Below are positions 1-45,625 of a DNA stretch of 45,625 nt, piece by piece. Source of the stretch: an uncultured marine group I thaumarchaeote. Lineage in GTDB: Archaea > Thermoproteota > Nitrososphaeria > Nitrososphaerales > Nitrosopumilaceae. Both the position numbers and the translations under genes were made by a program. Below the pieces are notes generated by a model. That model made no database searches. It had not been told where the DNA came from and saw only the letters and a program-made list of their open reading frames with translations. Numbering within the stretch: position 1 is the stretch's first letter; each line of letters opens with the position of its first letter. Location of the stretch: the NCBI GenBank assembly GCA_902606965.1, contig CACLIK010000006.1:1-45625 (forward strand), in the 5' to 3' direction.

Positions 1-2
1 TA

Positions 3-1235
3 CTTGGTGGCCCTGAAGATAAACTTCGTTTTCAAATTCTAGTTGAAGACGGAAATAAGGTTCTAAAAGGACAAATGGATGTAGGTACACTTGCTCCTGA
101 GCCCATGGGTGGTACTGTTAGCACCAACATTATGAAATACACATCTGTATACAAAAATTCCATAACATGGCTTTCTTCATTTGCAACTGCACCAACTGAT
201 CAGCCTGGTAAAGGACCAAAGGCATTCATGAAACCATCATGGGGCAAGATTGCAAACATAGGTGGCGAACAAGTAGCACCAATAGGAACTGAATCCACAA
301 CAGTTCCAGCAGGTCAATTTGATACAATTCTTATTGGTTGGAAGAGTGGTGGCGTAACAAGTCATATTTCCGTTGTTGATGAATTTCCTTTCCCAGTAAA
401 AGCAAGTACTTGGGTTCAGGTTACTGAAGGAGCATCTCCACAGGAGTACAGATTTGCATTACATGAATACAAACAAAATGTAACATCAAACCCATTTGCA
501 GGTATTGAGGATACTGAAGAAAAAAAGAAAGGATCTAATTGTATTACTAATTATGAGATGGTAAAAATTTATGAAAACACAAACACAAACTCGATGGTTG
601 TTAACATACTATATGGTCCAGAAAAACCTAGAATCGGATGTGAAATCGAATGGGTTCTAGAATTTAAGAAGACATTCTCTACTGACTTGTTTGAAAATCA
701 GGTGCATTATGATATTTGGCAAGTTGATGATAACACAGCAATGTTATCTTCTGCAGCTAAAGATGAAGGACATGAAAAGTTATTTTCGACATCAGGAAAA
801 GTGCATATGTATTGGGCTCCACAAGTAGAGCCTGGATTACATAAATTCGCTGTAATAGTTTGGGGTACAGGTCCGCTATACAGTGTAGATGGTGCAAAAT
901 TTGGATACATACCTTTTGATATTGATCTTCAGGGTGGAGGATCTACATCTGTACAAACAGATACTTCTATCCCTGATTGGATTAAGAACAATGCAGGATG
1001 GTGGTCAAGCGGATTGATTGATGACGCCTCTTTTGTTTCTGGTATACAATGGCTCATTTCAACTGGAATTGTTAACGTTCCTCCTACTGAACAAGGTGCA
1101 GATGGAGGCACAAATGTCATACCAGACTGGATTAAGAACAATGCAGGATGGTGGTCAAGTGGTCAGATTCCTGACTCAGCTTTCGTTTCAGGATTACAAT
1201 GGCTGATATCAAATGGCATAATGACAATCTCATAA
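3..1235 (+). CDS. Secreted/surface protein with two C-terminal WIKNNAGWW repeats (5' partial)
   Basis: Reading frame is open from base 3 through the ATG at 75 (LGGPEDKLRFQILVEDGNKVLKGQMDVG...), so the 5' end is outside the window. Two IPDWIKNNAGWWSSG...FVSG.QWLIS repeats at the C-terminus. Confidence 0.85.
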   Translation, partial: LGGPEDKLRFQILVEDGNKVLKGQMDVGTLAPEPMGGTVSTNIMKYTSVYKNSITWLSSFATAPTDQPGKGPKAFMKPSWGKIANIGGEQVAPIGTESTTVPAGQFDTILIGWKSGGVTSHISVVDEFPFPVKASTWVQVTEGASPQEYRFALHEYKQNVTSNPFAGIEDTEEKKKGSNCITNYEMVKIYENTNTNSMVVNILYGPEKPRIGCEIEWVLEFKKTFSTDLFENQVHYDIWQVDDNTAMLSSAAKDEGHEKLFSTSGKVHMYWAPQVEPGLHKFAVIVWGTGPLYSVDGAKFGYIPFDIDLQGGGSTSVQTDTSIPDWIKNNAGWWSSGLIDDASFVSGIQWLISTGIVNVPPTEQGADGGTNVIPDWIKNNAGWWSSGQIPDSAFVSGLQWLISNGIMTIS

Positions 1236-1279
1236 CATAATTGTTAAAATTTGGCTAAAATTCTCTGAATATTGAAAAA

Positions 1280-1639
1280 TTGACTGGTCTATTCCATAAA
1301 CCAAAAAGAAACCTTCGAAAGCTAATCAGGCGGGGTGACTTTGAAGAGGCAATAGCCTTGGGAAATAGTATGGAAGAAAAATACCAATATGATCCAGACT
1401 TTATTTTTATTATGGCAAGCGTATTCTACATTCTGCAGGATCCAAAAAAAACCCTCCAATATATTGACCGTGTTCTAGCAATCAATGAGTATGATACTGA
1501 TGCACTTGGTCTCAAATTACGTGTGCACCAGCATTTTAAAGAAAATGCCAAAGTTATAGAATGCTGTAAAAAAATTCTAGAGGTTGATTCTGATGCATAT
1601 GATGTCAGAGACATTCTCAATGAATTGGAAAGAAAATGA
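1280..1639 (+). CDS. TPR-repeat-like protein
   Basis: 119 aa, TTG start; TPR-like helices (LIRRGDFEEAIALGNSM..., ILQDPKKTLQYIDRVLAINEYDTDALGLK). Confidence 0.75.
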   Translation: MTGLFHKPKRNLRKLIRRGDFEEAIALGNSMEEKYQYDPDFIFIMASVFYILQDPKKTLQYIDRVLAINEYDTDALGLKLRVHQHFKENAKVIECCKKILEVDSDAYDVRDILNELERK

Positions 1640-1646
1640 CATTACG

Positions 1647-2219
1647 TTAATTCTTGCCTTCCTGCACATCTTTCATTAAATACACATTTTCTAAAAGCCA
1701 ATCACAGAATTCTGTTACTTTCTCTGTAAATTCATACCATACGTGCAAAGAATGCGGTAGAATGTCAATCCTATCCTCCTTTCTTCCTGCTTCGTTTGCT
1801 GGACCCAGAAATACCTTTACACCTTCCTTACCCTCATACATGTAAGCATCCTCCATTTCTACATCTCCAAAAATTTCCTTTGCTTTTTCTTTGATTATAC
1901 TACGCTTAATTGGAAAATTTGTCTTTTCCATATCCACAATAATGCTCAAGTCTTGTTTTCCATACATGTCAAAATTTTCTATTTTTCCTCTATGTGGAAA
2001 ATTTACTAATAGTTCAATATCGTATTTTTTCCCAACTTCTTTTCCGATATCTCCTATCTTTTTGTACGCAATTGCAGGTTGCTTTTTTAATAAAATCATG
2101 ATTTGTGGCAGATTTGATTTTAGTTCCTTTTGCAGATCTTTTGTGATTATTGTGAAGATCATACGGAAATTATGTATTATTGGAATATATTGATTGAGAT
2201 TGGGTTTTTTAATAATCAC
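1647..2219 (-). CDS. Conserved hypothetical protein
   Basis: 190 aa ORF in a compact gene context; no family recognised. The true start may be internal (MIFTIITKDLQ...). Confidence 0.65.
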   Translation of the reverse strand: MIIKKPNLNQYIPIIHNFRMIFTIITKDLQKELKSNLPQIMILLKKQPAIAYKKIGDIGKEVGKKYDIELLVNFPHRGKIENFDMYGKQDLSIIVDMEKTNFPIKRSIIKEKAKEIFGDVEMEDAYMYEGKEGVKVFLGPANEAGRKEDRIDILPHSLHVWYEFTEKVTEFCDWLLENVYLMKDVQEGKN

Positions 2220-2233
2220 ATCCTCTAGAGTTT

Positions 2234-2878
2234 ATGGCAATGCCATCGGATGATAGTTTTGTACCTGATGATGAGAATCAAGAGCGTGCTCCCAATGTAG
2301 ATAGTTATAGAATTACCTGTATTGATTTCATAGAGGATATTTCACATGACTATCTAGCTTGGGTAGATCGTTACAAGCTACCGGAGGAAGAGGACAAAAA
2401 ACGGCGAGGTGGGATAGCATCTATCATTGAACGAACCAATGAATGGATTGCTAAAGTTCCACAAACTTTCAAGGCTGTAGATGTAGTAATGAATGACGGA
2501 ATACAAAAGATGGCAGAGGCTACAGCTGGAAAACCAATTCAGATTGGTGTATTTGTGGATAAGAAATCAGGCTATACTTTAGCAAAGCCTGGAATTATTG
2601 ATGTAAATGTCAAGGCTGCGGGTAGAGATAATAACAAAACAAAGATTGGACTGCATACAAAGGACCAAAGATTTAGAATCGAATCTACTGGTAAAGCATT
2701 CTTTGATGAATCTAGTATTCCAGAAGAAGAATCAGATCTTTTGGATGTAAATTTGAAGCTAAATGCTACAGAATGTAAACAACGTGATGTCATATCATTC
2801 ACCGTTATTGTGAGCGAAATGAAGGATGGAATGGAGATTGATCGACGTGGAGTTAGTACCGTTATTCACATAGTTTAG
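2234..2878 (+). CDS. Conserved hypothetical protein
   Basis: 214 aa ORF, acidic N-terminus, beta-rich C-terminal half; no strong competing ORF. Confidence 0.75.
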   Translation: MAMPSDDSFVPDDENQERAPNVDSYRITCIDFIEDISHDYLAWVDRYKLPEEEDKKRRGGIASIIERTNEWIAKVPQTFKAVDVVMNDGIQKMAEATAGKPIQIGVFVDKKSGYTLAKPGIIDVNVKAAGRDNNKTKIGLHTKDQRFRIESTGKAFFDESSIPEEESDLLDVNLKLNATECKQRDVISFTVIVSEMKDGMEIDRRGVSTVIHIV

Positions 2879-2887
2879 TTTTTAGAA

Positions 2888-3316
2888 TTAGATTTTATCA
2901 AGCAGTTGTTTCTTCTTTGTCTGAAACTCCTTATTACTAATAATACCAGCCTTTTTCAACTCGCCCAGTTTTTTGATCAATTCCACATTATCTTCAGAAG
3001 ATCTAATCATGCGTTTTGCCTTGGTGATCTTTTTTGATACTGTCTTTCTTGCTTCCGCCTTGACTTGTTTACTTAGTTTAAGACCTCTTATCTTTGCCAT
3101 CTTACCAATTTTTTGACCCTTCTCCTTTGCTTCACCTATTGATTCCAAAAGTTTGTCTACAAACTCATCATCATTTGGTTGGAAACGTCTTTGAAATTCT
3201 TTAATGACAAGAACAGGATATGGTGTCCATTCTACAGCATCGTAAAACTGCTTGATCTGACTATCTGGAAGTGATTTTAGGTATTTGATAAGATGTTTCT
3301 CAGACTTGTTGTCCAC
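2888..3316 (-). CDS. SHOCT-like C-terminal domain protein
   Basis: 142 aa, Lys-rich, ends IKKLGELKKAGIISNKEFQTKKKQLLDKI (SHOCT pattern). Confidence 0.75.
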   Translation of the reverse strand: MDNKSEKHLIKYLKSLPDSQIKQFYDAVEWTPYPVLVIKEFQRRFQPNDDEFVDKLLESIGEAKEKGQKIGKMAKIRGLKLSKQVKAEARKTVSKKITKAKRMIRSSEDNVELIKKLGELKKAGIISNKEFQTKKKQLLDKI

Positions 3317-3361
3317 ACCTATGTTTCTCGTTCAAGTTATTAATAATGATCTAAAAGCTAT

Positions 3362-3667
3362 TCATGCCTTTTGCCATGCCATAAATCCACCTTCAAGATT
3401 CTTCACATTGAATCCAGCCTTGGCTAATTCATCAGCAGCAATGTTTGCACGGTATCCTGATGCACAAAATGTGCAAATCTTTTTTTCTTTAAGATCATCA
3501 ATCTTTCCTTGTTTGACATTTCGTATAGCCAAACCTAACGGCATATGAGTTGAACCATCAATCGTACCATTAGCAAGTTCATCTTGTTCTCTTACGTCTA
3601 TTACAATAAATTGGTCAAGTGTCTGTTTTAGTTCAGATGCACTGATTGTATCTACCATAGCAGCCAT
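3362..3667 (-). CDS. Rhodanese-like domain protein
   Basis: Rhodanese motifs: VIDVREQDELANGTIDGSTHMPLG...KKICTFCASGYRANIAADELAKAGFNVKNLEGGFMAW. Confidence 0.9.
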   Translation of the reverse strand: MAAMVDTISASELKQTLDQFIVIDVREQDELANGTIDGSTHMPLGLAIRNVKQGKIDDLKEKKICTFCASGYRANIAADELAKAGFNVKNLEGGFMAWQKA

Positions 3668-3704
3668 AGTTATACTTGATATATTAATTCATCATACTAG
3701 TAAT

Positions 3705-4763
3705 ATGACGAGGGAAGCTATCCTTTACGAAAAAAGACCTAATGGCAAGGTTTTGTGTACGGCATGTGCTAGATATTGCGAGATAGGAAAAGGACAGATT
3801 GGCCTTTGCGGTATACGAGGAAATGAAAATGGTAAGCTTGATCTTTACGTTTATGGAAAAGTTATTGCTGGTCATGTAGACCCAATAGAAAAGAAACCCG
3901 TTATTCATTATAATCCAGGCAGCAAGATTTTCTCAATTGCAACTACTGGATGTAATTGGCTTTGCAAATATTGCCAAAATTCTGACATCAGCCAGAGGCG
4001 GAAAGTAGAGGGTGTTGACATGACACCGGAACAGGTTGCAAATACAGCTGTTGATCATGGAGCAGATGGAATAGCATACACCTACAACGAGCCTTCAATA
4101 TTCATTGAATTTGCACGTGATTGTGGTGTTGCTGCAAGAAAGAAAGGACTCTTCAACATTTTTGTCTCAAATGGATATGATACTCCTGAATCAGTAAAGA
4201 TGATGGATGAATTCTTGGACTGTATCACTATTGACTTCAAAGGAAGTGCAGAGCCTGACTTTACAAGAAAGTTCATTGGTGTGCCGGATCCTCAGCCAAT
4301 ATTTGATACTATTTTGGAAATTAGGGACAAGACAAAGATTCACACAGAGATTACAGATTTGATAGTTCCACAAGTTGGTGATAATCTTGAGCATGCAAGA
4401 AAGCTTGCAAAGTTTGTGTATGATCAACTAGGTCCGGAAACTGTAATTCATTTTCTACGATTCCATCCTGATTATAAAATGATGGAGTATCCCGCTACGC
4501 CAGTAAAGACTTTGGAAAAACATTATGAAATTGCGAAAAACGAGGGACTCAAGTATGTATATCTTGGAAATGTTCCAGGTCACCCATGGGAACACACCTA
4601 TTGTGCAGGATGCAACGAAATTGTCGTAAAAAGATTCGGCTTTGACATTCAGGAATGGCATCTTGACAAGAATAACAAATGCAAATTCTGTGGAAATCAG
4701 ATACCAATAACTGGTTCACTAGCCAAAGATTACAAGCAGGAACGATTCCAGTTTGTGGTTTAG
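3705..4763 (+). CDS. amrS: AmmeMemoRadiSam system radical SAM enzyme
   Basis: 352 aa; N-terminal CTACARYCEIGKGQIGLCGIRGNENGKL and CNWLCKYCQN radical SAM cluster motif. Confidence 0.9.
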   Translation: MTREAILYEKRPNGKVLCTACARYCEIGKGQIGLCGIRGNENGKLDLYVYGKVIAGHVDPIEKKPVIHYNPGSKIFSIATTGCNWLCKYCQNSDISQRRKVEGVDMTPEQVANTAVDHGADGIAYTYNEPSIFIEFARDCGVAARKKGLFNIFVSNGYDTPESVKMMDEFLDCITIDFKGSAEPDFTRKFIGVPDPQPIFDTILEIRDKTKIHTEITDLIVPQVGDNLEHARKLAKFVYDQLGPETVIHFLRFHPDYKMMEYPATPVKTLEKHYEIAKNEGLKYVYLGNVPGHPWEHTYCAGCNEIVVKRFGFDIQEWHLDKNNKCKFCGNQIPITGSLAKDYKQERFQFVV

Positions 4764-4798
4764 AAAAATTATAATTCCCGTAGATTTTTTCACAAATA

Positions 4799-5485
4799 AT
4801 GAATTATTCACTTTTTGTTATTACAGGATTGTTTGTCATAGGGTTTAGCTTTTCTTCGGTTTATGCACATGTAACAATTGAAGTTGGTCCTTATGAGATC
4901 GAGGTAGGATGGCTTGACGAACCTCCAGTTCTAAATAATCTAAACGCGATAACCATAAGCATTAAGGAACCTGGAGATGTTGAGGGTGCTTACATGGGTG
5001 TAGCTAACGCATTTAGAAATTTGGACGCAACTGTGATTTCCGATGGAATTTCTAAATCACTTGATATTCAAGCTGGTAAGTATGCCGCGGAATACTATGG
5101 AGAGATAATTCCTACAAACATAGGTCAAGTAGAAGTCAAACTAGTTGGAGAAATTAATGGAATTGAAGTTGATGAAATAATTCGAATAGAAGATGTTGAG
5201 ACTGGATCCGCAGACACTGTAATTCCACGATGGATAAAAAATAACGCAGGATGGTGGGCTGATGGCCAAATTCCAGACTCTGCATTTGTCAAAGGAATTC
5301 AGTTTCTGATCAAGGAAGGAATAATGATTATACCACCTACTGCGCAGGAAACAAGTTCAGGATCATCGGAAGTTCCAGACTGGATAAAAAATAACGCAGG
5401 ATGGTGGGCTGATGGCCAAATTCCAGACTCTGCATTTGTCAAAGGAATTCAGTTTCTGATCAAGGAGGGGATTTTCGATGTTTGA
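4799..5485 (+). CDS. Secreted protein with two near-identical WIKNNAGWW repeats
   Basis: Signal peptide MNYSLFVITGLFVIGFSFSSVYAHV; two WIKNNAGWWADGQIPDSAFVKGIQFLIKEGI repeats. Confidence 0.85.
   Translation: MNYSLFVITGLFVIGFSFSSVYAHVTIEVGPYEIEVGWLDEPPVLNNLNAITISIKEPGDVEGAYMGVANAFRNLDATVISDGISKSLDIQAGKYAAEYYGEIIPTNIGQVEVKLVGEINGIEVDEIIRIEDVETGSADTVIPRWIKNNAGWWADGQIPDSAFVKGIQFLIKEGIMIIPPTAQETSSGSSEVPDWIKNNAGWWADGQIPDSAFVKGIQFLIKEGIFDV
5231..5466 (+). repeat. Two exact 86-bp direct repeats, 5231-5316 and 5381-5466 (offset 150 bp)
   Basis: Both copies read tggataaaaaataacgcagg...tttctgatcaagga with no mismatch; they encode the two WIKNNAGWW repeats. Confidence 0.95.
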
Positions 5486-5524
5486 ACCACTTTCATTATA
5501 TGCTATTTTTGATGGAATCTCATA

Positions 5525-5908
5525 TTGTCAAAATACTCTTCATTAGTGGATAACAAGCCAACGCTTCTTACTTTGGTGATAATTGGTGTAGTTGCTGCAT
5601 TATCCATTCCTGTGCTTATACCACATTTCGGTCATGGAACTCATATTTTTCATCTCTTGTTGCATACGGGAGGAATTATCTTAGCCGTCTTCCTAACAAT
5701 TTTGGGCATCAATGCATATTCAAAGATAAAGACAAAAAAACTTGCGATTACATCTATAGCATTTTTTGTATTTGCTATTGCAGAAATAGTCTCATTATTA
5801 GACGCAACTACTGTACATTATTACAACATACCTGGGTATGAAATTGCACACATGCTTATGATTGGCATGATTGGAATTTTTGCATACGGTATATTTAGGG
5901 GTGATTAA
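5525..5908 (+). CDS. Small multi-pass membrane protein
   Basis: 127 aa with several hydrophobic segments; TTG start; followed after 3 nt by the HTH regulator gene. Confidence 0.75.
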   Translation: MSKYSSLVDNKPTLLTLVIIGVVAALSIPVLIPHFGHGTHIFHLLLHTGGIILAVFLTILGINAYSKIKTKKLAITSIAFFVFAIAEIVSLLDATTVHYYNIPGYEIAHMLMIGMIGIFAYGIFRGD

Positions 5909-5911
5909 GAA

Positions 5912-6418
5912 TTGTGGGATATGGCTAGACCAGAACTAATTTTAAAGACAATCGAAAAAAACCCAGGTATTAGGTTCCGTGAGATCATGGATGAATTAGA
6001 GTTAAAGAACGGCACATTAAGCCATCATTTACAAAAATTGGAACGAGAATCAGTCTTACGAGCAGAAAGGACACCTCGAGTAGCAAGATTCTATCCTCTT
6101 TCTATAAATGAAGCAGAAATTCCAATTATCGCAAGGTTAAGGCAGGAAACACCACGTAGAATTCTACGCTTATTGTTGGATGTAGATGAGGTAAATTTCT
6201 CTGAAATGTTCTTGAGGATAAAAAGATCACCTGGTACAACATCACGTTATGTCACTGAATTAGTTAATGATGGTATTATCAAAGATAGGTTTGAGAATGG
6301 AAAGCGATTTTTTTCACTTCCAGACAAGAACACTGTTAATGAGTTAATTTCACAGTATCATCCAGATTTGATGGATAAAACAATTGAAAACTATGCAGAT
6401 GTTATTTCATCTCTTTAA
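5912..6418 (+). CDS. Winged-helix transcriptional regulator, two wHTH domains
   Basis: NPGIRFREIMDELELKNGTLSHHLQKLERESVLRAERTPRVARFYPL plus a second wHTH (NFSEMFLRIKRSPGTTSRYVTELVNDGIIKDRFENGKRFFSL). Confidence 0.85.
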   Translation: MWDMARPELILKTIEKNPGIRFREIMDELELKNGTLSHHLQKLERESVLRAERTPRVARFYPLSINEAEIPIIARLRQETPRRILRLLLDVDEVNFSEMFLRIKRSPGTTSRYVTELVNDGIIKDRFENGKRFFSLPDKNTVNELISQYHPDLMDKTIENYADVISSL

Positions 6419-6491
6419 TGTAAAAAGTAAGCATATTTTTGATCACTGTACCAATCAGGTTATATTACTCAATTTAAGGAATTAATCTAAA

Positions 6492-7385
6492 ATGCAGAAG
6501 AAAATGTATACATTATTTGGTTTACTCGCTATCTTTTCAATGATAGCTGTAGCACCACCTGCATTTGCAGATCATGCATCAGTCACAGTGACAAACGCAC
6601 CAGGATCATCAACTCCGGGATGTGAAGCAACTGATGATTGCTTTATTCCAAGTACAGTTACAATCGATGTAGGCAGTGAGGTCATTTGGGAAAATACTGA
6701 CAACGCAGCTCACACAGCAACATCTGGTACACCAGCTGATGGACCAGACGGAGTTTGGGACAGTAGCTTGATGATGGTTGGTGGAAGTTATTCTAAAATG
6801 TTTGATGAAGCAGGAACATATCCTTACTTTTGCATGGTTCACCCATGGATGGAAGGAACTGTAATTGTTGAAGCTGAGGATGACCATGGTGATGACCACG
6901 GTGAAGAAATGAGTCACAGTGACGACATGGGACATGATGAGAAGGCAGAGATGGGACATGGTGACGACATGGGACATGGTGATGATCATGGTGGAATAGA
7001 AGATCTATCTGACCAGTTTACAGCATCAGTTACGTCTGGTGTAATTCATCACATTGGCGCAAACTCTGACGACGATACATTACTTGTTCACTTATTCGAC
7101 ACTACTGATGACGGCGAACTTAAAATTACTCTAAACGAAGATATCATAACTCCATTTGATGACGGCACATACTTTGTACTTGTAGACAACGAAGAAGTTG
7201 ACTTTGAACAAATGGGAAACACTGTACATGTTGAATATTGGGCAGGCGCTGAGAGAATCGAAATAGTTGGAAGTCATGTAGTTCCAGAATTTGGAACAAT
7301 TGCTATGATTATACTTGCAGTAGCAATAGTAAGCATCATTGCAATAACTTCAAAGACAAGAATTTCTCTAACTCCTAAACTCTAA
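6492..7385 (+). CDS. Cupredoxin (plastocyanin-like) with His/Asp-rich linker and PEFG-CTERM-type anchor
   Basis: Signal peptide; type 1 copper motif GTYPYFCMVHPWMEGTVIV; HGDDHGEEMSHSDDMGH...MGHGDDHGG linker; C-terminal VPEFGTIAMIILAVAIVSIIAITSKTRI. Confidence 0.92.
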   Translation: MQKKMYTLFGLLAIFSMIAVAPPAFADHASVTVTNAPGSSTPGCEATDDCFIPSTVTIDVGSEVIWENTDNAAHTATSGTPADGPDGVWDSSLMMVGGSYSKMFDEAGTYPYFCMVHPWMEGTVIVEAEDDHGDDHGEEMSHSDDMGHDEKAEMGHGDDMGHGDDHGGIEDLSDQFTASVTSGVIHHIGANSDDDTLLVHLFDTTDDGELKITLNEDIITPFDDGTYFVLVDNEEVDFEQMGNTVHVEYWAGAERIEIVGSHVVPEFGTIAMIILAVAIVSIIAITSKTRISLTPKL

Positions 7386-8722
7386 GTATTTTTCAAATAG
7401 GATATTATTTTTGGGTGACACAGAATTGAGCTGTGTGCAGCTGAATCAGTTCCAATTCCATAACTAACAGTGGAGTCACCAACAAAGAAGAGTCCTTTGA
7501 CTTGAGATACCTCGTGTGGCATTTTATTTTTCCAAACCAATCCTGGTTCTTTCACAACTGATTCCACTAAACTCCAAGCCTTTGGTCTGTCCCACAACAA
7601 TACTTGTTGAAACTTTGGATATATTGATGACAATTCTTCCTTCATCTTTGTAACAACTTCTGCAATTTTTTGTGAATTCTTTGCATCATCAGAAGATACT
7701 GGTGTACCGACTATCATAAGGTGCTCATCAGGTGGAGAAACAGATGGTGTAATGTTTGAAATGAAAAAGATCCCCTTGCATACATAGTCTTTTCCTACAG
7801 GAAACACAACTTGTCTTGAATCAATTTTTTCTGAGAGTGCAAAGTGTACTTCGATAACTGATGTAGTTTTGTTTAGTCTGTTTGTCGATTCTATAAATTT
7901 CTGATCAAATACTCCATTGTCAAAGAGCTGGTTTATTGCAAGATATGCTGGAAAAGTGACGACCACACAATTACTGGGAACAAATTCTCCATTTGTGAGG
8001 GTAATTCCTTCAACTTTGCCATTTTTCACCTCGATTTTTTTTATTGATGTATTCAAGTTCAACTCAGAACACTTACTGGTGATATATTCAGCAAACACTT
8101 TTGAGATTTTGTCATATCCACCCATGTCTGGATATGCAAACTCGCTTGTTCCACCCTTAAACGGATTAGCACGTATGATTGTGCGCGCAAATTCGCCCAA
8201 TGATATATGTTCTGGAACATCTGCAAACGCGAGAATACATACAGCATCAAAAAAATTTCTTGATTGTTCATCTAGTTTTTTTGTTATGTCCGTAAGTGGA
8301 ATTTCATCGAGTTCTTCTGTTTTTTCTATACTTGTAAATGCCATAGGTAACAAAACTCTAAGAAGTGAAAGTCTACTTCGGAATGGCAGCAGTGTCATCT
8401 GTAAAATGTCAACAATTCCCTTTGGATACTTGTGAAATCCATTTCCGTCATAAAACGCAATATCAGAAACACTTGCTAGTTTAAGTTTCGAAACTATGTT
8501 TAGTTTTTTAAGAATCTCATAAATTTTTGATTTTTTGTAGAATGGCATTATGTGAAATCCATTGTCTAAAATATGTCCATTATACAATGATGTGGCAGTT
8601 CTGCCACCCACTTCCGAAAATTTTTCAAAAACTTTACACGATATGTTTTCATTCACTAGTAAGGCAGCAGTTGATAGCCCACTTACACCAGCACCTATTA
8701 TCAGTACTTTAGAAGACAACAC
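7382..8722 (-). CDS. FAD-dependent oxidoreductase, phytoene desaturase/amine oxidase-like
   Basis: Rossmann motif VLIIGAGVSGLSTAALL..., VGGRTATSLYNGHILDNGFH, C-terminal FFVGDSTVSYGIGTDSAAHS. GTG start overlaps the upstream stop. Confidence 0.88.
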   Translation of the reverse strand: MLSSKVLIIGAGVSGLSTAALLVNENISCKVFEKFSEVGGRTATSLYNGHILDNGFHIMPFYKKSKIYEILKKLNIVSKLKLASVSDIAFYDGNGFHKYPKGIVDILQMTLLPFRSRLSLLRVLLPMAFTSIEKTEELDEIPLTDITKKLDEQSRNFFDAVCILAFADVPEHISLGEFARTIIRANPFKGGTSEFAYPDMGGYDKISKVFAEYITSKCSELNLNTSIKKIEVKNGKVEGITLTNGEFVPSNCVVVTFPAYLAINQLFDNGVFDQKFIESTNRLNKTTSVIEVHFALSEKIDSRQVVFPVGKDYVCKGIFFISNITPSVSPPDEHLMIVGTPVSSDDAKNSQKIAEVVTKMKEELSSIYPKFQQVLLWDRPKAWSLVESVVKEPGLVWKNKMPHEVSQVKGLFFVGDSTVSYGIGTDSAAHSSILCHPKIISYLKNT

Positions 8723-9576
8723 TAAGAATCCTTTTTCTTGATCATTCCTTGAATTGTTCTGGACAATTCAGATAGAGAAGATGTATCCATAACCGTAACA
8801 TCATGAAATGAGTTTCCATCTTGTAATGCTTGTCCACCAATTACAATGGGTATTTTGAATTTTTGTAGATTCTTGATCAGTATGTCACATGACCTGAGAT
8901 GATCTTTTAATGTGACCGAGATTAAAATCAAATCAGGTTTTTTCTCTGAAATGTGGCTAATTATTGACTTAGATGGAGCAGAAGGTGCCAAGTTGATCAC
9001 GTCATAACCATTTAACGAAAGATACGTTTCCATCATAAAACACGGGATTGCATGATATTCCCCATCAGGTGTACAGATGAGGATTGTTTTTCCTTTACTT
9101 TTCGCTTTTGGCTTAGTGCCTATCTTTTCAATTAGATGCATTGCGGTATTACTCGCAATATGTTCATCTCCGACGTCAAGTTTTTTTGCATCCCATAGTT
9201 CTCCTATCTGATACATTGCTGGTCGTAAGACATTATCATAAAAACTGGCTACAGATGTTTGCTTTGTAAAATCAGTGTAAATTGACATGGTATTTTTCAA
9301 ATCACCAGCCAGCAAGAATTTACGCATATTTTGCCTAGTTTTGGTTAGATATTTCTCACGTTTTTTAGTGTCTAATTGCCTGTTAGATGACAAAAACGAT
9401 AGGACAGATGGATCATTTCTATATTCATCTGGAATGTTTTCTAAAGTGACATCTGATGTTTTTCCTAAATACTTGATAGTTTGTTGCTCAGATGTTTTCT
9501 TTTTTGAATTCCACTTACTTTTTACAAGATAAGAATACGATTCATTCTTAACAATTTTAGAACGAAGGAATACCAT
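8722..9576 (-). CDS. Cobalamin-binding domain protein (B12-binding 2 + B12-binding), CarH/LitR-like sensory module
   Basis: YDNVLRPAMYQIGELWDAKKLDVGDEHIASNTAMHLIEKI and TILICTPDGEYHAIPCFMMETYLSLNGYDVINLAPSAPSKSI match the helical and Rossmann B12 domains. Confidence 0.82.
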   Translation of the reverse strand: MVFLRSKIVKNESYSYLVKSKWNSKKKTSEQQTIKYLGKTSDVTLENIPDEYRNDPSVLSFLSSNRQLDTKKREKYLTKTRQNMRKFLLAGDLKNTMSIYTDFTKQTSVASFYDNVLRPAMYQIGELWDAKKLDVGDEHIASNTAMHLIEKIGTKPKAKSKGKTILICTPDGEYHAIPCFMMETYLSLNGYDVINLAPSAPSKSIISHISEKKPDLILISVTLKDHLRSCDILIKNLQKFKIPIVIGGQALQDGNSFHDVTVMDTSSLSELSRTIQGMIKKKDS

Positions 9577-9588
9577 TTTCCTTCTTGT

Positions 9589-10545
9589 CTACTTCACCGT
9601 TAACTCTAATGGTAGATTCAAGTTTCCAAATGGTTCAGTGATTTTTAGAAAATACTCACTGGATGCATCATAGTTCCATCTTTCCAAGTGTTTTTGTGCA
9701 GGAGGTCCAAATGAGAAATCAATTGAAGCAATGACGTCAGGCTTCATTTCTAATCTGCCAGCGGTAACAGTATTAGTAGAATATGGCCAGTCCTTTTTTC
9801 CATCAGTGATTGTGTAATTACATGCAACTGCACCAGTACAGAATATTGAGTGATTTTTGCTATCAGTATTGTGTACTACAAATGTTATGAACAAATTTGA
9901 ATTTCCATCAGGTGTAATTATTACTTGAGATGGAGTATAGTAATAATGCACGGGTCCAACCACATACTTTTTAGAACCCATCATGTATTCAACGCTCTCT
10001 AGCAGATCCTTGAACTCATTTTCACACAAGAAAACTTCTGAAGCCTTGTCATATTCCTGGCACTTTGCAAGCTCTGCTTTCACTTGATTATATTTTGCAG
10101 TTAACGTAGAATCAGAACTTGATGGTGCAGCTGTTGGTGCTGCCATTGCAGGTGCTGCCTGCTCAGCTTGTGGAACTGTCATTATTCCAACTTTAATGAG
10201 ATGTTGAATAGCATTTACAAAGTCATCATCAGAAATTTGATTTCCTGCCCACCAGCTGGCGGTATTTTTAACCCAACCAGGTATTGTTGATTCTGCAGTT
10301 CCAGAAACTGCAGTGGTTGGAACTTCTATAATGTCATTTGAAACAAGCCATTCAATGCCTGAAACAAACGAACCATCGTCAATAATTCCATCAGCCCACC
10401 ATCCTGCGTTATTTTTTATCCAGTCCGGAACACAAACTCTGCAATCAGGTGGTGCATAGTTGCTTGATGTTGATACTTGTGCAGAAGCAATTGGTATCAC
10501 AGCAACTGCTGCTAGTAAAGCAAGTAATGGAATTACTTTATTCAT
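9589..10545 (-). CDS. Secreted protein with WIKNNAGWW repeats and a C-terminal extracellular domain
   Basis: Start taken at MNKVIPLLALLAAVAVIPIASAQ (the ORF-track start is 21 nt upstream); PDWIKNNAGWWADGIIDDGSF and a diverged PGWVKNTASWWAGNQISDDDF repeat. Confidence 0.85.
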   Translation of the reverse strand: MNKVIPLLALLAAVAVIPIASAQVSTSSNYAPPDCRVCVPDWIKNNAGWWADGIIDDGSFVSGIEWLVSNDIIEVPTTAVSGTAESTIPGWVKNTASWWAGNQISDDDFVNAIQHLIKVGIMTVPQAEQAAPAMAAPTAAPSSSDSTLTAKYNQVKAELAKCQEYDKASEVFLCENEFKDLLESVEYMMGSKKYVVGPVHYYYTPSQVIITPDGNSNLFITFVVHNTDSKNHSIFCTGAVACNYTITDGKKDWPYSTNTVTAGRLEMKPDVIASIDFSFGPPAQKHLERWNYDASSEYFLKITEPFGNLNLPLELTVK

Positions 10546-10618
10546 GTAGCATACTGGCGCCACCACTATAATATAAACTGGTGCTAACTTTACTTACTAG
10601 TGCTAACTAGCAAATAGA

Positions 10619-11455
10619 TCAGACAAAAATTATCGATGCATAACCAACAACTGAGCTTTTGTCACCTGAAATGTCACCACTGGTGGCATATTTCAGCAGT
10701 TTTCCCTCAGTAGCACCAAGTTCCTTACAGGCAATCATGGTAGACGCTATCGCACCATATCCACATGCAGTCACATGCTTTTCATACAAAACTTTGTAAA
10801 ATTCATCAACGTCCAGCTTCAGAATCGGTTCAATCAGTGCCATGTCTTGTTTATGTGCAAATTCATTTTCTTCGTAATGCGTAAAATCAGATGAACCAAT
10901 CAACAAGACATCCTTTTTTTTGGCGAGTTCTGCAATTGCGGAGCCCACTTGTGTTGCTGTTTTTTGTTCTTGAGTAATTAGAGAGACAGGAAGTATCTTC
11001 ATTTCATTAGGAAATGTTTCTTGGAGTATAGGGATCTGCACTTCAATACTGTGCTCTTTTGAGTGAGAGAAAGAGTCAAGTTCCAATATACCTAGATACT
11101 CTCTTAGTTCCAATGCAGATTCCGAATCAACTTTAACCAAACCAAGTGGAGTCTTCCAACTAGAATCAACCATGGACGCAACATTTTGTCCAATTCCGTA
11201 GTGATTAGGGCCAGTAATTATTGCTAGTTTGCTTTTAGACAATGAGATTGCATAGAATGAGTGGCAGGCAACAGGACCAGAATAGACGAATCCTGCATGT
11301 GGGCATATCACACCGTAAATCTTTTGTTCAGAATCTGTCGGTGGTATTTTACCAGGACCAAATTCATGCAAAAAGCATTCATGTATGAGATCTTTTAGTC
11401 CCTTTTCATCTCCAGGATAAAACGTTCCAGATACCGCCGGCGTCCTAACTTCCAT
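10619..11455 (-). CDS. amrB: AmmeMemoRadiSam system protein B (MEMO1 family)
   Basis: VRTPAVSGTFYPGD...YGVICPHAGFVYSGPVACHSF...ITGPNHYG...VLLIGSSDFTHYE. Start taken at MEVRTPAVSG. Confidence 0.93.
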   Translation of the reverse strand: MEVRTPAVSGTFYPGDEKGLKDLIHECFLHEFGPGKIPPTDSEQKIYGVICPHAGFVYSGPVACHSFYAISLSKSKLAIITGPNHYGIGQNVASMVDSSWKTPLGLVKVDSESALELREYLGILELDSFSHSKEHSIEVQIPILQETFPNEMKILPVSLITQEQKTATQVGSAIAELAKKKDVLLIGSSDFTHYEENEFAHKQDMALIEPILKLDVDEFYKVLYEKHVTACGYGAIASTMIACKELGATEGKLLKYATSGDISGDKSSVVGYASIIFV

Positions 11456-12035
11456 TGGTTTCCTCCTTGTATACAATCCCCTCAAACTTTTCAATTTTCA
11501 CTTTTTCATTTTTCCAAGTATTCTTTTCCAACCCAGCCTTTTCACATGTATGCTGGAGAAATTCTTCCACATTCCAACCATATTCGACAGGAACTTGCGG
11601 CAATAGCAGACCTGATGAAAAAGAGTTTCTTATGATCAGACCATCCCTTCCAACTTTGATCTTCTCCAAGTATTCCATAGGATCAGTTACAGTGATCTCA
11701 ACTGGTGGTGTGAGAACGGTTACTTCAAACACAATGCCATTCAGCTCATTTGTTTTTACTGGTGAGAATCTTGGGTCCTCTGTGGCTGCAGCAATTGCTG
11801 CATCTATTATTCCATGAGATAGTTTTTTGTCAGGCATCGGAAATCCGATGCAGCCTCGTAATCCATCAGCGTTGTTTAAGGTAACAAACACGCCTGCATT
11901 AAAAGAGAATTTTTTCTCACGTTCTGATTCTAATTTCATTCTCTTACCATTTGAAAGAAATTCAGTAACAGCCATTCGTGCAGTCTTGACCAAGAAAACC
12001 CCATCTGAATCAGATAATTGGGTATCTTCAGGCAT
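11445..12035 (-). CDS. amrA: AmmeMemoRadiSam system protein A (AMMECR1 family)
   Basis: FVTLNNADGLRGCIGFPMPDKKLSHGIIDAAIAAATEDPRFSPV...FEVTVLTPPVEI...GRDGLIIRNSFSSGLLLPQVPVEYGWNVEEFLQHTC. Confidence 0.95.
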   Translation of the reverse strand: MPEDTQLSDSDGVFLVKTARMAVTEFLSNGKRMKLESEREKKFSFNAGVFVTLNNADGLRGCIGFPMPDKKLSHGIIDAAIAAATEDPRFSPVKTNELNGIVFEVTVLTPPVEITVTDPMEYLEKIKVGRDGLIIRNSFSSGLLLPQVPVEYGWNVEEFLQHTCEKAGLEKNTWKNEKVKIEKFEGIVYKEETNGS

Positions 12036-12094
12036 ATATCATCAACCCAATTGTATTAAAAAAACATTAAATTTTACAAATTATTCTTTAACAC

Positions 12095-12301
12095 ATGCCA
12101 GAACCAATTATGGCAATAGCCGCGTTAGCTGTAATCACTATAGCATTGATAGGTCAGGCTATTGAAATGCGAAAGATACGTGTGAGAACGCATGGCGAGG
12201 ACTCGATAGGCAGCCCAAACATATTCTTGGATAAAAGAAATTTCAAATGGTATGGAATGATTGTTGTAGGATTTGGTTTAGCATATGCAGCGCAGTTTTA
12301 G
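12095..12301 (+). CDS. Small membrane-associated hypothetical protein
   Basis: 68 aa with hydrophobic N- and C-terminal segments; ATG after an AT-rich promoter-like region; stop overlaps the convergent gene. Confidence 0.65.
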   Translation: MPEPIMAIAALAVITIALIGQAIEMRKIRVRTHGEDSIGSPNIFLDKRNFKWYGMIVVGFGLAYAAQF

Positions 12302-12606
12302 TTATAATCCACTTCTAAAACTACTCTGGGTTCATTCGCACGTTTTTCATCATCATACTTTAATTGAGATATTTTCTTGCAAAGAGAATCATCACTGACC
12401 AAGCTAGCCTTTCCAGCAAAACTTTGTCCATCAAATTCTATTTTTACATCTGGATTTTTTTGCGCATTCTTCAACCAATCACTGTTTGTATTTCTTCGTG
12501 AGAAGTACAACTTTCCCTCATGTTTGACGGCAAGAAGCCATACCCTATGCGTCTTTCCAGTATCCCTACCCTTTGTTTCTAAGATTGCCTTAAACCTCAT
12601 TCTCAA
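12298..12606 (-). CDS. Pyridoxamine 5'-phosphate oxidase/F420-type split-barrel protein
   Basis: 102 aa: GRDTGKTHRVWLLAVKHEGKLYFSRRNTNSDWLKNAQKNPDVKIEFDGQSFAGKASLV. Confidence 0.72.
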   Translation of the reverse strand: MRMRFKAILETKGRDTGKTHRVWLLAVKHEGKLYFSRRNTNSDWLKNAQKNPDVKIEFDGQSFAGKASLVSDDSLCKKISQLKYDDEKRANEPRVVLEVDYN

Positions 12607-12610
12607 TCAT

Positions 12611-13753
12611 CTATGATAGTAATTTTAGAATTTCATCAACCCTGCAATCCGTTCTGAATCCAGTTGGATTAAGCGAAGTTGGACTTGCTACAAATCCAGC
12701 GTCTTGGAGTTTTTCAATCATATTTTTCATTTTGAGCGGAGCCTTTTGCATTTTTGATGCAATTTCATCAAGTGTATAATATGTTGCTGGCATTTCTGAT
12801 TCTAGAATACATTTTTCTAAGATTTTTTCACATCTCTTATCCACTGTAAGCTTTGGAAGCATTTCATTCATTTTCATTACAAATTCTTTTTCAAACAATG
12901 GTCCTATCCATAATGGTCCAGCAACTTCTAGCTTAGAATTACAAATATTACAAATCTCTTCCTGTTTCATAATAGCTTTTCTGCTTCCACATGATTTGCA
13001 ATGTATGATATATCCAAGCTGCTCCTTTTGTTCTGGCTTGTTTAAAATTTTAAGATACGTCCTGTAATAGTGCATGTCATGTTGCACAAACTGTGGAATT
13101 ATCTGAATATCTAATCTTCCTGCAACATATTCCAAGCAGCCTAGGATTAGTCTAATTGCAATTTCGTTAGAGTATTCTGTTTTTATTGGCACGCCATGGT
13201 ATTTTCTTTGGCATGATCTTTTTGACAGCCCATGTAATACCTGCAAGTCTGTAGCAGTAACTGACAGCATACCACCATGCATTGTGGCACGAATCGCACA
13301 GTCAAAATATTTTGTTGGTGAGCCAAAAGGATCAACATCCACAATCGAACCCCTCATGCCTTTCTTCGAGTAAGATCCAAAAAACTGGCATATCTCTTTC
13401 TCAGATGTTTCAAGATTTGAAATCTCATTTAGTTTCATGGAATCCAGTGCAATGTCCAAGCCTTCAGAATTGATATCATTAGTCACAACCGCTTCCACAT
13501 CTGTAATTTCATTTGCAACTCTGAGTGATCTGGCACCAAGACCAGCTAACCCGTCTAGGAATATTTTTGGCTTGTCAAAATTTTCCCAAAAAGCAGAATA
13601 GGCTAAAATTGAGAAATCACGGTTCAATTTGGCAGCAGGGTTGAAAAAAGCGGGTTCCTTTGGTGGAACTTTCTCATCTAGTGATTTTTCTGGAACAAGA
13701 ATTTTTGTTGTACCCTCCGTTATCTCTACTAGTTTTTCTTCTGTTCTTTGCAA
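12611..13753 (-). CDS. trm1: tRNA (guanine(26)-N(2))-dimethyltransferase
   Basis: FFNPAAKLNRDFSILAY, FLDGLAGLGARSLRVANE, IVDVDPFGSPTKYFDCAIRAT, GGMLSVTATDLQVLHG, CxxC zinc ribbon. Confidence 0.95.
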   Translation of the reverse strand: MQRTEEKLVEITEGTTKILVPEKSLDEKVPPKEPAFFNPAAKLNRDFSILAYSAFWENFDKPKIFLDGLAGLGARSLRVANEITDVEAVVTNDINSEGLDIALDSMKLNEISNLETSEKEICQFFGSYSKKGMRGSIVDVDPFGSPTKYFDCAIRATMHGGMLSVTATDLQVLHGLSKRSCQRKYHGVPIKTEYSNEIAIRLILGCLEYVAGRLDIQIIPQFVQHDMHYYRTYLKILNKPEQKEQLGYIIHCKSCGSRKAIMKQEEICNICNSKLEVAGPLWIGPLFEKEFVMKMNEMLPKLTVDKRCEKILEKCILESEMPATYYTLDEIASKMQKAPLKMKNMIEKLQDAGFVASPTSLNPTGFRTDCRVDEILKLLS

Positions 13754-13800
13754 TAGTTCTCTTGAATTCTTTTTACCTATAACGGTTAATACTCCTAAAA

Positions 13801-14439
13801 ATGAAAAACCGTATGCAGATTTGTGGAGTTGATGAGGCAGGAAGAGGTTCCATGTTGGGTCCCTTGGTTATAGCAGGCATTACCATATCCAAATCAAAAA
13901 TCAAACTATTGAAAAAATTGGGTGTACGAGATTCAAAGAAGCTCTCACCTGCGGCAAGGGAATATCTTTACAAGAAAATCATTGAGACGGTTGATGACTA
14001 TCATGTGATAAGAATTCCTCCGCGGGTAATTGACAAGAGTGTTGCAAATCATTCGCTGAATCATCTGGAGGCGAAATATATGGCAAGGGTGATATCCAAA
14101 CTTTCTCCATCAACCGCATTTGTAGATTCATGTGATGTAAATTCCAAAAGATTTGGAAAAGAGATTTCAGAACTTACATCAAACACGAAGATAAGATCAT
14201 ACCATCACGCAGACAGTAAATTTGTTACAGTCTCTGCTGCGTCAATACTTGCGAAAGTTTCTCGGGATAGGGCAATAATGAGATTGGGAAAAAATCATGA
14301 TATAGGAAGTGGTTATCCATCAGATCCGAAAACCAAAATGTTTGTAAAAAAATCATTACGAAGAAATCATGACATGCCTTTTCTGCGAAAGAGTTGGAAG
14401 CCTGTGCAAATCTTAATGAAAAAAAGAAAATTATCCTAA
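13801..14439 (+). CDS. rnhB: Ribonuclease HII
   Basis: CGVDEAGRGSMLGPLVIAG, VRDSKKLSPAARE, YHHADSKFVTVSAASILAKVSRD. Confidence 0.96.
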   Translation: MKNRMQICGVDEAGRGSMLGPLVIAGITISKSKIKLLKKLGVRDSKKLSPAAREYLYKKIIETVDDYHVIRIPPRVIDKSVANHSLNHLEAKYMARVISKLSPSTAFVDSCDVNSKRFGKEISELTSNTKIRSYHHADSKFVTVSAASILAKVSRDRAIMRLGKNHDIGSGYPSDPKTKMFVKKSLRRNHDMPFLRKSWKPVQILMKKRKLS

Positions 14440-15102
14440 AGACGTAGCTATTACTATCGCATGATCCTTATCATATGGATGCAGGTCAATTGTTTGCCTG
14501 ATCTGAAATAGTGACTCAAGTTTCTTTGTTTCATCTTCAATTACTCTCTTTGGCTCTTTTGTCACATCTATACTTCTGGTTTTTATGATCAAAAATAAAT
14601 AGCCACCAGATTTTAGATATAATTTACAATTTTCAATAGCTATGTCTGTTTGATCTGGCTGTGCAATGTCTACATATACAGCATCAACTTTCTTGTAAAC
14701 AGAAAAAAACTCTTCTGGTTTTCTTGCATCATGAATAATTGGCACAATATTTTTTCTATGCGATGCTACCCTATCTAAGAAATCTCTAGCTACTCTGCTT
14801 GCGTGTTCAATTCCAAAGATAATTCCGCTTTGACCAACCATATCAGAAATATGACTAATTGTAGTGCCAGTTGATACCCCAAGATACAAGACATCAGATT
14901 TTTCTATGAAAGGAAAGTCTTCTAGCCCATTCATTATGGCAGCAGCCAGTTTGCTTCTGAAGGGATTCCATATTCTACATTCAATTCCCTGATGTTGTAC
15001 AAGCTTTTCATTGTAAACCTGATTTCCAGGTACCAAATTTACAGTTGCTAATTTTTCTTCTCCATCTACCTGAATCCAAAAAAATGGTTTCTTATCTACC
15101 AA
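14431..15102 (-). CDS. flpA: Fibrillarin-like rRNA/tRNA 2'-O-methyltransferase
   Basis: RIWNPFRSKLAAAI, VLYLGVSTGTTISHISDM, VDAVYVDIAQPDQTDIAIENC; next to Nop5. Confidence 0.96.
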   Translation of the reverse strand: MVDKKPFFWIQVDGEEKLATVNLVPGNQVYNEKLVQHQGIECRIWNPFRSKLAAAIMNGLEDFPFIEKSDVLYLGVSTGTTISHISDMVGQSGIIFGIEHASRVARDFLDRVASHRKNIVPIIHDARKPEEFFSVYKKVDAVYVDIAQPDQTDIAIENCKLYLKSGGYLFLIIKTRSIDVTKEPKRVIEDETKKLESLFQIRQTIDLHPYDKDHAIVIATSLG

Positions 15103-16315
15103 AACTCATCCTTTTTCTTTTCGTGAATCGTCCTGATTTTTTTCTTCTTACTTTTGGTTGAGGTTTTGATTCTTTTACTACAGGCTCCTTGTACTTCTCG
15201 CCAATTTCCTTTACTCTAACGTTTAGTTTTTCCAGAAGTGTTTGATTCAAACCTCCTCCATAGATATCAACCCTTGAGGCGATAGCAGCTTTTGCGGCTA
15301 CTGCTCTCGCAATCTTTCCTCTTTGCCATTTGGGTGCTGCATGAACAGTTGCATGCTGGAAAAGAATTCCATGTTTGGGTGGGTTTGCGCCAGTTTTCAA
15401 GGAACGAAACAGTGCTTTTTCTGCACCCAAAATTTGAATTGTGCTTGCAGGCATAGTAGCCAATCGCTTTAAGCTTCCAGCATGTGCCAAAATTCTTGCT
15501 CCAACTGTGGTTCCAAGAATAGCAGAGATGTTTGGCGCTTGTTCCTTCATTTGTTCTTCAACATGTTCCTCAATATTTTTTCTAAGCTCAAAAAGATTCA
15601 AAATCTGTTTAGCCAAAGATTCAACCATCGTAAAATTTTTTTCCGAAATATTTCCGCCCCTACTTTTTTCTTTTATCAAACAAAGCATTTCGACTTTGTC
15701 CTTAGAAAATCCAGCATTTTCAAAATCTTCTTTTGAAATATTTTCTCGTTTACCTGATAACACTATTTGTGAATATCCGTTTATGCTATCAATTAAATTA
15801 TCAAGCTCTGGAAAGTGTAAACCATACCATTCTCGTAGTCTAGAACTAATACTGTTTATGATCTTGTCAGTTTCATCTAGCGTGTTTATAGCCTGAATAA
15901 GATGAAGATCTGGGCTTTGTGAAACCTCAGTTACTTTAGATGATGAAAGTTGTGTGGCAAACTCGCGTAGTTTTTCCATTGCATCATTTTCATCATTTGC
16001 AAGCCCTGAATTTACCAATAGATTTGTCTTGGTTGACTGTATGTCATCCATTTGCTCGTTATCCATTAATTGCACATCAATAGATTTTTTTTTCAAAATA
16101 TCCAGTAAGCCATGATTATTTACAGTTGTTACTTGACCACTTGCAAGAAATTTTCCTATTTCACTAAGTCTTGATTCACCTTTTTTAACTGCAATATATT
16201 CTTCGACTGGATTTTTAAAAGGAAACATTTTCAAACATTTCTCGTCATCAAAGACAACAATTCCTAGCTCTGTAAGGATAGTTGAATACATAACAAATAT
16301 CGACTTTGTCCTCAT
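15092..16315 (-). CDS. nop5: Nop5/Nop56-like C/D box RNP core protein
   Basis: APNISAILGTTVGARILAHAGSLKRLATMPASTIQILGAEKALFRSLKTGANPPKHGILFQHATVHAAPKWQRGKIARAVAAK; basic C-terminal tail. Confidence 0.96.
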   Translation of the reverse strand: MRTKSIFVMYSTILTELGIVVFDDEKCLKMFPFKNPVEEYIAVKKGESRLSEIGKFLASGQVTTVNNHGLLDILKKKSIDVQLMDNEQMDDIQSTKTNLLVNSGLANDENDAMEKLREFATQLSSSKVTEVSQSPDLHLIQAINTLDETDKIINSISSRLREWYGLHFPELDNLIDSINGYSQIVLSGKRENISKEDFENAGFSKDKVEMLCLIKEKSRGGNISEKNFTMVESLAKQILNLFELRKNIEEHVEEQMKEQAPNISAILGTTVGARILAHAGSLKRLATMPASTIQILGAEKALFRSLKTGANPPKHGILFQHATVHAAPKWQRGKIARAVAAKAAIASRVDIYGGGLNQTLLEKLNVRVKEIGEKYKEPVVKESKPQPKVRRKKSGRFTKRKRMSFGR

Positions 16316-16379
16316 TAAAAAGTTAACAACAGAATTTGATAATCAACTGTTATATGAGAATAAAATCAAACTATTCAAA

Positions 16380-17291
16380 GTGAAATCCAATCTCTCAACT
16401 TCAATTGGGACTCTGACTCTTGAGAGGCCTACTATTCTTGCATCTGGCATATTGGGCATATCACTTAATGTTTTTGAGCGGTTACATCGTGCTGGAGCTG
16501 GAGCCGTTGTTACAAAGTCATTAAGTAAGGAACCATGGGATGGCTATGCGAATCCAACAATCTTTAGTGTAAAAGGTGGAGGTTGGTTGAATGCAGTTGG
16601 ATTATCAAACCCCGGAGCACCAAATTTTGCAAAAACGATTTCTTCAAACAAAGACGTTCCAATAATAGTTAGTCTAGTTGGATCAGTGGAAGACGATTTT
16701 GATTTTATGGTAAAACAATTTGAAAACTGTAAGGTTTCAGCCTACGAATTGAATCTATCATGTCCACATGTGGCTAAGGTTGGTCTAGAGGTTGGCGACG
16801 ATGTTGATCTTGTGGAAAAAATTATAAAAAAAGTAAAATCACTTACTGACGTACCTGTTATAGCCAAAGTAGGTTTAGGCACTACAAACTATCTGGATAC
16901 TGTAAGTGCAGCATGTGAAGCAGGAGCTGATGGTATTACTGCTATTAACACCATACGTGCAATGGCAATCAATGTTGAAACTAGAAAGCCAGTACTAAGC
17001 AACAAAATCGGTGGTTTGTCTGGAACTCCAATAAAACCAATTGCTGTTAGATGTGTTTATGAGATTTCATCCAAGTTTGATGTTCCAATAATTGGATGTG
17101 GTGGTATTTCAACATGGGAAGATGCTGTAGAATTTATACTTGCAGGTGCGTGCGCTGTACAGTTTGGTAGTGTATTGGGTGAGCATTGGACAGAAGTTTT
17201 TGCTGATATAAATAGCGGAATTCAAAATTATATGGAACAAAATGGATATTCAAGTATAGGTGAGATGGTTGGACAAGCAAAGGAATCCTAA
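16380..17291 (+). CDS. pyrD: Dihydroorotate dehydrogenase, catalytic subunit
   Basis: GTG start; TLERPTILASGILG, NAVGLSNPG, YELNLSCPHV, VIAKVGLG, GLSGTPIKPIAVR, IIGCGGISTWEDAVEFILAGA. Confidence 0.95.
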   Translation: MKSNLSTSIGTLTLERPTILASGILGISLNVFERLHRAGAGAVVTKSLSKEPWDGYANPTIFSVKGGGWLNAVGLSNPGAPNFAKTISSNKDVPIIVSLVGSVEDDFDFMVKQFENCKVSAYELNLSCPHVAKVGLEVGDDVDLVEKIIKKVKSLTDVPVIAKVGLGTTNYLDTVSAACEAGADGITAINTIRAMAINVETRKPVLSNKIGGLSGTPIKPIAVRCVYEISSKFDVPIIGCGGISTWEDAVEFILAGACAVQFGSVLGEHWTEVFADINSGIQNYMEQNGYSSIGEMVGQAKES

Positions 17292-17301
17292 CAGTCATCA
17301 T

Positions 17302-18087
17302 ATGTGTACGATCGAAAAAATTATTGATGAAACACCAACTGTACGCACTTTGATCTTCTCTGACCAAATACTATCCAAAGTTTTACCTGGTCAGTTTGCA
17401 ATGGTTTGGATACCAGGCGTTAACGAGATACCTATGAGTGTGATGATCACGCAAGAAAATGGTAAAGCTGCATTTACAGTTAGGAAAAGAGGTGAATCGT
17501 CAACCGGAATGTATAATCTTTCTGTAGGTGATTACATTGGAGTTCGTGGTCCATATGGAAACTGTTTTGATATCAAAGATGGCAAAATATTGCTAGTTGG
17601 TGGTGGAACTGGATTGGTTCCTTTATTGCGGCTGATAACTTTCTGCAATACTTCACATGATATCACATTACTCATTGGCTCAAAGACAAAGGAAGAAGTT
17701 TTTTTTGAAGATCTGGCAAACAAGATACTTGAAAAAAATAAACATCAAGTAATTGTGGTTACAGAAGATGGTACGTATGGAAAAAAAGGCTTTGTTACTG
17801 ATGTATTAGAGGAATTGATTGGTGAGAATGATTTTAATGCAGTTTATACCTGCGGACCGGAACTTATGATGTACAAAACAGTAAATTTGGCTAGATCAAA
17901 GAAGATTTTTGTTCAAGCAAGCCTTGAACGCATGATGAAATGCGGAGTTGGGATCTGCGGAAGCTGTTGCATTAATGAAGATCTGGTGTGTAGGGATGGC
18001 ACTGTTTTTGATGGGGATCATTTGATACAAAATGAAGAATTTGGTCATTATCAAAGAGCAAAGTCTGGAATATTAGAGGAAATATAG
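17302..18087 (+). CDS. pyrK: Dihydroorotate dehydrogenase electron transfer subunit
   Basis: PGQFAMVWIPG, GVRGPYGN, ILLVGGGTGLVPL, [2Fe-2S] CGVGICGSCCINEDLVCRDGTVF; follows pyrD. Confidence 0.92.
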   Translation: MCTIEKIIDETPTVRTLIFSDQILSKVLPGQFAMVWIPGVNEIPMSVMITQENGKAAFTVRKRGESSTGMYNLSVGDYIGVRGPYGNCFDIKDGKILLVGGGTGLVPLLRLITFCNTSHDITLLIGSKTKEEVFFEDLANKILEKNKHQVIVVTEDGTYGKKGFVTDVLEELIGENDFNAVYTCGPELMMYKTVNLARSKKIFVQASLERMMKCGVGICGSCCINEDLVCRDGTVFDGDHLIQNEEFGHYQRAKSGILEEI

Positions 18088-18137
18088 GTTCACACTCAAA
18101 AGGTTTAAAATAAATAACTTAATTCGGTCGTTAGCGT

Positions 18138-19865
18138 ATGCCAAGCCCAAAAATTGTTTTAACTGCAGATAGGACATTAATGTCATTATATCGTGGACTT
18201 TCTTTAGCTACATTTTTTGGATGTGCGCCAGCGCTTGATCCAAATCGTGATAAAAGCAGTATTTGGTACAAGCTCTTAGGAAACCAAGTAACACCAAAAG
18301 TTTTGTTTGATTTTATTTGTAACTATGCACCTCATGAAAACGGTAGAGCAAAATATGCTCCATACGGTTTACGGAAAGTAGAGGCTGGGTTACTCCGTGA
18401 TGGTTTCAAGCGAGAAGATGTAGTCGTTGCTCACCCCGACCATATTGAAAAGTTCATTGGACCTGAAACTGAAGTAGTTGGAACTCATGAAATGGATCCA
18501 CTTGGAATGGGACCAGTAACTATGACTTTCACATACGGAAGAAGGCAAATGTCTTACGATGAATATTACTGCCGTGAGTTACATCAACGAATCAATGCAG
18601 CAAAGAAAAAGACTGGCAGTCATGCAAAGGTTATTGCGGGTGCTTCTGGAACTTGGCAGTACAATTATGCACCAGAAAAAATTGAAGAGTATGGTCTATA
18701 TGCAATTTTAGAAGGTGAACTTGGTGGAATTGCTCCGGAAATAGACGGACATGCAGGCAACTTCTTTAACTATCTAATTGATGGTCAATTTGAAAATATG
18801 GACCCTTTCAGAAAAAAGAAGGACTTCCAAGTTAACATTAAAGAGTTTAAACGCGGTGACAAGACACTTCATGGAAGATTTGTCAACTTTTGGGATAGAC
18901 CAGATCTAGATGATATTCCAGAAATTGTTGAACCAACTATGCATGGTATGATAGAGGTGATGCGTGGATGTGGTAGAGGTTGTAAGTTTTGTGACGTTAC
19001 ATTAAGATCATTAAGATATTATTCTCCTGAAAAAGTGAAAAAAGAAATTGAAGTGAACATCAAGAAAGCTGGAATCGATAGGGCTTGGGTTCACAGTGAT
19101 GACATTTTTGTTTATGGATTGGATCCTACTACTACAAAAAATATGGAACCAAACCGTGAAGCTCTTGAGGAACTATTTACTGCAATTATGTCTACTGGTG
19201 TTAAACATACTAATCCAACTCACGGAACACTTGCAGGTGCGATTGCAGATGAGAGGTTAATTCCAAACCTATCAAAAATAATCAATGCTGGTCCTAGTAA
19301 TCTTACAGGTATTCAATGCGGATTTGAGACTGGAAGCATAAGGTTAATTGAAAAATACGCAGACAGAAAACTTGCTCCATACCAAGCGGAGGAATGGCAT
19401 TGGGTTGTCAAAGAGGCTGTTAAAACCTTAAACGAGAACTATTGGGTTCCGGCATTCACATTGATCATGGGTCTAGATAACGATGAAACACCTGAGGACG
19501 GATGGGAAACAATTAGGCTCATCAATGAGCTTGAACAAGAACAACCTGATTCCATGTTTACAACTACCCCCCTAACGTTCATTCCAATAGGCTTACTTGA
19601 GAAATCTGAGTTTTATGATATGGGCAATGATTCAGATCCAACACAATTAGGTGTAATGTACAAGACTTGGCAACATAATTTCAAATATGGAATTAAGAAG
19701 TTTATGACAAAAACAGGTCAACGTGGATCTTTTAGACGAACTGCATTTAACGGATTAGCCAGAACTCTGGGAGGTGTCCCCCTTGGTGCTATGGAAAGGT
19801 TTGCAAGAAGAAAGGGCAGAGAGCATGAAAGAGTACTTGAAAAGATCAAGGCACAATACTGGTAA
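18138..19865 (+). CDS. Radical SAM protein, B12-binding-type N-terminal region
   Basis: 575 aa; GCGRGCKFCDVTLRSLRYYSPEKVKKEIEVNIKKAGIDRAWVHSDDIFVYG; GFETGS motif. Confidence 0.88.
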   Translation: MPSPKIVLTADRTLMSLYRGLSLATFFGCAPALDPNRDKSSIWYKLLGNQVTPKVLFDFICNYAPHENGRAKYAPYGLRKVEAGLLRDGFKREDVVVAHPDHIEKFIGPETEVVGTHEMDPLGMGPVTMTFTYGRRQMSYDEYYCRELHQRINAAKKKTGSHAKVIAGASGTWQYNYAPEKIEEYGLYAILEGELGGIAPEIDGHAGNFFNYLIDGQFENMDPFRKKKDFQVNIKEFKRGDKTLHGRFVNFWDRPDLDDIPEIVEPTMHGMIEVMRGCGRGCKFCDVTLRSLRYYSPEKVKKEIEVNIKKAGIDRAWVHSDDIFVYGLDPTTTKNMEPNREALEELFTAIMSTGVKHTNPTHGTLAGAIADERLIPNLSKIINAGPSNLTGIQCGFETGSIRLIEKYADRKLAPYQAEEWHWVVKEAVKTLNENYWVPAFTLIMGLDNDETPEDGWETIRLINELEQEQPDSMFTTTPLTFIPIGLLEKSEFYDMGNDSDPTQLGVMYKTWQHNFKYGIKKFMTKTGQRGSFRRTAFNGLARTLGGVPLGAMERFARRKGREHERVLEKIKAQYW

Positions 19866-19909
19866 TCAAATATCCAAATACATAAATTCGAACAATTAGC
19901 CGATTTATT

Positions 19910-20092
19910 ATGCCAACACACGGTTCGCTTACTAAAGCAGGAAAAGTTAGAGGTCAGACACCAAAAGTAGAAGGCCGTAAACGTGTAGGCACTTCATCTA
20001 GCCTTCGAAACAAAAGTAATTTTAAGAAACGATTTATTCTAACTCGAGTTCCTGGTCAAAACAAACCTGGACGAAGAAGACGAAGGCGTTAA
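19910..20092 (+). CDS. rps30e: 30S ribosomal protein S30e
   Basis: 60 aa: MPTHGSLTKAGKVRGQTPKV...NKPGRRRRRR; S30e pattern. Confidence 0.9.
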   Translation: MPTHGSLTKAGKVRGQTPKVEGRKRVGTSSSLRNKSNFKKRFILTRVPGQNKPGRRRRRR

Positions 20093-20150
20093 TCTATACC
20101 AATTTTTGACTTTTAGATAAAAGTAATAAAAGAACAAACTTAAGTATGGG

Positions 20151-20167
20151 TACCGTACTATACGGTA
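20151..20167. promoter_or_regulatory. Perfect inverted repeat TACCGTA-CTA-TACGGTA immediately before radA
   Basis: Read directly: taccgta cta tacggta, ending 2 nt before the radA ATG at 20169. Operator role is inferred. Confidence 0.5.
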
Positions 20168-20168
20168 T

Positions 20169-21254
20169 ATGGAAGATTTAAGATTAGATAGTTTACCTGG
20201 TGTAGGTCCAGTAACCACAAAAAAACTCAGTGATGCTGGCATACACAACATAATGGATCTCATAGTACGTGGACCAGTAGAACTATCAGAAATTTCAGGC
20301 ATGGATAAGGATACATCAGCAAACATTGTAGAAAAAGCCAGACAAGCTTTGGTTGAAGGAGGACTGTTAGCCAAAGACTTTGTTAGTGCAACAGAAATTT
20401 ACAAAAGACGACAAGAAATTGGAAAGATAACTACTGGTACAGAATGTTTAGATTTGTTACTCGACGGTGGACTTGAAACACAGGGATTGACTGAAATTTA
20501 TGGTGAGTTTGGATCTGGTAAAACACAATTTTGCCATACAATGTGTGTAACTGTTCAAAAACCAAAAGAGGAAGGTGGATTAGAGGGAACAGTATTGTAT
20601 ATTGATACAGAAAATACATTTAGACCAGAAAGGATAGTATCCATTGCAAAAGCGCATGGAATGGACCCAGAAAAGACTCTTGATAGAATCATTGTAGCAC
20701 GTGCCTATAATAGCGCTCACCAAACGCTAATTTTAGAAGAGGCAAGCCAAATGATTCGAGAAAATAATGTAAAATTACTTGTTGTTGATTCAGCTGTAGG
20801 TCTGTTTAGATCAGAATATCTAGGCAGGGGAACACTTTCAGTACGTCAGCAGAGACTAAACAAATTTGTTCATTTACTAGTTAGAATTGCAGAGACATAC
20901 AATTGTGCGGCACTTGCTACAAACCAGGTCATGGCATCACCTGATGTATTCTTTGGCGACCCAACACGTCCAATAGGCGGTAATGTGGTTGCTCATACAA
21001 GCACATACAGAATATATCTCAAAAAGTCAGGCAAGAAGAGGATAGCAAGAATGGTCGATAGCCCACATCATCCAGAACAGGAAGTTATCTTTGGTCTGGG
21101 CGAGGCTGGTGTCATAGACCCTGATTCTGAGACAAAGAAGAAGACTACAAAGGCAACAAAATCAAAGGCAGAACCAGAAGTAAAGGCAGAACCAGAAACT
21201 GATTCTGTTGATGCAGACGCAAAAATTGAAGATATCCCTGAAGATTCTGAATAA
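20169..21254 (+). CDS. radA: DNA repair and recombination protein RadA
   Basis: HhH N-terminus LPGVGPVTTKKLSDAGI; Walker A EIYGEFGSGKTQFCH; NQVMASPDVFFGDPTRPIGGNVVAH; acidic/Lys C-terminal extension. Confidence 0.97.
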   Translation: MEDLRLDSLPGVGPVTTKKLSDAGIHNIMDLIVRGPVELSEISGMDKDTSANIVEKARQALVEGGLLAKDFVSATEIYKRRQEIGKITTGTECLDLLLDGGLETQGLTEIYGEFGSGKTQFCHTMCVTVQKPKEEGGLEGTVLYIDTENTFRPERIVSIAKAHGMDPEKTLDRIIVARAYNSAHQTLILEEASQMIRENNVKLLVVDSAVGLFRSEYLGRGTLSVRQQRLNKFVHLLVRIAETYNCAALATNQVMASPDVFFGDPTRPIGGNVVAHTSTYRIYLKKSGKKRIARMVDSPHHPEQEVIFGLGEAGVIDPDSETKKKTTKATKSKAEPEVKAEPETDSVDADAKIEDIPEDSE

Positions 21255-21383
21255 GTATTTACTCAAGACGCTTTTGTCCCATGTAAGGGACTCCAATACC
21301 TGTGTTACTGCATTGAACTAGTTAAGTTTTGATCAGACTTATCTGAAAGCACGCGATCCTCATAGATGGAGTTCAGGTAGATC

Positions 21384-22361
21384 ATGGGAAAAGAAATTAA
21401 CATTCAACCACTTGAAGGTCTGCTTTTCGACCCCACAAAAATTTGGAATGAGCCCTGTGGAATTAATAATGTTGAATGTAAAACAATCAAAGAAATAGAA
21501 GACACAAACACACTCTACTTTTATTGTTTTGAACTAGGGAACGTTCTTGTATTTTATCATAAAGGTAAGCTCAGAAGTAATAATTTACTTGAACTTCCTA
21601 TATCTGATATTATTTCAATCAAAGCGGGCAGTGAGAAAAAAAGGATTGGTAAGAAATGGATTATGACAATTAAAGCTGCAGGCGATACAATTGTTATCCA
21701 GGCTGGGGAAGAGCAAGTCAATGCTTTTAAAGGCATGTTGGATGCACAAAAAGAAAAACAGGAGTTAGCTAAGAAAACAAAAAAAATAACACTAACTTCT
21801 GGCGGTTCCACAAAGACCGTGACTATAAATCCATATTCTCCAATTGCACAGGATGGTGAAGAATCAATTTTTTCGCTCACTACTGAGTCACTAGGATTCT
21901 TAGTTACAAATTATCGAGTTTTTTCAAATGTTTTCTATGGTGATGGTCTTTTCCAATCCTTGACACATGGAGAATATGAGGATGTTATTGCAAGAAATGT
22001 AGAAAAACGAAGGGAAGAAGATATTGTCGGCGGTGTAAACGCTAGATCATCCCTTTGGAATCTTGTACAAAAAGAAGTTGATATATCTTACAATGAATCA
22101 AGGCATCATGCATCTTCTACTGAAACTGAAGTAGGTGACATTGTTTTCATGAATGACGGCAAACAAGTGATGATTTGGCAAAACTTTCCAGACCCTAACA
22201 GTTTAGTTAAAATCATCAATTCTGCCAAGGCTCATTTTAAGATAGCACCAACAGCTTCACCATCAGGAGGAGAAGATCCAATCAAGGCATTAAAGTTGAG
22301 ATTCGCAAAGGGCGAAATTACAAAAAAACAGTTTCTAGAAATGAAAAAAATATTAGAATAG
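21384..22361 (+). CDS. Hypothetical protein with PH-like region and C-terminal SHOCT-like motif
   Basis: 325 aa; ends DPIKALKLRFAKGEITKKQFLEMKKILE. Confidence 0.75.
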   Translation: MGKEINIQPLEGLLFDPTKIWNEPCGINNVECKTIKEIEDTNTLYFYCFELGNVLVFYHKGKLRSNNLLELPISDIISIKAGSEKKRIGKKWIMTIKAAGDTIVIQAGEEQVNAFKGMLDAQKEKQELAKKTKKITLTSGGSTKTVTINPYSPIAQDGEESIFSLTTESLGFLVTNYRVFSNVFYGDGLFQSLTHGEYEDVIARNVEKRREEDIVGGVNARSSLWNLVQKEVDISYNESRHHASSTETEVGDIVFMNDGKQVMIWQNFPDPNSLVKIINSAKAHFKIAPTASPSGGEDPIKALKLRFAKGEITKKQFLEMKKILE

Positions 22362-22468
22362 GATAAATTGTTGTACGCTGTCTTCATAAAAAATTGAGTT
22401 TTCGCTATGTGATGTTAGCGTAACTTATTCTGAGGCTATACTCTGTGGAAATACTCTTGAATAATTAA

Positions 22469-23581
22469 TTAGAATTTAGTGAATGTTTGTAATTTCAATC
22501 CGTCTTTCAATTTAACATTTACCAGCAGTTTGCTGGTGTCCGGATTAAACTTTTTTGGAACTGCAAAATCAGACCAATCAAAAATCCTGTAGAACTGTTC
22601 TTTTCCATTTGCGATAATTATCATGATTTTCACTGTACCTTGTTTTTTTGTCTTTTCGATTCTATCGTAATTGACCACCTCATTAGTTTGAAAACCAAAA
22701 CTGTTCTTCAGTTTACTGCTAGACTGAAAATTTCTATTTTTTACGTCAAAACAGTAGTATTCTTTTCCTTTCTTGCAAAATATATCTACAAAAGTAGGAG
22801 CCCGATACCCCATTGCATAATAGTATTCATCATTCTTTATTTTTTCTATTCTCCATTCTCCAGTTGTGCACCAGGAGGAGTCTTTCTTAATGGATTCTTG
22901 TTCTCTCTGTATCATTTCTTTTTTGAAGGCTTCAGGTATAGTTTGTTTGCCTAAAATTTTTGTCAGTATCTTTTGGAGTTTGGTTCTCTCATCAATTTTT
23001 TCGTTTCTTTGATCATTATATTTATTCCATTCACTAATTAGCTCATCTCGTCTATCTTCTTCGACTCTAGTCAACGGTTCTGTGCGTGTGCTAAGATCAT
23101 GAAGCCGTCGAATTTTTCCTCCAATACGCACTTCCGTCATTTTTGGTACTAACTTTTTCTTATCAACTCCTGTCCGCACACGCTGAGACTTATCTCTGAT
23201 TACATGTCCTTGTTTTGTGGTGGTGTTGTATAACGGCAAGTTATTTTCTTTATGGTGTGAGAATATTAGACTTGCACTTTCAGCTTCATATCCACACATA
23301 ACACATTGATATTGTGGACCGTTGTATTGTACAGTATCTACATATTCGGTCCTATAGCCTAACTCCCAAAGTTCATCTTGTATCTCAATAAGACGGCGAA
23401 TTTGAAGCAAGGAGGCTTGATTTTCCTTTTTTATTCTTGTAGCACCGGCAAGTTCGCGTTCTTCTTTTGCTTTTGCAGGTGCATATACAATTTCAAATCC
23501 TAATTTTTTTAAGATGTTATATGCCTTAATTTCAGCATCATGACCCTCCTTTCTTGGATCTATTTTCCTTTTTTTATCCAA
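22469..23581 (-). CDS. Candidate PD-(D/E)XK-type nuclease with inserted C2H2-like zinc finger
   Basis: 370 aa; N-terminal GHDAEIKAYNILKKLGFEIVYAPA, CVMCGYEAESASLIFSHHKEN zinc-binding pattern, FVDIFCKKGKEYYCFDVKNRNFQ (D...DVK). Nuclease assignment is inference. Confidence 0.55.
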   Translation of the reverse strand: MDKKRKIDPRKEGHDAEIKAYNILKKLGFEIVYAPAKAKEERELAGATRIKKENQASLLQIRRLIEIQDELWELGYRTEYVDTVQYNGPQYQCVMCGYEAESASLIFSHHKENNLPLYNTTTKQGHVIRDKSQRVRTGVDKKKLVPKMTEVRIGGKIRRLHDLSTRTEPLTRVEEDRRDELISEWNKYNDQRNEKIDERTKLQKILTKILGKQTIPEAFKKEMIQREQESIKKDSSWCTTGEWRIEKIKNDEYYYAMGYRAPTFVDIFCKKGKEYYCFDVKNRNFQSSSKLKNSFGFQTNEVVNYDRIEKTKKQGTVKIMIIIANGKEQFYRIFDWSDFAVPKKFNPDTSKLLVNVKLKDGLKLQTFTKF

Positions 23582-23619
23582 TAGTTCAGATTACGTGTTT
23601 ATAGAATATGAGCTTGATC

Positions 23620-24015
23620 TTAGTGATTCAATGCCATTCGTCTTTGAAATTCCTTATCAGATATTGATCCAATCTTTTCTTCATAAGAAAACCATTGTGG
23701 ATGTTTCAATTTAATCATCTTTTTTCTTTTTCGTGACCATATCTTATCAGATAAGAAACAAACTTCATTTTTGCTGAAAATCTTCTCTAAAATGTCTGAT
23801 CTTGTTATGTATGCAAATCTGTTTGGACATAGACCAAACCCACAATATTTTACTTCATTAGAATTTGCATTTCGTATCTTATGTGGATGACCTAAAATGC
23901 CTTCCTTATGTTGTAATTTTGTAGCTGACCATATTTGTTTTCTAGCCATCAACAAAAGTTTATCATGTGTTACAGCAGGCACTTTACATTTACCTTTCAA
24001 GAATATATAAACCAC
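23620..24015 (-). CDS. Hypothetical protein with Cys/His motifs
   Basis: 131 aa; GHPHKIRNANSNEVKYCGFGLCPNRFAYITRSDI; same orientation as the preceding accessory-looking gene. Confidence 0.55.
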   Translation of the reverse strand: MVYIFLKGKCKVPAVTHDKLLLMARKQIWSATKLQHKEGILGHPHKIRNANSNEVKYCGFGLCPNRFAYITRSDILEKIFSKNEVCFLSDKIWSRKRKKMIKLKHPQWFSYEEKIGSISDKEFQRRMALNH

Positions 24016-24117
24016 TAAAATTCTAAGGTTTTTTTAATTTTTGATCGTATCTATTACAAAATTATTCTAAAGACTTTCTCTGTAGTATTAAAATAGGGTC
24101 ACAAGTCATATTCTGAT

Positions 24118-24417
24118 ATGACTACTAAGAAACCATCTGGTCGTTCTCATGGATTTAAGCATAAATCCAGATCTATTATGACAAAGAATGAACCAAGGGG
24201 TGTTTCATTTCTATTACGTGAGTATCATGAAGGTGATAAGGCGCTAGTGATTATTGATCCTAGACAGCATAAGGGATTGCCACACAGACGATACCATGGA
24301 AAAGTTGGTACAATAAACAAGGTAGAGAGAAGAAGTGTTACTCTTGACATTAAACTTGGCAAGAAAACCAAAACCTTAATCACAAGATTTGATCATATCA
24401 AACCATTCGGTGTTTAA
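24118..24417 (+). CDS. rpl21e: 50S ribosomal protein L21e
   Basis: GYHGKVG-type KOW motif: ALVIIDPRQHKGLPHRRYHGKVGTINKVERRSVTLDIKLGKKTKTLITRFDHIKPF. Confidence 0.95.
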   Translation: MTTKKPSGRSHGFKHKSRSIMTKNEPRGVSFLLREYHEGDKALVIIDPRQHKGLPHRRYHGKVGTINKVERRSVTLDIKLGKKTKTLITRFDHIKPFGV

Positions 24418-24420
24418 TTT

Positions 24421-24747
24421 ATGGAAGAAGTTGTAAAGAAACAAATGATATCTCTACCTGAAGTCAAAGAGATACTATCAAAAGGTGACCCAGAGTCTAT
24501 GGATCAAATTCAGCGTTGGACTCATGACTATGTATCAAAGTTTTCAAAGATTGACCCAAAGGCTGCCAAGAAAATGAAACAGGAATTAATCAAACAATGT
24601 AATTTAACTGAAGAGGAAGCAGTTGAAATTGTCAATATTCTACCCAGATCATTACCAGAATTACGTTCATTCACTTTTGGATGGAAGAAACTGATTCTAT
24701 CAGAAACACTGGAAAAGATCCTCAAAATAATTGATGAGAACTCGTAA
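24421..24747 (+). CDS. rpoF: DNA-directed RNA polymerase subunit F (Rpb4)
   Basis: ISLPEVKEILSK...QRWTHDYVSKFSKIDP...LTEEEAVEIVNILPRSLPELRSF; follows L21e. Confidence 0.93.
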   Translation: MEEVVKKQMISLPEVKEILSKGDPESMDQIQRWTHDYVSKFSKIDPKAAKKMKQELIKQCNLTEEEAVEIVNILPRSLPELRSFTFGWKKLILSETLEKILKIIDENS

Positions 24748-24764
24748 ATTTTAGGTGATTAATT

Positions 24765-25331
24765 TTGGAGATGGGGAATACCCAACTAAGAAAGTATGAG
24801 GAATATGCGTATGTTTTGGACTACAAATCACGTGGAAAATCAACCACAGTTCGTGGCAGAACAGGAGTAATTATAATTGCCCTAGGAGAAGAGAGACTTA
24901 CATTATTAGAGATACTAGGAATCGAGAATTCAACATTTGACATTGGTGAGAGAATATACATTGGAAAGGAAGGACGAACTAAAGTTCAATCAGTGTTAGG
25001 AAAGATGGATTATGTTAAAACTCCCGAGTCAGCAAAAACTGAAATTCCAAAAATAGTAGAGTTAATTGTAACAACAAACGAGAAAAAGTTTGTAGATTAC
25101 ATAAACAACGCACAGCCTCTAACACCAAGAGTTCATGCACTTGAGCTGATCCCAGGTATTGGGAAAACGTACATGAATGTCATATTAAAAGAGAGAGAAA
25201 ATAAACAGTTTGAAAACTATAATGATATAGAAACACGCGCTGGCTTGAAGGAACCGATTAGACACTTGACACAAAGAATAGTAGAAGAGATTTCAGGAGA
25301 AGCAAGAATGAATCTCTTTGTTAAGCGATGA
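24765..25331 (+). CDS. DUF655 family protein (HhH-containing)
   Basis: TTG start; YEEYAYVLDYKSRGKSTTVRGRTGVIIIALGEERLTLLEI...LELIPGIGKTYMNVILKERENKQFENYNDIETR; conserved archaeal neighbourhood. Confidence 0.92.
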   Translation: MEMGNTQLRKYEEYAYVLDYKSRGKSTTVRGRTGVIIIALGEERLTLLEILGIENSTFDIGERIYIGKEGRTKVQSVLGKMDYVKTPESAKTEIPKIVELIVTTNEKKFVDYINNAQPLTPRVHALELIPGIGKTYMNVILKERENKQFENYNDIETRAGLKEPIRHLTQRIVEEISGEARMNLFVKR

Positions 25332-26026
25332 ACAAGCGTAAAAAACTGGGGCAGCACTTTCTGAAATCAAAAACTATTGCAAAATCTATTGCCTCTAATG
25401 CAAAAATTACAGAAAATGATGTTGTCCTTGAAATAGGAACGGGACATGGAATTTTAATCCCATACATATGTAAGAATGCCAAGAAGGTCTATTCAATAGA
25501 AAGTGATGAGAATCTATACAGTTCAGCAAAATCAAATTTTGATTACTCAAACCTAATTTTAGAACGCGGAAATGGGTTCAAGTCAAACCACGATTTTTCA
25601 ATTTTTATTTCTAATCTTCCATATTCAAAAAGTAGATTTGCCATAGAATGGTTATTACAGAAAAAATTCTCCCGCGCAATTATCATGGTACAGATGGAAT
25701 TTGCTGAGAAATTGCAATCAAAAGAAGAGCATAAATCAATATCAGTTTTGGCGAATTATGGATTCAGGATAAAATTTCTTATGAATGTAAAAAAATCAAA
25801 TTTCACGCCAGTGCCAAAGGTAGATTCCACAGTAATTCTGTTGGAAAAAAAGAAGGTAGTATCCAAGGAATTGATTTCAACAGTTAACAAGATTTTTTCA
25901 TATAGGCGGAAAACTTTGCAAAATATTTTAAAACAATTTAATTTAAACACAACTTCCAAAAAACGTTTGGATGAATTATCCGGAGATGAGATTATAAAAA
26001 TTGCACAAAAAATTGTTAGAAGCTGA
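25328..26026 (+). CDS. ksgA: 16S rRNA adenine dimethyltransferase (KsgA/Dim1)
   Basis: KLGQHFLKSKTIAKSIASNA...VVLEIGTGHGILIPYI...ISNLPYSKSRFAIEWLL. Confidence 0.95.
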   Translation: MNKRKKLGQHFLKSKTIAKSIASNAKITENDVVLEIGTGHGILIPYICKNAKKVYSIESDENLYSSAKSNFDYSNLILERGNGFKSNHDFSIFISNLPYSKSRFAIEWLLQKKFSRAIIMVQMEFAEKLQSKEEHKSISVLANYGFRIKFLMNVKKSNFTPVPKVDSTVILLEKKKVVSKELISTVNKIFSYRRKTLQNILKQFNLNTTSKKRLDELSGDEIIKIAQKIVRS

Positions 26027-26543
26027 ACCATATCCTCCTTCTGAAGATACATTCTTTTTAGCTGATCATATTAAAGACGAAAAGGGGAAATCTGCTTTAG
26101 ATATTGGTGCTGGCTCAGGTTATCTCTCTTCCATTCTAGAGAAATCATTTTCCCTAGTTGTTGGAACAGATCTTCTTTTCAATGTTTTGAGAAAACAGGA
26201 TTATCACACAGCAAATAACATATGCTGTAATGGTGCAGACGTCATAAATCATCAGTTTGATCTTATTGTTTGCAATATGCCATACCTAAATACAGAGAAT
26301 ATTTCAGATGTCAGAACCGATGGAGGAAAGAATGGATTAGAAATTCCAATGAAAATTATTGATTCAGCTAAATCATGTATAAAGCCAAAAGGAAAATTTA
26401 TCTATGTTACTTCATCGCTTTCTGATTTTAAAAAATTGATTTCCTACACAAAACTCGCGGGATTTGATGTGGGCATACTTGCAAAAAAGAAATTATTTTT
26501 TGAGGAGCTAATACTTGTTCGTGGTATTAGATTACTTTCTTAG
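26001..26543 (+). CDS. HemK2/PrmC-like class I methyltransferase
   Basis: LEAEPYPPSEDTFFLADHI...ALDIGAGSGYLSSILEK...FDLIVCNMPYLN; true start probably TTG at 26013. Confidence 0.88.
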   Translation: MHKKLLEAEPYPPSEDTFFLADHIKDEKGKSALDIGAGSGYLSSILEKSFSLVVGTDLLFNVLRKQDYHTANNICCNGADVINHQFDLIVCNMPYLNTENISDVRTDGGKNGLEIPMKIIDSAKSCIKPKGKFIYVTSSLSDFKKLISYTKLAGFDVGILAKKKLFFEELILVRGIRLLS

Positions 26544-27566
26544 TTTTTCCTTTGCCAGAGAAGCTATTTCATCAGTCATCTGAGATGTGCTTGCACTTCC
26601 TCCAATGTCAAAAGTAATTGTCTTTCCATCATTGATCACATCTTCAGTAGCAGAGAATATTGCGTTCTTTATGTCTCGTTCACCAAGGTACTCAGCCATC
26701 CAAGCTCCAGCAAGAATGGTGGCAGTTGGATTTACTTTGTTTTGACCCTTGAATGATGGTGCACTTCCATGTGCAGCTTCAAACATGGCATAGGAATCTC
26801 CCATATTTGCAGAATAAATTAATCCTATAGAACCAACAATTCCTGATGCCAGTTCAGAGATTATGTCCATGAAAAGATTAGTGCTTATCAATACAGAATT
26901 ATTGAATTGCTCAGGATTGACAACTAGCTGCTGAGCCATATTGTCAATGTAAATCTCCTCTAGTGCAATTCCGGGATTTTCCTTAATGCAGTTCTCCATT
27001 TCATTCCAAAATATTCCGTCAGTTTTTTTCAATATGTTACGTTTTGTGATAGCAACCATTTTGGTTAGATTGTATTTTTTCGCCCAGTCAGCAGCAGATA
27101 AAATGAATCTTCTACAGCTATTCCTAGTAATCTGGCGTATCGCGATTGCAGAGTCATCTGATATTTGAACCTCAACACCACTGTACAGCCCTTCAGTTGC
27201 TTCCCTAAAGCAAACAAAATCCAAGTTCCTATTTGGTGTTAGTCTTTCATACGTCTTAATTGGTCTAACATTAGAGAACAATTCAAATTTCTGACGAAGT
27301 GTTACAGCTACACTTCTTGGAGCACCTGGTTTTGGTATGGTTGTAGTTGGACCCTTAAAGCAAGCATCTGTTTCCTTTAGTGTTTCCATGGTCACATCGG
27401 GAATGTATGATTTATCTTTGGAACCATTTTTTTCCCATTGCTCCGAACCAGCCTCGCAGTTAATGATTTCCATCTGTGTATTACATTCCTTTAGGACGTG
27501 TAGCATTGAATCTACAACTTCTGGCCCAATGCCATCTCCCTTGATAATTGCTGTTTTTTTCGACAA
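26532..27566 (-). CDS. Isocitrate/isopropylmalate dehydrogenase family protein (likely isocitrate dehydrogenase)
   Basis: IKGDGIGPEVVDSML, RQKFELFSNVRPIKTYE, FREATEGLYSGVEVQISDDSA, MFEAAHGSAPSFKGQNKVNPTATILAGAWM. Confidence 0.92.
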   Translation of the reverse strand: MSKKTAIIKGDGIGPEVVDSMLHVLKECNTQMEIINCEAGSEQWEKNGSKDKSYIPDVTMETLKETDACFKGPTTTIPKPGAPRSVAVTLRQKFELFSNVRPIKTYERLTPNRNLDFVCFREATEGLYSGVEVQISDDSAIAIRQITRNSCRRFILSAADWAKKYNLTKMVAITKRNILKKTDGIFWNEMENCIKENPGIALEEIYIDNMAQQLVVNPEQFNNSVLISTNLFMDIISELASGIVGSIGLIYSANMGDSYAMFEAAHGSAPSFKGQNKVNPTATILAGAWMAEYLGERDIKNAIFSATEDVINDGKTITFDIGGSASTSQMTDEIASLAKEKLRK

Positions 27567-27675
27567 GATGCCATGATCTAGTGTTTTAATTATTTATTCC
27601 TACCTTCAAAATTTCTTGATTTGTTGAATTTGTATTACATTAACTGTTTAAAACATATAATTCATTTTTTACAAT

Positions 27676-28419
27676 ATGGAGATTGTTCAATTATCAGACC
27701 TTCATGTAGGTTCACAATTTCGTGAAGCAGCATTTCAAAAAGTAATTGATGAAATTAACTCATTAAAGCCTGAGGCTGTCGTAATAACCGGAGATCTTAC
27801 TAATGAAGGATTAATAGAACAATATGAAAAATGTAAAAATCTAATTTCGCAAATAGATGTTGAGAAGATAATTGCAATTAGTGGAAATCATGATTATAGA
27901 AATACAGGATATTTGTTGTTTAAGAAATATTTTCCATTTAGGACTGAAAATGAATTAGGAGATGATACAGTACTTGTAACTCTTGGTTCAGCTAGACCAG
28001 ATCGTGATGAAGGAGAAATTGGACATCATCAAAACCTGTGGCTTGAACGAACTTTGAAAAAATATGATGACAAATTAAAGATAGTAGCAATGCATCATCA
28101 TTTGATTGCAATTCCAGATACTGGCTCTGATAGATTGACGGCAATTGATGCAGGCGATGTACTACGAACTATTCTAGATTCTAATGTGAATTTAGTTCTG
28201 TGTGGTCATAAGCACCGACCATGGATTTGGGATTTTAATACATTATCAATTGCGAATGCTGGTACTGCTTCATCAGAAAGAGTTCGTGGATTCTTTGAAA
28301 ACTCGTATAATATAGTGAATATTGATAATGGAACTTTTCGAGTTGATCTTAAAATTGTTGGTGGTAAAAGAATGCCATTACGAGATATTGTAAAAAACTA
28401 CACACAGATAACAGATTGA
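27676..28419 (+). CDS. Calcineurin-like metallophosphoesterase
   Basis: QLSDLHVGSQF...VVITGDLTNEG...AISGNHDYRNT...AMHHHLI...LCGHKHRPW. Confidence 0.93.
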   Translation: MEIVQLSDLHVGSQFREAAFQKVIDEINSLKPEAVVITGDLTNEGLIEQYEKCKNLISQIDVEKIIAISGNHDYRNTGYLLFKKYFPFRTENELGDDTVLVTLGSARPDRDEGEIGHHQNLWLERTLKKYDDKLKIVAMHHHLIAIPDTGSDRLTAIDAGDVLRTILDSNVNLVLCGHKHRPWIWDFNTLSIANAGTASSERVRGFFENSYNIVNIDNGTFRVDLKIVGGKRMPLRDIVKNYTQITD

Positions 28420-28468
28420 AATTTATTCACGTTATACTAATTAACTGAATTCATTTAGCAACAAACAT

Positions 28469-28552
28469 GCGGGGGTCGCCTAGCCTGGTAGGGCGTGGGA
28501 TTGCTAATTCCATGTTCGCAAGAACACGAGGGTTCGAATCCCTCTCCCCGCG
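28469..28552 (+). tRNA. tRNA-Ser (anticodon GCT)
   Basis: Acceptor GCGGGGG/TCCCCGC, discriminator G, anticodon arm TGGGA-TTGCTAA-TTCCA, long variable arm TGTTCGCAAGAACA, T arm GAGGG-TTCGAAT-CCCTC; no encoded CCA. Confidence 0.95.
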
Positions 28553-28595
28553 CTTTTTCAATTAAATTTAAAAGTACGTTGATATAGTTTTCATT

Positions 28596-28757
28596 ATGGG
28601 ACGAAGAAAAACACAAAAAATTATTAAAACTGGCCCAAAGAATGTAACCACTGGTATGTGCCCAGAATGTAACACCATTGGTAGAATATTCATCATAGGT
28701 CAAGTTGGTCAAGAACGTGCAAAATGTCAGAAATGTAATAAAGAATTTGATCTTTAG
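28596..28757 (+). CDS. Small zinc-ribbon protein, 53 aa (not in supplied ORF track)
   Basis: MGRRKTQKIIKTGPKNVTTGMCPECNTIGRIFIIGQVGQERAKCQKCNKEFDL*; two CxxC knuckles. Confidence 0.8.
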   Translation: MGRRKTQKIIKTGPKNVTTGMCPECNTIGRIFIIGQVGQERAKCQKCNKEFDL

Positions 28758-28812
28758 ATTTTATTACAAATTAACCCATAACTTTTTAAGTCAATTTTAA
28801 TTTTTTAATTAT

Positions 28813-28983
28813 ATGTCATCAGATTCTGAAACTGTTTATGATAGAATTGCTAAGCTTGAAGATGAGGTGGCTGCATTGAGAAGTGAAATAGATTTTCTAA
28901 AACGTGCCTTACGTAATGAAATAGCACGTCATGAAGTAAAAATGGCAAAGAAAGGTACAGAAGTATCTTCACTTATAGATTAG
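28813..28983 (+). CDS. Small coiled-coil protein, 56 aa (not in supplied ORF track)
   Basis: MSSDSETVYDRIAKLEDEVAALRSEIDFLKRALRNEIARHEVKMAKKGTEVSSLID*; heptad-like pattern; convergent 11-nt overlap with next gene. Confidence 0.75.
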   Translation: MSSDSETVYDRIAKLEDEVAALRSEIDFLKRALRNEIARHEVKMAKKGTEVSSLID

Positions 28984-29800
28984 ATTTTTCTCTCACGCTT
29001 TTAATTAATTCTAGAATAAAATCCGCATCGTCTGCCTCTGGTTGTAGTTCCAGATATTTGTTGAGTAGGGGAAGTGCTTTATCATAACGCAGAAGTCGTT
29101 CTTCTAAAATACCCTTATCTCTAATCTCCTCAGGGGACTCTGGCTGCATTCCTAAAATCATATCAGTGCATTTCATTGCACTATCATACGCATACGATTG
29201 TGTGTATGCATTTTTCAGATTTCTTAGTAATCTAGTCAAAAGTTGTTCGGTTGTTGCCTCGTTTAGATACTCGGGAACAAATTCAACACCATCACCAAAA
29301 TTCCTATCCAAAATCTCTTCTAAGTTCTCAATAGTTAGTAGTCTACCACGATAAAATGGGTCCAAAATTATCTCGTTTTTGTATTTGACAATTACATGAC
29401 CAGGGAAACCCACAATCTTCAGATCAAGTCCTATATTCTTGGCTGCTTCTACATATATTATGGATAGAGTGATTGGTATACCAGTTTTTTTGTCTAGTAC
29501 TGTGTTAAGAAAACTATTTCCCGGATCGTAATAATCTTCCTCAGCTCCACAAAAACCAAGCTCATCAAACAGATACTCGTTGAGTATCGAGATAAGATAC
29601 GTAGGATTTTTGACTCCACTTATTTTCATCCTTATGGAATTTCCAATTTCATTGATTCTCTCTACGTATTTTGCTATATCTAGATCATGGTATTCTAAGA
29701 TCTCTGCCAGTTTTAGACACTTCTCAATCAAGTTGTAGTTTGGATTTTTAGAAAAAGCAGTCCACTCAGAAACAAATGGATCAAAACGTTCTGTGGACAA
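28973..29800 (-). CDS. SirB1-like transglutaminase-like/TPR protein
   Basis: FLNTVLDKKTGIPITLSIIYVEAAKNIGLDLKIVGFPGHVIVKY...ILDPFYRGRLL; C-terminal TPR-like ALPLLNKYLELQPEADDA. Confidence 0.88.
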   Translation of the reverse strand: MSTERFDPFVSEWTAFSKNPNYNLIEKCLKLAEILEYHDLDIAKYVERINEIGNSIRMKISGVKNPTYLISILNEYLFDELGFCGAEEDYYDPGNSFLNTVLDKKTGIPITLSIIYVEAAKNIGLDLKIVGFPGHVIVKYKNEIILDPFYRGRLLTIENLEEILDRNFGDGVEFVPEYLNEATTEQLLTRLLRNLKNAYTQSYAYDSAMKCTDMILGMQPESPEEIRDKGILEERLLRYDKALPLLNKYLELQPEADDADFILELIKSVREKSNL

Positions 29801-29811
29801 CGCACTTTGTA

Positions 29812-31008
29812 CTACTTAATTCTATTTAGATATAGTTGTGGATCTTTTAACTCTCTTGTATTGGGAGGATCTTTGATTAGTTTCAAGAATGTGTCCTTGC
29901 CATATATATCGAATACACTCTGTGTAAATTCCTTACCAATGCTCTTCTTTACGCTATAGTCGGAATAATTTGTGCCCACAAATGTTGTAAGATAATTTTG
30001 AAAATCGTCATCATCTTTTAGTATTTGCTGCACGACAAACTCTGCCATACCTTCCATAGTTGTAAATATTGCATGCTGTGCTTGAATTGGTTTCAACCAT
30101 CTTTTGTAAATCTCTTCAAGTGATGGAATCAACTCTGAGATCTTAGGATCAATTTCAACATGTGTGTATGTCATAACATCAGGTCCCATAACATTTGTAA
30201 TGAAATTGTCTGGATTTAGCATGAAAAACAGATTTGCCTTCTTTGCAACTTGGAATTCATCTGGAACAAGTTGTAATTGTAGGTATTCAGTAAGCTGAGT
30301 GACAGTTTTGTCATCCAATTCGAGTATAGTTTTTGCCAATTCCTCGTTTATTGTATTAACACGCATGACAGCATCAATATTCAATCTGTGAAGATTATCT
30401 TGTACAGAATGAATAATCTCTTCCAAAATAGTCATCTTCATAGCTCCAAAATAACCAGATTTTACCGACTCTGCGTTAGATTCGTATGGTTGACCCTGCT
30501 TGTACAGAATTATTCTTGGGTAATCATCCAAGATAAACCTGTTAAGGTAGATCTTTGAATCAAGGTAGTCACCATACGTAGTTGATATCTTTGAGATGTA
30601 TGATTTTACATAAGTCGAATAAACCAAGAATTTTGTTGTATCCTCCTTAATTAATTCAGAAATTGTTTCAAGATCATTTTTTGCAACAGCGTCAAATAAC
30701 TTATCCACATATTCCCGTCCATTCTTCGTGAATACTTTTCTTCCTTTCAACTGCTTAAATTCCTCAAGTTTTAGATATTCAACCGATAACTGCTTGGAAA
30801 CTTCTAATCCCATGTATTCATTCACTCTTTGAACCAAGTCTGCAAAGAATTTTTGTGAAACACTTTCAATGTCATCAAATTTTACAGTAAAGTTTCTATC
30901 CTCTTTGATCTTTTTTGCAAGTTCCGCAATTACTTTTTCCTCATCAATTTCAACCGAAAGCTGACCCATCAATGCTTCAGCAAATTCATCAAACTCTGAC
31001 ATGTGCAC
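29812..31008 (-). CDS. Conserved hypothetical protein; gluzincin-like C-terminal region with altered motif
   Basis: 398 aa; LEEIIHSVQDNLH...FTTMEGMAEFVVQQIL resembles HExxH...EGxAEY arrangements, with E replacing the first H. True start likely MSEFDEFAEAL. Confidence 0.75.
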   Translation of the reverse strand: MHMSEFDEFAEALMGQLSVEIDEEKVIAELAKKIKEDRNFTVKFDDIESVSQKFFADLVQRVNEYMGLEVSKQLSVEYLKLEEFKQLKGRKVFTKNGREYVDKLFDAVAKNDLETISELIKEDTTKFLVYSTYVKSYISKISTTYGDYLDSKIYLNRFILDDYPRIILYKQGQPYESNAESVKSGYFGAMKMTILEEIIHSVQDNLHRLNIDAVMRVNTINEELAKTILELDDKTVTQLTEYLQLQLVPDEFQVAKKANLFFMLNPDNFITNVMGPDVMTYTHVEIDPKISELIPSLEEIYKRWLKPIQAQHAIFTTMEGMAEFVVQQILKDDDDFQNYLTTFVGTNYSDYSVKKSIGKEFTQSVFDIYGKDTFLKLIKDPPNTRELKDPQLYLNRIK

Positions 31009-31045
31009 TCGATCGACAAAAAACTCAATTTAACATTATCTGTAG

Positions 31046-31141
31046 TGCCGGGGGTGGGTTTCGAACCCACGACCTCCAGATTATGAGTATTGCCCTTCTT
31101 TGGAGAGGCTGGCACTCTAGGCCAGGCTGAGCTACCCCGGC
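31046..31141 (-). tRNA. tRNA-Met (CAT), elongator-like, with a ~20-nt intron
   Basis: Reverse complement GCCGGGG TA GCTCAGCCTGGCCTAGAGT G CCAG[intron]A CTCATAA TCTGG AGGTC GTGGG TTCGAAA CCCAC CCCCGGC A; mature length 76 nt after removing 20 nt. Confidence 0.93.
31089..31108 (-). other. Non-canonical tRNA intron (5'-CCTCTCCAAAGAAGGGCAAT-3')
   Basis: Removing these 20 nt restores a 5-bp anticodon stem CCAGA/TCTGG around CTCATAA; insertion lies around position 30/31 rather than 37/38. Exact splice sites may shift. Confidence 0.8.
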
Positions 31142-31162
31142 ATAAGTACGCGTGAATTTCTT

Positions 31163-31381
31163 ATGCAATTAAATGATTTGTTCAAAAATATATTCTTGGA
31201 AGTTATAAGAAAATTAATGAATTTTGACGAAAAGGATAAGCAGATACAGAAGAAGATTGATTGGATTGCAAGCCAGATTAGAGAGACAAAATTTGAACTT
31301 CACAGACAGCATCAAGAACTTGAAGATGCCCTTAAGGAGCAAGAGAAGTTACGAGAACAAAAAATGAAAACAAAACAGTGA
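31163..31381 (+). CDS. Small coiled-coil hypothetical protein
   Basis: 72 aa, charged helical (DEKDKQIQKKIDWIASQIRETKFELHRQHQELEDALKEQEKLREQ). Confidence 0.65.
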   Translation: MQLNDLFKNIFLEVIRKLMNFDEKDKQIQKKIDWIASQIRETKFELHRQHQELEDALKEQEKLREQKMKTKQ

Positions 31382-31382
31382 T

Positions 31383-33083
31383 CTAATATTCCTTTGAAAT
31401 GTCATTCCATTTTGAGTTGATATCTTTTACCCACAGAAATTTTTTCTGTAATGCAGAAGTGTAAAGCTTTTCCCAATCTGCATCCACTTCGTCAGTCCAT
31501 GTTTTGAAAATCCTTGGGTCAATATAATTTCTGAGTGATGTTCCAAGATTATAGTCCCTTGTTTTTTCTGAAAGACTTACTTGAAGTTCCAACTTTTCAA
31601 TTCTTTCAATATGTTTTATCTTTCGATTTTTTATTGTGGTTTTTATTTTTTTGATCCTTTCCTTTTGCTTTTCTTTCAGTTTTTCAGTTTTTACAACCTT
31701 AGATTCTGCTTTTTTTAACAACTCCTGAGTTGCCTCCCATGGTTTTGTTTTTTCCGCAGTTTTTAGCGTATCTCTCTTCTTTTGTAATGACGCTTCAAAG
31801 TTTTTTGGAATGGTTCTTTTATGATTACACATAATGGCTGCATCCAGATTTGCTAATTTTGCATGGAATAATTTTTTCATATTAGATTCAGATTTAACAT
31901 CTGCATGTTCACGAAGGTATTTTGTGACAACCCTTGAGGCTAGGTATGTTCTAAAGACCTTCGCAGAAAGACCCTTGACTATTGTTGAATAATAGGCATT
32001 AACATGCCTAGACGTAATGCCATCGAAAATCTCTTCATTTTCTTTTTTATTTGAAACAAACTCTTTCAGATTGTCATAAAATTGCTTATCTTGACCCTGT
32101 GCTGGAATCGTTTCCTTCCATCTGACACTATCCTTACCAAGAAAATCAAATTCAATTACATTGTTAGCAAGTTTGATATGTTCCTTTCGTAATGTAGTAG
32201 CACCTACAGTGTCTGCCTCGTCAGGATCTTTTTCATCACCAACTCTCATAGCAGTGCGATAAATCAAATAGCATGCAGTAGCTATTCTTTTATTTTTTTG
32301 TTCTTTGTCTTGCATGTCCTTAACAATATGTGTCTTGACATTTTCAATTTCTCTTGACAAGTTTTTTGCTTTGTCATACTTTGCTTGGTCTCTTTCCTGT
32401 TTTATTCCAGCAGTATCAGCTAACCAAACATATTTTCGTTTTTGGGTAAGAATATCCATCCAACTTGCCACCCACATAGAATCTCTGTCATGGACAATCT
32501 TGCCCCATTTTCCTTCAGGAATTTTTGCTTCTTTACCTAGATTGAGAGTTACATCTTTAGCTGTAGCACGTGGTTTGTATCTACCCCGCATTGGATGTTC
32601 ACCCCTGCCCATAAAAATTCCTGGTGGCTCTGCCATGTAATTGCCCAGTTCCACTTCTTTTCCATCCATAATCGCTTTTCCATACTTCTCCTTCATCTTC
32701 TCACGAATTTCCTTTCGTTTTAACGCTAGAGCCTTCTTTTCTTCTTTTGTCACCAATTCTTTTTCTTCTTTTTCTTTGTCTACTAGATTATATGCTTCAG
32801 AAAAATCAATATCAGTATACTGTAGACCACTAAATTTTTTGTCAAGTGTTTTGGTAAAATCTGTTACAAAATTTTTCTGAAAGATTGGATCCTCTACGTA
32901 TTTTTCTGTCATACCAGGTTTTGGTGCATCCTTCTTTTTTGCCCACTGATAGATCATTTCTTCTTGAAGTAAATCAAGTAGAATGTTTTCTCCTTTGATC
33001 TTTATCTTGATTCCCTTGGACTCAAAGTCTGGAGGGAAAAGTATTCCGTTATGTTGTAATGTTTTCCATTTCATAGATTTCAC
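31383..33083 (-). CDS. DNA topoisomerase IB (eukaryote-like)
   Basis: KWKTLQHNGILFPPDFESKG, MGRGEHPMRGRYKPR, YLIYRTAMRVGDEKDPDEADTVGATTLRKEHI, C-terminal TSLRNYIDPRIFKTW with catalytic-Tyr-like context. Confidence 0.97.
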   Translation of the reverse strand: MKSMKWKTLQHNGILFPPDFESKGIKIKIKGENILLDLLQEEMIYQWAKKKDAPKPGMTEKYVEDPIFQKNFVTDFTKTLDKKFSGLQYTDIDFSEAYNLVDKEKEEKELVTKEEKKALALKRKEIREKMKEKYGKAIMDGKEVELGNYMAEPPGIFMGRGEHPMRGRYKPRATAKDVTLNLGKEAKIPEGKWGKIVHDRDSMWVASWMDILTQKRKYVWLADTAGIKQERDQAKYDKAKNLSREIENVKTHIVKDMQDKEQKNKRIATACYLIYRTAMRVGDEKDPDEADTVGATTLRKEHIKLANNVIEFDFLGKDSVRWKETIPAQGQDKQFYDNLKEFVSNKKENEEIFDGITSRHVNAYYSTIVKGLSAKVFRTYLASRVVTKYLREHADVKSESNMKKLFHAKLANLDAAIMCNHKRTIPKNFEASLQKKRDTLKTAEKTKPWEATQELLKKAESKVVKTEKLKEKQKERIKKIKTTIKNRKIKHIERIEKLELQVSLSEKTRDYNLGTSLRNYIDPRIFKTWTDEVDADWEKLYTSALQKKFLWVKDINSKWNDISKEY

Positions 33084-33182
33084 TAGTGTAATACGACTTT
33101 GACAAAAATTGATTAAAACTGTATATCAATCTAACCACAAAAATGTCTTCAAAAATAAGTCAAGATGATATCTGTTAAAGAG

Positions 33183-34016
33183 TTATTCTCCATATAGTTC
33201 CTTTTTTAAATAATTCTCAAATTCTATGTCTGTTTTACTTTTCTTTGCTTCTAAGAACATTGATGCATCATTTCCAACAATGTATCTAGGCAATGGCTTG
33301 TCATCATTGATTGATTTAATGATTGCATCAGCAACTTCTTTTGGTGGAGTTCCCATTTCTGCCATCATTTTGACACCTGAAATCACCTTCACAGTGATAT
33401 CCTTATACGCAGTACCTGATTCTGATTTTTTAGCTAATTTGACAGGATTGAAGAAGTTTGTTTTTATCACTCCAGGTTCAATTATTATAACATCCACACC
33501 AAACGGTGACAATTCTAATCGTAAGGATTCACTTAGTCCCTCTAAAGCAAATTTGGAGCTAATGTATGCAGGCGATGCTGGAAATCCAATTCTGCCAGCA
33601 ACTGAGCTAATGTTAATTATTTTCCCAGAACCTTGCGTTCTCATTGTTGGACAAACTTCCTGAATTAATCTTATTATTGAAAAGAAATTTGTCTCAAACT
33701 GTTTTTTAAACTCATCAACAGATACATCTTCAACACATCCCCAAAGACCCCATCCAGCATTATTAACAAGAACATCAATTCTTTGTTTTTCATCAAGGAT
33801 TTTTTTTATGGCAGTTTTAATTGAATTCTCATCATCCACATCTAATTCTAAAACGTCAATTTTCAAATTCTCTTTTTTTCCTAATTCTTTAATTTTGTCA
33901 CTTTTTGTGGTGTCCCTCATTGTTGCATACGTATAATATCCCTCTCTTGCTAGTGTTAGTGCAGTTTCAAATCCTATTCCACTAGACGCTCCAGTAACGA
34001 CCGCAATTTTTTCCAT
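33183..34016 (-). CDS. Short-chain dehydrogenase/reductase
   Basis: VVTGASSGIGFETAL, VLVNNAGWGLWG, IINISSVAGRIGFPASPAYISSKFALEGLSESL. Confidence 0.93.
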   Translation of the reverse strand: MEKIAVVTGASSGIGFETALTLAREGYYTYATMRDTTKSDKIKELGKKENLKIDVLELDVDDENSIKTAIKKILDEKQRIDVLVNNAGWGLWGCVEDVSVDEFKKQFETNFFSIIRLIQEVCPTMRTQGSGKIINISSVAGRIGFPASPAYISSKFALEGLSESLRLELSPFGVDVIIIEPGVIKTNFFNPVKLAKKSESGTAYKDITVKVISGVKMMAEMGTPPKEVADAIIKSINDDKPLPRYIVGNDASMFLEAKKSKTDIEFENYLKKELYGE

Positions 34017-34152
34017 GTGAATTTTTTATTATTACTATCTAATAGTTTTATGATTGAATTACACGGTAATTTCTCAATAGAGGCGTGCATGGATCTCTAT
34101 ACTATAGGAAAAACTGCGAAACGAATATTTACAATTACTATAAGCCAAAAAT

Positions 34153-34347
34153 ATGGCAAGCTATACAGGTCAAGTAGCCACAATACACAAGCAGTTTAAT
34201 GCAGCACTCAAGAGGGCTAAATCAAGACAGGCAGTTTTAAACGCCTATTGGAAACACAAAGCACAACACGAAAGACTTCTGAGACAACATCTTAAAGAAG
34301 AAATGGCTCAAGTTAACCGAGTAAAATCCAAAATCAAATATAGATAA
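34153..34347 (+). CDS. Small basic hypothetical protein
   Basis: 64 aa: MASYTGQVATIHKQFNAALKRAKSRQAVLNAYWKHKAQHERLLRQ...; coding-like composition. Confidence 0.65.
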   Translation: MASYTGQVATIHKQFNAALKRAKSRQAVLNAYWKHKAQHERLLRQHLKEEMAQVNRVKSKIKYR

Positions 34348-34379
34348 TCTCTATATTTTGAATTTTTTTTTGATCAGTT

Positions 34380-34408
34380 ATTATGTAACATGTATGTATT
34401 AACATAAT
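34380..34408. promoter_or_regulatory. Inverted repeat ATTATGT-N15-ACATAAT abutting the methyltransferase start
   Basis: attatgt 34380-34386 and acataat 34402-34408, read directly; regulatory role not established. Confidence 0.3.
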
Positions 34409-35190
34409 TGAAAAAATTGAATATTAACAAAATCTACAATAAAGATTGTATTACCGGAATGAAAACTATACCTGATGAAAAAGTAGATTTGGTTGTTACT
34501 GATCCCCCATTCGCAATAAATTTCAAGGCTAAAAAAGCAAACTACAATAGAACATCTTCACGGGTTTTATCTGGATATAATGAAATCAAAGCGGAAGATT
34601 ACTATGATTTTACAAATGCTTGGATGCAAGAAGTCTATAGAGTTTTAAAAAAATCTGGTAGCATGTATGTATTTTCAGGCTGGAATAACCTCAAAGATAT
34701 TCTTACTGCATTAGATGAGAACGGTTTCATTACAATCAATCATATAATTTGGAAATACCAGTTCGGGGTTGTCACATCCAAAAAATTTGTTACTTCACAT
34801 TATCACTGCATTTTTGTGTGTAAGGATGAAAAAAAACGTAAATTCTTTCCATACTCTAGGTTTCAGAAAGGAGATAAGACGCCAGATGGTCAGAGTCTTC
34901 ATTATAGAGATAAAGAAGACGTATGGATCATAAACCGGGAATATTGGACTGGTGATGATAAAACTCCTACAAAACTTCCTGCTGAAATAATTAAAAAAAT
35001 TCTACAATATTCAAGTGAAAAAACTGATTTAGTATTGGATCCATTTATTGGATCAGGTCAGGTAGCTGTAGTAAGCAAGATGTTAGGGAGAAAATATTTA
35101 GGATTTGAAATAGTAAAACAATACCATAATTTTGCATCCAGACGTCTTCAAAAAAATGTCTACCGATTAAAAAAAGAAATAAAGACTTGA
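34408..35190 (+). CDS. Site-specific DNA methyltransferase (N4-cytosine/N6-adenine), beta-type motif order
   Basis: TTG start; motif IV DLVVTDPPFAINFK before motif I-like LVLDPFIGSGQVAVVSKMLGRKYLGFEI. No adjacent restriction enzyme recognised. Confidence 0.9.
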   Translation: MKKLNINKIYNKDCITGMKTIPDEKVDLVVTDPPFAINFKAKKANYNRTSSRVLSGYNEIKAEDYYDFTNAWMQEVYRVLKKSGSMYVFSGWNNLKDILTALDENGFITINHIIWKYQFGVVTSKKFVTSHYHCIFVCKDEKKRKFFPYSRFQKGDKTPDGQSLHYRDKEDVWIINREYWTGDDKTPTKLPAEIIKKILQYSSEKTDLVLDPFIGSGQVAVVSKMLGRKYLGFEIVKQYHNFASRRLQKNVYRLKKEIKT

Positions 35191-35532
35191 CTATTCAGTC
35201 TGTGTTTCGTTCTTTGGCTGCCCAATCTTATCTTCTATTATTTTCTTAAGTTCTACATCAGTTTTTTTTTCATAATCTATTCCTAACTGGCTTGCCGTCA
35301 TCTCAAGTTTTTTTCTTTCATCCTTTACAGGACCAGAAACTTGAAGATTTTTGTTTGTGGTACCCTTCATTTCATTTTCAAACTGAGTTTTTGCATTGCT
35401 GTATTCACCAACTAGCCGTCCTATCTTTTTTGCCACATCAGGAAAACGGTTTGTACCAAAAAGTAGTATTAAAGCGATGAATATTATCACTATCCATTCA
35501 GTACCAATAATGTTCAACGTATATTCTAACAT
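35191..35532 (-). CDS. tatA: Twin-arginine translocase TatA/TatE-like subunit
   Basis: MLEYTLNIIGTEWIVIIFIALILLFGTNRFPDVAKKIGRLVGEYSNAK; one TM plus FG and amphipathic helix. Confidence 0.88.
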   Translation of the reverse strand: MLEYTLNIIGTEWIVIIFIALILLFGTNRFPDVAKKIGRLVGEYSNAKTQFENEMKGTTNKNLQVSGPVKDERKKLEMTASQLGIDYEKKTDVELKKIIEDKIGQPKNETQTE

Positions 35533-35580
35533 ACAAATAATTTGTTTCTTACAAAATTAAATATTTATCTTGATTTTGCT

Positions 35581-36339
35581 TCATTTATACGCAGCAATCA
35601 TAATTGCCCCACCCATCATGTCTTTTTCAAATTCAACTTTTGTGAACTTTTCAAGAAGCATTGACTCCAGTTTTTTATTCTGTGGCCAAAGTTTGTACGT
35701 TCCATACAGGGCAGCAAATTTCAAGCCAAGCTTACCACCTGCCATATATGCTACAATCGGTAAAATCAGCTTGAGATAAAATGAAACACCAAATCTAACA
35801 ATTGCTTTATCTGGTTTTCCTAAATCAACGATGATCCACTTGCCATCGTTCTTCAGAACTCTGTGAATTTCTGCAATGGCTGTTTTTAAACTGATTGCGT
35901 CACGTAATGAATAACCAGAAAGAACTACATCAAACTGTTGGTTCCTAAACGGAGTATGCTCAAACACTCCACATGCTACCTCGGGTTTTTTTTTGAAAAG
36001 TCTGTCAGTATTTTTTATCATTTGGAGGAGAGGATCATACAGTACAATCTCCACTTTTCCATTCGTAATATTCAATGCAGTTTTTGACATATTACCAAAT
36101 CCTGAACCAGCATCAAGTATCTTATCACCATCTTGTATTCTTCCACTTATTGCTCGGTTACGATGTTCAGAATCTTTGCCTAGCGATATATACGAATTCA
36201 CTTTATCATAAACAGGAATAATTTCCTGCAATACATCAAGTACCTCGCCCCAATAGCTGCCTAAACCCACACATGTGTTAATATTTTTGATATTATATTC
36301 TGTACTCTTATTTTGAAGAGCCGCCCACCGATTGGGCAT
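35581..36339 (-). CDS. UbiE/MenG-like SAM-dependent methyltransferase
   Basis: IQDGDKILDAGSGFGNMSKTAL...FDVVLSGYSLRDAISLKTAIAEIHRVLKNDGKWIIVDLGKP. Start uncertain; longer ORF starts overlap psmA. Confidence 0.85.
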   Translation of the reverse strand: MPNRWAALQNKSTEYNIKNINTCVGLGSYWGEVLDVLQEIIPVYDKVNSYISLGKDSEHRNRAISGRIQDGDKILDAGSGFGNMSKTALNITNGKVEIVLYDPLLQMIKNTDRLFKKKPEVACGVFEHTPFRNQQFDVVLSGYSLRDAISLKTAIAEIHRVLKNDGKWIIVDLGKPDKAIVRFGVSFYLKLILPIVAYMAGGKLGLKFAALYGTYKLWPQNKKLESMLLEKFTKVEFEKDMMGGAIMIAAYK

Positions 36340-37048
36340 GTTTTGCCATCTCATCAATGGATATTTTTTCAAATTGTTTAGTATCTGATTTGATCCTTGC
36401 CATTCTGATATGTTTCACACCCTTTTCATCACTCTTGAGGTTTATTGCAGAAATTGCCATTGACATGGCATCGTCCATAGACATTTCTTTTTTGTAATTC
36501 TTTTCTAAAAAGTCGGTAACTTCGTCTGAATTGCCCCCTATTGCAACTGCAGCATATGGAACATATGTACCACTTGGATCAGTGACAAATATTCTCGTTC
36601 CCTTTCTGTCTATACCAGCAATGATTAATGCTACACCAAATGGTCTAACACCCGAATATTGGGTGAATTGGTGTGATTGATCTGCCAAGTGTTTGGCAAC
36701 AGTTTCTATCTCCACAGATTCATCATAAGTTAACTTGTTACTTTGTGAGAAAAATCGTGCACTGTCTACTAAAACACGAGCATCCGGAATATATCCTGCC
36801 GCAGCAATACCAATATGATCATCCACTTGGAAAATTTTCTGTGTGATGTCTTCGACTTGAAGATCGCGTGATTTTTCTTCGACAGCTACTATAACACCAT
36901 CTTTGGATTGCAAGCCAATTGCAATCGCTCCTCTTTTGATAGTTTCAATAGCGTATTCGACCTGGTAAATTCTACCATCCGGTGAATACATTGTAGGCGT
37001 CATATCGTAGCCACGTGATGCCATCATAATATTTCGATTCGATTTCAA
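36308..37048 (-). CDS. psmA: Proteasome subunit alpha
   Basis: ASRGYDMTPTMYSPDGRIYQVEYAIETIKRGAIAIGLQSKDGVIVAVEEK; start probably at an internal Met before ASRGYD. Confidence 0.96.
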   Translation of the reverse strand: MKSNRNIMMASRGYDMTPTMYSPDGRIYQVEYAIETIKRGAIAIGLQSKDGVIVAVEEKSRDLQVEDITQKIFQVDDHIGIAAAGYIPDARVLVDSARFFSQSNKLTYDESVEIETVAKHLADQSHQFTQYSGVRPFGVALIIAGIDRKGTRIFVTDPSGTYVPYAAVAIGGNSDEVTDFLEKNYKKEMSMDDAMSMAISAINLKSDEKGVKHIRMARIKSDTKQFEKISIDEMAKHAQSVGGSSK

Positions 37049-37128
37049 GTCAATTTAAGGGTTGGTTATGGAATAATCAAAATCATCGACCCGTATCTAT
37101 TAAAATATAGAATTACTTTTGATCATCC

Positions 37129-37503
37129 ATGGGAAACCAACTAGATCAATTTCTTGATCAAAAATACATTAACCTTGAGACGTACAAAAAGGATGGAACA
37201 CCAATCAAAACTCCAGTTTGGTTTGTGATTGATAATGGTCTAATCTATGTAATAACCCGTGATAGTACTGGTAAAGTTAAACGGTTAAGAAATAATTGTG
37301 ATGTCAGAATTGTTTCATGTTCATTCAAGGGCGAACCAAAAGATGAATGGGTAAAAGCAAAAGCGGAAAATATTACAGGAGACGAGGCAGATAAGGCAAT
37401 CAAACTTCGCAAAAAAAAATATGGTATGTCTGCCAGATTGATTGGTCTATTTACATCACAAAAGGGCAATCTTGTCGCTTACTCTATCAAACCAATCGAT
37501 TAG
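37129..37503 (+). CDS. PPOX-class F420-dependent oxidoreductase-like protein
   Basis: INLETYKKDGTPIKTPVWFVIDNGLIYVITRDSTGKVKRLRNNCDVRIV. Confidence 0.88.
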   Translation: MGNQLDQFLDQKYINLETYKKDGTPIKTPVWFVIDNGLIYVITRDSTGKVKRLRNNCDVRIVSCSFKGEPKDEWVKAKAENITGDEADKAIKLRKKKYGMSARLIGLFTSQKGNLVAYSIKPID

Positions 37504-37569
37504 AATTTTTTAGAAATTTGATTATTCAAGAGACATTTAAATATAAATTGGAATTAAACCTGATCCATC

Positions 37570-38844
37570 TTGACTCAGCCAGACCCATTTGATAATGCAT
37601 CAAAACAGGTTAATGATGCATGTGATGTTTTAGGGATAGATGATGAAGGAATCAGAAATTATTTGATTATGCCAAATAGATTCCTTCGAGTTAAAGTTCC
37701 AGTAAAAATGGATGATGGTAAGATTAGAGTTTTTACGGGATTCAGATGTCAACATAACAACGATAGGGGACCATACAAAGGTGGTATAAGATACTTTGAC
37801 CCTGAAGGCGGTGTTAAGTATATGGAACGAGAAGTAATGGCCCTTTCATCTTGGATGACATGGAAATGCGCTGTTGTTGATGTACCACTAGGAGGTGGTA
37901 AGGGAGGAATTTTTGTCAATCCTAAAAAAGAAAAACTTAGTGATGGTGAGATGGAAAGATTAACCAGACAGTTTGCATCTAAGATTGCCGAGGTAATAGG
38001 TCCACAGAAAGATATTCCTGCTCCAGATGTCTATACAACTGGAAGAGAGATGACACAGATTATGGATACATTTACCAAAATGAGTGGAAATAATTATTCG
38101 CCAGGAACTATAACTGGAAAACCAATTCCTGTTGGTGGTTCTCTTGCACGCAATGTTGCTACAGGTTTGGGTAATGCTTATTGTATTAGAGAAGCAGCAA
38201 AAATTTTGAATATTGATCTTAAAGGCGCTAAAGTAGTATTACAAGGATTTGGAAATGCTTCAACCTTTTCTGGTGAATATCTAGAAAAAATGGGTGCAAA
38301 ATGTATTGCAGCAAGTGATTCGAAAGGCTCAATTCTAGTTCCTGACGGATTCAAAGTTCAAGATTTGATTGATTACAAACAGAAGGAAGGTTCTGTTGTA
38401 GGTTATCCAGGTAGCAAAGAAATTTCTACAGAGGAATTGCTCACAACTGATTGTGAGATCTTGGTTCCTGGCGCACTTGAAAACCAAATCACTGCTGAGA
38501 TTGCAGAGAAATTAAAATGTAAAATTATTGGTGAAGCTGCAAACGGTCCTACTTTACCTGAAGCTGATCCAGTTCTTCACAAGAAAGGAATTTTTGTTAT
38601 ACCAGATATCTTGGCAAACTCTGGTGGTGTATGCATATCTTATTTGGAATGGGTACAAAACAACATGGGATATTACTGGACATTCGATGAAGTTGCAAGC
38701 AAGATGGAAGCTAAAATTGTCAAAGGCTTGAAGGACATGCATGACCTTTCCAAAAAACATGACATTGATAATAGAAGAGCGGCTATGGTATTAGCTGTAG
38801 AACGTGTTCTAGAAGCATTTAATCATAAAGGCATCTGGCCTTAG
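37570..38844 (+). CDS. gdhA: Glutamate dehydrogenase
   Basis: TTG start; GFRCQHNNDRGPYKGGIRYFDPEGG, WKCAVVDVPLGGGKGGI, VVLQGFGNASTFSGEYL, IIGEAANGPTLPEAD. Confidence 0.95.
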   Translation: MTQPDPFDNASKQVNDACDVLGIDDEGIRNYLIMPNRFLRVKVPVKMDDGKIRVFTGFRCQHNNDRGPYKGGIRYFDPEGGVKYMEREVMALSSWMTWKCAVVDVPLGGGKGGIFVNPKKEKLSDGEMERLTRQFASKIAEVIGPQKDIPAPDVYTTGREMTQIMDTFTKMSGNNYSPGTITGKPIPVGGSLARNVATGLGNAYCIREAAKILNIDLKGAKVVLQGFGNASTFSGEYLEKMGAKCIAASDSKGSILVPDGFKVQDLIDYKQKEGSVVGYPGSKEISTEELLTTDCEILVPGALENQITAEIAEKLKCKIIGEAANGPTLPEADPVLHKKGIFVIPDILANSGGVCISYLEWVQNNMGYYWTFDEVASKMEAKIVKGLKDMHDLSKKHDIDNRRAAMVLAVERVLEAFNHKGIWP

Positions 38845-38847
38845 CCT

Positions 38848-39225
38848 CTAAACAAAATAAGACTCGTAACAAACTAACTGTTCGATAAATCGTATCTTTC
38901 CTTTCGTGATTGAAACTAACTTCTTCTTAAACAAAAGATCAATTTTTGTTCGATGTTCCAGCAACTCTATGATTTTTTTTGTCAGATACCTACCTTTTCT
39001 ATCGCCATCTAAAAGAAGAATCAGCTTACGATATTTAGCGGCTGAATCAGCAAATTTTATCATCCCATTGAACCTATGAAATTCTAAAATTTTGCCAGAA
39101 TAACCCAATTTCACTAGTGCGGCAGAGTCACGTTTTCCTTCCACAACTACCGCACAATTCTTTTGTGAATTTAGCAAATTCACGAATTTTTTCATCTCGG
39201 CTATTTCAGTTTCCGGAAATTCCAT
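38848..39225 (-). CDS. Stand-alone small TOPRIM domain protein
   Basis: 125 aa: CAVVVEGKRDSAALVKLGY...LILLLDGDRKGRYLTKKI (TOPRIM E and DxD). Confidence 0.85.
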   Translation of the reverse strand: MEFPETEIAEMKKFVNLLNSQKNCAVVVEGKRDSAALVKLGYSGKILEFHRFNGMIKFADSAAKYRKLILLLDGDRKGRYLTKKIIELLEHRTKIDLLFKKKLVSITKGKIRFIEQLVCYESYFV

Positions 39226-39272
39226 AATGGTAATAAGTTTAATATAATAACAAACTTTTTGATCGATCTACT

Positions 39273-41390
39273 ATGAACTCAATTACAAAAATTTTTGATG
39301 ATACAATAAAGACTGACCATAAAATCATTACAGAGGAGGCAGCAAAATCAATTTTAAAAAAATACAAAGTTTCAGTACCAGGATTTTCATTAGCCACATC
39401 TACTGATCAAGCAGTAAGAGATGCAAAGCGACTTGGATTTCCTCTGGTTATGAAGGTGGTCTCACCACAAATTCTACATAAAACTGACGTGGGTGGGGTC
39501 AAGATTGGTGTTGATAACACTGCTGATGTAAGAAAGACATTCAATGACATGTATGGACGACTTTCCAAAAAGAAAGGCGTTAACGTAAAAGGAATTTTGC
39601 TTGAGAAGATGGTTCCGAAGGGAGTTGAACTAATTGTTGGAATACAAAACAATCCACAATTTGGACCAATGCTCATGGTTGGTTTGGGTGGTGTTCTAAC
39701 TGAAGTTTTCAAAGATGTTGCATTCAGAATGTTACCAATTACGACATCAGATGCGAAATCAATGTTAAACGAACTCAAAGGTTCTAAAATTCTAAAAGGA
39801 TTCCGTGGAAGCAAGCCTATAGACTTGAACATGCTTGCAAAGGCTCTTGTTCAAATTGGAAAGATTGGTGTTGATAATGCTAATTACATTAACAGTATAG
39901 ATTTCAATCCTATAGTTGTCTATCCAAAATCATACGATGTGGTAGACGCAAAAATAATTCTCAACAAAGAAATTAAAAAGAATTCAATCTCACGTGCCAA
40001 GCCAAACATAACATCCATGGAGAAATTCTTTACACCAAAGTCTGTTGCACTAGTTGGCGCTTCTGCAACACCTGGAAAGATTGGCAACTCTGTATTAGAT
40101 GCTCTTGGAAAACAGGACTACAAAGGTAAAGTATATCCAATTAATCCTAAACAAAAGAAGATTCTTGGAATCAAATGTTATCCATCACTGGAAGCAATCA
40201 AGACAAAGGTTGATCTGGTTGTTGTTTGTATTGATCTTGCACACTGCGGACCTCTTATGAAGGATTGCGCAAAGAAGGGAATTCATAATGTTGTAATTGT
40301 TTCAGGTGGTGGTAAGGAACTTGGTGGAGATAGAGCAGCAATGGAGGCTGAGGTTAAACATCTGTCATTAAAACACAAGATACGAGTTATCGGTCCAAAT
40401 TGTATTGGAATGTTCAACGCAGCAAATCGTCTTGATTGTGCATTTCAAGGACAAGCAAGGATGGTTCGTGCAAGACTTGGTAACGTTGCCTTCTTCTCAC
40501 AAAGTGGAACAATGGGAATTAGTATGTTAGAGAGTGCTGATACTTTTGGTCTTTCAAAGATGATCAGTTATGGAAACAGGTCAGATGTTGATGAAGCAGA
40601 CATGATTTCATATGCAGGAAGTGATCCTCAAACCAAAGTTATTTGTCTTTACGTAGAAGGATTTGGTGATGGTAGAAAGTTTATCAATGCTGCAAAGCGT
40701 GTTATGAAAGAAAAAAAGAAACCAATAGTGATATGGAAGAGTGGACGAAGTGCAGCTGGTGCAAAGCAGGCTGCATCTCATACAGGTTCACTTGGTGGTG
40801 ATAATGCAATGATTATGGGTGCGTTTAAGCAAGCTGGAATTATCTCTGTAGATAGTTATCAAGAACTTGCTGGAGTGGCAAAGGCTTTGGCTTGGCAGCC
40901 AGCAGCAAAAGGAAACAAAGTTGCCATGTGCAGTAATGGTGCTGGTCCTATGATTGGTGGAATTGATCATTTAGAAAGATTAGGTCTTACGATAGGTAAG
41001 ATGTCCCCACGGCTTATCAAAAAAATGAAGGCTCGTTTTCCTCCAACCGTTCCTATCCATAATGGTAATCCAGCGGATGTTGGTGGCGGTGCAACTGCTG
41101 ATGACTATAGGTTTGTTATTCAGCAATTTTATGATGAAAAGAACGTGAATATTGCGATGCCATGGTTTGTATTTCAGGATGACCCTCTTGAAGAGACAAT
41201 CGTTGGTCACCTTGCTAACTTTTCCAAGAAAAGAAAAAAACCATTGTTAGTTGGAGCCAACGGAGGTCCATATACAGAAAAAATGTCCAAATTGGTTGAA
41301 AAAAAGGGTATACCGGTTTATGATGATTTAAGAACGTGGGTGGCTGCTGCATCTGCATTAGCCAAATGGGGTTCTACACGGGGTAGATAA
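39273..41390 (+). CDS. ADP-forming acyl-CoA synthetase; probable 3-hydroxypropionyl-CoA synthetase
   Basis: ATP-grasp half first ([25 protein letters not shown]) then CoA-binding/ligase half ([21 protein letters not shown]...GPNCIGMFN...FFSQSGTMG). Neighbouring hydratase supports the HP/HB assignment. Confidence 0.85.
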
Positions 41391-41421
41391 CATTTAATTT
41401 CATAAGAGGCAGATTTTCAAT

Positions 41422-42183
41422 ATGACCAATATTACTACTCAAACTGATGATGGGATTTGCACCGTTAAGATTAACCGCCCAGAAAAACTAAACGCAATGA
41501 ATATTGATGTTGCAAAGGAGATAATTTCTACATTTCAGCAGTTAGAGAAGGATGATAATGTCAAAGTGATTATTTTAACTGGTGAGGGTGACAAGGCATT
41601 TTCTGCAGGAGCTGATATTGAATACATGTCAAAAATCTCATCAGAAGAATCTGAACGATACGCGAAATTAGGTCAAGAACTTACTGCCACTGTAGAAAAT
41701 ATAACTAAACCAACTATTGCAGCTGTTAATGGTTTCGCACTTGGTGGTGGATGTGAACTTGCAATGTCTTGTGATATAAGACTTGCATCTGACAATGCAA
41801 AGATTGGTCAACCGGAGGTAACAATAGGCATACCACCTGGTTGGGGTGGAACACAAAGGTTGATGAGAATAGTGGGAATCGCAAAAGCAAAGGAAATTGT
41901 TTTCACTGGAAAAGCAATCAATGCAAATGCAGCGAAAGAAATTGGTCTTGTCAATCATGTTTTCGAACAATCTGTTTTAATGGATGAAGCTGTAAAGATG
42001 GCAAAAACAATCGCTGCAAACGCATCTTTAGCTGTTCATATGTCAAAGACTGCAATCAATAAAGGCCGTAATGCAGATCTTGACACAGGTCTGGGTGTAG
42101 AATTACTTGCATGGAGAAATTGTTTCTCAGATCCAGAACGTGAAAAACGAATGTCGGATTTTGTAAACAAGTCTAAAAAATAG
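41422..42183 (+). CDS. Enoyl-CoA hydratase; probable 3-hydroxypropionyl-CoA dehydratase/crotonyl-CoA hydratase
   Basis: [73 protein letters not shown]. Confidence 0.92.
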
Positions 42184-42265
42184 CTTCACCTAACCAATTA
42201 CAATCATTTAGTGTGTATTTTGTAGGAAAAGGTTATTATAATTTGAACCATGGAATGTTGCATAT

Positions 42266-42730
42266 ATGACTACAGAACAAAGTCACGAAGCATCTGCTGA
42301 ACATTCATGTGGATGTGGACACGATCATGGAGAATCTCATGAATCTCCAAAACCTCAAGAAGTAGTTGTCGAGTCACCACAACCTCAAACACAATCAGGA
42401 AAATTGATTACCATCACAGCAAAAGCTGCTGAGAAAATCAATGAGTTCATGGCTGAAGAAAAAGAAAAGCCAGAATTCCTTAGAATTTATGTTCAAGGCG
42501 GTGGTTGTTCTGGACTTTCTTACGGAATGGGTTTTGAGAAAACAGCAGAAGAAGATGATCTAACCATTGAGGAAAATGGTGTCAAAGTACTAGTTGATTC
42601 AATGAGTCAAGATCACCTACAAGGTGCAAACGTTGACTATATTGAAAGTCTGATGGGCTCGGGCTTCAAAATCAATAACCCGAATGTAACAAAAAGTTGT
42701 TCATGCGGCTCATCCTTTAGTACTGAATAA
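42266..42730 (+). CDS. A-type iron-sulfur cluster assembly protein (IscA/SufA/ErpA-like) with His/Cys-rich N-terminus
   Basis: HSCGCGHDHGESHESPK; ITITAKAAEKINEFM...VQGGGCSGLSYGMGF...NPNVTKSCSCGSSFS. Confidence 0.92.
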   Translation: MTTEQSHEASAEHSCGCGHDHGESHESPKPQEVVVESPQPQTQSGKLITITAKAAEKINEFMAEEKEKPEFLRIYVQGGGCSGLSYGMGFEKTAEEDDLTIEENGVKVLVDSMSQDHLQGANVDYIESLMGSGFKINNPNVTKSCSCGSSFSTE

Positions 42731-42844
42731 TCATTTTTTCAATTTTTATTTTATTTTATTATTGAAAAATAATTTTTTACCACAAGCACTTATAACTGCG
42801 ATTTTAAACTTCAGCTTATTGAATATTAAGGAGATGAGAATAAT

Positions 42845-43987
42845 TTGCCATACACAGGTATCGTCAAATATCACGTTAAACTATCATTTGAAGTCGACGG
42901 TCTGGTTGAGCGAGCAGACATTATAGGGGCGGTATTCGGTCAAACCGAGGGACTATTGGGTCCCGAGATGAACCTGAATGAGCTTCAGCGTGCTTCTAAG
43001 GTAGGTAGAATTGAAGTAGAAATCAAAACTACTGAAAATACCACTTCCGGTACTGCATTACTTCCAATGAGTACTGACGTTGATACTTGTGCATTAATTG
43101 CAGCTGCAATCGAGAGTATTGACAAAGTCGGTCCATTTGATTGCAAATTCAAGCTAGATGCTATTGATGACGTAAGGGCATCAAAAAAAGAAGACATTGT
43201 ACGCAGAGCAAAGGAGATCAAACAAAAATGGTCTACAAAATCTGTCAGCGAAGGTGACACTATGTTAAAGGATGTCAATGAGAGTTCAGCAGGTAAGGTA
43301 TCTGAGTATGGACCAAACAAACTTCCATGCAGTTCAGGAATTTACGATTCACCATGGATAATTCTTGTTGAGGGCAGAGCAGATATCTTAAATTTATTGA
43401 GAGCCGGTTATGACAACGCTTTAGCTATTGAAGGTGCAAAAATTGATGAGTCCATCAAAGACCTTTGTGCGAAAAAGGATAAAGTTGTAGCATTTTTAGA
43501 TGGAGACAGAGCTGGTGGATTCATCCTCAAAGAATTGAAGTCAGTTGTTAAGGTTGATTATGAGCTCCGTGCAGATGAAGGTATTGAAGTCGAGGAATTA
43601 ACTCCTCAACGTGTTGCGGATATTCTAAAGGATGTAACTGATAACTTAAAAAACCAAACTACATCGCCAAAACAAGTAAGTGAGGACGATAAACCATTAG
43701 CGGATATTACCAGCAAAATATACAAAGATCTCAATGAAACATTGGAAGCTATAGGACTTGACTCTAACAATGATCAATTGTTCAAGGTACCAATTAGTGA
43801 ACTTGTAGACAAACTATCCACACAAAGCGGAATAAAATATCTGATTTTAGACGGGATAATAACACAGAGATTGTTAGATGGCGCTAAGCAGTCTGGAATT
43901 GAATGTATTATAGGCCATAGGGTTGCCAATCTATCAAACACTGATGGCGTAACACTAAAAACATTCACCGACCTTGGCATTAGTTAA
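42845..43987 (+). CDS. dnaG: Archaeal DnaG primase-like protein
   Basis: TTG start; YTGIVKYHVKLSFEVDGLVERADIIGAVFGQTEGLLGPEMNLNELQ; TOPRIM IILVEGRADILNLLRAGYDNALAIEG...VVAFLDGDRAGGFILKEL. Confidence 0.96.
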   Translation: MPYTGIVKYHVKLSFEVDGLVERADIIGAVFGQTEGLLGPEMNLNELQRASKVGRIEVEIKTTENTTSGTALLPMSTDVDTCALIAAAIESIDKVGPFDCKFKLDAIDDVRASKKEDIVRRAKEIKQKWSTKSVSEGDTMLKDVNESSAGKVSEYGPNKLPCSSGIYDSPWIILVEGRADILNLLRAGYDNALAIEGAKIDESIKDLCAKKDKVVAFLDGDRAGGFILKELKSVVKVDYELRADEGIEVEELTPQRVADILKDVTDNLKNQTTSPKQVSEDDKPLADITSKIYKDLNETLEAIGLDSNNDQLFKVPISELVDKLSTQSGIKYLILDGIITQRLLDGAKQSGIECIIGHRVANLSNTDGVTLKTFTDLGIS

Positions 43988-44664
43988 TGTCTGATCTTAA
44001 AATCCAACATATTCTCACTCTAGCAGAATTATTATCGAAAGGGGCTAGATACAACTTTGTCCAAATTACCACATCATCTCTTGGGAAAAGTATAAAAAAA
44101 TCACAACAGGCTGCCTCAAAACATATTTTGGAACTTGAAAATGATGGATTCATTGACAGAGTAATGACTGGGCGACACCTTTCTGTGAAAATTACTCAGA
44201 AGGGATATTCTGAACTTGTTAAACTTCATTCAATTTTAGGTTCCACTTTAGGCTCATCACCTTCACAATTAGAATTGGCTGGGTCAGTAATTTCTGGATT
44301 AGGTGAAGGAGCTTACTATATGGCATTAAATGGTTACACAAAGCAATTCAAAATGAAGATTGGATACATTCCTTTCCCAGGTACATTGAATGTAAAATTA
44401 AATCAGTTACAGGCAACTCAAATCATTCAGCAGTTAGATGATCTTGATAGTGTAATAATAGAACCATTTTCTGACGGGAAGAGAACATATGGTTGGGTAA
44501 AATGTTTTCATGTAACATTAAATGATTCTATTAAATGTGAATTAATACGCCTTGAAAGAACGCACCATGATAGTTCAGTTATCGAATTGATATCAAAAAA
44601 TAACTTACGTAAAACTGCTAGACTGAAAACTGGTTCTAAAGTTACGGTTAAAATTCATGCTTAA
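43987..44664 (+). CDS. ribK: CTP-dependent riboflavin kinase with N-terminal HTH
   Basis: N-terminal wHTH (SQQAASKHILELENDGFIDRVMTGRHLSVKITQKG) followed by ISGLGEGAYYMALNGYTKQFKMKIGYIPFPGTLNVKL. Confidence 0.93.
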   Translation: MSDLKIQHILTLAELLSKGARYNFVQITTSSLGKSIKKSQQAASKHILELENDGFIDRVMTGRHLSVKITQKGYSELVKLHSILGSTLGSSPSQLELAGSVISGLGEGAYYMALNGYTKQFKMKIGYIPFPGTLNVKLNQLQATQIIQQLDDLDSVIIEPFSDGKRTYGWVKCFHVTLNDSIKCELIRLERTHHDSSVIELISKNNLRKTARLKTGSKVTVKIHA

Positions 44665-44675
44665 TCTGTACTAAA

Positions 44676-45116
44676 CTACAGACCATGAATGTCCTTTCCA
44701 TATTGTTTTTCAATTTCTGAGCTTGATAGTTCAGGAACTGGAGATTGTAATCTTACTATCTCAATATTAAGATTGATCCTCTTACATCCATCATCAATGA
44801 ATTTTTCTTGATGTACTTGATCATATCCAAGTACAATGATGCTGGGTTTTATCTCCTTTACAGTTTCAAAGATATTATCTTCATGACCAATAATGGCCCT
44901 GTCAACCATAGATAGACAGTTTACTAATTCACATCTTAATTCTTGATTATGTAACGGTGGTCTTTTTTTCATCTTCTGAGCAGTTTTATCAGTAGCAATT
45001 GCAACCACTAATTCATCACCTAGAGCTTTTGCTGCATTCAGTGTGTGTATATGTCCTGGATGAATTATATCAAAAACTCCGCCAGCTAATACAATCTTCT
45101 TTTTTTCCAAATCCAA
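44676..45116 (-). CDS. ribL: Archaeal FAD synthase
   Basis: VLAGGVFDIIHPGHIHTLNAAKALGDELVVAIATD; convergent with ribK. Confidence 0.92.
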   Translation of the reverse strand: MDLEKKKIVLAGGVFDIIHPGHIHTLNAAKALGDELVVAIATDKTAQKMKKRPPLHNQELRCELVNCLSMVDRAIIGHEDNIFETVKEIKPSIIVLGYDQVHQEKFIDDGCKRINLNIEIVRLQSPVPELSSSEIEKQYGKDIHGL

Positions 45117-45156
45117 ATGTCCTCATTATTTCTTCACTTTTTAACGCATCGTTAAA

Positions 45157-45625
45157 TCATATCTTCGGTTCTCTACCTTTTGCCATTCTTAGAGCATCTA
45201 CTAGACCATCTGCATAACCAATACTCAAAACTGCATTTTCATCTTTTCCTTGTTTTAGAAAATTTTCTGCATCATCAATGTATAATTTCGCATTTTCAAA
45301 AACTTCCCGAAATTCTTTTGATTCATCATAAAGCGGTTTAATTTCTTCTAATGCTTTCCTAACCATTGGAACATATCTTTCAATCATTTGTACTGATATA
45401 CTTTTGATCCTTGCTGAATTGTCTGATGGTTTATCCAAACATTCCGTTAATACATTGATAGCATCTGATTCTGTAAAATGTAATTTTCCTGGTATGATTA
45501 TGCTGTGTGGCGGTTCACCAAAATCGATTTTAAGCAGATTACTGAATTTTCCAGAGATAATTTTTTGTGTTTCAAATCCAATTCTAGATGCAATTATGGC
45601 AAACGTATCATCACTTAGAACGGTT
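45157..45625 (-). CDS. Diphthine synthase C-terminal region fused in frame to a DUF357 domain (5' partial)
   Basis: Frame stays open to the window edge: TVLSDDTFAIIASRIGFETQKIISGKFSNLLKIDFGEPPHSIIIPGKLHFTESDAINVLTECLDKPSDNSARIKSISVQMIERYVPMVRKALEE...AVLSIGYADGLVDALRMAKGREPKI. The ORF track starts at an internal TTG. Confidence 0.85.
   Translation of the reverse strand, partial: TVLSDDTFAIIASRIGFETQKIISGKFSNLLKIDFGEPPHSIIIPGKLHFTESDAINVLTECLDKPSDNSARIKSISVQMIERYVPMVRKALEEIKPLYDESKEFREVFENAKLYIDDAENFLKQGKDENAVLSIGYADGLVDALRMAKGREPKI

Follow-up and report, generated by a model that had tools for sequence, protein, structure and literature searches.

CarH/LitR class I AdoCbl photoreceptor-repressors join a helical and a Rossmann B12-binding subdomain to a MerR HTH, use tandem 11-bp TnnACA direct repeats that overlap the promoter, include their own gene in the regulon, and have photolyase, SDR and FAD oxidoreductase genes as neighbours. 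In light-exposed TtCarH, the His that follows the Trp becomes the upper ligand. B12 photoreceptors are defined by the motifs W-x9-EH and ExH...SxT...GG (PMC9304148, PMC11796333), the former, which contacts the adenosyl group, being the signature of AdoCbl photoreceptors (PMC9304148), and GxxxP is a signature of light-responsive CBDs (PMC11796333). The His after the Trp is also missing in CtMerR, which has a MerR domain, and in the photocobilins (PMC11796333), in which a bilin-binding domain is fused to the CBD; this position varies among light-responsive CBDs. In Pseudomonas, the light-inducible region of class II LitR comprises PhrB, an SDR, an FAD oxidoreductase and ufaM beside PmlR1 (PMC9758184); class II LitR is without the B12 Rossmann domain and depends on a LOV protein. 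DUF1722 occurs in RudS (PMC11417400).

The window, that is, the whole stretch of 45,625 nucleotides analysed here, contains a minus-strand operon whose B12 protein is probably a vitamin-B12-based light sensor. The earlier note had described three genes with hardly any gaps, and the ORFs, their spacing and their coordinates are all as claimed: a secreted WIKNNAGWW-domain protein (9589 to 10545, recognised by its ORF and an N-terminal hydrophobic signal, with no match in Pfam or NCBIfam), the 284-residue B12-binding sensor protein (8722 to 9576, assigned from Pfam domains and a structure model), and an FAD-dependent oxidoreductase of the amine-oxidase/phytoene-desaturase superfamily (7382 to 8722, PF01593). 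The first gene has an ATG at 10545, with a longer ORF opening at 10566. Both the 12-nt gap that follows this gene and the Shine-Dalgarno-like GAAGGAAA ahead of the B12 gene are present. The TAGTG overlap, in which the stop TAG of the B12 gene and the GTG of the FAD gene share base 8722, likewise exists; its reading as a device for translational coupling is weakened by L031, a close relative in which the FAD gene starts with TTG (TTGTCTTCTAAAG) about 11 nt beyond the B12 stop. Since the overlap is not conserved in L031, it may not be the real FAD start: the window has this TTG as well, and the sequence would allow the gene to begin either at GTG 8722 or, as in L031, at TTG 8719. Operon continuity is conserved in L031 despite the missing overlap. 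An Rfam scan of positions 4000 to 13000 returned no RNA element, so that no cobalamin riboswitch was detected in that span.

Pfam, the structure model and the motifs together place in the B12 protein a helical subdomain (residues 84-149; 9130 to 9327, minus strand; B12-binding_2, PF02607, 1.4e-9) with GELW-x9-EH, and a Rossmann subdomain (residues 165-250; 8827 to 9084, minus strand; B12-binding, PF02310, 5e-11) with ExHx2P-x41-SxT-x24-GG. The CarH cofactor site, GxxW-x9-EH plus the latter motif, is complete, and the DEHIAS and GEYH signatures from which a CarH/LitR-type module had been read are part of it. W-x9-EH, which takes the form GELWDAKKLDVGDEH in the window, is found in 61 of the 62 family members; the window protein also matches the strict motif ExHx2[G/P]x41SxTx22-27GG, and G125, W128, E138, H139, G172, E173 and H175 are invariant in the family. 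At the GxxxP position the window has APSAP, with A for G, P201 being invariant. The residue after W128 is Asp in the window and A, S, E or others in the family, never His; the light-state chemistry must therefore differ from that of TtCarH, an observation that counts against reading the protein as a photoreceptor-repressor.

The AlphaFold model (pLDDT 88.8), compared with CarH as the earlier note had proposed, matches CarH-type domains. Its best Foldseek matches are the CtMerR CBD (8jbs), photocobilin 8j2w and TtCarH, and the CtMerR CBD (8jbs/8jbt) and the photocobilins (8j2w, 8j2y) provide the closest structural as well as the best PDB sequence matches; 8j2w and the archaeal protein both have a DGExHA(L/I)P variant. 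Unlike the photocobilins, the archaeal protein ends after the Rossmann domain, with no bilin-binding or other further domain, and unlike CtMerR it has no MerR domain. The NCBIfam CarH model matches below its cut-off. A methyltransferase-type corrinoid shuttle protein (MtbC/MetH-like) would share the fold superfamily and account for the low-scoring NCBIfam hits on MtgC, MtaC and MetH. However, all NCBIfam scores lie far below cut-off, W-x9-EH is complete, the best structural matches are photoreceptors, and the protein carries an extra N-terminal domain, while the corrinoid proteins that stand alone elsewhere in the phylum resemble it in the B12 part only. No methyltransferase gene adjoins the B12 gene of the window. 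On motifs and structure we reject the shuttle identity as exceedingly improbable.

In place of the MerR HTH of CarH/LitR class I, the archaeal protein begins with a beta domain (about residues 1-50; 9427 to 9576, minus strand), which its model and invariant residues make a candidate DNA-binding domain. The model shows a three-stranded sheet (strands 2-9, 12-23 and 28-39), and R5, K7, Y14, S20, W22, Q31, K35, Y36, G38 and P49 are invariant. That the N-terminus is not an obvious MerR domain, as noted earlier, is borne out by the lack of any Pfam or NCBIfam match to a MerR-type HTH. No relative of the domain was found among PDB sequences or in Pfam, and a search of the other genes of 14 genomes showed it to be confined to the B12 protein family; membership in a known DNA-binding family was rejected on these grounds, and a likeness to transposase N-termini was not confirmed and was set aside. 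The want of a recognised DNA-binding relative likewise weighs against a photoreceptor-repressor.

Upstream of the operon lies a candidate operator, the direct repeat TTAGCACTAG-N9-TTAGCACCAG with a 19-bp period (10578 to 10606, minus strand), whose second repeat directly abuts a TATA-like element, TTTATATTATA (10567 to 10577, minus strand). It is a perfect match and the only one in the window when up to 3 mismatches are allowed (0.02 expected by chance), scores 35.6 bits with the PWM, and is conserved in L031. From its sequence, the promoter is predicted to yield a near-leaderless transcript starting at about 10545. The operator precedes 55 of the 62 B12-gene homologues, most of which share the arrangement of repeat next to TATA, and, in relatives' loci, 21/29 FAD genes, 18/43 SDR genes and 18/43 genes for secreted proteins near the B12 gene. 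In 1.14 Mb of B12 loci we count 164 sites, versus none in first-order Markov sequence. Genome-wide counts, which rest on pattern searches, give the exact operator for 17 of the 24 genomes that have the B12 gene versus 0 of 24 that lack it (Fisher p 1.6e-7, shared ancestry ignored), and a second operator pattern for 14 of 20 versus 0 of 22 (p 7e-7, likewise ignoring shared ancestry). In one relative (G019) the SDR gene is on a separate contig from the B12 gene, yet it still carries the operator. This promoter repeat, common to B12 genes and adjoining FAD, SDR and secreted-protein genes of ammonia-oxidizing archaea, is new here. As in CarH/LitR class I, a direct-repeat operator overlaps the promoter and the sensor gene lies within the regulon, but the archaeal promoter is of the TATA type and the 19-bp period, set against the 11 bp of the CarH repeat, speaks against the photoreceptor-repressor interpretation.

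The position of the second repeat beside the TATA box is also where a BRE would lie, and TFB genes occur near 30 of 62 B12 loci. The B12 protein might then be a photosensor without DNA binding of its own, which acts through protein contact, for example with a dedicated TFB paralogue nearby that reads TTAGCACTAG as a special BRE; a TFB so placed could be the DNA-binding partner instead, and the N-terminal domain without a known DNA-binding relative would fit. A BRE would, however, leave the first repeat, which lies 19 bp upstream of the second, without explanation; no operator is detectable at the TFB genes themselves; the operator tracks the B12 gene; and several loci, those of the window and L031 among them, have operator and B12 gene but no nearby TFB. 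We regard this alternative as unlikely.

The adjacency of B12 and FAD genes, whose conservation the earlier note had proposed to check, is conserved in relatives. There the B12 gene clusters with genes for photolyase, DUF1722, an SDR, an SRPBCC protein and TFB, and of 42 photolyase genes, 22 are no more than 12 kb away from a gene of the B12 family. Co-occurrence with the B12 gene is pronounced for SDR (p 7e-36), FAD (2.6e-27), DUF1722 (6e-27) and photolyase (2.8e-16; Fisher tests that ignore shared ancestry). This neighbourhood, the operator and a regulatory function all go beyond the earlier note's reading. In the window's own genome, which is only 63% complete, no photolyase, DUF1722 or SDR was found, a further point against a photoreceptor-repressor. 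A scan of public genomes with the single protein matched only the closest relative, L031; to its counterpart there the B12 protein is 69% identical versus 94% for its FAD neighbour, and this faster divergence also tells against that reading. The gene content resembles that of CarH/LitR class I loci (photolyase, SDR, FAD oxidoreductase), the Pseudomonas pmlR1 region and RudS/DUF1722 operons; compared with Pseudomonas, no ufaM was seen in the archaeal loci, and TFB and SRPBCC genes are present. On Thermus pTT27, carH and phr lie a few genes away from an adjoining pair that encodes an FAD oxidoreductase and an SDR with 36% identity to its archaeal counterpart.

Such a sensor could instead report cobalamin supply or redox state and control B12-related or oxidative-stress genes. 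CarH-type domains need AdoCbl, so that B12 status must influence them, and a BtuF-like binding protein gene adjoins the B12 gene in 18 relative loci. The operator-bearing or clustered genes are, however, photolyase neighbours, SDR, FAD oxidoreductase and DUF1722, not those of B12 synthesis or uptake, and W-x9-EH is a photoreceptor signature. We consider sensing of this kind decidedly unlikely.

The FAD protein matches Amino_oxidase (PF01593, 2.2e-25) and NAD_binding_8 in Pfam, and has no relative found on plasmids. Members of its family share about 52-70% identity among these archaea, L031 left out. Of 300 genomes, 58 have such a member, and the B12 protein is present in 56 of these 58. The Thermus light-cluster FAD oxidoreductase is similar only in the FAD-binding start, and we therefore do not claim it as an orthologue. 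The isoprenoid or carotenoid role first proposed for the enzyme, as a desaturase under control of the sensor, could draw on the phytoene desaturase 5mog, which the protein matches in superfamily fold with a TM of 0.84. Yet 3ka7, an equally close match, is an archaeal oxidoreductase named merely as such; the score against the CrtI model TIGR02734 (55.8 bits) is far below the cut-off of 238.1; and phytoene/squalene synthase (PF00494) was absent from 14 genomes, the window's own included, while control genomes were positive. Because phytoene synthase is absent from these genomes, we reject a carotenoid role as very improbable. The protein is below cut-off for all of the best 25 NCBIfam models and, while it shares the fold and FAD-binding N-terminus of 3ka7, 5mog, HpnE and CrtI, forms a family of its own with no carotenoid pathway partner. 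Its role is most likely photo-oxidative protection.

The likely function of the B12 protein is regulation, and we lean, with somewhat more than even confidence, towards an AdoCbl-dependent photoreceptor-repressor, CarH-like in sensing and with a different DNA-binding part. AdoCbl would lie between the helical W-x9-EH domain and the Rossmann domain, where, as in CarH, a histidine (His175) would serve as the lower ligand. Once loaded, the protein would oligomerise in the dark, its N-terminal beta domains binding the two 10-bp repeats beside the TATA box and keeping TFB/TBP away, a scheme of repression rather than activation; light would cleave the Co-C bond, loosen the oligomer and open the promoter. 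In the window, light would thus induce a single operon of secreted protein, sensor and FAD oxidoreductase, with negative autoregulation through the sensor gene inside it. In relatives the operator also precedes SDR, FAD and secreted-protein genes and others beside photolyase and DUF1722. That the whole represents an undescribed class of B12 photoreceptors in ammonia-oxidizing archaea, in which a CarH-type module and a new beta-sheet DNA-binding domain on a TATA-adjacent repeat control by light a regulon of photolyase region, SDR, FAD oxidoreductase and secreted proteins, a regulon that arose in parallel with the LitR/CarH gene sets of bacteria or was put together from them, appears to us an evenly balanced proposition.

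Light inhibits ammonia oxidation by these abundant archaea. In the literature searched, no light receptor has been described for them, and the system set out here is not reported, subscription papers being outside its coverage; cobalamin biosynthesis genes are present in their genomes (PMC7554672). Because the operon shares its promoter sequence with light-damage-response genes of relatives, our analysis suggests that these light-sensitive organisms have a B12 light switch of their own. With operator and sensor defined, the light-responsive genes and the protein responsible can be sought in cultured relatives. If true, B12 photoreception would reach into the Archaea and gain a new output domain, and the system would be of use both as an optogenetic part and in studying how gene regulation evolved.

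Both B12-binding subdomains are detected (Pfam) in the B12 protein of the window (284 aa; 8722-9576, minus strand), which carries GxxW-x9-EH together with a strict ExHx2P-x41-SxT-x24-GG; of the 62 family members, 61 have W-x9-EH, and the Trp is never followed by His. CarH is the nearest NCBIfam model, with a score well under the cut-off. The top sequence matches in the PDB are photocobilins, the CtMerR cobalamin domain and TtCarH, and the AlphaFold model (mean pLDDT 88.8) has its best structural matches in the CtMerR cobalamin-binding domain, photocobilins and CarH. As far as these residues show, the protein would sense like CarH. Residues 1-40 form three β-strands, in which basic and aromatic residues are conserved, and this N-terminal domain, for which no match was found in the PDB or Pfam, is confined to the B12-protein family (14 genomes). 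Within the part of the phylum that was sampled, the complete architecture is found only in this archaeal class, all other hits comprising the B12 part alone. Some Nitrosopumilaceae possess a second gene of the family (L050:5905-6765 in genome G066; similar in G126, G130, G131, G172, G211 and G215). The L050 copy, with a photolyase gene nearby, has lost W and EH but not GExH or the N-terminal domain. It could be a paralogue blind to light, like CarA relative to CarH.

The arrangement of three minus-strand genes described in the earlier note is confirmed in the window: the gene for the secreted WIKNNAGWW protein (9589-10545) is followed 12 nt downstream by the B12 gene and then by that of the FAD oxidoreductase (446 aa; 7382-8722). 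Gene order is the same in L031, a locus from the single-cell genome of an uncultured marine group I thaumarchaeote that is the closest public relative. The TAGTG stop/start overlap, previously taken to imply translational coupling, is not a conserved device, since the FAD gene of L031 starts at a TTG ∼11 nt beyond the B12 stop and the same TTG is found at window position 8719. The B12 proteins of window and L031 (6001-6840) share 69-70% identity, the adjacent FAD proteins 94%; the window B12 protein forms a long branch outside its genus's group, unlike the FAD protein. The window genome is a 733-kb assembly (63% complete), same-genus genomes being mostly 0.9-1.2 Mb. A plastocyanin-like gene (6492-7385; His/Asp-rich stretch), which adjoins the operon in L031 too, is convergent to the FAD gene and overlaps its stop by 4 bases. 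The operon also sits within the AmmeMemoRadiSam trio, between the radical-SAM gene (3705-4763) and the nearby Memo-like (10619-11494) and AMMECR1 (11445-12035) genes.

Comparison of regions upstream of B12 genes yielded a candidate operator, a direct repeat (TTAGCACTAG-N9-TTAGCATTAG) that continues into the TATA-like sequence TTATATA and, in most cases, stands at a constant distance from the ATG. In the window it lies before the secreted-protein gene (10578-10606; 0 mismatches, 0.02 matches expected) and is kept in L031, while the B12 gene has no site of its own directly upstream, which supports a single promoter driving all three genes. A weight matrix (≥14 bits) finds 164 sites in 1.14 Mb of fetched loci versus 0 in first-order Markov sequence, counts that are not independent because the loci partly overlap and the matrix was trained on B12 upstream sites. 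Sites precede 55/62 B12, 21/29 FAD, 18/43 SDR and 18/43 secreted-protein genes. Exact matches occur in 17 of 24 genomes with a B12 gene versus 0 of 24 without, and a second operator pattern in 14 of 20 versus 0 of 22, the negatives including same-genus genomes. In genome G019, a site heads the secreted-B12 gene pair, as in the window, and the SDR gene, located on a separate contig from the B12 gene, still has one. In L185 (G059) and L172 (G019), the operator is also found upstream of a small PNPOx-like family and of an uncharacterised family of 190 aa (f19), which may be further members of the regulon.

Among 300 genomes of the class, 110 carry a B12 gene, either full-length or clearly homologous, and 58 carry the FAD gene, 56 of which also have the B12 gene. 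FAD genes are convergent to the B12 gene and <300 bp away in 35 of 60 cases, and within 10 kb in 45 of 60. Frequently in Nitrosopumilaceae, secreted-protein and DUF1722 genes are divergent, with photolyase sometimes next, and the SDR/B12 genes, also divergent, are followed by a convergent f7-SRPBCC-FAD operon and then TFB. In tests ignoring common ancestry, FAD, photolyase, DUF1722 and SDR genes strongly co-occur with the B12 gene, and, with ancestry likewise ignored, 22 of 42 photolyase genes are no more than 12 kb from a gene of the B12 family. Proximity to the B12 gene persists across relatives although gene order and strand vary. BtuF-like, f15 and SRPBCC genes, B12-locus neighbours in relatives, stand together on another contig of the window's genome (G000 contig C3; L112:7594-10045).

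Bacterial light regulons contain the same kinds of genes: the Pseudomonas pmlR1 region comprises photolyase, SDR and FAD oxidoreductase (PMC9758184), and RudS of LitR operons contains DUF1722 (PMC11417400). On Thermus pTT27, an SDR that shares 36% identity with the archaeal SDR adjoins an FAD oxidoreductase, to which the archaeal FAD protein is not close, and uvsE, carH, crtB and phr come after this pair. The CarH operator consists of tandem 11-bp repeats (PMC9304148), which the archaeal repeats resemble neither in sequence nor in spacing. Being devoid of both a MerR domain and this operator type, the B12 protein is not a member of the CarH family. No account of this archaeal B12 system was found in the open literature searched.

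The analysis establishes the residues, the predicted fold, the operator and the neighbourhood; we infer AdoCbl binding, a light response, contact of the N-terminal domain with DNA and the sign of regulation. Most likely, an AdoCbl-bound oligomer would sit on the repeats in the dark, blocking TFB/TBP, and would be released from them in the light. The carotenoid reading of the FAD oxidoreductase, put forward earlier, is not supported; the role of the enzyme is probably photo-oxidative protection.
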